Shown here piece by piece: positions 1 to 41,171 of a DNA stretch of 41,171 nucleotides. The stretch lies in contig QHVE01000047.1 of NCBI GenBank assembly GCA_003223455.1, positions 1 to 41,171 on the forward strand, in the 5' to 3' direction. The first letter of the stretch is position 1. Each line of letters starts with the position of its first letter. Below the pieces are notes generated by a model. The model was not told the DNA's origin. It made no database searches and worked only from the letters and a program-made list of their open reading frames with translations. The translations under genes were made by a program, and so were the position numbers. The stretch is from Gemmatimonadota bacterium (GTDB lineage: Bacteria > Gemmatimonadota > Gemmatimonadetes > Gemmatimonadales > Gemmatimonadaceae).

Positions 1-744
1 GAGCTCGGTCTCGAATGGTATCGAATCCGCGGGAGAACGCTGAACGGCTTTCGCGACCGCGTCGTGCACCCGGCGCTCGCGTCACGAGCGAGCCATCGCG
101 ATCTGGCGAATCCCGGTCCGTTCGAGCAGCGCGTATCACCGGTCCTGCGCGAGGATTTCGTGCGACGGCACCGGCTGCGCGAGCGCGAGCGTGAAGCTGC
201 GCCGTACGGACGCTATCCAACGTTGTCGTCCACCGAGCAGCTCTGGAGCATGACCACACCGATGTTCCCGCGCATCCGCGCGACGCTCACGGCCGCCCAG
301 CTCCGCGCCGGCGTCACGGCACGGACGCCGTTCCTCGACGACCGACTGTATCGCTTCGCGATGTCGCGCCCGCGCAGGGAGCGCGTCGTCGCGCGCGAGA
401 CGAAGCGACTCCTGCGGCACGCCATGCGGGGAATGCTCCCGGACGCGTTCCTCGCGCCGCGTCCAGAACGCACCGGCGTCACGACGCAGTACATGCGCGA
501 GGCGATGCGAGGGCCGGCCCGGCCGTTCTTCGACGCCGTGTTCGAGCGTCCGATGCTCGCGGAGCTCGGCATCATCGACGCCGCACGATTGCGCGAAGAC
601 TGGCGGCAGTACGCCGAATCGGGTGAAGGCCTTCCCGTGCGCCTGTACGAACTGCTGCAGGCGGAGCTCTGGCTGCGCGCGCATCAGGGCTCCGCCCCGG
701 CCGTCAGTGCGCCAGCGGACGCCGCGCCGGTGCCTGTCTCGTGA
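1..744 (+). CDS. Asparagine-synthase-like amidotransferase, C-terminal part (lasso-cyclase-like), 5' truncated by window edge
   Basis: The reading frame is open from base 1, so about 247 C-terminal residues are seen and the start lies outside the window. The visible part has the hallmarks of the C-terminal half of the asparagine synthase fold: the TPFLDDRL motif, a following basic stretch (KRLLRHAMRGMLPD) and the closing helix ending YELLQAELWLRAH. The ATP pyrophosphatase SGGxDS loop must lie upstream. Families with this C-terminal end include lasso peptide macrolactam synthetases (C proteins) and other AsnB-like enzymes. The next genes (HPr-kinase-like protein, ABC ATPase, ABC permease) favour the lasso-type reading. 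That is inference, because precursor, B1 and B2 genes are not in view. The gap to the next start is about 28 bases. Confidence 0.8.
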   Translation, partial: ELGLEWYRIRGRTLNGFRDRVVHPALASRASHRDLANPGPFEQRVSPVLREDFVRRHRLREREREAAPYGRYPTLSSTEQLWSMTTPMFPRIRATLTAAQLRAGVTARTPFLDDRLYRFAMSRPRRERVVARETKRLLRHAMRGMLPDAFLAPRPERTGVTTQYMREAMRGPARPFFDAVFERPMLAELGIIDAARLREDWRQYAESGEGLPVRLYELLQAELWLRAHQGSAPAVSAPADAAPVPVS

Positions 745-772
745 ACGCGTCACGTCACTCGACCGTGGCGTT

Positions 773-1762
773 ATGCGCCACGAACCCAACGCCATGAACA
801 GCTATCAGGTATTCGGCGGCGTCCTCCGCTCCGAGCTCGAGTTTCCCGAGCTCGACCCCGCGATGCGTGGAGACGCCGACTGGACGCTCGTCGTGACCAC
901 GACGCCCGCGCCCGACGTTCCACTCGACGCGCCGCTCGGCGAGGACAAGGTCGACCAGGGCGTGATGGTGCGCTCGTATGCGACGCCGACGGGCTTCCGT
1001 CTCGTGTACGACGACACGGGAATCTTCGACGTGACCGATGGCGGCCGCGAGATCCGGTGGCATCGCCCGGAGTCGGCCGACCTCGAGGCCGGGCGGCTCG
1101 ACGTCCTCGGACGCGTGCTCGCTCTCGCGTTGCACGCATCCGGGTGGCTGTCGCTGCACGGCAGCGCCGTCGCGCTCGCCGAAGGCGCCGTCGCTTTCCT
1201 GGCGCCGAAGGGGAACGGCAAGTCGACGCTCGCGTTCGCGCTGATGCGCGCCGGAGCCGCCCTCATGACCGACGACACCGTGGTGATCGGCAGCGGATCG
1301 CCGCCCACGGTGCGCCCAGGCGTACAGAGTGTGCGACTGTTTCGCGACTCGGCCGATTGGCTGTCGGCGACGGCACCGATCGCCGGCAGCTCCGACATCA
1401 AGGCGACGTTCGGCCAGCTCTCGGACGACGCGCGCCGCCTCACCCGCGCGCCGCTCGCCGCGCTCTACCTCCTGGAGTCCGTTCCCGCGGGCACCATCGC
1501 CGAACCGGTAGCGCGTCAGCGATTGGAGGGACCCGAGGCGGTGCTCGGTCTCCTTGGCCAGACGAAGATCGGTGCGCTGCTGGGAGGCGCCGAGGCGCCG
1601 ACCGTGTTCGCCTCCGTCGTCGCGCTCGCGGAAGGGAGCGCGATTTACAAGCTGCGCGTCACGCGCGACTACGAGCGCCTCGGCACGGTCATCGAGCGGA
1701 TCATCGGATGGCACGGCGGCGTGGGCGCGCGCGCGAACACGCTCGAGGGCTCCCGGACGTGA
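773..1762 (+). CDS. HPr-kinase/P-loop kinase-like protein
   Basis: About 329 residues. The N-terminus carries the YxVFGxxLRSELxxPEL pattern common to HPr-kinase-like proteins found with PqqD, asparagine-synthase and lasso-type clusters. A P-loop, PKGNGKST, sits near residue 145, preceded by a SLHGSAVAL strand and followed by a TDDTVVI acidic motif, as in the HPrK C-terminal kinase fold. Canonical HPr kinases phosphorylate HPr, but homologues in lasso clusters phosphorylate the precursor peptide. Which substrate applies here is unknown. ATG 773 is chosen because an earlier in-frame ATG (623) would overlap the upstream gene by 120 bases. ATG 794 is an alternative. Its stop overlaps the next GTG start by four bases (GTGA), so the two are probably translationally coupled. 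Confidence 0.8.
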   Translation: MRHEPNAMNSYQVFGGVLRSELEFPELDPAMRGDADWTLVVTTTPAPDVPLDAPLGEDKVDQGVMVRSYATPTGFRLVYDDTGIFDVTDGGREIRWHRPESADLEAGRLDVLGRVLALALHASGWLSLHGSAVALAEGAVAFLAPKGNGKSTLAFALMRAGAALMTDDTVVIGSGSPPTVRPGVQSVRLFRDSADWLSATAPIAGSSDIKATFGQLSDDARRLTRAPLAALYLLESVPAGTIAEPVARQRLEGPEAVLGLLGQTKIGALLGGAEAPTVFASVVALAEGSAIYKLRVTRDYERLGTVIERIIGWHGGVGARANTLEGSRT

Positions 1763-2790
1763 CGCTCGCGGCACCCGCGAACCTGCGCCCCGTCTCGTCG
1801 ATGTCGAGCCCCGAGCCCGCACTTCGGCTGCACGATCTGTCGAAGCGCTTCAAGGTGCGCCGCAGCCTGCGCGAGACGCTGCTCCACCCGAAGGACGCGA
1901 CGTTCGTACACGCCGTGCAGCATGTGAGCTGCGAGGTGCAGACGGGCGAGTTCTTCGGTCTGCTCGGGCCCAACGGGGCGGGGAAGACGACGCTGTTCAA
2001 GATGCTCGCGACGCTCACGTCGCCCGACGAAGGGACCGTGCGGCGGATGATCGCGCCCGTCGCCGCGGACGAGCGTGGGCTGCACTGGCGGCTCTCGGCA
2101 CTGGAGAACCTTCGCCTGTTCGCCACGCTCTATTCCCTGCGCGGCAGCGAGCTCGAAGCGCGCGTCGACGAGGTGCTGGGCGTGGTTGGGCTTCGCGGCG
2201 CCGAGCGACGCACCGTCGGCACCTACTCATCCGGCATGCGGCAACGCCTGCTCATCGCCCGTGCGCTGTTGATCCGTCCACGAGTCCTCCTGCTCGACGA
2301 GCCGACGCGCAGCCTCGATCCCGTGTCGGCGCGCGACTTCCGGCAGTTTCTGCGTGCCGAAGTCGCCGGCCCGGCTGGGTGCACCGTCGTGCTGGCGACG
2401 CACAGTCCCGAGGAGGCGCTCGAGCTGTGCGACCGCGTCGCGGTGCTGAACAAGGGTCGGCTGCTCGCGGTCGGACCGGCGCGCGCGCTCGAGCGACAGT
2501 ACAGCGACGAGCGCTATCACGTCCGAACCCGAAATGCGGGCCATCAGGTCTTTCGTGAGCTCGAGGCGCGCGGGATGATCGAACGCGTCACCATCGGGGA
2601 TGTCGACGTCGACGGGTGGACGTCCGTGGAGTGCCATGTTCCCGGGGGCGCCGACGAAGCGGCGCAGGTGCTCGCCGCGCTCGCTGGTGCGGGGGTCAGT
2701 GTCGCCGGCTTCGATCGACTCGAGCTCTCCCTCGCCGACCTCATCGAGCGCATCGTGCGCACGCGCGAGCCGGGAGCGTCCGATGCGTAG
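1759..2790 (+). CDS. ABC transporter ATP-binding protein (ABC-2/DrrA-like)
   Basis: 343 residues when read from GTG 1759, which has a GAGGG ribosome-binding site about nine bases upstream and overlaps the previous stop. ATG 1801 is a weaker alternative. Walker A is GPNGAGKTT (around residue 70). The signature is the variant SSGMRQR, Walker B is LLLLDEPTRSLDP and the H-loop is LATHSP. The ADERGLHWRLSALENL segment resembles ATPases of drug or peptide exporters of the ABC-2 class. A C-terminal domain of about 100 residues follows the nucleotide-binding domain. It pairs with the permease that overlaps its 3' end by eight bases and likely energises export of the product of this operon. Confidence 0.88.
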   Translation: MTLAAPANLRPVSSMSSPEPALRLHDLSKRFKVRRSLRETLLHPKDATFVHAVQHVSCEVQTGEFFGLLGPNGAGKTTLFKMLATLTSPDEGTVRRMIAPVAADERGLHWRLSALENLRLFATLYSLRGSELEARVDEVLGVVGLRGAERRTVGTYSSGMRQRLLIARALLIRPRVLLLDEPTRSLDPVSARDFRQFLRAEVAGPAGCTVVLATHSPEEALELCDRVAVLNKGRLLAVGPARALERQYSDERYHVRTRNAGHQVFRELEARGMIERVTIGDVDVDGWTSVECHVPGGADEAAQVLAALAGAGVSVAGFDRLELSLADLIERIVRTREPGASDA

Positions 2791-3560
2791 CGCCCTCGCG
2801 CTCATCCGTGTCAGCCTGCTCACCGCGGCGAGCTACCGCCTGGCGTGGATCATGTCCATCGCGGGGCTCGCGCTGCAGATCGTGCCGACGTACTACATCG
2901 GCCGCACGCTCGATCCCTTTCTCGCGCCGGCGATCAAGGGCGAGGGGAGCGACTATTTCGGCTTTCTCGTCATGGGGACGGTCGCCTACCTGCTCCTCGC
3001 CGCCGCCGTCGACTCGCTGCCGCGCGCGCTGGAGCGCGGCATCAACACGGGCACGCTCGAGCTGATCTTCAGCACTCCCTCGTCGGTGCCGTCGCTGCTC
3101 GTCGGGCTCACGGGCTACGAGCTGCTATGGGCGACGGCGCGCTGCATCGTCGTCCTCGGCGCGGCGGCGGTGTTCGGGTTCCACGCGCACTGGCTGCGCT
3201 TCGGCGAGGCGGCGGTCATCCTCGCGATGGTCGTCGCCACTTACTTCGGCGCGGGAATGATCGCCGGCGCGATGATCATCGCCTACCGGCGCACCGCGTC
3301 GATACAGACCGTGGTCATCGTCGGCTCAGCGATGCTCGGCGGCGTGACGTATCCGACGAAGCTCGTGCCGACGTGGATCGATGACGTACGGCATTCGGGC
3401 CGTGCGGCGCATCACGATCGACGACTGGCCGCTGCGCGCGGTTCTGCCCGACGTGGGCACGCTGAGCCTTTTCTGCATCGCGTTCCTCGCGGCCGGCTCG
3501 CTCGCGATGACGCACGCGCTTCGGCGCGCGCGTGCGGAAGGCACGCTCTCGCAATACTGA
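2783..3560 (+). pseudogene. ABC-2 type permease, frameshifted
   Basis: The frame opened by ATG 2783 encodes a typical ABC-2 permease with about five hydrophobic segments up to GGVTYPTKLVPTWI near 3379. In that frame the following residues are Arg/His-rich nonsense running to 3979. The missing C-terminus is found in another frame from about 3381: TYGIRAVRR, then a hydrophobic helix (LSLFCIAFLAAGSLAM), ending at TGA 3558-3560. In the family, about nine residues (end of a loop and a PLTYG-like motif) usually separate PTWI from YGIRA. The lesion therefore looks like a deletion of roughly 26 bases, not a single-base slip. The partner ATPase is intact. It is either a decayed exporter or an assembly error. 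Confidence 0.75.
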
Positions 3561-3616
3561 CGGGCCTCGCGTCCAGCCGTCGGCAGCACGGCACGAGACT
3601 CCCTCCGGCACCGACA

Positions 3617-3631
3617 CTTGCATTATGCAAG
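3617..3631. repeat. Perfect 15-bp palindrome (operator candidate)
   Basis: CTTGCATTATGCAAG: 7-bp arms around a central T, in non-coding DNA about 380 bases ahead of the riboswitch. The symmetry and AT content stand out in this GC-rich region, as expected of a dimeric repressor or activator site. No protein is known to bind it. Confidence 0.4.
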
Positions 3632-3765
3632 AAGAGGCATGTGCGCCAACGCACCGCCGGGGGCGCGATACGCGCGCATGATGTCGTCCGCTGGTTGCGT
3701 CGTCCGATGACGCGTCCGGTCGCAGCCCCCGCCCGCACGACCCATCTCTCGGCTCGACAGGCACT

Positions 3766-3787
3766 TTCGTTTCCCATTGAAAACGAA
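3766..3787. repeat. Inverted repeat TTCGTTT-N8-AAACGAA
   Basis: Perfect 7-bp arms separated by eight bases, AT-rich relative to its surroundings and located 210 bases before the riboswitch. It may be an operator or lie within the promoter. It has no U-rich tail, so it is a poor terminator candidate. Confidence 0.35.
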
Positions 3788-3997
3788 TGCTCCAGGCCGT
3801 TACGGGAGGCAGCACGGTTCGTCGTATGGGCGTCGGCAGCGTGCACGATCGCGTTGCAAACGGCAAGACATGCAGACGAAGTACGGCGAACGGGTACCGG
3901 TAGCGTTTGTCGATGCTTCGTGCAGTGCAATCATGAACTTCCGTCAACCGTCAGCATCACCCCGCACGCAGTAGCGTAGTCCACCGGCAGGATCGCT

Positions 3998-4016
3998 TTC
4001 CCTCCGCGCGAGGGAA
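3998..4016 (+). promoter_or_regulatory. Leader hairpin carrying an anti-Shine-Dalgarno sequence
   Basis: TTCCCTC (3998-4004) pairs perfectly with GAGGGAA (4010-4016) around a five-base loop, directly 5' of the c-di-GMP aptamer. The segment TTCCCTCC (3998-4005) is also perfectly complementary to the ribosome-binding site GGAGGGAA at 4116-4123. The hairpin and the RBS pairing are mutually exclusive, which makes this a candidate expression platform for the riboswitch. The pairing is read from the sequence; the switching role is inferred. Confidence 0.6.
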
Positions 4017-4104
4017 TCGCGACAAAGGCAAACCCGGCGAAAGCCGGCGACGCAAAGCTACGAGGCTACGGCGACCACGAGTCGCTATGCCAGTCGGGCC
4101 GCCG
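4015..4104 (+). promoter_or_regulatory. Cyclic-di-GMP-I (GEMM-I) riboswitch aptamer
   Basis: The core conserved blocks of GEMM-I appear in order. They are AAAGGCAAACC (4024-4034), a stem CCGGC-GAAA-GCCGG with the expected GNRA tetraloop, then GACGCAAAGC (4050-4059). Next come a second arm closed by GCGAC/GTCGC (4071-4085) and the 3' block TATGCCAGTCGGGCCGCC (4086-4103), matching the family's AUGxxAGCCGGGUUGCC. The element lies 12 bases before the Shine-Dalgarno of the lipoprotein gene at 4129. GEMM-I RNAs bind c-di-GMP and usually control motility, matrix or surface genes. Confidence 0.92.
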
Positions 4105-4115
4105 AACGAGTCCTC

Positions 4116-4123
4116 GGAGGGAA
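4116..4123 (+). promoter_or_regulatory. Shine-Dalgarno GGAGGGAA of the lipoprotein gene
   Basis: A strong GGAGG core lies eight bases before ATG 4129. It fixes this start over ATG 4087, which lies inside the aptamer's 3' half. It is complementary to 3998-4005. Confidence 0.85.
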
Positions 4124-4128
4124 GCCCC

Positions 4129-7100
4129 ATGCGTCGCCACTCTTGGAGTGGCGCGGCCGTGCTGGCCGCGCTCTCACTGGTCGCCGTCGGCTGCAGCTCG
4201 GACAGCAGCGCTCCGGTCGAATCCGCCCACGAGCCCACGGGCTCCGCACAGATCGCGCTGTCACGAAAGTTCGACACGTTGAGTGTCGACCAGTCCGTGC
4301 AGCTCACGGCCATCGTTCCGCCCGCACCGGGCGCCGCCGCACCGCCGGTCAGCTGGGCGAGCTCCGACACCAGCGTGGCGATCGTCGGGAAGACCGGTGT
4401 GCTGTTCGCGCGCAAGCCGGGTCGCACCACGATCTCGGCGACGATGCGTGGCAACAGCGACGCGATGGTGGTGTCGGTGAAGCCCGGCATCCGCGACATC
4501 GACTTCGAGTCCGATTCGCTGGCGATCAGCCTCACGCAGTCGGTGAAGATTCCGTTCCACGTCACCGACACCGACGGCAACCCGGTCGACCTCAGCAAGC
4601 ACACGGTGGAGTGGATCTCGACCGCGCCGAACGTCGCCGGCATGACGGCCGACGCGACGGTGACGGGTCGCGCCATCGGCCGCACCGACATCCTCCTGCG
4701 CGTCGACAGCAAGGTCGCCGCGACCGGCGTGCGGGTGTATTCGAAGCCCGTGGCCAGCCTGTTCGTCTCGCCCTCCAGCCTCGCGCTGTCGAACGGGCAG
4801 TCGGCGACGCTCGTGGCAACCACCTACGACGTGAATGGCGATCCGATCACCGGACGCAATGTCGGCTGGGGAACTTCGAACTCAAAGGTTGCGACCGTCA
4901 ACGATGCGGGAGTCGTGACGACGATCGCGCAAGGCACGGCCGAGATCACGGCGAATGCCGAAGGCCGCAAGTCGGTCGTGCCGGTCACGGTGACGTCCGG
5001 TTCATCGAACAACGCCACCTCGGTCGCGTCAGTGGTCGTGGCGCTCAACGCGCCGTCGTTGGTAGCGGGGCAGTCCACGCAGGCCACCGCCACACTGAAG
5101 GACGCGAACGGCAACGTCCTGACGGACCGCTCCGTCGGGTGGAGCAGCTCCGACGTTACGGTGGCCTCGGTGAGCGCGACCGGTCTCGTCACCGCGCTCA
5201 AGGCGGGCACCGTGACGGTCACCGCCAGCGCGGACGGCAAGTCCGGCAACGCCTCGCTCGTCGTCTCCGCGCCGTCGGTGAGCGTCGCGTCGATCGATCT
5301 GACGCTTCCGTCGTCCCTCAACGTGGGGCAGACGGCGCAGGCTGCGGTGACGCTGAAGGACGCACAGGGCAACGTTCTCACCGGCCGGACCATCACCTAC
5401 GTGTCGTCGAACTCCAACATCGCCAGCGTCAGCACCACCGGTCTCGTCTCGGCGATCAACGGCGGTTCCGCGACGATCACCGCCAGCGCGGAGAGCCACT
5501 CCGCGAGCGTGGTGGTCACGTCGGTGGCGCCGAAGCCGGCCGTGCAATCGATCACGCTGACGATCAACGCGTCGACGATCGACATCGGCGAGCTGACGCA
5601 GGTCAACGCGGTCGCCAAGGATGCCAACGGCACGCCGATCTCGGGCGTCCCCATCACCTGGTCGGCTTCGCCGACCGCCGTCGCCACCGTCTCGTCGTCG
5701 GGGATGGCCACGGCACACAGCGTTGGTACCGCGCAGATCTACGCCAAGGCCGACGCGGTCACGAGCAACATCGCCCTCAATGTGATCGACCCGAACGTGA
5801 CCAGTCCGACCTCGCCGACCAGCCCGGGTGGCACCGGCACGCTCGCCGCCGTCGCCACGATGGCCGAATTGCCGCGGGCCAGTGTGGGGACCGCGTATCC
5901 CACGCCGGCACGCCAGGTGCGGGTGCCGGCCGGCTCCAACCTGCAGTCGGCGATCGACGCCGCGCAGCCGGGTGACGAGCTCCTGCTCGCGCCGGGCGCG
6001 ACGTTCACCGGCAACTTCATTCTGCCCAACAAGGGCTCGAGCACGGCGTGGATCACGATCCGCACCGATGTGTCGGACGCCACGCTCGGCGCACCCGGTA
6101 CGCGCATGACGCCGAGTCGCGCCGCGAGCGCGAACCTCGCGAGGATCCTCACGCCGAACAACGAGGGCGCGATCGCGACCGCGCTCCTCTCGCACCACTA
6201 TCGCCTCACCGGGCTCGAGATCGCCGGGACGAGCTCCGCGACCGAGGTCAGCGGCATCGTCCGCTTCGGCGACGGCTCGAGTGCGCAGAACAGCCTCACG
6301 CTCGTCGCTCACGACCTCGTGCTCGATCGCTCGTTCGTGCACGGACAGGCCACGCAGTCCATCCGCCGGTGCGTGTCTCTCCAGAGCGCCGCGTCGGCCA
6401 TCATCGATTCGTGGATCTCGGACTGCCACAGCAACAATGGCGATTCGCAGGGCATCGTCGGCTGGAACGGCCCGGGCCCGTACCTCATCAAGAACAACCA
6501 CATCGAGGGCGGCCATCAGGGCCTGTTCTTCGGTGGTGCGGATCCGTCGATCACGAATCTCTCGCCGTCCGACATCACCGTGATCGGCAACCACATCACG
6601 CGGCCGGTCACCTGGAACGGCGTGTGGCAGACCAAGACCATCATCGAGACGAAGAACGCCCGCCGCATGCTCCTCGAAGGCAACGTGATCGAGAACGTGT
6701 GGGCGTCGGCGCAGAACGGCTTCGGCGTGCTGCTCAAGTCGGAGAACCAGGACGGCGCGGCGCCGTGGACCCAGTCGACGGACATCACGGTGCGCTACAA
6801 CAAGATCCGGAACGTCGGCAGCGGGATCAACATCGCCGCCAACGGCGGATACAATCCGGCGGTGCCGGCGGCGCGAATCTCGATCTACGACAACACGATC
6901 GACAACTTGGGCCGGGCGCCGTACATCGGCGACGGCATCCCGCTGCAGATTCTCGGCGGCACGTACGACATCCTCGTCGCCCACAACTCCTGGTCGAACG
7001 CCGGCAACCAGGCCATCAGCTTCGACAACGGGGTGACGACGCGCACCGCCATCCACTCCAACATCATTCCGAGCGGCGCATACGGTGTGAAGGGCACCAA

Positions 7101-7317
7101 CCAGGGTACGGGCATGACGACGATCAACTACTACATGCCGAACGGAGTCTTCTCCTACGATGCGATCGTCGGCGGCGACTGCGGCGCGTACCCGGCGACG
7201 ACCAGCTGTCCGAGCACCATTCCGGCTTCGCCGGGGAACGGCTACGACGCCCGCCCCGTCGGTGCCGACATGGCCAGGATCAACACCGCGACGAGCACGG
7301 CGATCGTCAATCCCTGA
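4129..7317 (+). CDS. Surface lipoprotein with Big_2 Ig-like repeats and a C-terminal beta-helix
   Basis: 1062 residues. A signal peptide (RRHSWSGAAVLAALSLVAVGC) ends at a lipobox with Cys22, so it is predicted to be lipidated and sent to the cell envelope. Residues about 40-555 hold roughly six Big_2-type bacterial Ig-like domains, recognisable by repeated SVGWSSSDxxVASVxxxGLVTAxxxGTxxITA units. A Thr/Ser/Pro/Gly linker (TSPTSPTSPGG) follows. Residues about 590-1062 resemble right-handed parallel beta-helix proteins, starting with RVPAGSNLQSAIDAAQPGDELLLAPG, as in polysaccharide lyases and carbohydrate-binding surface proteins. No catalytic residues can be assigned. Position beside a polysaccharide locus and control by a c-di-GMP riboswitch suggest an adhesin or matrix-binding or matrix-trimming role. 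It is monocistronic, with its own terminator. Confidence 0.9.
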   Translation: MRRHSWSGAAVLAALSLVAVGCSSDSSAPVESAHEPTGSAQIALSRKFDTLSVDQSVQLTAIVPPAPGAAAPPVSWASSDTSVAIVGKTGVLFARKPGRTTISATMRGNSDAMVVSVKPGIRDIDFESDSLAISLTQSVKIPFHVTDTDGNPVDLSKHTVEWISTAPNVAGMTADATVTGRAIGRTDILLRVDSKVAATGVRVYSKPVASLFVSPSSLALSNGQSATLVATTYDVNGDPITGRNVGWGTSNSKVATVNDAGVVTTIAQGTAEITANAEGRKSVVPVTVTSGSSNNATSVASVVVALNAPSLVAGQSTQATATLKDANGNVLTDRSVGWSSSDVTVASVSATGLVTALKAGTVTVTASADGKSGNASLVVSAPSVSVASIDLTLPSSLNVGQTAQAAVTLKDAQGNVLTGRTITYVSSNSNIASVSTTGLVSAINGGSATITASAESHSASVVVTSVAPKPAVQSITLTINASTIDIGELTQVNAVAKDANGTPISGVPITWSASPTAVATVSSSGMATAHSVGTAQIYAKADAVTSNIALNVIDPNVTSPTSPTSPGGTGTLAAVATMAELPRASVGTAYPTPARQVRVPAGSNLQSAIDAAQPGDELLLAPGATFTGNFILPNKGSSTAWITIRTDVSDATLGAPGTRMTPSRAASANLARILTPNNEGAIATALLSHHYRLTGLEIAGTSSATEVSGIVRFGDGSSAQNSLTLVAHDLVLDRSFVHGQATQSIRRCVSLQSAASAIIDSWISDCHSNNGDSQGIVGWNGPGPYLIKNNHIEGGHQGLFFGGADPSITNLSPSDITVIGNHITRPVTWNGVWQTKTIIETKNARRMLLEGNVIENVWASAQNGFGVLLKSENQDGAAPWTQSTDITVRYNKIRNVGSGINIAANGGYNPAVPAARISIYDNTIDNLGRAPYIGDGIPLQILGGTYDILVAHNSWSNAGNQAISFDNGVTTRTAIHSNIIPSGAYGVKGTNQGTGMTTINYYMPNGVFSYDAIVGGDCGAYPATTSCPSTIPASPGNGYDARPVGADMARINTATSTAIVNP

Positions 7318-7332
7318 GTCCATCACGAGGTG

Positions 7333-7374
7333 AAAGCGAACGGGCCGTGTCGATCGACACGGCCCGTTCGCTTT
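7333..7374. terminator. 42-bp perfect palindrome, bidirectional terminator
   Basis: The 21-base arms are exact complements, beginning AAAGCGAACGGGCCGTGTC and ending with its complement followed by CTTT. It lies between two convergent stop codons (7317 on + and 7393 on -). Flanking AAAG/CTTT gives a short U-run in either direction. Confidence 0.85.
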
Positions 7375-7392
7375 ACCGCACCCAGAGGATCG

Positions 7393-8718
7393 CTACCAGT
7401 TGATCCCGTGGTACTGCCTCCCGTCGGAGAGGCGCTCCCCGAACGCGCGCACGAGATCCACCACGACCTTGCCGTTGCCGAGGTGCTTCTCGACCTCGCG
7501 GAACGCCGGCGTAGCGTTGCCGATCACCACGACGTCGGACCGCTCCACGACCCGGTCCATCGACTGGTCGACCAGCGTCCAGATGTGCGGGATCTCCTTC
7601 TCGATGTACTCGCGGTTCGAGCCGATCAGGTTCGCGCTCGACACGTCGCGGTCGAACACGGCCACCTCCATCCCCTTGCCGATCAGCATCTCGATCAGCG
7701 TCACGATCGGGGACTCGCGCAGGTCGTCCGTACCCGCCTTGAATGCCATGCCGAGGACGCCGATCCTGCGAGCCCCCGTGCCGACGATGGTGTCGTACGC
7801 CCGCTGCACGAGCTTGCGGTTGCTCTCGAGTGCTGCGGCGAGCATCGGGGCGTCGACGTCCAGCTGACGCGCCTTGTAGCTCAATGCCCGGACGTCCTTC
7901 GGCAGGCACGAACCTCCGAAGGCGAATCCAGGTCGCAGATACGCCGGCGAGATGTTGAGCTTCGTGTCCTCGCAGAAGATCCGCATCACCTCGTGGCTGT
8001 CGACGCCGAGCGCCTTGCAGATGCCCCCGATCTCGTTGGCGAACGTCACCTTCACGGCGTGGAAGGAGTTGCAGGCGTACTTGACCGTCTCGGCCACTCC
8101 CATCGCCGCCAGATGCACGGGTGCATCGATGCCCTGGTACAGCCCCTTCACGGCTTCGGCGCTGCGTCCATCGTGCGAGCCGATCAGGGTGAACGGTGGG
8201 GCGTAGAAGTCCTTGATCGACGAGCCCTCGCGCAGGAACTCCGGGTTGCTGCACGCGCCGAAGTCCTGGCCGAACTTCTTCCCTGACGCTCGCTCGAGGG
8301 CCGGGATGACGACGCCGTCCATGGTACCGGGAAGCACGGTGCTGCGGATCACCACGGTGTGCCACCGATCGATCGTGCGAAGCGTCTCGCCGATCTCGGT
8401 GCAGACGCGCTCGATGTACTGGAGATCGATGCTGCCGTTCGATCGGCTCGGCGTGCCCACGCAGATGAGCGAGATCTCGCTCGACTGCACTGCGTCGGCG
8501 ACATCCGTCGTCGCGCGCAGGCGACCCGAGCCGACCATCTCGGCCACGAGCTCGCCGATGCCGACTTCGAGGATCGTGCTCTTTCCCGCGTTGAGCATGT
8601 CGACCTTGGCCCGGCTGACGTCCACGCCGACGACGCTGTGACCCTGCTTGGCGAAGCACGCCGCCGAGACGCAGCCGACGTATCCCAGACCAAAAACGCT
8701 GACAGTTGTAGTGTTCAT
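7393..8718 (-). CDS. algD: GDP-mannose 6-dehydrogenase (AlgD-like)
   Basis: 441 residues, the same length class as AlgD (about 436). It oxidises GDP-mannose to GDP-mannuronate with NAD+ in the cytoplasm, supplying an acidic sugar donor. The Rossmann GLGYVG is at residues 10-15, NPEFLRE at 158-164, the catalytic lysine region AETVKYACN near 213, and the catalytic cysteine in FGGSCLPKD at Cys271. That motif, and the C-terminal AGTDDLRESP and MLIGKGMEV segments, match AlgD more closely than UDP-glucose dehydrogenases. The ATG overlaps the stop of the upstream GT4 gene (TAATG), so it is the last gene of the long minus-strand operon. No alg8, alg44 or epimerase genes for classical alginate are visible, so the polymer is probably not alginate itself. 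Confidence 0.92.
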   Translation of the reverse strand: MNTTTVSVFGLGYVGCVSAACFAKQGHSVVGVDVSRAKVDMLNAGKSTILEVGIGELVAEMVGSGRLRATTDVADAVQSSEISLICVGTPSRSNGSIDLQYIERVCTEIGETLRTIDRWHTVVIRSTVLPGTMDGVVIPALERASGKKFGQDFGACSNPEFLREGSSIKDFYAPPFTLIGSHDGRSAEAVKGLYQGIDAPVHLAAMGVAETVKYACNSFHAVKVTFANEIGGICKALGVDSHEVMRIFCEDTKLNISPAYLRPGFAFGGSCLPKDVRALSYKARQLDVDAPMLAAALESNRKLVQRAYDTIVGTGARRIGVLGMAFKAGTDDLRESPIVTLIEMLIGKGMEVAVFDRDVSSANLIGSNREYIEKEIPHIWTLVDQSMDRVVERSDVVVIGNATPAFREVEKHLGNGKVVVDLVRAFGERLSDGRQYHGINW

Positions 8719-9968
8719 TAAGAGCTCAGTGACATGACGGAAGACGGCCGCTCGGGACGCGATGCGGCGGTGGAACAGCGTTCGGCGAACTGCTCGGCGA
8801 CCGAGGCCCAGCCGAAGTTGGTGCGAACGTGCATGGCGGCCGCACGGCCGATGTCGGCTGCGCGCTCCGGGGAGCGAAGCAGCCCGACCACCGCGTCGGC
8901 GAACGCGGCGGGGTCGTCGGCGAGGATGATGTGCTTGCCGTCCTGCACGTCCAGGCCTTCGGCGCCGATGGTCGTCGAGACCACGGCGCGCTCCATCCCC
9001 ATCGCCTCGTAGATCTTGATGCGCGTGCCGCCGCCGACCCGGAGCGGGACCACGACGACCGAAGCCGCCTCGAGGTAGGGCCGCACGTCCGCGACGGTGC
9101 CCGTGACCGTGACGCGCGGGCGTCCCTCGGCGAGCGCCTTCACGCGCGCCGTCGGGTTACGCCCCACGATCGTCAACGTCGCCTCGGGCTCCGCCCGCTC
9201 GATGCGTGGCAGGATCTCCTCCACGAACCAGTCCATCCCGTCCTCGTTCGGCATCCAGTCCATCGACCCCGTAAAGACGATCGATGCCGGCTTGCGCGAC
9301 ACGGTGCCCGATGGGCGGAAGAAGTCCGTGTCCACCCCCGTCGGGACCGACGACACGCGCTCGACGCCGTACGCCTGGCGGAACACCGCCGCATCCTCGG
9401 GCGAGACGGCCACCACATGGTCGAATCGCAGGCACTGCTCGCGCTCGACGCGCCGCATCCGCCGCCACTGCTCCCCCATGTAGAGCCGCATCACGGGATT
9501 GCGGGCCACGCGCGTGCGGCGCTCCCAGATCATCGCTTCGACGTTGTGCTGGAACAGGACCACGGGGCAGGGCAGCCCGTGCGGCACGTTGAGCGCCGGC
9601 ACGAGGAAGTCGCAGACGACGACGTCCGCGCGGTCGTCCCCGGTGGTGCAGCGCTCGCGGATCACCTGCATCATCGCCGCGGACCGATAGGGGGCCAGCG
9701 CGAACGGCAGCGACGAGAAGACATTGCGCACGATCGCCAGCGCGCGACGCCAGCCGCGCAGCGGGGCGCGGCGCCACGGCGCGAGCACGAGGTCGTCGCA
9801 GTATTCCTTCGCGCGTGCGCGCTGCTCGGGCGTGATCGTTCCATCGTCGAGCGCGACGTACGTGATCCGATGATGATCGCGCAGCCGTCGCAGCATCTCG
9901 TACGTTCGGATGCGGCCGCCCTTGTCGAGCGGGTGAAGAAGCTCGTTCTTGACCCAGAGGATGTGCAT
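8718..9968 (-). CDS. GT4 family glycosyltransferase
   Basis: 416 residues with the GT-B fold pattern. The N-terminal start HILWVKNELLHPLDKGGRIRTYEML contains the GG loop, and a FTGSMDWMPNEDG motif opens the C-terminal domain. Donor-binding GGGTRIKIYEAMGMERAVVST is present, followed by IGAEGLDV. The pattern resembles the glycosyltransferases associated with exosortase-type polysaccharide loci (TIGR03087-like), though no exosortase is in the window. It transfers a sugar from a nucleotide donor to a lipid-linked acceptor at the cytoplasmic face. Donor and linkage cannot be deduced. It sits 16 bases after the amidotransferase gene and overlaps algD by one base. Confidence 0.88.
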   Translation of the reverse strand: MHILWVKNELLHPLDKGGRIRTYEMLRRLRDHHRITYVALDDGTITPEQRARAKEYCDDLVLAPWRRAPLRGWRRALAIVRNVFSSLPFALAPYRSAAMMQVIRERCTTGDDRADVVVCDFLVPALNVPHGLPCPVVLFQHNVEAMIWERRTRVARNPVMRLYMGEQWRRMRRVEREQCLRFDHVVAVSPEDAAVFRQAYGVERVSSVPTGVDTDFFRPSGTVSRKPASIVFTGSMDWMPNEDGMDWFVEEILPRIERAEPEATLTIVGRNPTARVKALAEGRPRVTVTGTVADVRPYLEAASVVVVPLRVGGGTRIKIYEAMGMERAVVSTTIGAEGLDVQDGKHIILADDPAAFADAVVGLLRSPERAADIGRAAAMHVRTNFGWASVAEQFAERCSTAASRPERPSSVMSLSS

Positions 9969-9984
9969 GATGGGAAGACCGGTG

Positions 9985-11907
9985 TCAGAGAAGCCGCAGG
10001 GACTCGGCGGGCTCGCCTTCCACCACGACCCGGTGCCAGATCTCGAGGTTCACCAGCGACCACAGGCGCTCGGCGTGATCCTCCCCCGCCTGATGCCGCC
10101 GCACGAGCGCGCGGATCGACTCGGGATCGAACAGCCGCCGCTCCAGCGCGCGCGGCGACAGCACGAGCTCGTCGACCACGGCGCGATAGGGGCCGCGCAG
10201 CCACGACCCGATCGGCACCGGGAAGCCCATCTTGCCGCGCGACAGAATCTCCGGCGGCAGCACGTCGCGCATCGCCTCCCGCAGGATGAACTTCGTCGTC
10301 CCGCCGCGCAGCTTGAGCCGCTCCGGCAGCGTGGCCGTCCACTCGACGAGCGGATGGTCGAGGAACGGGACGCGACTCTCGATCGACGCGGCCATGCTCA
10401 TCTGGTCCTGCTTCATGAGCAGCTCGTGCAGGTATGTCTTTGTGTCGACGTACAGCAGCCGGTCGAGCAGCGACCTGGCGTCCGAGCCGGCCATGAGCGC
10501 CATCGCCGTGGCGTACGGATCCTCGCTCGCCAGCCGCGCCCGCAGTGTCGGCGCCAGGAGGCCGGCCTGCTGCTCGCGTGAGAACACCGCGAAGTTGTCG
10601 AGGTAGAGTGCCTCGAGCGTCGCCGGTCGTGCGAGGAACGTCCGCAGTGCGCGCTGCCGCGTGCGCGACGCGGGAAGTGCCTCGAGCCCCGAGCGCACGA
10701 GCGAGCGCAGGGGCGCCGGCGTCGCCGACTGGTAGGCACCGCCGAGCCGCATGTTGAGGATCGTCTTCTTGTAGCGGCCGTACCCCGCCAGCGTCTCGTC
10801 GCTTCCCTCGCCCGTGAGCACGACCTTCACGCGCTCGGCGGCGAGCCGCGACACGAAGTTGAGCGCCACGCTCGACGGATGCGCCAGCGGCTCGTCCTCG
10901 TGCCACACGAGCGTCGGCAGCGCGCCGAAGAACTGCTCGGGGGTCACCACCACCTCGTGGTGGTCGGTCTTGTACGCCTTGGCGACGATCCGTGCGTACG
11001 AGAGCTCGTTGGCCTCGCGCTCGGCGAATCCGACGGAGAAGGTCTTGATCGGCTCGTCGACCAGCTGGCTCATGAGCGCGGTGATCGTCGCCGAGTCGAT
11101 CCCTCCCGAGAGGAAGGCACCGAGGGGGACATCGGCCATCAACCGAAGTCGAACGGCCTCGCGCAGGCGCTCGCGATACTCGGTGATCAGCTCCGCATCC
11201 GAACGCGTGTCCTCGGCCTTCGCTTCGAATCGCAGGTCCCAGTATCGTCGCGTGCGGATCTCGCCGTCGCGCCACACGAGTGTGTGTCCGGGCAGCAGCC
11301 GCTTGATGCCGGCGAGCAGCGTGCCCTCGCCAGACGTCGCGTGATTGGCGAGATAGTCGGGAAGGGCATCTTCCCGCAGCGAAGCGCGTACCAGGCCGCT
11401 CGCGACGATCGCCTTCATCTCCGAGCCGAACACCAGCGTCCCGTCCGGGAGCAGCGCGTAGTACAGCGGCTTCACGCCGAACCGGTCGCGCGCCAGCGTG
11501 AGCGTGCGCGTCCGCTTGTCCCACACCGCGTAGGCGAACATCCCGCGCAGCTCCTCGGGCGCCGCCTCGCCACGCCGCTCGAACACGTGCAGCACCGTCT
11601 CCGTGTCGCAGTGCGTGCGATAGCGCACGCCGTCCTGCTGCAGCTGCGCCATCAGCGTGGGATGGTTGAACACCTCGCCGTTGTACACGAGCACGAGCGC
11701 ATCGTCGGCGCTCGTCATCGGTTGCTGCCCGTGGCTCACGTCCACGATGCTCAATCGGCGATGGCCAAGCGCGACCCCCGGCTCGATGAAGGTGCCGAAG
11801 CCGTCCGGACCGCGATGCGCGAGCGTGTCGCGCAGACGGGTGAACGCCGAGTCGTCGATCGAGCGCGATGAGGAGTCCGGGATCACGATCCCGCAGATGC
11901 CGCACAT
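9985..11907 (-). CDS. asnB: AsnB-type glutamine-dependent amidotransferase (first full copy)
   Basis: 640 residues. The N-terminal class II glutaminase domain begins MCGICG with the nucleophile Cys2, then RGPDG (32-36) and YNGEVFNH. The synthetase domain carries LSGGIDSAT at 266-274 and the C-terminal RVPFLDHPLVEW motif. It activates a carboxylate as an acyl-adenylate and amidates it with ammonia from glutamine. Within polysaccharide loci, homologues such as WbpS are associated with amidated uronic acids, and algD lies two genes downstream, so a sugar acid is a plausible substrate. True asparagine synthesis cannot be excluded. It lies eight bases after the heparinase-like gene. Confidence 0.9.
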   Translation of the reverse strand: MCGICGIVIPDSSSRSIDDSAFTRLRDTLAHRGPDGFGTFIEPGVALGHRRLSIVDVSHGQQPMTSADDALVLVYNGEVFNHPTLMAQLQQDGVRYRTHCDTETVLHVFERRGEAAPEELRGMFAYAVWDKRTRTLTLARDRFGVKPLYYALLPDGTLVFGSEMKAIVASGLVRASLREDALPDYLANHATSGEGTLLAGIKRLLPGHTLVWRDGEIRTRRYWDLRFEAKAEDTRSDAELITEYRERLREAVRLRLMADVPLGAFLSGGIDSATITALMSQLVDEPIKTFSVGFAEREANELSYARIVAKAYKTDHHEVVVTPEQFFGALPTLVWHEDEPLAHPSSVALNFVSRLAAERVKVVLTGEGSDETLAGYGRYKKTILNMRLGGAYQSATPAPLRSLVRSGLEALPASRTRQRALRTFLARPATLEALYLDNFAVFSREQQAGLLAPTLRARLASEDPYATAMALMAGSDARSLLDRLLYVDTKTYLHELLMKQDQMSMAASIESRVPFLDHPLVEWTATLPERLKLRGGTTKFILREAMRDVLPPEILSRGKMGFPVPIGSWLRGPYRAVVDELVLSPRALERRLFDPESIRALVRRHQAGEDHAERLWSLVNLEIWHRVVVEGEPAESLRLL

Positions 11908-11915
11908 GTGTCAGT

Positions 11916-14279
11916 CTACTCCGGAGATCGATCCTGGAGCGGCTGCGCGACCCAGCGGCCGCGCTCCCGTCGAGCGGCGAACGGCGCATCGGCCGTGATC
12001 GTCCGCCGCCCGACACCGTCTCCCTCGACGAACGACGCTCCGAGCAGATACAGTCGTTCGTCGTCGCCGGCGACGTTCGTCACCACCGCGCATTCGGCGT
12101 CGGTGGTCACACCAGCGACATCCATCGTCGGCACCGCGCCCCGCCGGATCACCCGATCCTTGAGCGCCCCTCCTTCCACCTCGACGATCGTGCAGCCCGC
12201 CTCCGCTGCCTGCGCTGGCGGGTACGCCGGTGCGGGCAGCAGCAGCGTCACGGCGTGCTGCCGCCCCGTTCCCCTCGCGCCATAGGCCAGCTGTGGCGCC
12301 TCGCGCCGTTCGCCGTAGGCCTGCGACCGCCACGACGTGTCCTGCCGAAGCGATCCCTCGCCCAGCGCCACCACCTCGAGCAGGCCGCCGTTCGTGCGCA
12401 AGGGATCGATGATCCGCACCGCGTTCGCCGACCGCGCTCGCACTTCCAGTCCGGGAGCAACGTGCCAGCGGAGCGTCCACTCGTGTGAGCCCTCGGCCGC
12501 GAGCGCATCGAGCACGACGAGATAGCGGCCGTGCAGAAAGAGGATGCTGCGCTCGTGCGTCACCGGATCGGTGAGGCGCCGGAAGCCATCGTGCGAGCCC
12601 CGCCAGAAATCCACCGAGGGTGAGGTGATCCACGCATGCACCGTCGTCCGCGCGATGTGCCGCCAGTGGAACGGTCCCCCCGTCACCGACGAGCTCTCGC
12701 CATCTACCGTCGCGGTGTTGTGCGCCGCCGTGGCCCGGAAGGCGTCGCGCTCGTCACCCGTGTAGCTGAACGTGCCGCTGTCCGCGAGCACCAGTCGGTC
12801 GGCCGTCGCCACCTCGAGCGTCAGGGCATCGGCGTGCGCGTGTCCGCAGTTGAGCGATCCGTGTGGTCCGCCGTCGACGAGTGCCCACGTCGACGTCGGT
12901 CGCCACCCGTCGCGCATGATGTAGAATCCGCCCTCGCGAAAGCCGCGCGAGCACCCGGCCGGCGCACTCGGCGTCGTCGCGCGGAGCGAGTTCGCTCCCG
13001 ACTCACCGAGTAGCCAGAGACACTCCTCCACCATCTCGCCGCCGACGAATCGCATGTCGGCGCGGCCGAACAGGGCAGCGCCCGTCGCCAGCGTGGGCCG
13101 GACATCGCGCGTCGGCTGGCCGTCGAGCCGCAGCAGTCGTCCGCCATCGTCGTCGCCGACGAGCGGCACGGTGCCATCCGGATGTGCTGCATGCACGAGG
13201 AACTCGTCGAGGCGCTCGACGCGCTCGCACACCGTGTGCTCGCGCGGCCACCCGTTCGCGTCGGCGAGCAGCAACGCGTGATGAAAGATGTCGGACGTGT
13301 ATCGGTGGTAGTACAACGCCTGCTCGAAGTACGTCCCATCCGGCCGAACCTGGCGGAAGAGTTGCTCGCGCAGGATGCTCCAGCCCGTGGTGCGCCAGCG
13401 CTCCGCCGACGTGAACACGGGGAGCGCCGTCCCGAGGTACAGCAGGCCGAGCGCCTCGCCGGTGAGATGCGTGTTCGGGCTGTAGTACGTCGACAGGTAC
13501 CGCTCGACGTGCGCGGCGTGTGCGCGCAGTGTCTCGAGCGCTGCGAGCAGCAGCGCGTCCGTGAGCTCCGGCGCATCGGCGAACAGTTGCAGCGCCCAGA
13601 GCCACGCGATGGCGCGATAGGAGACTTCGAGACTGCTCGCCCAGTTGACCCCGATGCGCGGAGGGTTTGCCCGGATCCACTGCGCCAGCTGCGACGTGAA
13701 CGCCGTGGCGTATCGCGAGTCGCGCGAGTAGGCGTAAGCCTGGCCGAGCGTCACGAAGTGCTGATGGCGGTTCAGCTCCCAGAGCAGCTTGTAGTCCCCG
13801 ACCACCGAGGGATCCAGGTAGGCGATCCGGCTCCAGTGCCGTCGTGGTGCCCGGGTTCCGGTCGATGGGTCGCGGTGCCAGTCGATCGTGCTTCCCACCG
13901 ACACGCGCTCGTGACCCAGCAGCTCGAATACGCCGTCCACCGCACGGTCGGCGCGCCAGCGCGTTTCGCTCTCGGCCTCGGGGCGTGCACGCCGAAGCAG
14001 CGAGATCGTCGTCCGGATGTCGCGCAGGCCGGGGAGCACGCCCTGGGCGAGCCGCCGGCGGGCCGCCTCCGCGATCCGCGCCGGATCCTCACGGAGCTCG
14101 CGCGACACGTCGCGCGGTGTGCCCGGAACCGCAGCCGCGCCGCGGCCCAGGGCGAGTCCGACGCGCTCCCGGAAGGTGCGCAGCACCTGCGCCCCGCGTA
14201 CGCGAATCTCCGCGGGCAGCGTCGCCACGGTCCGGCGGCGATGCGCCGGATCTTCCGGCAGCCTGACCCCCCGCCTCAT
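11916..14279 (-). CDS. Heparinase II/III-like (alginate-lyase-type) protein
   Basis: 787 residues. The N-terminal alpha/alpha toroid region (about 150-400) includes WELNRHQHFV, the YYSPNTHLTGEA motif (residues 265-275) and YYHRYTSDIFHHALL. The C-terminal beta-sandwich of the heparinase II/III family begins around 445 and holds GHAHADALTLEV (479-490), DSGTFSY and HNTATVDG (520-527). The Asn/His, Tyr and His positions expected for beta-elimination on uronate-containing chains are present. There is no signal peptide, so if it acts in the periplasm the export route is unclear; similar proteins in capsule loci are often annotated as alginate lyases. The start ATG 14279 overlaps the upstream stop (ATGA); an upstream frame extension to 14525 is an overlap artefact. 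Lyase specificity is inferred. Confidence 0.88.
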   Translation of the reverse strand: MRRGVRLPEDPAHRRRTVATLPAEIRVRGAQVLRTFRERVGLALGRGAAAVPGTPRDVSRELREDPARIAEAARRRLAQGVLPGLRDIRTTISLLRRARPEAESETRWRADRAVDGVFELLGHERVSVGSTIDWHRDPSTGTRAPRRHWSRIAYLDPSVVGDYKLLWELNRHQHFVTLGQAYAYSRDSRYATAFTSQLAQWIRANPPRIGVNWASSLEVSYRAIAWLWALQLFADAPELTDALLLAALETLRAHAAHVERYLSTYYSPNTHLTGEALGLLYLGTALPVFTSAERWRTTGWSILREQLFRQVRPDGTYFEQALYYHRYTSDIFHHALLLADANGWPREHTVCERVERLDEFLVHAAHPDGTVPLVGDDDGGRLLRLDGQPTRDVRPTLATGAALFGRADMRFVGGEMVEECLWLLGESGANSLRATTPSAPAGCSRGFREGGFYIMRDGWRPTSTWALVDGGPHGSLNCGHAHADALTLEVATADRLVLADSGTFSYTGDERDAFRATAAHNTATVDGESSSVTGGPFHWRHIARTTVHAWITSPSVDFWRGSHDGFRRLTDPVTHERSILFLHGRYLVVLDALAAEGSHEWTLRWHVAPGLEVRARSANAVRIIDPLRTNGGLLEVVALGEGSLRQDTSWRSQAYGERREAPQLAYGARGTGRQHAVTLLLPAPAYPPAQAAEAGCTIVEVEGGALKDRVIRRGAVPTMDVAGVTTDAECAVVTNVAGDDERLYLLGASFVEGDGVGRRTITADAPFAARRERGRWVAQPLQDRSPE

Positions 14280-15466
14280 CGCGTGCTCGCTTCCGGCAGC
14301 ATTCCCCCGGTGTCTCGCGCGACCTCCCGGTCGGGCGGCTCCGTCGGCCTCGCGGCGGGAGCGCTCATCAGCCGCCGATACAGCGTGGCCCATCGGTCGC
14401 TCACTGCATCCCACGTGTACAGCAGCTCCACGTCCCGCAGTCCTTCCGCGATCAGCCGGCCGGCGAGCTCCGAATCGTCGAGCACACGAAGCGCCCCCGC
14501 GGCAAGCCCCTCGTGATCGCCGCAATCGACCAGCAGGCCGTTGCGCTCGTGCTCGACCACGTACGGGATGCCGCCCGCCCGCGACGTCACCACGGGAAGT
14601 CCGCAGGCGAACGCCTCGATGATCGAATTCGGCATGTTGTCGATGTCGGACGCGTTCAGGTACACGTCGGCCTCATCGTACCAGCGACCCATCTCCTCCG
14701 GCCGCACGGCGCCCACGAACTCCACGTTGCGCAGCGCGAGCGATTGCGCCGTCTCGTGGACCTTCGCGCGCTCGGGCCCGTCGCCGATCACGATCAGCCG
14801 CGCCTCGGGCAGGCGCGCCTGGATCACGGCGAAGGCGCGCAGCACGCACGGCACGTTGTACAGTGCCTGGAAGTTCCGGTTCGACAGGAACACCGGGCGC
14901 AGCGACGCACGCCGCCGGTACCGCACCGCGTCCGGGTCGACGAAGTTCGAGATCGCCTCCGCCGGCACCCCGAATCGGGCGAACACGTCCACGAGGTAGC
15001 TGGACGGGGTCACCACGGCGTCGGCGCGATGCAGCGTCGGGATCGCCGTCCGCGGCCACCGGCGCAGATGGTCCTCCGCCTCGCCGCTCCGATAGTTCAG
15101 CACGACGTGCTTGCCGAGCCACTTCCCGATGAGGATCGCCGGTGTCGGCGCGAGCAGGAACGACCAGTAGGACGCGCTGAAGACGTGCACGATGTCATAG
15201 CGCGGCAGGGCGCGAATCAGCGATGCGACGTACGCGATCGACGTCGCCACGGTGCGAACGTACTTCACGCGCTGCAGCAGCCGGAGCAGGGCATTCGTGC
15301 GCGGATCGTGAGGCAGGAATCCCACCTCGAGTCCGGGCACCTCCCGCAGCCGCTCCAGCAGCCGCTGCGCCGCGACCGCCTGTCCGCCGAGGATGTGCAG
15401 CGACGGGGCCACGAGGCACACGCGAATCGGACGGAGCGCCGGATCGGCGCGCGACGGCTCAGGCAT
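14276..15466 (-). CDS. GT4 family glycosyltransferase
   Basis: 396 residues. The N-terminal acceptor domain starts VCLVAPSLHILGGQAVAAQRLL. The linker region has FLSNRNFQALYNVPCVLRAF, and the C-terminal donor domain carries VIGDGPERAKVH, then a DIDNMPNSIIEAFACGLPVV motif with the E-x7-E-like pair typical of GT4. The substrate is unknown. Its product is likely one residue of the repeat unit. It overlaps the upstream deacetylase by eight bases and the downstream lyase-like gene by four, so it is translated within the same operon. Confidence 0.9.
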   Translation of the reverse strand: MPEPSRADPALRPIRVCLVAPSLHILGGQAVAAQRLLERLREVPGLEVGFLPHDPRTNALLRLLQRVKYVRTVATSIAYVASLIRALPRYDIVHVFSASYWSFLLAPTPAILIGKWLGKHVVLNYRSGEAEDHLRRWPRTAIPTLHRADAVVTPSSYLVDVFARFGVPAEAISNFVDPDAVRYRRRASLRPVFLSNRNFQALYNVPCVLRAFAVIQARLPEARLIVIGDGPERAKVHETAQSLALRNVEFVGAVRPEEMGRWYDEADVYLNASDIDNMPNSIIEAFACGLPVVTSRAGGIPYVVEHERNGLLVDCGDHEGLAAGALRVLDDSELAGRLIAEGLRDVELLYTWDAVSDRWATLYRRLMSAPAARPTEPPDREVARDTGGMLPEASTR

Positions 15467-16631
15467 CGGCGAGCGACTGTGAGCGCGCCACGTGCGCGCT
15501 GGCCTTGCGGGGCATGAAGAACGCGCTCATCCCCGTCATCCAGCCCTCGACGTCGAGCGGCGACAGTAGCGACGTATCGACCAGTCGCGGCAACAGCAGC
15601 GGCTCGCTCCGCGGCGACGCGAGGCCCGGATCGCACGTCGTCGCCGTCGTCACGCCGGCCTCCCGCAGCCACGGAAGAAACTCCGCGCGGTAGATACCGC
15701 TCGGATAACAGAAGTGCCTCGCCACGCCATCGCGGATCTGCTCGATCCGTTCCCGGTTGTCCGTGATCTCTCGCAGGAAGAGCGCGTGGTCGTTCGGCGT
15801 ACGATGCCGATGCGTGTGCAGCTGGACGTCGACGCCGCCACGCGCGACTTCTGCCGCTTCCTCCCGCGTCATCACGGTGAGGAGTCGCTTCGCGCGGATC
15901 GCCTCGTAATCCTCACCCAGGAGCTCGGCCAGCCGTTCGGCGAGGGCCGTACGCTCGGGAAGCGTGAGGCGCTCGCGATCTGCATGGGCGAGGATCTCCC
16001 GATGGGCGCGCGCGCGGCCCGCCGCGTCGGAGAGCCTCCAGCGCATCGGGGTCCCGAACAGCGACGTGACGTCCGGCTCCGGCATCCGGACGCGCGCGCG
16101 CCAGAGCACGTACGAGCAGAGCAGGCCGAAGATCGGCTTGTTGTAGTCGGAGTAGTAGGTCGTGAGGTAGACGGTCGCCGGAAATCCGAACTGCTGCAGC
16201 AACGGCCACGCGCGAGCGTGGAAGTCGAACATGCCGTCGTCGAACGTGAGCGCCACGCTACGTGGCGGAAGGGTGCCTTCGTACAATCTTCGCACTGCCT
16301 CATCGAGCGGCAGCACGTTGTACCGCCCATCGCGCAGCATGCGAAGTCGCGATTCCAGCACCGCGGGGCTCATCGAGTACGTCCCCGACCATTCGTGCTC
16401 GTCGTCGATCGAGATGCTGTGATAGCAGAGGATGAGCAGCCGACGCTGGCGCCACGCGCTGTCGCGCACGTTGCCCAGGAGCCCGAGGCGCGACGACGCG
16501 CCGAGTACGCGCCGCTTCACGGCGACCGTGAGGGGCGGCGTCGGGCGCGCGACGGTCGGCGTCTCCTCGGCAGGAGTCTCCGTTCCCGGCGACGGGGGCG
16601 CCTCGCGTACGGCCTGTTCGGGGGCCGTCAT
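15459..16631 (-). CDS. Polysaccharide deacetylase family protein (CE4-like)
   Basis: 390 residues from ATG 16631, which overlaps the preceding GT2 stop (ATGA). A 40-residue Pro/Thr/Glu-rich N-terminus precedes a CYHSISID strand (69-76). The NodB motif LTFDDGMFDFH lies at 128-138 and the metal-binding HTHRH lies in VDVQLHTHRHRTPND. FCYPSGIYRAEF completes the barrel. The family removes N- or O-acetyl groups from polysaccharides. The XrtA-associated deacetylases share this layout. The first NodB Asp and both metal histidines are present, so it should be active. There is no clear signal peptide, which leaves cytoplasmic action on a lipid-linked unit possible. Confidence 0.87.
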   Translation of the reverse strand: MTAPEQAVREAPPSPGTETPAEETPTVARPTPPLTVAVKRRVLGASSRLGLLGNVRDSAWRQRRLLILCYHSISIDDEHEWSGTYSMSPAVLESRLRMLRDGRYNVLPLDEAVRRLYEGTLPPRSVALTFDDGMFDFHARAWPLLQQFGFPATVYLTTYYSDYNKPIFGLLCSYVLWRARVRMPEPDVTSLFGTPMRWRLSDAAGRARAHREILAHADRERLTLPERTALAERLAELLGEDYEAIRAKRLLTVMTREEAAEVARGGVDVQLHTHRHRTPNDHALFLREITDNRERIEQIRDGVARHFCYPSGIYRAEFLPWLREAGVTTATTCDPGLASPRSEPLLLPRLVDTSLLSPLDVEGWMTGMSAFFMPRKASAHVARSQSLADA

Positions 16632-17752
16632 GCGTGCCACACGTCCCATCGCCCACGCGCGCCGTTCGCCGTGGCGCGCACGGTGGCGACCTGGACGAGA
16701 ATGCTCGACACCACCGCGCTGCGCAGCGCGCGCAGCGGACGTGAGCGAAGCTGCAGCACCCCGACGAACGCCGCCGTCGCGGCGAGGAGCCACACCGCAC
16801 CGATGCGATGCGCCAGCGCCACGACCGCCCACGCCACGCACACGAGCACCCAGTACGGCGTCAGGAGCCGCAGGAGCTTGTGCGTCACGAACTGCGGCCA
16901 CACAGGATTGCGCAGCGGCGTCAGGGTCTGCGGGAGCCACGCGCACAGCTGCAGGACGCCGGTCAGCGTCCGCACCTTGCGTCGGTACTCGTTCCCGTCG
17001 GTCGTCGCGCGCGTTTCGTATGCGCGTGCCTCGTCCACGAACGCCACGCGCTGACCGCGCAGCACGAGCTGCATCGGCACGTAGAGGTCATCGAGGATCA
17101 GCCCGGCCGGAAGCGGGGTCCACAGCTCGCGCCGCATCGCGTAGATCGCGCCCGTCACACCGATCGTCGAATGCACGTCGGCCTCTCGCCGCCGGAGCCA
17201 GCGCTCGAGCGACCAGTACAGTCGGAGCGGCAGTGCCGGAGCCCTCGCGCCGTCGGCGAGCTCGAGCCGCCCCGACGCCGCGCCGACGCCCCGTCGCTCG
17301 AGCGCGCGTGTCAGCGCCGTCACTGCGCCGGCGTCGAACCGCTGCCCGCTGTCCGCAAACACGAGAACTTCGCCGCGCGCCGCCCGCGCGCCGGCGTTCA
17401 ACGCCGCCGCCTTGCCGCCCCGCTCGTCGCCACGCACGACCTGCACGCGCGCGGCGTCGGCTCCGTTCCACGTCGCCATCGGCTCGGTGCTGCGCGCGTC
17501 GTACGCCACGACGACGTCGAGCCGCGATGCCGGATACTCGCTTCGCAGCAGGTTCTCCACGCGCGCTCGCACCGTCGCTGCGTCGGCACGCGTCGCCAGG
17601 AGGGCGGTCACGTGCGGCAGCGCTGACGGCACTCCATCGTCGGGTGCGTCGCCGCGGCGAACGACGGCCGCGACGAAACCGATCACCGCGGGATACAACC
17701 CCCACACGGCGAGGATGCACGACAACGAAAGGATCGCCACGAGACTCAGCAT
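16628..17752 (-). CDS. Membrane GT2 glycosyltransferase
   Basis: 374 residues from ATG 17752. An N-terminal transmembrane helix (LSLVAILSLSCILAVWGLYPAVI) precedes a GT-A domain with VVAYDARSTE, RGDERGGKAAALNAGA, the donor-binding VFADSGQRFD (Asp134) and a catalytic-pair region ILDDLYVP (221-222). Two more hydrophobic segments close the protein (LTPYWVLVCVAWAVVALA and VWLLAATAAFVGVLQL). The layout is that of processive or capsule-type GT2 enzymes, but a clear QxxRW motif was not found. Substrate is unknown. It follows the epimerase gene by 37 bases. Confidence 0.86.
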   Translation of the reverse strand: MLSLVAILSLSCILAVWGLYPAVIGFVAAVVRRGDAPDDGVPSALPHVTALLATRADAATVRARVENLLRSEYPASRLDVVVAYDARSTEPMATWNGADAARVQVVRGDERGGKAAALNAGARAARGEVLVFADSGQRFDAGAVTALTRALERRGVGAASGRLELADGARAPALPLRLYWSLERWLRRREADVHSTIGVTGAIYAMRRELWTPLPAGLILDDLYVPMQLVLRGQRVAFVDEARAYETRATTDGNEYRRKVRTLTGVLQLCAWLPQTLTPLRNPVWPQFVTHKLLRLLTPYWVLVCVAWAVVALAHRIGAVWLLAATAAFVGVLQLRSRPLRALRSAVVSSILVQVATVRATANGARGRWDVWHA

Positions 17753-17789
17753 GTCGGCGAACGGACGAAGCGCGGTTCGACGCGATGGA

Positions 17790-18791
17790 TCACGCGACCT
17801 GCGTGGCCACGCTGAGGCGCGGCGCGCTCTCCGTCGATCCGGCGTTTGATCGAAACCATTCCCACGTGCGGCGCAGCCCTTCCCGCAGCCCGATCTCCAC
17901 CTCGTAGCCGAGCAGACGCCTGGTGCGCTCCAATCCCGCCAGCGAATCACGCACGTCACCCGCGCGCGGCGCAACGGACTGGCAGACCAGCTTCCGACCA
18001 GTCACGTCGCGGATCAGCGACGCGAGCTGCTGCAGCGAGGTGCGCTCGCCCGCCCCGACGTTCACCGGGTAGCCCGAGACGATCTCCGCCGGGCGCGTTC
18101 CGGCGAGCACGTTCGCCTGCACGACGTTGGTGATGTACGTGAAATCGCGCGTCTGCTCGCCGTCGCCGAAGATCGTCGCCGGCCGGCCCTCGAGCGCGGC
18201 GGCCATGAAGAGCGGAATCACCGCAGCGTACGCCGACGTCGGGCTCTGACGCGGACCAAACACGTTGAAGTAGCGCAGTGCCACCCCTTCGATCAGCCCG
18301 CCGCGCGCGTAGGCCAGCACGTACTGCTCGCTGGCGAGCTTCGATGCCGCGTACGGGGAGCGGGGGAGCGGCTCGACGCTTTCTACCTTCGGAAGCTCCG
18401 GCGTGTCGCCGTAGACGGAGCTCGAGCTCGAATACACGATCCGACGCGATCCCGCGCGCACCGCCGCCTGTAACAGATGTACGGTCGCGTTCACGTTGGC
18501 GTCGTGCGAGCCCCACGGGTCCTGCAGCGACCGCGGGACGCTTGGCAGGGCAGCGAGGTGGTAGATCACTTCGATGCCCTCGACCGCGCGTGCCGCGACT
18601 GCCGGGTCGCACAGGTCGCCGAGCTGAAAGTCGATTTGCTTCGCGACGTGGGAGAGGTTGGCGCGACTCCCCGTCGACAGATTGTCGACCACGCGCACCT
18701 CGTGGCCGAGGGCCAGCAGGCGATCGACGACGTGTGAGCCGATGAAGCCAGCGCCCCCGGTGACGAGACAGCGCGAAAGGTGACTGGACAA
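17790..18791 (-). CDS. NAD-dependent UDP-sugar 4-epimerase (extended SDR)
   Basis: 333 residues. TGGAGFIGS (11-19) binds NAD, and the catalytic SSSSSVYGD and YAASK (Tyr147, Lys151) are intact. The stretches ALPSVPRSLQDP, YGDTPELPKVES, RYFNVFGPRQSPTSAYAAVIP and GDGEQTRDFTYI are very close to those of UDP-GlcNAc/UDP-GalNAc 4-epimerases of the WbpP type. The enzyme probably inverts C4 of a UDP-hexosamine or hexuronate to give the galacto epimer for the repeat unit. The start is a TTG at 18791 with GGAG five to six bases upstream. A 352-base gap separates it from the preceding gene, so it may head a second transcript. Confidence 0.88.
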   Translation of the reverse strand: MSSHLSRCLVTGGAGFIGSHVVDRLLALGHEVRVVDNLSTGSRANLSHVAKQIDFQLGDLCDPAVAARAVEGIEVIYHLAALPSVPRSLQDPWGSHDANVNATVHLLQAAVRAGSRRIVYSSSSSVYGDTPELPKVESVEPLPRSPYAASKLASEQYVLAYARGGLIEGVALRYFNVFGPRQSPTSAYAAVIPLFMAAALEGRPATIFGDGEQTRDFTYITNVVQANVLAGTRPAEIVSGYPVNVGAGERTSLQQLASLIRDVTGRKLVCQSVAPRAGDVRDSLAGLERTRRLLGYEVEIGLREGLRRTWEWFRSNAGSTESAPRLSVATQVA

Positions 18792-19143
18792 GTGTGCTCC
18801 GAGCTATGGTCTAGAGGGTGCGTTGAGAGCGCCGGTGTGGCTGACACCCCGGCGTCGCGAGCTTCGGTCCAGCGGCTGCTTGGGAACCAGATCGAGCATG
18901 TGTTCCGCCCTGAGGATCAGCAACGCACATACCCCGCGGCCTCCCCCCTCACCCAGCTTGGGCAGACCTCGAACGGAGTCTGCAAACCGCTGCCCACGAA
19001 GCCCTTAGTGCAAAGCAACGAACGCGCCACCACGGCGGAGCCCGCAACGGACCGGAACGGCATGTCGCGGTTCCGCCACACCATCTGTTGGGTCGTCGGC
19101 GAACGAGTCCCAAAATCTATTTCCGCGCACGCGCCAGGGTCGC
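18792..19143. other. 352-bp intergenic region inside the minus-strand cluster
   Basis: This is the only large gap in the minus-strand run of genes. It carries an imperfect stem CGCCGG-TGT / ACACC-CCGGCG around 18829-18853 and a short stem GCAGAC/GTCTGC at 18962-18983. I see no convincing coding frame and no confident promoter. It may hold a promoter for the epimerase-to-algD genes or the end of the first transcript. Confidence 0.45.
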
Positions 19144-20352
19144 TCACGACCCCATGAGGCCCCCGACCGACCGTAAGAGCCCGAAGCTGTGCTGGATGAA
19201 CCGCCGTGCAGCCGAGGTCTGCGCGTTCCGCATGCCGCCCGCTACCCGAACCCATTCCCGCGTGTCGAGCCACGGTCGGGACGCGCCATGTCCCTGGGCG
19301 CGTGGCTGGATGCCCAGGCTCCAGAGCGCGCGCGACAGCGACACCGAGTTCACGATCAGATCCGGGTTGGGCAGCGCGTGCTCGGCGAAATACCGCGTGA
19401 GCGAGCGCAGCACTCGGTTCGGGAGACGCGGGGCGAGCTGACCGAGCACCTCCGACGGAACGGCGACGCTGGCGAGATCCCGCGCCAGGCGCAGCGCCCA
19501 GTAGCAGCATGTGGCGCCGCGCGCCGCGCGCGCCTTGCGCACGAGTGTCGCCCAGTCGACCGGACCGGCCGCCAGGATGCGCTCGATGTCACGCAGGGTG
19601 CGGAACGCGCCGAACGTCATCTCGTGCGACCACGCGAAATGCAGCGCCGCGTGAAGCAGCTGGTCTTCCGGGCTGGGTACGTACGCGGGCTGGCCACCGA
19701 TCGTGATTCGGCGTGCGCTCTCCCACAGCTGCTCGGGGGGGAGACGGAACGGCGCCTGCAGCGTGAACAGCGCCGTGTGAAGTTCGAGCCCGATCTGCAG
19801 GCCGTCGGCATCCTCGAGCGGCGACAGGTGCTGATGGTCCGCATAGCTGCGCTCCTCCGCCACGTCGCCACGCCGCGTCCATCCATTGCCCAACGCCAGC
19901 TCCCACGCGCGCTGCGCCTTCTCCCCACGCACGAGCAGGTCGATGTCGCCCATGGGCCGCTCGGTCGGCCGCGCATACGCCGAGTGGGCGAGACCAGCCC
20001 CCTTCAACAGAAGCACATCGATGTCGTGGCCGGCATACAGCCCGAGCAGCTTGACCAACCGGTCGTGCAGCGACGAAAGCTGGAACTCCGACACGAGGGC
20101 GAGACGCTGCAGATTCGCCAGTTCCTCCGGGCGCGGACCGCGGAGCGGGGTTTGCGCCAGCTGCTCGCTCAGCGCGACGATCGCGCGCTCTCGTGCCGCG
20201 AGATGCATGAGACGCTCCCAGTCCACCGGACGGTCGAGCAGGCCACGCAGCGACTCCTGACCCGCCGGATTCGACGTCGCCAACGCGATCAGCGCCGACT
20301 CCGTGGGCAGCTGATCCAGCAGCCGCTCGGCGGTGGGATGCGCGTCGCTCAT
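19144..20352 (-). CDS. Nucleotidyltransferase-fold protein (PF14907-like)
   Basis: 402 residues. The central LLLKGAGLAHSAYARP segment followed by RPMGDIDLLV (residues 132-141) is the signature of the nucleotidyltransferase_5 family, with the GD-x-D pair that binds metal. Such proteins are repeatedly found in polysaccharide loci of the exosortase type. Their substrate is not known, so no reaction is assigned. The remainder is largely alpha-helical, with HFAWSHEMTFGAFRTLRDIERIL downstream. The start ATG 20352 overlaps the stop of the upstream asnB copy (ATGA). It is the last gene before the 352-base gap. Confidence 0.85.
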   Translation of the reverse strand: MSDAHPTAERLLDQLPTESALIALATSNPAGQESLRGLLDRPVDWERLMHLAARERAIVALSEQLAQTPLRGPRPEELANLQRLALVSEFQLSSLHDRLVKLLGLYAGHDIDVLLLKGAGLAHSAYARPTERPMGDIDLLVRGEKAQRAWELALGNGWTRRGDVAEERSYADHQHLSPLEDADGLQIGLELHTALFTLQAPFRLPPEQLWESARRITIGGQPAYVPSPEDQLLHAALHFAWSHEMTFGAFRTLRDIERILAAGPVDWATLVRKARAARGATCCYWALRLARDLASVAVPSEVLGQLAPRLPNRVLRSLTRYFAEHALPNPDLIVNSVSLSRALWSLGIQPRAQGHGASRPWLDTREWVRVAGGMRNAQTSAARRFIQHSFGLLRSVGGLMGS

Positions 20353-22274
20353 GCCGAGACCGTGTTGACGTTCGCCGTCGCCGCCGACTGCCGGACCGCC
20401 GGCGCCAGAGGCGATGCGTGCGCCAGTCGTCCTTCGGCGAGCGCGCCGAGCCAGATCTCGAGCGCGATGAGCCGCCACAGCAGATGGCTGTGGTCGCGGC
20501 GTGCCGAGCGATGCTCGAGAACGAGTCGGGCGACGGCGTCACGGTCGACGAACGGCGCGATGCGCGACTCCGGCTCCATGAGCGCGTCGAGTCGGTAGCG
20601 GAGATCCTCCCGGAACCATCGCGCGAGCGGCACGCCGAACCCGTGTTTCGGATGCGCCAGCACGCGCGGCGGGACCAGACCGTCGATCGCCTGGCGCAGC
20701 AGCCATTTCCCCACGCCGTTTCGTTGCTTCAGGCGACTCGGCATCGCCATCGCGAATTCCACGATGTGATGGTCGAGCAGCGGCACCCGCGCCTCGAGCG
20801 AGACCGCCATGCTCATCCGGTCGACCTTCGTCAGGATGTCGCCTGGCAGGTACGTCACCAGGTCCACCGCCGTCAGCTGGGCGAGCAGGTCGCGTCCCGC
20901 CACCGGAGAGAACGCTGCGGAGAGCAGTGCGTCCATCGGAGGGATGTCGCTCGCCAGTTGCGCGCTGAGCACTCCGCCTTCGCTCACGTCCGGCGGAACG
21001 GCGACGGTCGCCGCGTATCGACCCTGGAGCGTCCGCGTCATGTCGAGCATTCGGTTCCGGCCGCGCGTACCGTGCGGCAGGTGCGCGACGACGCGCGAGA
21101 GCGCCGTGCGTGCAAACCCGGGCAGCTCGCGCCGCGACAGCAGCTCCGCGTATCGGGTGTATCCGCCGAACAGCTCGTCGCCGCCGTCTCCCGAGAGCGC
21201 GACGGTCACGTGCTCGCGCGCCATCTGCGAGACGAGGAACGTCGGCAGTGCCGATGAATCGCCGAACGGCTCGTCGAAGCCGGTGATCACCGAGTCGACC
21301 AGGCTGTCCACGTCGGGGCGCACGATCAGCTCCGTGTGCTCGGTGCCGATCTCGCGCGCCACGAGTGCCGCGTGCGGCGCCTCGTTGTGCGACGCCTCCT
21401 CGAAGCCGATCGAGAACGTCTTCACGCGGCCCGGGACGAGTCGCGCCATCTGGGCGACGACGGCCGACGAGTCCGTCCCTCCCGAGAGAAACGCCCCGAG
21501 CGGCACGTCCGACTCGAGATGCAGCGCGACCGACTCCCGTAGGAGCGCGCGCAGCGACTCGATCGCTTCCTCGTCGCGCGTCTCGGTGCGCTCGGCTCGC
21601 AGCGGAGACCAGTACGCGTCGATGCGCGGTGCGCTCCCCGGCTCCCACGTCAGTCGGTGTCCCGGTGGCAGCTTCCGAACTCCATCGAAGATGCAGTGCG
21701 ACTCCGGCACGTACCCGAACGTCAGGTACTGCGCCACGGCCTGTGGGCACACCACGGCCGTGAACTCCGGCATTGCGATCAGCGAGCGCAGCTCCGAGGC
21801 GAACGCGAGACCGCCGGCGTGCTCCCAGACGTAGAGCGGCTTGATGCCGACCCGATCGCGCGCGATGAGCAGGCGACGGCGCCGCGTGTCCCACAGCGCG
21901 AACGCGAACATGCCGCGCAGCGCGTCGACGACGCCGTCTCCCAGGTCCTCGTACAGGTGCACGATCACTTCGGTGTCGCTCGACGTCGCCATCGTATGGC
22001 CGCGGGCGACGAGCTCCCGACGCAGCTGCCGGTGATTGTAGATCTCACCGTTGAACACGAGCTGGATCGTGCCGTCCTCGTTGCTCATCGGCTGCTGCCC
22101 GAGTGCGGGATCCATCACGCTGAGCCGACGCATCCCCAGCGCGATCTCCGACGCCAGATAGCGACCCTCCTCGTTGGGGCCACGATGGACGATCGCCGCA
22201 CACATCGCGCGCAGCGACGCCTGCCGCTCGCTCTCGGAGCCCGAGCCCGCCGCGAATCCCACGATGCCGCACAT
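20349..22274 (-). CDS. asnB: AsnB-type glutamine-dependent amidotransferase (second full copy)
   Basis: 641 residues with the complete two-domain plan: MCGIVGF with nucleophile Cys2, HRGPNEEG, FNGEIYNH, then LSGGTDSSA at 263-271, SGDGGDELFGGY and ARVPLLDHHIVEF. It is closer to the general AsnB type than the first copy (GDGGDELFGGY versus GEGSDETLAGY), so the two are paralogues, not a recent duplication. As for the other copy, the acceptor could be aspartate or a sugar acid. It starts six bases after the Wzy-like gene and overlaps the nucleotidyltransferase gene. Confidence 0.9.
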   Translation of the reverse strand: MCGIVGFAAGSGSESERQASLRAMCAAIVHRGPNEEGRYLASEIALGMRRLSVMDPALGQQPMSNEDGTIQLVFNGEIYNHRQLRRELVARGHTMATSSDTEVIVHLYEDLGDGVVDALRGMFAFALWDTRRRRLLIARDRVGIKPLYVWEHAGGLAFASELRSLIAMPEFTAVVCPQAVAQYLTFGYVPESHCIFDGVRKLPPGHRLTWEPGSAPRIDAYWSPLRAERTETRDEEAIESLRALLRESVALHLESDVPLGAFLSGGTDSSAVVAQMARLVPGRVKTFSIGFEEASHNEAPHAALVAREIGTEHTELIVRPDVDSLVDSVITGFDEPFGDSSALPTFLVSQMAREHVTVALSGDGGDELFGGYTRYAELLSRRELPGFARTALSRVVAHLPHGTRGRNRMLDMTRTLQGRYAATVAVPPDVSEGGVLSAQLASDIPPMDALLSAAFSPVAGRDLLAQLTAVDLVTYLPGDILTKVDRMSMAVSLEARVPLLDHHIVEFAMAMPSRLKQRNGVGKWLLRQAIDGLVPPRVLAHPKHGFGVPLARWFREDLRYRLDALMEPESRIAPFVDRDAVARLVLEHRSARRDHSHLLWRLIALEIWLGALAEGRLAHASPLAPAVRQSAATANVNTVSA

Positions 22275-22280
22275 ACGGCC

Positions 22281-23717
22281 TTACCTCGACACCGGAACGG
22301 CGGATCCGGCGTACGCGAGTTGGAATGCCTGCGCGCGCCGAGCGGCGCTGCTCACCGCGACCTCGCGTTTCATCATCTCGACCACGCACCACATGGTGAG
22401 GACGTGCAGTACGAGGAAGGAGACGTGGGCCAGTGAGCCGAAGATCGCCGCGATGAAGAACCCGACCGCGCCCACTTCCATGGCGTATACGGTTTGGGCC
22501 GTGAGTGGTCGCAGCTTCTTCAGCTTCCGTCGATTCGAATCGATCGCAATGAGCACCGCGAGGTAGGTCGACGCCCAGATGATGATCCCGACGAACCCCG
22601 TCTCGGCGGTCACGTTCAGGTAGGCGCTGTGCGTATCGCGCCGCCCGCGCGCCGTCGGGTTGAACTGCGGTCGCATCGCCATGAGCGCATGCTCGGGGGG
22701 ATACGCGCCGAGACCGACGCCGGTCACCGGGTTCTCGCGGATGAGCTGACGTGCCACCTTCCAGATCTCGTAGCGCTGCTCGGCTGATCCTTCTTCGTCC
22801 GCGGCGCCGACGTTTCCTGTGTCGTTGATCTTCTTCAGCGCGAAGACGCGGTCCAGAACGTTTTCCGGCGCGACGAAGATCAGGAGCGATGCCACGACCA
22901 CCGTGAGCCCGATCGCCCGACCGCGCTTCCGTTGGGCCCACAGCGCGAACATCAGGAACACCGCGAATCCGATGAACGCTCCGCGTGATTTCGTCAGCAG
23001 GATCAGCAGTGGCAGCGCGGCCATTCCCACGCGTGCGGCCGTCCGCACCGGTCCCTTCGCCTCGAGCGCGTTCACGCCGAACGCCATCGAGAGCTGAAGG
23101 ATGCAGAACGCCGCCAGGTCGTTCGGATTGTTGTAGACGTAGTTCCAGATCGCCCGTCCGGCGAGCTTTTCTCCGTACAGGTAATAGTTGAAGAACGAAC
23201 CGCGTACGGGGTACGCCGCGAAGCACGCCAGCCAGAACACGAGGAAGAAGCGCAGTTGCTCGCGCGTGCGCAGCGCGTTCGCGGCCACGAGCGCGATCAG
23301 CCAGAGCTTCACCATCTGATCGAGCTTGACGTACACGAGGTCGGGATAATTGCTCAGCGCGTACCCCATGATCGCCCAGAGCAGGAACACGCCGAGTCCC
23401 TTCAGCAGCCCCGGGACGCGGATCGGCTCCTTCATCGTCAGCAACCCGATCAGGGCGATGACGATGGAGATGTCGCCGATCTGCAGGCGATACGTCGTGT
23501 TGGCGAAGATGTACCCGAGGAAGCCGACGTACGTGAGCGTCCACTGCACGCCGCGCCACGGCCAGCGTTGCGCCGACGACTCCGGCGGGAGTGCGTCCAC
23601 CGACGTGCCCGTCGGAAGTGCGGTGACGGGCGCAGTCGCCGCGGACCGCGGGATGTGCGCCGGCCACAGACCGCCACCCCCGAGGCCCGCGCCGATCGGA
23701 CGGTTCGGCGTCGTCAT
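22281..23717 (-). CDS. O-antigen ligase / Wzy-like polymerase
   Basis: 478 residues from ATG 23717, which overlaps the upstream GT4 stop. An N-terminal cytosolic tail of about 55 residues precedes roughly ten hydrophobic helices. The conserved periplasmic loop of the Wzy_C family is visible: RQLIRENPVTGVGLGAYPP, then DTHSAYLNVTAETGFVG. These proteins polymerise or ligate undecaprenyl-linked glycans at the periplasmic face; XrtA-associated O-glycosylation ligases also have this loop. Which of the two it is cannot be settled, but it is the only polymerase candidate here, so I favour Wzy. No flippase gene was recognised beside it. Confidence 0.85.
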   Translation of the reverse strand: MTTPNRPIGAGLGGGGLWPAHIPRSAATAPVTALPTGTSVDALPPESSAQRWPWRGVQWTLTYVGFLGYIFANTTYRLQIGDISIVIALIGLLTMKEPIRVPGLLKGLGVFLLWAIMGYALSNYPDLVYVKLDQMVKLWLIALVAANALRTREQLRFFLVFWLACFAAYPVRGSFFNYYLYGEKLAGRAIWNYVYNNPNDLAAFCILQLSMAFGVNALEAKGPVRTAARVGMAALPLLILLTKSRGAFIGFAVFLMFALWAQRKRGRAIGLTVVVASLLIFVAPENVLDRVFALKKINDTGNVGAADEEGSAEQRYEIWKVARQLIRENPVTGVGLGAYPPEHALMAMRPQFNPTARGRRDTHSAYLNVTAETGFVGIIIWASTYLAVLIAIDSNRRKLKKLRPLTAQTVYAMEVGAVGFFIAAIFGSLAHVSFLVLHVLTMWCVVEMMKREVAVSSAARRAQAFQLAYAGSAVPVSR

Positions 23718-25045
23718 GCGACCGCGCGCCTCGCGAGCCGCGTATAGAGCGCCTCCACCTGCGCGATCACGGCGTCGGCACTGTAGCCGGCGCGCGCGGC
23801 CGCGCGGCCGGCGTTGCCCAGCTTCGTGCGCAGCGCTGGCTCGTTGTAGAGCCGAAGGATCGCTCCGGCCAGACGCGACGGATCGCCCGGACGGACCAGC
23901 AGCCCGGTCGTGCCCTCGTGCACCGCGTCCGGAGTGCCTCCCACGTCGGTGGCGACCACAGGCCGCGCGGCGGCCATCGCCTCGAGGACCGAGTTCGGAA
24001 ACGCCTCCGTCGTCGAGCACAGCACAGAGACGTCGAACAGACCGTGCAGGTTCGGCGGCTGCGTGCGCTCCCCAGCGAAATGGACGAGCTCACCAATGCC
24101 GAGCGTGTCCGCGAGCGCCCGCAGCGCCGACCGTTCCGGTCCGTCGCCGACGAGGACGCAGTGCAGGGCGGGGATCTGACCTCGCAGCGATGCGATCGCA
24201 CGAAGCAGCGTCCCGTGGTCCTTCACGGGTGACAGCCGAGCCACGATCCCGACGACGAACGCATCCTCCGGCACTCCAATCTCGTCGAGCATGCGACGGC
24301 GGTCGTCGGCCGTGATCGGCTCGAATGCTTCTGGGTCGAGGAAGTTCGGGATCGTCACGATCCGCGATGCCGGTATGCCCCCTTCGGACTCGACGAGCCG
24401 CGACACACTCGGGCTATTCCCCAGCACCCGGTGTGCGAAGCGGTACGCCACCCGATTGGCCCGAAGAATTCGCCCACGGAGGTGGGGCGAATACCACGAC
24501 CGTCGACTGGCGATCACTCCCGGCACACCGGCGAGCCGCGCGCACATCGTCCCGTAGACGCTCGTATACGCGTCGTGACTATGCACGATGTCCGCGCGCT
24601 CTCGGCGAAAGAGCTGGATCAGGCGGACCGCTTGTCGCATGGCCCGGATACCCAGAAGACTCGTCATGGGGAAGGTGTACACCGGAATGCCGGCTGCCTT
24701 GTATCGCGCCATCAGCGGCCCGCTGTCCCGGATGCAAACCACGGAGATCGTGAATCGCCGTCGGTCGAGACGCTCCGCCGTTCGAAGCGCGTTCAGCTCC
24801 GTACCGCCCACCTGCATGTTGTCTATGCAATACACGACCCGGATCGGGTCACCCGGCGCTGTGTGGGCCAAGCGTGCCTCATGGACGCGACGTTGTTCGA
24901 GATGGACGACTGACAGGGCCATACGCACCGACGGTCTGAGCCGCCGGCGCGAGGGAGCTGGCATGCGCCTCTGACGCAACTCCAGCGCCGCGATCTCCCG
25001 ATGAATCCGCCCCTCGAGCCCTCTAAAGTAGTACGACGTCTGCAT
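23714..25045 (-). CDS. GT4 family glycosyltransferase with basic N-terminal extension
   Basis: 443 residues if begun at ATG 25045. The GT-B domain proper starts only at residue 67 (PIRVVYCIDNMQVGGTELNALRTAERL), so ATG 24964 or 24922 are possible. No good ribosome-binding site separates them, and the 66-residue lead is Arg-rich. Later motifs are SRRSWYSPHLRGR, VGIVARLSPVKDHGTLL, LVGDGPERSAL and the donor-binding TTEAFPNSVLEAMAAARPVVATDVGGTPD. It resembles XrtA-associated GT4 enzymes (TIGR03088-like). It heads the long minus-strand gene run, just downstream of a CRP-like palindrome. Confidence 0.86.
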   Translation of the reverse strand: MQTSYYFRGLEGRIHREIAALELRQRRMPAPSRRRLRPSVRMALSVVHLEQRRVHEARLAHTAPGDPIRVVYCIDNMQVGGTELNALRTAERLDRRRFTISVVCIRDSGPLMARYKAAGIPVYTFPMTSLLGIRAMRQAVRLIQLFRRERADIVHSHDAYTSVYGTMCARLAGVPGVIASRRSWYSPHLRGRILRANRVAYRFAHRVLGNSPSVSRLVESEGGIPASRIVTIPNFLDPEAFEPITADDRRRMLDEIGVPEDAFVVGIVARLSPVKDHGTLLRAIASLRGQIPALHCVLVGDGPERSALRALADTLGIGELVHFAGERTQPPNLHGLFDVSVLCSTTEAFPNSVLEAMAAARPVVATDVGGTPDAVHEGTTGLLVRPGDPSRLAGAILRLYNEPALRTKLGNAGRAAARAGYSADAVIAQVEALYTRLARRAVA

Positions 25046-25072
25046 CGCGGAGCGACGGCGGCCCGCGAGCGA

Positions 25073-25090
25073 CTGTGACGCAAGTCACAG
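25073..25090. promoter_or_regulatory. CRP/FNR-family-like operator CTGTGACGCAAGTCACAG
   Basis: It contains exactly TGTGA-N6-TCACA, the half-sites and spacing of the E. coli CRP consensus, with 7-bp perfect arms. It lies 28 bases upstream of the GT4 start on the minus strand (further if a later start is used). A dimeric CRP/FNR-type regulator is the inferred ligand. No such gene is in the window. Confidence 0.6.
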
Positions 25091-25330
25091 AATACGTAGG
25101 GGTTACATTTCACCGTGCTCGCCCGATGGCCAGCGAGCGCTCTCGTCTGCGACGGAGCGCCCGGTGGCGCGTCTACTGAGCAGGACCTGGTGAGGCGGAA
25201 TCCGTCCGACTCACCTCGCTCGACTTTCCCTTCGCTCGAGAATCGCTCCCGACGCAGAAGTACCACGACATGTAGCGCTGGCGGCACAGTTGACGCAGAG
25301 AGACGATGGTGCGCGCGCTGACACCGATGG

Positions 25331-25354
25331 GCTAACTCTTTGTCGGAAATTAGC
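25331..25354. repeat. Inverted repeat GCTAA-N14-TTAGC
   Basis: Five-base arms in an AT-rich patch between the divergent operons. It could be part of a promoter or operator for the plus-strand genes. The arms are short and chance cannot be excluded. Confidence 0.25.
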
Positions 25355-25458
25355 TTAGTCCACGAGGTCGTGCCGCGCTTCTTCTTGCTTTGTGGCGGCG
25401 GTGCGGGACGCGCACCGGTGGGCGCGACCCAGCCCCGCTTCGAGATCTGCCCCACTCG

Positions 25459-26367
25459 ATGAACCCCAATCCCTCATCCCGAGAGCTCAGTGTGATCGTC
25501 GGCAGTCTGGACGCCGCCGGAAGCTTGCGCGAGTGCCTCACCGCCCTCGCCGCCTCATGCGAGGGCATCGACGCCGAAATCCTCGTCGCCGATGCCTCGG
25601 CCGACGAATCGGTGCACGAGGCGCGCGCTGCCTTTCCCGAGCTGCGCGTCCTGTCGTTGCCGACCGGCACGCTCGTTCCGGCGCTCTGGGGTGCAGGACT
25701 GCGGGAGGCGAGAGGCAGGGTCGTCGCGTTCACGATCGGTCAATGCGTGGTCGAGCGTGGCTGGGCCCGCGCGCTCCTCGATGGCATCCGATCGGGCGCC
25801 GCTGGCGTCGGCGGCCGACTCGACGTTCGGCATGGAACGAAGGCGACGGGGCGCGCGACGTTTTACCTGCGATACTCGGCCTGGCTCTCGATGCCCGACG
25901 GACCCGTGCAGGAGATCGCGGGCGACAACGCGGCGTACGACCACGAGTCGCTTCGCGCCGTCCGCGACGCGAGCGCCGCTCCGTTCTGGGAAGTGGAGTC
26001 GCATGCCCGTCTGCGCGCGCTCGGTCGCACGCTGGTCGTTCACCCCGCCGCGACGGCGTGGTTCACCGACGACACGGCACTCGGCGTGATGGCGGCTCGT
26101 CGCTTCGCGCATGGACGCCACTCGGGATCGTTTCGGGTCAGGAGTGGCATTCGTACACGTTGGCAGATGGTGCTCGGCGCCCCACTCGTGCCGCTCGTCC
26201 TGCTGGCGCGCGTGGGGCGTCGTGTTCTCCGTGCACGCGGACACGTCCAGGGATTCGTGACGTCGCTGGGCGCGTTTCTTGTCCTCGCGTGCGCGTGGGC
26301 AGCGGGAGAGGCGGTTGGCGGGCTCACAGCAGGAGAAGACATGCGCGAGGCGCTGAGGTCGACATGA
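25459..26367 (+). CDS. GT2-like glycosyltransferase paralogue with degenerate acidic motif
   Basis: 302 residues from ATG 25459. The GT-A core opens LSVIVGSLDAAGSLRECLTAL. It ends with the two hydrophobic helices (VPLVLLARV and SLGAFLVLACAWAAGEAVGG) also seen in both halves of the next gene. Where those halves have the metal and donor motif TEDH or IEDH, this protein reads FTIGQC, so the acidic pair expected of a GT2 is missing. It may be a non-catalytic partner or a decayed copy. The rest (GDNAAYDHESL, WEVESHARLRALG) is well conserved. It overlaps the next gene by ATGA. Confidence 0.82.
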   Translation: MNPNPSSRELSVIVGSLDAAGSLRECLTALAASCEGIDAEILVADASADESVHEARAAFPELRVLSLPTGTLVPALWGAGLREARGRVVAFTIGQCVVERGWARALLDGIRSGAAGVGGRLDVRHGTKATGRATFYLRYSAWLSMPDGPVQEIAGDNAAYDHESLRAVRDASAAPFWEVESHARLRALGRTLVVHPAATAWFTDDTALGVMAARRFAHGRHSGSFRVRSGIRTRWQMVLGAPLVPLVLLARVGRRVLRARGHVQGFVTSLGAFLVLACAWAAGEAVGGLTAGEDMREALRST

Positions 26368-28142
26368 CAGTCACGAGTCCACGATCATCTGACGGTACGG
26401 GACGGCTGCAGTCGATCGCGGCGCCGCACGTGTCGGTCGTCGTCGCGTCGAACCGCTCGCGTGAGCTGCTCGATGACTGCCTCGCCGCGCTTCTCGACCA
26501 GTGCGAGCGCGCGCGCGCGGAGCTGATCGTCGCGCGCGACGATGACGACGAAGGGCTTGCGGCGATCGCCGATGCATATCCGAGCATCCGCCTGGTACCC
26601 GTGAAGCGGGGGGCGACGATTCCGGAGCTGCGCGGCGCCGGCATGCGCGCCGCCACGGGCGACATCGTCATGCTGACCGAGGATCACTGCGTGCCGGGTC
26701 CGCGTTGGGTCGAGGAGTTGTGCCTCGGCGTCGACAACGTCGCCGAGATCGCCGGTGGCGGAATGGACAACGCACAGCGCGAGCGGGCGGTGGACTGGGC
26801 GGCATACTTCTCGGAGTACGGCCTCTTCGCCACGACGCGGAGCGACACCGACGGGGCGATGCAGCTCACCGGTGCGAACGTGGCGTACCACCGATCCATC
26901 GTCGGCGACGTCGTGGCCTGGGCGAGCGCGGGTGAGTGGGAGAACGTGGCGCACGAACGGCTTCGCGCGCGCGGCAGCTCGTTGCGCTTCGTCGACTCCG
27001 CGCCCGTGTACCAGAACAAGACGTACGAGTTCTGGGACTTCTGCCGCGATCGCTACGAGCACGGACGCGACTATGCGCGGACGCGGCTCGTCGAGCAGGC
27101 GGGTGCGCGGCGATGGCTGCTCACGGCGGTCACGCCCCTGTTGCCGGTCGTCATCCTGACTCGCGTGGCGCGCGCCGCGGCACCGACGCGGTGGCGTGCG
27201 TTCCTCAAGGCGCTGCCGGTGACGCTCGCGTTCGTCACGGCGTGGTCGGTCGGCGAAGCGGTGGGCTACATCGTCGTGCCGGCCGTCAACACGCTCGGCG
27301 ACCTGGTCGGATGTCTCACCGCGCTCGAAGCCCAAACGGACGCCCAGCTCGAGGTTCTCGTCGTCGATCGGCTCGGGGACGAGGTGCGCATGGAGCTCGC
27401 GCACCGCTTTCCGCGGGCTCGAGTGATTCCCGTACCGCGCGACACGACGATTCCCCGCATGCGCGAGATCGCCTTCGGCACGGCGACGGGCACCGCCGTG
27501 GCGGTGATCGAGGATCACGTGATCGTGCCGCTTGGCTGGGCCCGCGCCTTACTGGATGCGCAGCGCGAGACGGGGGCGGTCGTCGGGGGCTCGATCGACA
27601 ACGCTGCGCGCTCGTCGGTCGTCGACTGGGCGGCCTTCCTCTGCGAGTACAGCCACTGCATCACGCCGCTGCCCGCCGGTCCCGCGAGCGGGCTGCCGGG
27701 AAACAACGTCATCTACGACCGCGCGCTGCTGCAGCGATACCGTGACACGATCGCTGCCGGCAAGTGGGAGAACCACCTGCACGACGCGATGCATCGTGAC
27801 GGTGTTCCCCTCGTGCTCCGCCCCGACATCGGCGTCGGACACAAAAAGCATTACACTGTGGGGGAGTATCTCTCGCAGAGGTTCCTGTACGCCCGCTCCT
27901 ACGCCGGAGCACGGGTGATGGGCATGTCTCTCGCGAAACGGCTGGTCTACGGAGCGGCCGCCTTCGCGCTGCCGCCGCTTCTCATGTATCGCACGGTGGA
28001 TCGCGTGCTCGCGAAACGCCGATATCGATGGCAGCTCCTCCTTTCCATCCCACTGCTCGTGCTGTTCATTGCCTCGTGGACCGCCGGTGAGATCGTGGGA
28101 TACTGGTTCGGCCCTTCGGATTCCTTGAGCCGCGTATGCTGA
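26364..28142 (+). CDS. Tandem GT2 glycosyltransferase: two GT2-membrane modules in one protein
   Basis: 592 residues. Module 1 (about 20-300) starts HVSVVVASNRSRELLDDCLAAL, has MLTEDHCVPGPRW and GANVAYHRS, and ends with helices and SVGEAVGY. Module 2 (about 303-592) follows at once with IVVPAVNTLGDLVGCLTALE, has VIEDHVIVPLGWA and GNNVIYDRA, and closes with IASWTAGEIVGYWFGPSDSLSRVC. Each module keeps its acidic ED pair, so both may be active, perhaps adding consecutive residues. Module 1 lacks the usual tail after GEAVGY and module 2 lacks its own start, so the gene looks like two neighbours joined by an in-frame deletion around 27270. It follows the 25459 paralogue, giving three related modules in a row. 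Confidence 0.85.
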   Translation: MTVTSPRSSDGTGRLQSIAAPHVSVVVASNRSRELLDDCLAALLDQCERARAELIVARDDDDEGLAAIADAYPSIRLVPVKRGATIPELRGAGMRAATGDIVMLTEDHCVPGPRWVEELCLGVDNVAEIAGGGMDNAQRERAVDWAAYFSEYGLFATTRSDTDGAMQLTGANVAYHRSIVGDVVAWASAGEWENVAHERLRARGSSLRFVDSAPVYQNKTYEFWDFCRDRYEHGRDYARTRLVEQAGARRWLLTAVTPLLPVVILTRVARAAAPTRWRAFLKALPVTLAFVTAWSVGEAVGYIVVPAVNTLGDLVGCLTALEAQTDAQLEVLVVDRLGDEVRMELAHRFPRARVIPVPRDTTIPRMREIAFGTATGTAVAVIEDHVIVPLGWARALLDAQRETGAVVGGSIDNAARSSVVDWAAFLCEYSHCITPLPAGPASGLPGNNVIYDRALLQRYRDTIAAGKWENHLHDAMHRDGVPLVLRPDIGVGHKKHYTVGEYLSQRFLYARSYAGARVMGMSLAKRLVYGAAAFALPPLLMYRTVDRVLAKRRYRWQLLLSIPLLVLFIASWTAGEIVGYWFGPSDSLSRVC

Positions 28143-28176
28143 TCCGTTCGCGCTCGACGACGAGGCAAGGGACGGC

Positions 28177-29406
28177 GTGAGCGCGGCCTTGCGGGTCGGC
28201 GTGGACGCTTCGTGTCTCGCCAATGGGCGCGGCTACGGACGTTTCACTCGCGAGCTGCTTGCCGCGCTCGTGGAGAGTGCCCGGGAGCACCAGTTCGTCC
28301 TGTTCGGCGATCACGCGTCGGTCGCTTCCGTCGACCTCGGTGCGCCGAACGTGGAAGTCGTTCACGTCGCGCAGAATGTCTCCCCCGCCCGCGCGGCCGC
28401 GGCGAATGGCTACCGCTCGCCGGCCGATATGCTCCGCCTCGGTCGCGCCGTGTGGCGAGACCGGCCGGACGTATTCTGGTCGCCATCCGTCTATACGTAT
28501 TTTCCGCTTCCACCCGGCCAGCCATCGCTGGTCACGATCCACGACGCGATCACGGAGCGCTTTCCCGAGCTGACGATGCCGACGTGGCGCGCGCGGTTCT
28601 TCTGGAAGGCGAAGGTGCGACTCGCGATCAGCCAGGCCACGCTCGTGCTCACGGTGTCGGACTTTGCCGCGCGCGAGATCGAGCAGGTGCTCGGCGTGTC
28701 GCGCGACCGCCTGCGCGTCGCGGGTGAAGCTGCGGCCCGAACCTTTCGGCCGAGCACGGAGCGCGAGTCGGCATCAGCGGCGCGCGCGGCGGGCGTGCCG
28801 GATGGGTCCCCATGGTTCACCTACGTGGGAGGCTTTACCCCACACAAGCACGTCGATCGCATCGTCCGAGCCCACGGCGTGCTCGTCGGCGAAGCGCTCG
28901 AGCGAGGAGTGCCGCTGCCGTACCTCGTCCTCGTGGGCACCACGAGCGCGGACAACTTCCACGGCGTCGGATCCGGAATCCATGAGGCCATCGCGCAGTG
29001 CGGCACCGAGGAGTTTGTTCGGTGGACGGGCTTCGTGCCGGACGAGGAGCTTCGCCATCTGCTGAGTGGAACGCGTGCACTGCTGCTGCCGTCGGCCAAC
29101 GAGGGCTTTGGCCTGCCTGCCGTCGAAGCCGCCGCGTGCGGAGCGCCGGTCGTTGCGACGACGGCGAGCCCTCTGCCCCAGCTATTGGAGGGGGGCGGCT
29201 ACTTCGTGGCGCCCGGCGATGTCGGCGCGCTCGTCGCGGCGATGCGGACGCTCCTCGACGATGGTGAGCGCGAGCGGTGTGGACGCATCGCGCTCGAACG
29301 CGCCGGCCGCCTCACCTGGCGCGCCAGCGCACGCGCCACGCTGTCCGCGATTCACGACGTCGTGGCGTTGGCTCGCCGCGAGGCGCCCATCCCGGCGGTC
29401 TCATGA
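28177..29406 (+). CDS. GT4 family glycosyltransferase (mannosyltransferase-like)
   Basis: 409 residues from GTG 28177, supported by an AGGGA ribosome-binding site five bases upstream. The N-terminal GVDASCLANGRGYGRFTRELL corresponds to the GxGRYTRxLL pattern of WbaZ/MtfB-like mannosyltransferases. VTIHDAITERFPE, TVSDFAAREIEQVLGV and VGGFTPHKHVDRIVRA follow. The donor site is PSANEGFGLPAVEAAACGAPVVAT. A mannosyl donor would fit the presence of algD, but this is inference. It is 34 bases after the tandem GT2 and its stop overlaps the next ATG. Confidence 0.88.
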   Translation: MSAALRVGVDASCLANGRGYGRFTRELLAALVESAREHQFVLFGDHASVASVDLGAPNVEVVHVAQNVSPARAAAANGYRSPADMLRLGRAVWRDRPDVFWSPSVYTYFPLPPGQPSLVTIHDAITERFPELTMPTWRARFFWKAKVRLAISQATLVLTVSDFAAREIEQVLGVSRDRLRVAGEAAARTFRPSTERESASAARAAGVPDGSPWFTYVGGFTPHKHVDRIVRAHGVLVGEALERGVPLPYLVLVGTTSADNFHGVGSGIHEAIAQCGTEEFVRWTGFVPDEELRHLLSGTRALLLPSANEGFGLPAVEAAACGAPVVATTASPLPQLLEGGGYFVAPGDVGALVAAMRTLLDDGERERCGRIALERAGRLTWRASARATLSAIHDVVALARREAPIPAVS

Positions 29407-30662
29407 CGGCGCTGCGCTTCTGCATGATCACGACCTTCTATCCGCCGCGGAGCTTCGGCGGCGATGCGGTGGCCGTGCAGTCGCTCGCCCGCGCGCTCGT
29501 GCGCCTCGGGCATCACGTCACAGTGGTCTGCGACGACGACGCATATCGCACGCTGTCCGGCGACCACACGCCCGCCCCCCCGGACAGTGATGACGGCGTC
29601 GTCGTCCATCGTCTGGTCAGTCGGCTCGGTGCGATCGCCGTCGGTCTCACGCAGCAGACGGGCCGGCCGATCGTGCACGGCAGTCTGCTGCGCCGCGTCC
29701 TCGAGCGCGGCAACTTCGACGTCATCCACTATCACAACCTGTCGCTCGTCGGGGGGCCCGTTGCACTGTCGTTCGGCCGGGCGGTCAAGTTGTACACGGC
29801 GCACGAGCATTGGCTCGTGTGCCCGACCCACGTGCTCTGGCGACATCACACGGAGCCCTGCCCGGCACGGCAGTGCACGCGGTGCCAGCTCAGCTACGCT
29901 CGTCCGCCACAGCTGTGGCGTCACACCGGATTGCTCGAGCGGGAGCTCGGTCATGTCGATGCGTTCATCGCGCTGAGCCAGTTCAGCCGCGACAAGCATC
30001 GGGAGTTCGGCTTTCCGCGCGACATGGAGGTGATCCCGGGCTTCATGCGCGACCCGGGACCGCCGCGCGAACACGCGTCCTCGCACGCCGATCGCCCGTA
30101 TTTCCTCTTCGTCGGGCGACTGGAGTCGATCAAGGGACTCGAGGATGTCGTGGACGCCTTTGCCGCGTTCGATGGCGCGGATCTCATCGTCGCGGGTGAG
30201 GGTACGGAGCGCACGGGTCTCGTGGCGCGCGCCGCTGGAAATCCTCGCGTACGCTTCGTCGGCTTCCAATCGGGAGCCGAGCTCTCTCGGCTCTACTCGG
30301 GTGCGCAGGCCGTGATCGCCAGCTCCCGGGGCTTCGAGACGTTCGGGCTGTCCGTGATCGAAGCGTTCAGCCGCGGCGTGCCGGTGATCGCTCGCCGCAT
30401 GGGCTCCTATCTCGAGCTCGTCGAGGGTTCGGGAGCAGGGGAGACGTTCGACGACGTCGAGGGACTGCAGGCGGCGATGCAGCGCATGCTCGCCGACACC
30501 ACTCGCCGAAGCGGGATGGGTGTCGCAGCGTATGCGCGCTTCCGGTCGATGTTCGATGAGGACGTCGTGGTGCCACGCTACCTCGCGCTCGTCGAACGGT
30601 TCCTGTCCCATCGCTCTCCGGCGCCGTCGTTGCCGGTGTCCGACACTGCGGTGCACGCATGA
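29403..30662 (+). CDS. GT4 family glycosyltransferase with cysteine cluster
   Basis: 419 residues from ATG 29403, which overlaps the previous stop (ATGA). The N-terminus MITTFYPPRSFGGDAVAVQSLARAL has the GG loop. A cysteine-rich segment (HWLVCPTHVLW, PCPARQCTRCQL) typical of one GT4 subgroup follows. The donor domain carries VGRLESIKGLEDVVDAFA, GEGTERTGL and the E-x7-E region SRGFETFGLSVIEAFSRGVPVIA. Substrate unknown. It is translationally coupled to the deacetylase that follows. Confidence 0.88.
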   Translation: MTALRFCMITTFYPPRSFGGDAVAVQSLARALVRLGHHVTVVCDDDAYRTLSGDHTPAPPDSDDGVVVHRLVSRLGAIAVGLTQQTGRPIVHGSLLRRVLERGNFDVIHYHNLSLVGGPVALSFGRAVKLYTAHEHWLVCPTHVLWRHHTEPCPARQCTRCQLSYARPPQLWRHTGLLERELGHVDAFIALSQFSRDKHREFGFPRDMEVIPGFMRDPGPPREHASSHADRPYFLFVGRLESIKGLEDVVDAFAAFDGADLIVAGEGTERTGLVARAAGNPRVRFVGFQSGAELSRLYSGAQAVIASSRGFETFGLSVIEAFSRGVPVIARRMGSYLELVEGSGAGETFDDVEGLQAAMQRMLADTTRRSGMGVAAYARFRSMFDEDVVVPRYLALVERFLSHRSPAPSLPVSDTAVHA

Positions 30663-31405
30663 AGGCGATCCTCACCTATCACTCGGTGGACGAGACGGGC
30701 TCGGTGATCTCGATCGACGAGCGCGCCTTCCGGCGCCACATCGAGTGGTTGGCGTCCGGATGCGTGCGCGTGCTGTCGCTCGACGCCCTCGCCACGGCAC
30801 CTGACGACGTCGATGCCGTCGCGATCACGTTCGACGACGGCGTGGAGAGCTTCGGACGGATTGCCGCGCCACTGCTCCGCGAGCACGGACTCCCCGTCAC
30901 GCTGTTCGTCGTTACGAGCGCGGTCGGCTCGACCAACCTCTGGCGGGGAAGCGGTGACCCGGGAATTCCGGTCTTTCCGCTGCTCGACTGGGACGAGCTC
31001 GGACGGCTGGCCGGCGAAGGAGTCGCCATCGGTGCACACACGTGCACGCACCCGAATCTTTCCGCCATGGATGGCGAGTCGGCCGAACGCGAGATCGTCG
31101 AGTCCCGAGCTCGTCTCGCGCGCGAGCTCGGTGTGGACGTGACCAGCTTCGCCTATCCGTACGGTGCCGTGAGTTCGGCCGCACGCGACGTGGTGGCGCG
31201 CGAGTTTCGCGTCGGCGTGACGACACGGTTCGCGACCCTCGCGCCGATCGACGATCGGGCGCGGCTGCCCCGGCTGGACAGCTACTACTTCCGTGGGCCG
31301 GGGACACTGGAGGCCTGGGGCAGCGCACGCTTCCGCGTTCGCATGGGGTTACTCGCGAGCGCGCGCTCGGTGCGCGGTTCGCTGAGCCGGAGTCTCGCCC
31401 GATGA
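30659..31405 (+). CDS. Small polysaccharide deacetylase (NodB domain)
   Basis: 248 residues, essentially a bare NodB domain. AILTYHSVDE starts the barrel, ITFDDGVESF (56-65) gives the catalytic Asp and metal Asp, and IGAHTCTHPNL contains the H-x3-H pair (His127, His131). FAYPYGAVSSAARD completes motif 3. It probably removes acetyl groups from a hexosamine in the repeat unit. There is no signal peptide, so it likely acts on lipid-linked intermediates in the cytoplasm. It differs clearly from the larger deacetylase at 15459-16631. Confidence 0.9.
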   Translation: MKAILTYHSVDETGSVISIDERAFRRHIEWLASGCVRVLSLDALATAPDDVDAVAITFDDGVESFGRIAAPLLREHGLPVTLFVVTSAVGSTNLWRGSGDPGIPVFPLLDWDELGRLAGEGVAIGAHTCTHPNLSAMDGESAEREIVESRARLARELGVDVTSFAYPYGAVSSAARDVVAREFRVGVTTRFATLAPIDDRARLPRLDSYYFRGPGTLEAWGSARFRVRMGLLASARSVRGSLSRSLAR

Positions 31406-32541
31406 CGCCCGACCATCCGTTTCTCTCGGTGATCGTTCCCGTCAAGGACGGGCACAACGTGCTGCCCCAAATGCTGGAGCACCTGAGCCGCAGCGAGCTG
31501 CCCCGCGAGACGTGGGAGCTGATTGTTGTCGATGATGGGAGCACGGACGATTCGGTCGCCATCGCGAGCGCCCATGCCGACCTCGTGATCCGCCTGCCCG
31601 GACGCTCGCACGGGCCGGGCTACGCGCGTAATCGCGGCGTCGAGCGCGCACGCGGTGAGTGCATCGTGTTCCTCGACGCCGACGTCATCGTGCGCCCCGA
31701 CACGCTGACGCGCCTCGCCGAAACGATGATGACGCGGAGTGACGTCGACGCCGTATTCGGCGCCTACTGCGACGAGCCGGCGGCCGCAGGCGTCGTCTCG
31801 AAGTACCGCAACTTGCTCCACCACTACACGCATGCGCAGGAGCCTGGCGAGGCACAGACGTTCTGGGCCGGCTGCGGCAGTGTCCGTCGCGCCGTCTTCG
31901 TCGCCGTGGGCATGTACGACGAATGGCGCTTCTCGCGCCCGCAGATCGAGGACGTCGAGCTGGGCTACCGACTGTCGGCGCACGGGTATCGCATCCTCCT
32001 GCAGCCCGAGATCCAGGTCACGCATCTGAAGCGGTGGACCTTCCACGGCATGTTGATGGCGGACTTCATGGATCGCGGCGTGCCCTGGGCACGGCTCCTC
32101 GCCGAGCAACGCGCCTTGCTCGGCCCCGCAGCATCGAAGGCGAAGAGTCTCAGCCTCCGCGCCAAGGAGAAGAGCAACACGTTCTTCGTCTGCCTCGGTC
32201 TGGTGCTGCTCGCCTCGTCCGTGCCGAACAAGAACCACCTGCTGTCGTCCCTCGGCGGACTGTGTCTCGTGCTCGTCGTACTGCGCGCGTGGCCGCTCTA
32301 CGCGTTCTTCTTCCGCAAGCGCGGGCTGGCGTTCGCGATCTGCGGTGTGGTGCTGCACATGATCTACTATCTCACTGCGGCGGTCTCGGTCGCGTGGGGC
32401 GCCTTCCTCGCCGTCGTCGTGGGCGAGCCTCGTCCGGACGCGACGGTCGAAGCGTTCTCCGAGCTGAATCTGGCGTCGTGGCCTCCCGTCCCGCGCAACC
32501 CGAGCAAGCCCGCGCCGAAGCCGAGCCCCGCGAAGCGGTGA
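31402..32541 (+). CDS. GT2 family glycosyltransferase with C-terminal membrane helices
   Basis: 379 residues from ATG 31402 (ATGA overlap with the deacetylase). The GT-A domain is canonical: LSVIVPVKDG (8-17), VVDDGSTDDS, the donor-binding FLDADVIV (90-97) and catalytic QIEDVELGYRLSAHG (181-195). Three or so hydrophobic segments follow (around 235-345), then a Pro/Lys-rich tail (PSKPAPKPSPAKR). It transfers a sugar from a nucleotide donor to a membrane-bound acceptor. The specificity is not readable. Its stop overlaps the next GTG. Confidence 0.88.
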   Translation: MTPDHPFLSVIVPVKDGHNVLPQMLEHLSRSELPRETWELIVVDDGSTDDSVAIASAHADLVIRLPGRSHGPGYARNRGVERARGECIVFLDADVIVRPDTLTRLAETMMTRSDVDAVFGAYCDEPAAAGVVSKYRNLLHHYTHAQEPGEAQTFWAGCGSVRRAVFVAVGMYDEWRFSRPQIEDVELGYRLSAHGYRILLQPEIQVTHLKRWTFHGMLMADFMDRGVPWARLLAEQRALLGPAASKAKSLSLRAKEKSNTFFVCLGLVLLASSVPNKNHLLSSLGGLCLVLVVLRAWPLYAFFFRKRGLAFAICGVVLHMIYYLTAAVSVAWGAFLAVVVGEPRPDATVEAFSELNLASWPPVPRNPSKPAPKPSPAKR

Positions 32542-33522
32542 GCGGCGACGCGCGGCCGCCGTTCGTGTGTCCCGCGTGTCGCGCCGCGCTCGATCATCAC
32601 GCCGGGACGGAAGAGACTTATCGCTGCGTGGCGTGTGCGCGCGTGTATCCCGTCGTGATCGGCATTCCGGACTTCCGCCTGCGTCCCGATCCCTGGATCG
32701 GCCTCGAGGCGGACCGCGAGAAGGGAATGGCGCTCGAGGCGGAGACGCTCGACGCGGATTTCGAGTCGACCGTGCGCGCGTACTGGGCGCGCACGCCGGA
32801 CACGCCGCGCGCGCAGGCCGAGCACTTCACGGAGTACGTCGTGTCCCGGCGAGCCGCCGGGAGGTTGGTGGCTCGACGTCGGCTGTGGGACCGCCGACCT
32901 CGTGCTCGCGGGAGCCCGACGCGGACAACGGATGATCGGCATCGACATCGCGTTCCGGTGGCTCGTCGTGGCGCGTCGGCGTCTGCAGCGCGCGGGGGTG
33001 AGCGCTCCACTGGTGTGCTGCAACGGCGAGCATCTCCCCTTTCGCGATCGGACCTTCCGGCGCGTCGTCTCCCTCGGCACGCTGGAGCACAGCCTCGACG
33101 CCGACGCACTCGTCTCGGACGCGGCGCGTGTCCTCGAGCCGAACGGTCGACTGCACGTGCGCACCGTGAATCGCTTCTCGTTGCTTGCCGAGCCGCACGT
33201 CGGCGTGTGGGGCGTCGGCTTCCTCCCACGGCGCTGGGCGAATGCCTACGTCAACTGGCGTTCGGGGCAGTGCTACGAGCATCACCGGCCGCTTTCCGCC
33301 CGCGAGATCCGACGTGCCGCCCGTGCGTCCGGTCTGCGCGACGTGCGTGTCGACGCCGCCTCGCTGCTCTCCGCCGACCGCAAACGACTCGGAAGGCTTG
33401 CCGCCGTCGCGCCCGCCTATGACATCGCACGCCGTACGCCGGCAATCGGACGTGTGGTGAGTTGGGCTGCGCCGCTTCTGGATCTCGAGGCCACGCGGCC
33501 GGTCGCCTCCGACACGCCGTAG
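32538..33522 (+). pseudogene. Trm112-like zinc ribbon + class I SAM methyltransferase, frameshifted
   Basis: GTG 32538 overlaps the GT2 stop (GTGA). The first frame encodes a Trm112-like ribbon (FVCPACRAAL, YRCVACARVYPVVIGIPDFR) and a linker ending at HFTEYV. The SAM-binding part continues in a different frame: PGEPPGGWWLDVGCGTADL, GIDIAFRWLVVARRRL, then FRRVVSLGTLEHS and a long C-terminal half ending at 33522. The break is near 32838-32848. A single extra base (or two missing) restores one reading frame. Intact homologues would methylate a sugar or carboxyl group in such loci. It is either a true pseudogene or a sequencing error, and conservation on both sides favours a recent or artefactual lesion. 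Confidence 0.75.
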
Positions 33523-33579
33523 CCTGCGCGGCACCGTGCTAGGTTGTGTTGCACGGCGCGCCGCTCTCGCGTCTCTTCA

Positions 33580-33611
33580 CGGCGGCGGTGATGCATGCAA
33601 CCGGGCCGCCG
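33580..33611 (+). terminator. Stem-loop after the methyltransferase gene, possible terminator
   Basis: CGGCGGC (33580-33586) pairs with GCCGCCG (33605-33611), with inner GGT/ACC pairs around GATGCATGC. It lies 58 bases after the stop at 33522 and before the next start at 33693. No U-run follows, so this may be Rho-assisted or a leader structure. Confidence 0.4.
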
Positions 33612-33692
33612 CATCTGACCTCCTCGCCACGTTGCCGCAATGATCGCTGACGTCTTCGATTCCATGCGTCTGCACGATTCCCGGGTGCTCGC

Positions 33693-34871
33693 ATGACGCC
33701 GATGCTCCAGGCTCGGGAGAACGCATCGGCTGTACGCTATCAGCCCGACGGTTCCCATTTCCGCGTCGGGGTGATCGGCCTCGGCAACGCGGGCCACACG
33801 CTTCATCTCCCCGCGCTCGCCGGCATGACGTCGGCGACCGTCGTCGGCGCGGTCGACCCGGATGCGTCGCGGCGCGAGCGCGCGGCCGCCGCATGGAAGG
33901 TTCCCGTGTTCGCCGACTTCGATGCGATGCTGCGCGAAGCAAAGCCGAATGTCGTCGTGATCGGGACGCCTCCCGACAGTCACTTCGACTATTGCCTTCG
34001 CAGCTTCGCCGCCGGCGCCCACGTGATCTGCGAGAAGCCGTTCACGTCGAGCATCGACGAGGCGAATCAGGTGATCGAGGCGGCTGCCGCCGCCAATCGT
34101 CGCATCGCGCTCAACCACGAATTCCGCGAGATGCCGATCTTTCGCGCTCTCCGCGACGCCGCGTCGCGAGACGGTCGGAGCGTCGTCTTCGCGCAGGTGT
34201 GGCAGCTGATGGATCTTCCTCCGTGGGCCGAACCAGGCTGGCGAGGGCAGATGCTGCGGCGGACGCTGTACGAGGCGGGAGTCCACCTCGTCGACTTCCT
34301 CATGGCGCTGTTCGGCGAGCGGCCCGTCTCCGTGACGGCGTCGGTGTCGACCTGCGGCGTGCGTGAGAGCGAAAGCGATGCCGTCGCCCTGTGCACGCTC
34401 GAGTTCAGTCGAGGGCGCCTCGCGCAGATCATCCAGAACCGACTCTGCAAAGGCGAGACGCAGTACTTCGAGGTCCGCGCCGAGACGCCGGATGCTTCGC
34501 TCCGCGCGTCGTTCGGGGGGCGCGCCCGTATCAGTGCGGGCCTGCATCGAAGCACCAGGCCGCATCTCCGTGTCGACTACGGCGTCTCGGGGATGGCGTG
34601 GGAGGAAACGGGGAACCAGCGTCGCCCGTTGGGGCGAAACCCGAAGGAGCCCGGCATGATCGCCACGCGCAACGTCTTCGAGCGAACGCTCGACGCCTTT
34701 GCGCGCGGGACGCTTCCGCCCGCGACGGGCGAGGACGGTCGCGATGTGCTGCAGGTGATCGCGGCGGCGTACCATTCCGCTTCGATCGGTCGCCGCGTCG
34801 AGCTGGACAGCGACGAAGTCCGGAGGCTTTCCGGAATGCACATGGGCGCCCTGCGCGATACCACCGTCTGA
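33693..34871 (+). CDS. Gfo/Idh/MocA family oxidoreductase (first)
   Basis: 392 residues from ATG 33693. The Rossmann motif GVIGLGNAGHTLHLPAL (26-42) binds NAD(P). VVVIGTPPDSHFDYCLRSFAAGAHVICEKPFTSS contains the conserved EKP with its Lys. A C-terminal GFO_IDH_MocA domain has LYEAGVHLVDFLMALFG, where the H of EAGVH corresponds to the catalytic-site histidine of sugar dehydrogenases. Such enzymes oxidise or reduce nucleotide sugars (for instance UDP-GlcNAcA 3-dehydrogenases) or free cyclitols; the exact one is not readable. A 170-base gap precedes it and the second copy follows two bases later. Confidence 0.88.
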   Translation: MTPMLQARENASAVRYQPDGSHFRVGVIGLGNAGHTLHLPALAGMTSATVVGAVDPDASRRERAAAAWKVPVFADFDAMLREAKPNVVVIGTPPDSHFDYCLRSFAAGAHVICEKPFTSSIDEANQVIEAAAAANRRIALNHEFREMPIFRALRDAASRDGRSVVFAQVWQLMDLPPWAEPGWRGQMLRRTLYEAGVHLVDFLMALFGERPVSVTASVSTCGVRESESDAVALCTLEFSRGRLAQIIQNRLCKGETQYFEVRAETPDASLRASFGGRARISAGLHRSTRPHLRVDYGVSGMAWEETGNQRRPLGRNPKEPGMIATRNVFERTLDAFARGTLPPATGEDGRDVLQVIAAAYHSASIGRRVELDSDEVRRLSGMHMGALRDTTV

Positions 34872-34872
34872 G

Positions 34873-35889
34873 GTGAGCTCCGCGCCGTCCTCGCTGCGTG
34901 CCGGGGTAATCGGTGCCGGGCTGATGGGCCGGTGGCACGCCCATGCCATTCGTCACGTCGGAAGTCGTGTCGTCGCCGTGATCGACTCGGACCTCGCGCG
35001 CGCACGCGCGCTGGCGGCGCGATTACCGGGGAACACGGCGAGCGAATCGTCGCTGCAGCGATCGCTCGACGAGCATCGGATCGAGGTGTTGCACGTCTGT
35101 ACGCCCGTCGAGTCGCACGACGGAATCGCGCGCGTGGCGATCGGGGTAGGAATACCGTTGCTCATCGAGAAGCCGCTCGCGCTGGACGCGGCGACGACGC
35201 GCGAACTCCACGCTCTCGCCGAGTCGCGCGACGTACTGCTCTGTCCCGTGCATCAATTTCTTTTCCAACCGGGCATCCTCGCCGCCGGGCGTGCGATGTC
35301 CAGGCTCGGCGCGATTCGGCAGCTCGACATCGTCGCCTGCTCGGCCGGTGCGGACGGTGCCTCGGATGCGCGACGTGAGGCGATCGCCCTCGACATCCTT
35401 CCGCACGGCCTCGCGCTGGCGCGACGGCTGCTCGGCGTTTCTCTCGACAGCGCGGCGTGGCGCGTCGGGGAAGGGGGCCCGGGAGAAATCCGCACCATGG
35501 CCGACATCGCCGGCACGTCGGTCATGCTCGCGGTCTCCATGCGCGCCCGGCCGACCGAAAATTCCCTCACCGTACGCTGCGACGCGGGGACGGTGCACGC
35601 CAATCTGTTCCACGGCTACGCCACGATCGAGCGCGGCGCACCCTCGCGGTTGGACAAGGTCGGGCGCCCCTTCGTCGGCGCAGCTCAGGCCCTCGGAGCG
35701 GCCGCGGGCAACCTCGCCGGACGGGCCGTACGTGGTGAGCCGGCGTATCCCGGGTTGCGTGAGCTGGTTCGCCGCTTCCACGCCGCGTGCGCGGGGCGGG
35801 GTCCGTCGCCCATCAGCGTCGAGGAATCGCTCGATGTCTCGCGTGCGCGCGACGCCATCAGCGCGGCACGCATGCACGGCAGGCCCTGA
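34873..35889 (+). CDS. Gfo/Idh/MocA family oxidoreductase (second)
   Basis: 338 residues from GTG 34873, one base after the previous stop. AGVIGAGLMGRWHAHAIR (9-26) is the Rossmann motif, and LHVCTPVESHDG and LLIEKPLALDA give the EKP lysine. The C-terminal domain is shorter and ends with a YPGLRELVRRFH helix. ALDILPHGLALARRLLG corresponds to the DIxPH active-site helix of the family. It is diverged from its neighbour, so the pair probably works on different substrates or as two steps. The stop TGA lies inside the loop of the downstream terminator. Confidence 0.85.
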   Translation: MSSAPSSLRAGVIGAGLMGRWHAHAIRHVGSRVVAVIDSDLARARALAARLPGNTASESSLQRSLDEHRIEVLHVCTPVESHDGIARVAIGVGIPLLIEKPLALDAATTRELHALAESRDVLLCPVHQFLFQPGILAAGRAMSRLGAIRQLDIVACSAGADGASDARREAIALDILPHGLALARRLLGVSLDSAAWRVGEGGPGEIRTMADIAGTSVMLAVSMRARPTENSLTVRCDAGTVHANLFHGYATIERGAPSRLDKVGRPFVGAAQALGAAAGNLAGRAVRGEPAYPGLRELVRRFHAACAGRGPSPISVEESLDVSRARDAISAARMHGRP

Positions 35890-35900
35890 GGAGGCCTGCC
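35878..35900. terminator. Bidirectional terminator stem GGCAGGCC/GGCCTGCC
   Basis: 8-bp perfect stem with seven-base loop that overlaps the stop codon of the + strand gene. It lies between convergent stops 35889 (+) and 35911 (-). There is no U-run, so the call is tentative. Confidence 0.55.
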
Positions 35901-35910
35901 TCCGGGCGCT

Positions 35911-36813
35911 CTAGTGTGCGCCCTTCCGGAAGATCATCACCGGTAGCGTCTTCGCCATGATGCGCATGTCCTCGACGACCGACCGGCGCTCGATGTACGC
36001 CAGGTCGTACTCGACCTTGCGACGCACGTCGTCGATCGAGGTATCGTAGTTCTGGTTGATCTGGGCCCACCCGGTGATGCCGGGCTTGGCGCGCTGACGA
36101 AGCTGATAGCTGTCGATCTCTTTCCGGAGCTGCATGAAGATGCTCGGCCGTTCTGGGCGCGGACCGACGATGTTCATGTCGCCCTTCAGCACGTTGACCA
36201 GCTGAGGCAGCTCGTCGAGACGCGCACCTCGCAGGATTCCCCCGATGGGCGTCACGCGCGTGTCGTTCTTCGTCGCCCACACCGCGCCCTCGGTCTCGGC
36301 GTTCACCGTCATCGTGCGGAACTTGTACATCGTGAACGCCCGGCCGCCGACGTCCACGGCTCGACGATCACCGCCGCGGCGTCCCATGGCGCGACGATCG
36401 CCGCGCGGGTTGTTGCCTCGACGCTCCGTCACCGGCGTGCTCGTCGCTTGCGCGTCGCTCCGTGCCCGCATTTCCCCGATGCGTCTCGTCGTTCTCCGCT
36501 CACCTTTCCCGCGACGATCACCACCGGAGCGGCGTCGATCCACACCAACGCGCGTCTGCCGATACACGATCGGCCCACGCGACGTGAGCTTCACCGCGAT
36601 CGCGATGATCAGAATCAACGGGGACAGCACCACGAGCCCGATGAAGGCGATCGTGAAGTTGACGGCGCGATTCAGCCTTTCGGAGACGAGTAGCTCGCGT
36701 ATCCGGGACGCACGCGTCTGCTCGACCGATGCGGACGGCGTCTCCGCGATCGGGGTCTCGAAGACCGGAAAGGTCCCCGTGACGAGCGTGCTTGTTTCAG
36801 CGCCGGCCGACAT
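35911..36813 (-). CDS. Polyprenyl-phosphate sugar-1-phosphate transferase (short WcaJ/PglC type) with Arg/Gly-rich insertion
   Basis: 300 residues. An N-terminal disordered part is followed by a single reentrant or membrane helix (NFTIAFIGLVVLSPLILIIAIAVKL, about 52-76). RGPIVYRQTRVG, MYKFRTM (162-168), ARLDELPQLVNVLKGDMN and VGPRPERP follow, the standard bacterial sugar-transferase motifs. It attaches the first sugar-phosphate to undecaprenyl phosphate and so starts repeat-unit synthesis. Residues 91-157, between the QTRVG and KFRTM blocks, are an unusual Arg/Gly/Asp-rich insert (RRRSGGDRRGKGERR, then RGDRRAMGRRGGDRRAVD). In most relatives these blocks lie about ten residues apart. The coding start overlaps the stop of the upstream export gene by 17 bases. 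Confidence 0.9.
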   Translation of the reverse strand: MSAGAETSTLVTGTFPVFETPIAETPSASVEQTRASRIRELLVSERLNRAVNFTIAFIGLVVLSPLILIIAIAVKLTSRGPIVYRQTRVGVDRRRSGGDRRGKGERRTTRRIGEMRARSDAQATSTPVTERRGNNPRGDRRAMGRRGGDRRAVDVGGRAFTMYKFRTMTVNAETEGAVWATKNDTRVTPIGGILRGARLDELPQLVNVLKGDMNIVGPRPERPSIFMQLRKEIDSYQLRQRAKPGITGWAQINQNYDTSIDDVRRKVEYDLAYIERRSVVEDMRIMAKTLPVMIFRKGAH

Positions 36814-37579
36814 ACGTGAGTGCCCAGATTAGTGAAGTCGCGACTCCGACGACCGAAGCAATCTTTGCCCAGTTTCCGCCGGTTTTCTCCCCGACCTCTA
36901 TCGAGTCACCGTCACGCAGCGACAGCTGATCGAGTGTGAGGCCCTCGTTCATTGCCGTGCGTGTATTGCGAGAATCGTACAACTCCGCTGTATTCCGCCG
37001 GATGACGGACCTGCCAAGGTCGGCGTTGTTGGCCGGCCCCCCAGCGCGCATGAGCGCGTCGCTAACCGGGATGTCGGGCGGCATATAGTAGAACCCGGGC
37101 CTTCCGACGGGTCCGAGGATCGAGAGACGCACCAGTGGTGTCGCGCGGACCCGGACGTCCTTGATGTACCTGCCGAGCTCCTTGGTCATGTGCGGCTGCA
37201 GCTCGGATCTCAGCACCCCCGCCAGGGGGATTTCGCCGATGTCCTTCAGCAGCAGCTTGGAGCCGGCGATCACCGAGACCGTATCGTCTTGGGTAACGTT
37301 GCCCTCGAGGACCAGCCGGATTCGATCGCCCGCCCGAAAGTCGCCTTCCTTCAGCCGCGCACGCAGCGCGCTCGCCCTGTTACGATCCTTATCGGTTCCC
37401 CGGGCCAGTCGGTCGGCCAGCGCCGCCAGGTCCGCCCGCGTTGCCATCGGCTGCATCGCCTCGTACCCCTGCGCGCCCGCGATGAGCCGAGGCGTCAGCA
37501 GCATGAGGGCGACGAGAACCGTGCGAGCCAGACCAGCCCGCGATTCCCGGTGTCGGTTGTTCGACGATGATGAGTGCAT
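36797..37579 (-). CDS. Wza-like polysaccharide export protein (Poly_export + SLBB)
   Basis: 260 residues from ATG 37579, chosen because a GGGAG site lies six bases upstream. ATG 37603 is an alternative eight codons earlier. A signal peptide (LARTVLVALMLLTPRLIAGAQG) has an AGA cleavage site but no lipobox Cys, unlike Wza. The Poly_export domain starts around 82 with FRAGDRIRLVLEG and DDTVSVIAGSKLLLKDIGEIPL. An SLBB domain (VRLSILGPVGRPGFYYMP) follows at about 149. A C-terminal hydrophobic helix (ASVVGVATSLIWALTYV) closes it, reminiscent of the Wza membrane-spanning helix. It should form or gate the outer-membrane exit for the polymer. It is co-transcribed with the initiating transferase. Confidence 0.88.
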   Translation of the reverse strand: MHSSSSNNRHRESRAGLARTVLVALMLLTPRLIAGAQGYEAMQPMATRADLAALADRLARGTDKDRNRASALRARLKEGDFRAGDRIRLVLEGNVTQDDTVSVIAGSKLLLKDIGEIPLAGVLRSELQPHMTKELGRYIKDVRVRATPLVRLSILGPVGRPGFYYMPPDIPVSDALMRAGGPANNADLGRSVIRRNTAELYDSRNTRTAMNEGLTLDQLSLRDGDSIEVGEKTGGNWAKIASVVGVATSLIWALTYVGRR

Positions 37580-38007
37580 GCCGGCTCCCAATGCAGTCGG
37601 CATGCTCAACCGGCGCGAGGCGGAGATTTCTTCCAAGTCGTTACTCGGCAAGCGATTAGAAGGTGGCGACGAATTTTTGACGCGAGATTGGCGCTCGGAA
37701 ATGTAGCGATCCGCCCACACGTGGGTGCCTAGCGACCACAGCGTGTACCGAGTGCGCCGCTTCAAGGCAATTCTCGGTCCTGTCGCGCATCTTCCGCGCT
37801 CCTGTTGTGAGCCCGCCGCAATCCGCGGTGGGATCGTCACGGTCGCTGAGGTATATCTGTAACGGCTCCAACAGGTTAGCTTTTCGGAATCCGCCGCATG
37901 CAACATGCAACGCGGCCACCCAGACGGCGATGACGCCGCTCCTTTTGGTCGCGTTCGCCGCTACGATCCTCGTGACGGCGCGTGAGATCTCCCGTGCCGA
38001 GGGTGCA
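37580..38007. other. Divergent intergenic region between the export operon and the regulator gene
   Basis: About 430 bases that hold the start regions of the export protein (-) and the response regulator (+). No tRNA or small RNA was recognised. A direct repeat ATGCAAC-ATGCAAC lies at about 37899-37912. In-frame extensions of both genes into this stretch look non-coding. Promoters must lie here, but none can be located confidently. Confidence 0.5.
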
Positions 38008-38946
38008 ATGCCGACGATGGACTCCACTCCACCTCTCGTCCTGATCGCCAGCGACCAGGAGTGGTCGGGCCGTTCGCTCGAGACCATCATCGGCCCGCGT
38101 GGCTATGGAGTCGTCCGCGCTCATACCGGCCATCAGGTGCTGGAGACGGTGCGAACGACTCACGTCGACCTGTTGATCCTCGACACCCGCCTTCCCGACG
38201 TCGACGGCATCCAGCTCTGCCGAAAGCTCCTCGAGCTGCGGATCGTGCCGGCGACTACACCGATCATCCTGACGACGTCGGTGCAGGCAACACGCGCCAG
38301 CAGCATCGCCGCGTTCGCTGCCGGTGCGTGGGACTACTGTCCCCACCCGGTCGACAGCGACCTCCTGCTGTCGAAGATGGACAACTTCGTGCGCGCGAAG
38401 CGGGCTGCCGACCACGCACAGGAGCAGAGCCTGCTCGATGAGTCGACCGGCCTCTACAACTTTCGCGGCATGGCTCGTCGGGCCCGGGAAACGGGGGCCG
38501 AAGCGCTCCGGGTTCGCGGCGCAATGGCGTGCGTCGCCCTCGCCCCCGTAATGGACGACGCGATGGAAACGGGTGAGTCGGTCGAGACGGTGGCCAAGGG
38601 TGTTGGCGAGCACCTGGGGATGGCGCTCGCGCGCACGGCCAGGGCGTCCGACGTCGTCGGCCACCTGGGGCGCGGGGAATTCGCCGTGATCGCGCCGGCC
38701 ACGAGCCCCGAGGGCGCGGAGCGGCTCATGGAACGGCTGCAGCGTGCGCTCGAGAGCACGATAGTTCCCGTCGGGAACAGCCCTCGCTCGTTCAGGGTGC
38801 GCGGCAGCTTCTTCGCCGTCCCCGACTACTCGGAGTCCTCGATCCACGTGCTGGAGATGCTCGAGCGCGCATCGTCGTCGCTGCACACGCAGCATGGGCT
38901 CGCCGATCTCCCGGCGCCGGAGTACGCACAGGCGCCGCGGTTCTGA
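38008..38946 (+). CDS. Response regulator with degenerate GGDEF domain
   Basis: 312 residues from ATG 38008, preceded by GAGGG at good spacing. ATG 37930 would add a hydrophobic lead of 26 residues and is less likely. The receiver domain (10-130) has VLIASDQE, phospho-acceptor Asp59 in LILDTRLPDVDG and ILTTS, but the usual Lys-Pro at the end is His-Pro (YCPHPVD). The output domain (about 140-310) resembles GGDEF: DESTGLYNFRGM is present, but the active-site loop reads GRGEF in place of GG[D/E]EF. It probably does not make c-di-GMP and may act as a phospho-switch or c-di-GMP/GTP sensor. It sits between the export operon and the autokinase gene. Confidence 0.85.
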   Translation: MPTMDSTPPLVLIASDQEWSGRSLETIIGPRGYGVVRAHTGHQVLETVRTTHVDLLILDTRLPDVDGIQLCRKLLELRIVPATTPIILTTSVQATRASSIAAFAAGAWDYCPHPVDSDLLLSKMDNFVRAKRAADHAQEQSLLDESTGLYNFRGMARRARETGAEALRVRGAMACVALAPVMDDAMETGESVETVAKGVGEHLGMALARTARASDVVGHLGRGEFAVIAPATSPEGAERLMERLQRALESTIVPVGNSPRSFRVRGSFFAVPDYSESSIHVLEMLERASSSLHTQHGLADLPAPEYAQAPRF

Positions 38947-38970
38947 GTCGTCGAGCCGGTCTGAAAACGA

Positions 38971-39005
38971 AAGCGGGGGCGACGGAGAATCCGTCGCCCC
39001 CGCTT
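38971..39005. terminator. Bidirectional terminator, 16-bp stem and GAA loop
   Basis: AAGCGGGGGCGACGGA pairs perfectly with TCCGTCGCCCCCGCTT around a three-base loop. It lies between the convergent stops at 38946 (+) and 39026 (-), with A-rich flanks on the left side (GAAAACGA). Confidence 0.88.
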
Positions 39006-39025
39006 CGCATCCGTCCAGCCGTTCG

Positions 39026-41171
39026 TCAGACGGTCGCGACGGCGCGTTCCTCCGGCAGTGCGCGATAGGCCGTGTCGTAGCCGTAGTACTTGTAGTCGCC
39101 CATCGCCTTCACGTCGTTGAGCACGACACCCACCGTTCGCAGCGGCAGTCGACGGAGCAACGCGAGCTTCGTCTTCGCCATGCGCATGTCCGTCTTGGAG
39201 TGCCGCAGGATCATCAGCGTGTTCTCGCCGGCCGAGAGCGGCGGACCGTCCACGATGATGACCGAGAATTCGCCGACCAGCTCACTGAGCAGCCGGGGAA
39301 GCGCGGGGCTCGCGATCAGCTCGGGATTGGTCGTGCGGCGGCCGCCGCAGGGGAGCAGGCTCAATCGCTCCTGCGTCGTCGGATGCATCACCTCGGCGCG
39401 AGTGACCTCGCCGGAGAGCACCTCGATCAAGCCCGGGCGCCGCTGTGCGCCGAACACGTCGTGCAGCGAGCCACGTCGCGTGTCGGCATCGATGAGCAGC
39501 GTACGATAGCCGGCCTCCGCGAACGCGAGTGCCAGATTCGAGGCGACCAGCGACTTGCCATCTCCCTGCTCGGGGCTCGTCACGCCGCAGACGAGCGGCT
39601 GATTGGCGCTGTAGGCGTACTGGAGGCGGAGCCGGATACCGCGGAACGACTCGATCACCTCCGCGGCGTCCTCCGGCTTCGCGCGCCTCGGTGGCTGCGC
39701 GATCTGCGGCACGGTCCCCAGCACGGCCAGCCCCAGATCGGCGTTCACCTGCGCGAGATGCCGGAACTTGTGATCCAGGCGATCGAGCATGACCGACAGT
39801 CCGAGCCCGAGCCCGAGTGCGATGAGGATCGCGGTACCGATGATCTTGAGATCGCGGAACGTCACGACACCGTTTGCCGGCGCCGCACGATCGAGGATCG
39901 TGATGTCGGGCATCGCGCTCGATTCGGCGAGACGCGCATCGGCATACCTTGCCGAGAGGTTCGTGTACATCCCTTCGTACATCGCCTGCTCGCGTCGCAG
40001 CCGCTGCTCTTCGATCGAACGCGTCGGAATGGTGCGGATCTCTTCCGAGGTTGCCGCGAGCTGGGCGTTCAACGAGTTCTCGCGCGACCGCAGCTGTGCG
40101 AGGAAGTTGCGCGCCGCGGCGGGAATCGCGCGCGCGCGGAGGTCGGCGATCTGCTTCTGCAGATCCTTCACTTTGCTGAACTCGTCCGTGTAGACCTTTT
40201 GCGCGTCGCGCAGCTCCCCCTGTCGCTTGGTGAGCTCGTCGAGCAGGATCGACAGATCCTTGGCCCCGGCCTGCGTCAGCAGACCCGGGATTGCGCTGAT
40301 CGCTTCCGGCGCGGCCGGCCCAGCGGTCATCGCACGCGCGAGTGCGTCGGCATACTGCCGCAGGTCACTCGACTCGAGCTTCTTCTCGAAGAACGAACGA
40401 AAGACGGGATCGCGCGTCTCCTGCAGCCCCGGTGTGACGATGGTCGCCTCGGAGGGCATGGTGATCGTGCGGGTGCGGAACCCCTCCAGGCGAAGCTCGG
40501 CGTCCTTCAGCTTGTCGTTCGCATACTGGCGCTGGACTTCGAGCAGTTTGGAGTACTCGGAGACGTTCCGGCGCTTCAGCCAGAGGGCCGTGCTGTCGAA
40601 CTCCGTGAGCCACGTATTGAGCGTCGCCGCCGCTTCCACCGCATCGTTGTCGACGAGCGTCACGTTCATGAAGTTGCTGTTCGGCGCAACGGCCGGCGGA
40701 GGCTTGAGCTTGGCCAGCAACGCCGTCGACGCGTCACGCGGCGTGACGACGTTGAAGTTGTAGGTGCGTCCGGGCTTGAGCATCTGGGGCGTCGGCGCCC
40801 ACCGGAACCCGACGGTTCGCCCGATCGAATCGCCGACCGTGCCGGTGTCGACGACGGTGCCATCGGCCTTGCGGGTAAGCGTGTAGCGCTGCCCTTTCGC
40901 GTCGACTCTCAGGCTGTAGTCGCCGATGATCGGCCGCTCGGACGTCGCGAACCGCATGAACGCCGGGCGATCCTTGGCATCTTCGGGGGTGGCGGCCAGG
41001 CCGCGCTTGGCGACGACCGAGTCGGTGATCGCGAAGCTCTGGAACAGCTCCGCCCATGAACTCTGGGGGAGCAGTTCTTCCGCGCGAATAGGCCCCGTCG
41101 GCTGCGGACCGTTCGTCGGCTTCGGGGACATGATCCAGACCTTCGCTCTCGCCTCGTACGACGGCTCGACG
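39026..41171 (-). CDS. Wzc-like polysaccharide co-polymerase / bacterial tyrosine autokinase, 5' truncated by window edge
   Basis: The frame stays open past ATG 41131 to the window edge with the Wzz-like lead YEARAKVWIM, so about 715 residues are seen and the true start lies outside. A periplasmic Wzz domain with long coiled coils (about 40000-40640) leads to a second transmembrane helix (IIGTAILIALGLGLGLSVML). The cytosolic BY-kinase follows: ESFRGIR (the E-x2-R-x2-R motif), Walker A SPEQGDGKS, Walker A' LLIDADTRRG and Walker B VIIVDGPP. The tail is tyrosine-rich (YKYYGYDTAY), as expected for autophosphorylation. It controls chain length and works with the Wza-like protein and Wzy-like polymerase. 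It is transcribed from right to left and ends at the strong hairpin. Confidence 0.92.
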   Translation of the reverse strand, partial: VEPSYEARAKVWIMSPKPTNGPQPTGPIRAEELLPQSSWAELFQSFAITDSVVAKRGLAATPEDAKDRPAFMRFATSERPIIGDYSLRVDAKGQRYTLTRKADGTVVDTGTVGDSIGRTVGFRWAPTPQMLKPGRTYNFNVVTPRDASTALLAKLKPPPAVAPNSNFMNVTLVDNDAVEAAATLNTWLTEFDSTALWLKRRNVSEYSKLLEVQRQYANDKLKDAELRLEGFRTRTITMPSEATIVTPGLQETRDPVFRSFFEKKLESSDLRQYADALARAMTAGPAAPEAISAIPGLLTQAGAKDLSILLDELTKRQGELRDAQKVYTDEFSKVKDLQKQIADLRARAIPAAARNFLAQLRSRENSLNAQLAATSEEIRTIPTRSIEEQRLRREQAMYEGMYTNLSARYADARLAESSAMPDITILDRAAPANGVVTFRDLKIIGTAILIALGLGLGLSVMLDRLDHKFRHLAQVNADLGLAVLGTVPQIAQPPRRAKPEDAAEVIESFRGIRLRLQYAYSANQPLVCGVTSPEQGDGKSLVASNLALAFAEAGYRTLLIDADTRRGSLHDVFGAQRRPGLIEVLSGEVTRAEVMHPTTQERLSLLPCGGRRTTNPELIASPALPRLLSELVGEFSVIIVDGPPLSAGENTLMILRHSKTDMRMAKTKLALLRRLPLRTVGVVLNDVKAMGDYKYYGYDTAYRALPEERAVATV

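Follow-up and report, generated by a model that had tools for sequence, protein, structure and literature searches.

Lasso peptide mining is a search for precursors adjoining B and C genes. In the paeninodin, ThcoK and SyanK clusters, B1, the cyclase (C) and an HprK-like kinase are encoded in one operon together with ABC export, and the precursors end in Ser, a known phosphorylation site; HprK-type lasso kinases phosphorylate this C-terminal residue (PMC8498205, PMC9266682). The locus described here, from a genome labelled G000, resembles them in all these respects. However, the precursor and B2 genes that are clustered in those systems are both unlinked in G000, its transporter is an ABC-2 ATPase/permease pair, and its kinase (K) is very distant in sequence. 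The Bradymonas bsf locus likewise has separate B1 and B2 proteins, with B1 shown to assist both kinase and peptidase, and a kinase with similarly spaced H, GxGKS and DD motifs (PMC10368454). The bsf locus is fully clustered, has Ile(-2), directs phosphorylation of Ser3 and carries a nucleotidyltransferase, whereas G000 has Thr(-2), a C-terminal Ser and a cassette without a nucleotidyltransferase.

Also comparable are the linked Gemmatimonadota loci detected in this analysis (for example L043 and L045, arranged B1-B2-C-A-K-ABC-ABC), whose B1, C, K, ATPase and permease are ~35–57% identical to those of G000. Their leader motif is the same and a C-terminal Ser is found in most, but the precursor gene (A), and often B2, lies within the locus, and their cores are ~30–40 aa with Asp at approximately position 8, compared to 17 aa and Asp9 in G000. 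Dispersal itself has parallels. Single prochlorosin precursor genes are scattered genome-wide and served by one enzyme set (PMC10783134), although these are tens of lanthipeptide precursors acted on by the promiscuous LanM ProcM rather than two to four similar, lasso-type precursors per genome. The citrulassin PAD (PMC9266682) is a part of a lasso pathway encoded far from the cluster, but the distant part in that case is just a tailoring enzyme, whereas in G000 it is the putative precursors and leader peptidase. No report of dispersed lasso precursors was found in the open-access literature searched.

The first base of the window (the whole stretch of DNA analysed, 41,171 nt) is also base 1 of contig C5 and so lies at a contig edge, in an assembly of 127 contigs. 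Features of the cassette are given in the table below. The first two genes of the window nearly abut and the next two junctions overlap, making it fair to speak of one coupled operon; ORFs, Pfam matches, the modelled fold of K and gene overlaps bear out the sequence-only reading of an AsnB-like C-terminal domain, an HPr-kinase-like protein and an ABC ATPase/permease pair.

Table. Cassette features in the window (positions without prefix) and on contig C19 of the same genome.
Feature	Position	Strand	Remarks
C-terminal ~40% of lasso cyclase (C)	1..744	+	open at contig edge; PF00733 (Asn_synthase) positions 199-354, E 5.8e-18
HPr-kinase-fold lasso precursor kinase (K), 329 aa	773..1762	+	start perhaps ATG 794
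ABC ATPase (ABC-2 type)	1759..2790	+	PF00005 1.3e-27
ABC-2 permease, disrupted	2783..3560	+	PF01061 1.4e-6, just above cut-off
N-terminal part of C	C19:1-681	-	NF033535 1.6e-30
B1 (PqqD/RRE)	C19:738-1178	-	PF05402 5e-16; TbiB1 (5v1u) 2.5e-4

The upstream part of the cassette was located on contig C19. A contig of a related species, L038, spans both pieces (L038 308-1194 corresponding to C19 and 1807-5409 to window positions 3-3560) and bridges the order B1-C-K-ABC-ABC, with a predicted gap of ~500 nt within C (residues 228-395). The window part of C corresponds to residues 397-637 of L038 C (642 aa), with 65–66% identity. SGGxDS (residue 264) and GGDE (373) were read in L038 C; their G000 counterparts fall in the gap. 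The top NCBIfam model for L038 C (5.8e-57) and for the N-terminal part on C19 was the lasso cyclase NF033535, whose trusted cut-off (525 bits) neither reached, and the best models for the window C-terminal part were albusnodin/lasso. Against PDB sequences, C gave AsnB-type matches only. The B1 on C19, the sole PqqD-type protein detected in G000, scored below the trusted NCBIfam cut-off and resembles the solved lasso protein TbiB1.

A lasso-type cluster had been proposed from the window alone, with precursor and B2 expected upstream alongside B1. The lasso assignment was right, given the upstream B1 and remainder of C; moreover, homologues of C, K and the ABC pair occur across the family, other genera included, in more complete lasso loci whose precursors can be recognised. 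Neither precursor nor B2 was upstream, where phosphoglucomutase was found instead. B2 was absent from C19, C5 and L038, neither precursor profile matched in contig C5 or C19:1-12000, and small-ORF and motif/profile scans for a precursor were negative in the C/K gap, upstream of B1 and from the permease to the next gene. Upstream sequence was divided in its testimony, B1 speaking for a lasso locus and the missing genes against it; as B1 was present, the claim was revised rather than rejected. The end of contig C66 was rejected as the missing upstream part, since its B2-like match did not reach the cut-off and its strand was wrong.

Candidate precursors were encoded elsewhere. Mini-genes of 35–36 aa, two in G000 (on C49 and C98) and four in the relative G007 (contigs C27 and C184 among their locations), are unlinked to the cassette, meaning that they lie on different contigs within the stretches examined, and no more than that since the genomes are fragmented. 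Their layout comprises a YxKPxV leader, LT(-2)x, G1...D9 and AxxxYHRS, with a 17-aa core; Thr(-2), Gly1, Asp9 and YHRS are common to all six. Thr(-2) is the B2 recognition residue. A profile made without the orphans recovered them (per-genome E values 9.5e-8 and 9.1e-7). An SD-like sequence and a downstream hairpin accompany every orphan. On this sequence evidence, the C49 and C98 mini-genes are most likely the precursors of the cassette.

The only B2 of G000 above the Pfam cut-off is a 145-aa protein on contig C78 (NF033537, 78.3 bits vs a cut-off of 33), which has no match among PDB sequences and adjoins an MsbA/McjD-type ABC exporter. Its own B1 partner has been lost in G000, so it would need the C19 B1, a mix seen nowhere else.

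Kinase K had no Pfam match, no match among PDB sequences and a TIGR04352 hit under the cut-off (1e-8), and is 80% identical to L038 K. Its AlphaFold model (pLDDT 92.6) shows the HprK/PEPCK fold (VIA: Z 16.6 across 265 residues), with Foldseek retrieving HprK/P 1kkl at 1.3e-5. K retains H129, GxG-K-S and DD, and the H/G/K/D/D columns are invariant in 23 homologues. Relative to H, the motif residues are G at +18, G at +20, K at +21, S at +22 and DD at +38/39, the first Gly (+15) being Ala; the spacing agrees with BsfK (PMC10368454). All six orphan precursors, the putative substrates of K, terminate in YHRS and hence in Ser; 39 of 52 distinct precursors of the wider family also have a terminal Ser.

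Genome-wide occurrence was assessed by profile searches. Of 179 family genomes, only G000 and G007 have the cassette, and only they have orphan precursors and an unlinked B2 orthologue of the C78 type, a co-occurrence that is not independent evidence because both are congeneric and may share many genes by descent. All three elements were missing from eight congeners. When the orphan profile was run against the phylum (395 genomes), no other genome yielded full-length YHRS members, and a scan of genome contigs with K returned only the G007 record. Phosphoglucomutase, sought in order to place G007 among its congeners, was not found in that genome (77% complete). A linked precursor of one family was present at 36 of 40 related K loci. 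G007 has, in addition, a linked locus with a precursor of its own (C128), and the orphans of G007 could use the C128 machinery.

The sequences show the gene content, the bridging of the contigs, the unlinked B2 and orphan precursors that co-occur with the cassette. These observations point to B1-C-K-ABC-ABC being a lasso-modifying cassette that acts in trans on precursors encoded elsewhere, to which we assign a probability of roughly 0.6. For the fuller proposal, a genome-dispersed lasso pathway akin to the scattered prochlorosin precursors, in which one kinase-containing cyclase cassette with neither precursor nor leader peptidase of its own serves several autonomous precursor mini-genes and relies on a B2 encoded at a third locus, we see even odds. 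We infer the chemical steps, and that the parts work together, as follows. The scattered, short monocistronic genes (C49, C98) would yield 35–36-aa precursors, whose leader YxxPxV motif would be bound by the C19 B1. K would phosphorylate the C-terminal Ser of YHRS and the C78 B2, a cysteine peptidase, would cleave after Thr(-2)-X(-1). C would then adenylate Asp9 and close a Gly1-Asp9 macrolactam, giving a 9-membered ring and 8-residue tail. Export may occur via the linked ABC-2 pair or, proposed because that pair looks damaged in G000, via the exporter beside the C78 B2.

This damage also bears on an unlikely alternative, that precursor and B2 disappeared from an ancestral lasso locus that was once complete, leaving the cassette and orphans as non-functional remnants. 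Compared to L038, the ATPase lacks 42 nt in frame (14 residues after Walker A, ~2035/2036) and the permease lacks 53 nt at ~3373/3374 with a change of frame, each deletion being either real or an assembly error; the sequence-only reading had noticed neither. The permease aligned to L038 by tblastn in two pieces (2783-3373 and 3381-3557, both 81–82%), its C-terminus continuing in another frame from 3381. The loss of B1 from the C78 cassette and the absence of precursor and B2 from the cassette itself would also fit decay. However, the same precursor-less, B2-less arrangement is intact in L038, and K retains its catalytic residues. Furthermore, the orphans of C49 and C184 (G007) are syntenic orthologues that differ mainly at third codon positions (8/5/18 substitutions by codon position), with Gly1, Asp9, Thr(-2) and YHRS kept.

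Absence of B2 from the cassettes of both genomes, and from G029:C11 and G007:C128, each with a linked precursor, could instead mean that C, K and B1 modify peptides (by phosphorylation, macrolactam formation or amidation) without B2 cleavage, or through another protease or route. Pseudomycoidin, which going by the title of Zyubko 2019 (cited in PMC8498205) reportedly forms without leader and leader peptidase, would be a precedent. We consider this improbable, as each of these genomes has at least one B2 elsewhere, the C78-type B2 is confined to cassette genomes and the precursors retain Thr(-2). Membership of the AsnB-like gene in an XrtA/PEP-CTERM exopolysaccharide locus with unrelated neighbours was already disfavoured and is highly improbable: although an XrtA-type polysaccharide locus encoding two amidotransferases occupies 8.7–41 kb of the window and a UDP-glucose dehydrogenase adjoins the cassette in both genomes, L038 C scores higher as a lasso cyclase (193.7 bits vs 159.1 bits for TIGR03108, against ~595 bits for each XrtA copy), C begins MSAIF without the glutaminase Cys2 that both XrtA copies have, and B1 and K accompany C and precursors at many loci of other genera.

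If a lasso locus need not contain its precursor and B2, as the in-trans reading holds, many cyclase loci dismissed as incomplete could prove functional, and it becomes possible to search for short orphan ORFs bearing this lasso signature. The orphans would also provide a defined set of lasso-kinase substrates (17-residue cores, Gly1/Asp9, invariant YHRS) and bear on the tolerance of a single B1/C pair for multiple precursors. Given the invariant tail and the separate transcription units, the products may be signal-like and under individual regulation, as opposed to a single antibiotic.

The sequence-only reading had placed the end of a lasso-peptide-type cluster at the left edge of the window, and the four genes it named there, encoding an Asn_synthase C-terminal domain, an HprK-like protein (K), an ABC ATPase and an ABC-2 permease, were confirmed. 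In the genome (G000; 5.0 Mb in 127 contigs), contig C5 (50 kb) has the window at its left end, and the single PqqD-domain match genome-wide lies near the edge of contig C19. Toward that edge, the gene order was phosphoglucomutase, the ORF of the PqqD-type RRE (B1) and an ORF for the N-terminal domain of an AsnB/lasso cyclase (C) protein, which starts MSAIFAVVGG and runs off the contig after 227 residues. L038, a 10.5-kb stretch identical in sequence to contig C188 of another species of the genus (G007), has the order B1-C-K-ATPase-permease, followed by genes for a Big2/beta-helix protein and UDP-glucose dehydrogenase. Its first part aligned to C19 and the remainder to window positions 3-3560 and beyond. 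In the coordinates of L038 C, C19 stops at residue 227 and the window begins at residue ~396, which leaves ~500 nt unassembled, including the SGGWDS and GGDELF motifs, and across this gap we infer, with good support from the alignment, that C19 adjoins C5. Compared with L038, the G000 permease is disrupted, and an in-frame deletion of 42 nt follows Walker A in the ATPase.

Positions of the features discussed
Feature	Stretch	Positions	Remarks
PqqD-domain match in the B1 ORF	C19	777-980	minus strand
Downstream part of the lasso cassette	window	1-3560	
Permease disruption	window	~3373/3374	53 nt missing and a frame shift
Big_2-repeat and right-handed beta-helix protein	window	4087-7317	3' of the lasso cassette in both G000 and L038
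XrtA/PEP-CTERM-type exopolysaccharide locus	window	8718-41171	also encodes stp1/stp2-type glycosyltransferases, O-ligase-like protein, Wzc-like autokinase
Amidotransferase 1 of XrtA locus	window	9985-11907	~595 bits to TIGR03108
Amidotransferase 2 of XrtA locus	window	20349-22274	~595 bits to TIGR03108
Second HprK-like protein	L018 (G000 C52)	7785-8150	distant, 30% identity
B2 locus with B1 remnant	L011 (G000 C78)	9577-10420	
Facing orphan precursor pair	L140 (G007 C27)	10644-11161	nearly identical
Near-perfect palindrome between the pair	L140 (G007 C27)	10984-11012	

The cassette is very probably lasso machinery. Among NCBIfam models, L038 C and the C19 part each matched the lasso cyclase NF033535 best, with scores under its cut-off. 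C lacks the glutaminase Cys2; both XrtA amidotransferases in the window start MCGI. B1 is a PqqD protein with TbiB1 as its closest solved protein, and the AlphaFold model of K (pLDDT 92.6) was nearest in fold to PEPCK (Z 16.6, 265 residues, 4.8 Å) and HPr kinase/phosphatase. K shares the spacing of H, GxGKS and DD with BsfK (PMC10368454), but has Ala for the first glycine, and the H, S and V of HxSxV and the GK and DD columns were invariant among 23 homologues. Around the second HprK-like protein, no AsnB or PqqD neighbour was detected.

Of 179 family genomes, 34 carried homologues of K (E <= 1e-30), at 40 places in all. At 36 of these loci a linked precursor, from one family starting MYExPKLERFGTFRELTQ, lay no more than about 3.5 kb away on that contig; it was absent from the window and L038, and of the other two one was cut by a contig edge (G063) and one was ambiguous (G129). 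Lasso HPr-kinase homologues modify Ser (PMC8498205, PMC9266682), and C-terminal Ser was found in 39 of 52 distinct precursors. The usual order was B1-(B2)-C-A-K-ATPase-permease, A being the precursor and B2 the leader peptidase. B2 was absent from several precursor-bearing loci (G029:C11, G007:C128), and some B2 was encoded in all 18 genomes tested. In G034 the pathway is apparently divided between K-C-A (C76, L041) and B1-B2-ATPase-permease (C30, L063), both internal to long contigs.

A profile built from linked precursors alone matched two places in G000, one on C49 (E 9.5e-8) and one on C98 (E 9.1e-7); G007 had several matches. The G000 sequences are MYEKPEVKRFGSLRELTKGGGPAGGGDAASVYHRS and MTYQKPSVQRFGSLRELTLGGGSTLQGDATNLYHRS; four of the same type occur in G007: a facing pair on C27 and one each on C270 and C184. 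All six orphans have Thr(-2), Gly1, Asp9 and the tail YHRS, with a predicted core of 17 residues, and no B1, C, K or B2 homologues were found on the surrounding stretches. A purpose-made orphan signature had 0 matches in 1.09 Mb of randomised sequence. The C49 and C184 orphans are syntenic orthologues with conserved neighbours, differing by 8/5/18 substitutions at codon positions 1/2/3. All six have a purine-rich, ribosome-site-like stretch 5' of the ATG and a long hairpin <=80 nt 3' of the stop (z below -3 in four), consistent with single-gene transcription units. The C27 palindrome is perhaps a bidirectional terminator.

YHRS precursors, a close K orthologue (80%) and the C78-type B2 (76-78% identity; next best 45%) each occurred in G000 and G007 only among the 179 family genomes, and eight other congeners lacked all three. 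In G007 the C78-type B2 has a B1 of its own before it and an MsbA-type ABC exporter after it; no C was found nearby on this 9-kb contig. In G000 the B1 before the C78 B2 is lost, leaving its last codons (KRRLIRE), so the C19 B1 is the sole B1 in this genome. A trans system would be expected to show such co-occurrence; since G000 and G007 belong to one genus (shared proteins 61-86% identical), common descent could give the same pattern.

In known pathways, B1 binds the leader at its YxxPx motif, B2 cleaves after Thr(-2)-X(-1), C links residue 1 to Asp/Glu and such kinases modify the C-terminal Ser ahead of cyclisation (PMC10368454, PMC8498205, PMC9266682, PMC10885120). Gene content, homology, conserved motifs and co-occurrence point to a dispersed lasso pathway in G000, to which as a whole we assign a probability of roughly 0.6. 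Within it, the orphan precursors are likely substrates of the cassette, the C78 B2 has about an even chance of being the leader peptidase, and the product would be exported via either ABC system. Scattered precursors are already known for prochlorosins (PMC10783134), and for citrulassin a tailoring enzyme is encoded remotely (PMC9266682); in the open-access papers searched, neither remote lasso precursors nor a remote B2 turned up.

Related precursors with HRY or HRYSA ends were present in another genus (G143; L135, from its C86, and L136); a short contig end carries two of them, and one adjoins K. G007:C39 (L082) encodes another lasso-like leader of a different type, YVRPVLKRYGDLAQLTQAKGMSGQQADGAIANNNKTV.

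Follow-up and report, generated by a model that had tools for sequence, protein, structure and literature searches.

Three homologous GT2 modules in a row in a Gemmatimonadota exopolysaccharide cluster, one of them with a changed motif at the presumed DXD position

Three GT2 genes in a row are on record from an exopolysaccharide (EPS) cluster of Sphingomonas sp. LM7, in which prmK, prmL and prmM stand together with Wzx and Wzy genes (PMC11340318), and several catalytic modules can also be carried on a single chain, as in the K. pneumoniae O4/O7 multimodule glycosyltransferases (GTs; excerpts of PMC11231755) and in the E. coli K4 chondroitin polymerase (2z86/2z87). The motifs on which GT-A enzymes rely are not invariant: according to excerpted sections of PMC7185993, GT14 and prokaryotic GT6 enzymes do without the DXD motif and act metal-free, GT14 through basic side chains; some inverting GT families lack the xED aspartate; and COSMC (C1GALT1C1, GT31) has lost both DXD and xED and become a non-catalytic chaperone. 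The arrangement described here is termed the M1-M2-M3 block; among the papers listed by searches of open-licence PMC on tandem paralogous GT2 proteins, inactive GT partners, metal-independent GT-A enzymes and Gemmatimonad or exosortase EPS clusters, none was recognised as dealing with it.

The window, i.e. the whole stretch of 41,171 nucleotides that was analysed (contig QHVE01000047.1 of assembly GCA_003223455.1, from a Gemmatimonadota bacterium), falls on contig 5 of a genome of 4.96 Mb and 127 contigs and encodes M1 followed by one ORF that comprises M2 and M3 (Table 1). M1, M2 and M3 are homologous GT2 modules. All three match the Pfam family Glycos_transf_2 (PF00535) with 34.1, 54.7 and 32.7 bits, respectively, above the curated cut-off of 23.3, and each pair aligns by BLASTP at 32% identity over some 280 residues (E 5e-31 for M1/M2, 7e-33 for M1/M3 and 8e-37 for M2/M3), a likeness far above chance. 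A search of the window's own genome with the fused protein as query (E <= 1e-10, 14 candidates scored) returned only the protein itself and M1. The common layout claimed by the original prediction is thereby borne out by the profile matches and mutual alignments and, for M1 and M3, by models showing a GT-A core with helices. The GExVGY motif said to be shared holds for M2, which ends in GEAVGY, but not for M1, which ends in GEAVGG, and its GExxG core is common beyond the trio: among 94 aligned modules (26 of them other relatives) the two glycines occur in 94 each and the glutamate in 91.

Table 1. Features of the block and its surroundings in the window
Feature	Position	Strand	Remarks
M1, membrane GT2 module	25459..26367	+	302 aa; ATG 25459, stop 26367; I93-G94-Q95 where M2/M3 have E-D-H
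M1 Trp77	25687..25689	+	Arg in M2/M3 (TIPxxR); W in 16/16 informative M1
M1 residues 93-95, I-G-Q	25735..25743	+	at the place of the E-D-H motif
M1 Arg138	25870..25872	+	Glu/Asp in M2, M3 and most other relatives; R in 17/17 M1
M1 Asp156	25924..25926	+	Ala in M2, Asn in M3; D in 17/17 M1
Fused M2-M3 ORF	26364..28142	+	592 aa; ATG 26364, stop 28142; 4 nt overlap with the M1 ORF
M2, membrane GT2 module	26364..27269	+	N-terminal half of the fused ORF; 4 nt overlap with the M1 stop
M2 E106-D107-H108	26679..26687	+	taken as DXD-equivalent
M2-M3 fusion junction, GEAVGY|IVVPAVN	27255..27290	+	3 nt between GY of M2 and VVPAVN of M3
M3, membrane GT2 module	27270..28142	+	most conserved module of the trio; C-terminal half of the fused ORF
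M3 E383-D384-H385 (fused-protein numbering)	27510..27518	+	taken as DXD-equivalent
GT4a glycosyltransferase	28177..29406	+	follows the block in several relatives
GT4b, second GT4 glycosyltransferase	29403..30662	+	
Polysaccharide deacetylase	30659..31405	+	
GT2 of another kind	31402..32541	+	not in the M1-M3 clade of the tree; EpsD-/MftF-like scores under the cut-offs

The block belongs to a Wzy-type exopolysaccharide cluster. Its neighbours include an initiating sugar-phosphate transferase (Bac_transf), an SLBB/export protein, a chain-length/kinase protein and a Wzy_C protein, together with GT4 and GT2 enzymes, polysaccharide deacetylases, asparagine-synthase-like amidotransferases, a heparinase-like lyase, an epimerase, a UDP-sugar dehydrogenase and two Gfo/Idh oxidoreductases. 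In six relatives (L034, L036, L050, L055, L070 and L073) an amine-oxidase-type FAD protein comes after M3, and then two GT4 enzymes, a deacetylase and a GT2; the window has the same order with the FAD protein missing from it, and a relative of that protein (49% identity over the matched part) is encoded on another contig of the same genome. Several candidate family assignments were rejected. MftF, the mycofactocin glycosyltransferase (TIGR03965), scored 39.6, 34.6 and 27.2 bits against a curated cut-off of 280, and HpnB, CruG and the other listed NCBIfam families all fell far under theirs. An XrtA/exosortase EPS system was set aside as well: the amidotransferase reached 597 against a cut-off of 817, and exosortase (PF09721) had zero matches at E <= 0.001 in the window's own genome, which is 96% complete, so this absence is not absolute.

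That two of the modules are fused, as had been predicted, is correct for the window sequence, and the fusion appears there only (one of 11 M2-M3 pairs). The GY of M2 and the first-strand motif of M3 lie 3 nt apart in a shared frame in the window, as against 43-68 nt and different frames in nine relatives, and in the reading favoured below a short deletion has merged M2 and M3 of this sequence into a single chain with two active sites. Could the deletion instead be a fault of the assembly, with two separate genes in the organism? The fragmented state of the genome and the restriction of the fusion to a single pair would fit such a fault, as would the conserved methyltransferase-like gene 5.6 kb downstream of the junction (32565-33510), which likewise carries a short deletion, lacking a stretch of 14 to 19 residues at about 32831-32868 and changing frame relative to four relatives (L034, L035, L055 and L073). 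This second case implies that short deletions, true or false, are not rare in the window, and the two, separated by 5.6 kb, could both be genuine or could reflect an assembly fault. An artefact is nevertheless somewhat unlikely, given that the junction is clean, that it keeps the frame and that it leaves M3 with a whole predicted first strand: in the model this strand, GYIVVPA (residues 53-59 by our count), spans the junction and takes in the GY of M2.

How old is the trio? The original prediction saw in it a tandem triplication followed by divergence. A tree of 79 modules over 306 columns, from which 30 of the 109 modules found were left out (duplicates, fragments, distant GT2s, two M1, one of them a fragment, and thinned M3), recovers each of M1 (15 rows, support 99/94), M2 (11 rows, 100/100) and M3 (23 rows, 100/99) as monophyletic. 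Rather than falling into unrelated GT2 clades, all three sit in one wider membrane-GT2 clade with 25 other modules and one 'canonical' row, split from four other GT2 rows with support 100/99, at a join that carries a long-branch warning and makes the border of this wider clade less sure than the M1, M2 and M3 clades. The branching order of M1, M2 and M3 among the 25 other modules is not settled by the tree. A tree in which M1+M2+M3 form one clade is 2.9 log units worse (AU p 0.43) and one with M1+M3 as a clade 2.8 worse (AU p 0.19); with M2+M3 as a clade it is 4.0 better than the free search (AU p 0.59). None of these three groupings is rejected. The triplication claim thus stands in part: an exclusive M1+M2+M3 clade is possible, and the tree neither shows nor rejects it. 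A recent tandem triplication in the window lineage is ruled out, since each module clusters with counterparts from other genomes, and, judged from the same tree, any duplication that linked the three is older than the genomes carrying the block.

M1 departs from its paralogues at the active site. The place of the DXD motif was mapped by alignment, E-D-H being taken as its equivalent, and sequences were assigned to M1 by their M1-profile score, a membership that also stands as a clade in the tree. The first motif residue is acidic in all informative sequences of M2 (11/11), M3 (39/39) and the other modules (25/25; 23 E and 2 D), whereas none of the 16 informative M1 sequences has an acidic residue there; T, S, L or I is found instead, and the middle D is lost in all 16 too. 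The third position in these M1 sequences is H in eight, E in four, D in one, Q in two (including the window) and N in one; with H, E or D thus present in 13 of 16, a loss of metal binding is uncertain, as a ligand may remain in most. Motif loss in M1 is accompanied by three further fixed swaps, at Trp77, Arg138 and Asp156. M2 and M3 are not canonical GT2 proteins either. Part of the M2 family has E-D-N in place of E-D-H, the xED aspartate is absent from the three modules of the window (W-E-N in M2 and M3, W-E-V in M1) and is mostly N in the families (35 of 39 M3, 8 of 12 M2), and the C-terminal histidine of M2 is replaced by Q in 11 of 12.

Is M1 simply decaying? It is looser than M3, yet newly fixed at a few places. 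At the 69 columns conserved at 90% in M3, and with an M1 set that is more divergent than the M3 set, M1 varies at 50, keeps the same residue at 14 (including W-E, H, R and GE..G) and is fixed to a different residue at five; nine columns are conserved in M1 alone. M1 is also the fastest of the three modules in both three-module dN/dS comparisons, at dS values of 1.2-2.0 that are near saturation (0.44, 0.21 and 0.20 for M1, M2 and M3 between the window and L074; 0.25, 0.17 and 0.14 between L055 and L073). Such variability and speed are what a functionless relic on its way out would display, but this explanation is very improbable. At low dS, between one pair of proteobacterial genomes, dN/dS was 0.21 for M1 and 0.14 for M3, and M1 is under purifying selection. 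Its frames are open, its predicted fold is confident and complete, the five swapped and nine private columns are fixed, and the two of nine M1 matches listed with a stop (G153 and G235) reach model position 293 of 302, probably their natural end.

The structural models agree with an intact fold. AlphaFold predicts a GT-A core followed by long C-terminal helices for both M1 (pLDDT 93.2, pTM 0.90) and M3 modelled with the tail of M2 (pLDDT 90.0, pTM 0.81); in the models the helices look like a membrane hairpin, and the fold of M2 is assigned by homology only. The listed PDB matches of M1 and M3 are GT-A enzymes. Among the best Foldseek matches, M1 aligned with WrtF (Z 21.6, rmsd 2.5, 178 residues) and the K4 chondroitin polymerase (Z 20.8, rmsd 3.1, 199 residues), and M3 with WrtF (Z 21.1, rmsd 4.3, 208 residues) and a hyaluronan synthase (Z 20.9, rmsd 3.9, 271 residues). 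Searches of the PDB by sequence gave weak N-lobe matches only.

The block is not confined to the window. Short patterns drawn from an M3 alignment and run against 84,980 species genomes gave at least 32 loci. Besides Gemmatimonadota, these fall in records labelled Alphaproteobacteria, Deltaproteobacteria, Phycisphaerae, Vicinamibacteria and others, where short contigs such as L051 may be mislabelled; on plasmids, M3 had zero matches in 72,556 records at E 1e-20. Loci bearing more than one name were counted once (L053=L035=G049, L055=G166, L062=G185, L070=G145, L071=G115, L073=G364 and L056=G170, the last two matched through coordinates and identical module scores, respectively). An ordered and co-oriented M1-M2-M3 recurs in seven genomes besides the window (L034, L051, L053, L055, L062, L073 and L074; in L051 M1 is cut by the contig end). 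Other loci carry M2-M3 without M1 (L056, L063 and L046, whose contig starts inside M2), M1 immediately upstream of M3 (L061 and L112), M1 apart from M3 on the opposite strand (L060, L067 and L075), or M1 without an adjoining M2 or M3 (L109, L110 and the short contigs L111 and L114). Within the phylum, M1 was found in at least 9 of 298 genomes (match above 240 bits) and M2 in at least 8 of 395 (the match in G034 being set aside as M3), with 5-7 candidates scored in each case.

Some loci have a different neighbour. In L036, L050 and L119 the gene directly before M3 has about 190 codons and matches M2 in the N-terminal, nucleotide-binding lobe only; L070 and L071 are weaker cases, at about 29 bits. 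Between L036 and L050 this half module has a dN/dS of 0.30 (M3, 0.11), and hence appears to be maintained. In a tree of N-lobes whose bootstrap had not settled, six of seven half-module sequences group with M2 (98/97), those of L070 and L071 on long branches, and the data allow all seven to be placed with M2 (p 0.22); two of the seven (L038 and L042) have no M3 directly after them on the stretches read. In L069 a short ORF that precedes M3 is possibly a further half module; it fell below the threshold and was excluded from the counts. Might these loci reflect a bacterial enzyme-pseudoenzyme GT system, in which a catalytic M3 often stands beside an abnormal GT2-derived partner, M1 or half-length M2, that would scaffold, regulate or hand substrate to it? 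The partner would be M1, charge-swapped and broken in its metal motif, or, in some clusters that lack the triplet, the half-length M2 derivative with the nucleotide-binding lobe alone. Such a system is unlikely. Directly upstream of M3 at 40 loci, a full M1 or M2 is found in 13 (one cut by the contig start) and a half module in 3 to 5; the remaining loci, including most of the proteobacterial ones, have neither, a few of them beginning at a contig end, which argues against a strict partner rule.

What, then, would the three modules do? We tentatively favour an old set of three paralogous GT2 proteins of an exopolysaccharide operon, with two ordinary GTs (M2 and M3) and a rewired M1 that may be metal-independent or a partner; this reading falls somewhat short of probable. 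Counting against it are the H, E or D at the third motif position in most M1, the catalytic marks that M2 and M3 lack as well, the many M3-conserved columns that vary in M1, and the loci in which M1 stands away from M2 and M3. M2 and M3, with their E-D-H signature, would most likely act on the cytosolic side, adding sugars one after another to a polyprenyl-linked repeat unit alongside the GT4, deacetylase and GT2 enzymes encoded downstream. The suggestion that a dedicated group of such enzymes builds successive linkages of one repeat unit is therefore plausible for M2 and M3, and is less sure for M1, as its active-site residues differ. M1 would be a rewired GT2 in which binding of a sugar nucleotide or lipid-linked sugar is retained. 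It might be active, with a changed metal site or metal-free, perhaps with the gained arginine to help neutralise the diphosphate. Alternatively, it might serve as a non-catalytic partner of M2/M3; we consider these two options about equally probable, and both have precedents among GT-A proteins that lack DXD (GT14 and prokaryotic GT6; COSMC). What the data show is that the modules are homologous, that the block recurs as orthologues, and that M1 has a predicted GT-A fold, lost motif residues and selective constraint; the substrates, order of action and topology of M1-M3, as well as any changed metal use or partnership, are inferred.

The three modules could also be ordinary, independent GT2 enzymes that make one linkage each, the length of the GT2 run simply reflecting that of the repeat unit and M1 holding its metal by way of the third motif residue or of ligands elsewhere. 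GT2 runs do occur elsewhere, such as prmK, prmL and prmM in the Sphingomonas cluster or, in G124, a row of three other modules (L121), and the frequent H, E or D at the third position of M1 would suit such enzymes. Less easily reconciled with them are the loss of the first two motif residues in all informative M1, when every other relative read has an acidic first residue, and the further fixed swaps that go with it. This alternative is possible but on balance doubtful: runs of three GT2 genes are nothing unusual in EPS clusters, and the uniform loss of two motif residues in an intact M1 family is less ordinary. The distinction matters, as GT2 proteins are usually annotated as enzymes by sequence alone. 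The M1 family, standing beside intact paralogues, offers a clean test for pseudo-glycosyltransferases or altered-metal GT2 enzymes in bacterial polysaccharide assembly, and the outcome would alter the number of linkages predicted from the GT gene count in such clusters.

Among the described systems, prmK, prmL and prmM share with the block the arrangement of three GT2 genes in a row; they are likened to it by description, and the passages of PMC11340318 on these genes mention no member with a changed metal site. The multimodule GTs of K. pneumoniae and the K4 polymerase resemble the fused M2-M3 in having several catalytic modules per chain, and differ in that the modules of the block each have their own C-terminal helices and are fused in one genome only. 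Hyaluronan synthase is like M3 in combining GT-A with membrane helices and can be aligned with it over 271 residues; identity is about 9%, and each module of the block has two long C-terminal helices. The metal-independent GT14 and prokaryotic GT6 enzymes (PMC7185993) have lost DXD in a GT-A fold; M1, a predicted GT-A protein, lacks the first two residues of the presumed equivalent and has a fixed basic side chain. Those enzymes belong to other families, and Arg138 of M1 is a candidate only for the same role. Finally, M1 of the window (I-G-Q, W-E-V) resembles COSMC, as portrayed in those sections, in being a GT-A paralogue without DXD and the xED aspartate beside intact relatives. Unlike COSMC, it is a bacterial GT2 protein with C-terminal helices, and most of its orthologues keep H, E or D as the third motif residue.

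Tandem runs of GT2 modules like M1-M3, the window's three related membrane GT2 modules, recur, as in G124. Half-length GT2 genes of about 190 codons, matching only the N-terminal, nucleotide-binding lobe of M2, were found in other loci; their dN/dS is 0.30 (L036 versus L050). An FAD-dependent oxidoreductase gene, which lies directly 3' of M3 in several relatives, is absent there in the window (28142-28177), and a 49%-identical relative occupies a separate contig of the window's genome (G000:C34:38144-39391). The Ruegeria records carrying M3 orthologues (L047 and L064; 60% and 49% identity) might offer a cultivable system.

Coordinates of the genes and modules discussed
Feature	Location	Remark
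Methyltransferase-like gene	window 32565-33510	conserved in cluster; two-frame match to four relatives
Amidotransferase gene	window 20349-22274	XrtA/PEP-CTERM family likeness, below cut-off
O-antigen-ligase-like gene	window 22281-23723	XrtA/PEP-CTERM family likeness, below cut-off
Three adjacent GT2 modules, none being M1-M3	L121:8723-11696 (G124)	minus strand
Half-length GT2, M2-type N-terminal lobe	L036:2406-2993	M3 directly downstream
Half-length GT2, M2-type N-terminal lobe	L050:9383-9976	M3 directly downstream
Half-length GT2, M2-type N-terminal lobe	L119:6272-6844	M3 directly downstream
Half-length GT2, weaker case	L070, about 3756-4058	M3 directly downstream
Half-length GT2, weaker case	L071, about 9290-9580	M3 directly downstream

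The methyltransferase-like gene changes frame at about 32831-32868, where 14 to 19 of the relatives' residues are absent or unmatched; it may be a pseudogene or, alternatively, reflect an assembly fault. Two short ORFs with hydrophobic and glycine-rich stretches (c20 and c31; L073:15203-15956), neither matching a Pfam family, also stand at the cluster end in some relatives. Although no exosortase was matched in the window's genome, the amidotransferase and O-antigen-ligase-like genes show a sub-threshold likeness to XrtA/PEP-CTERM families.
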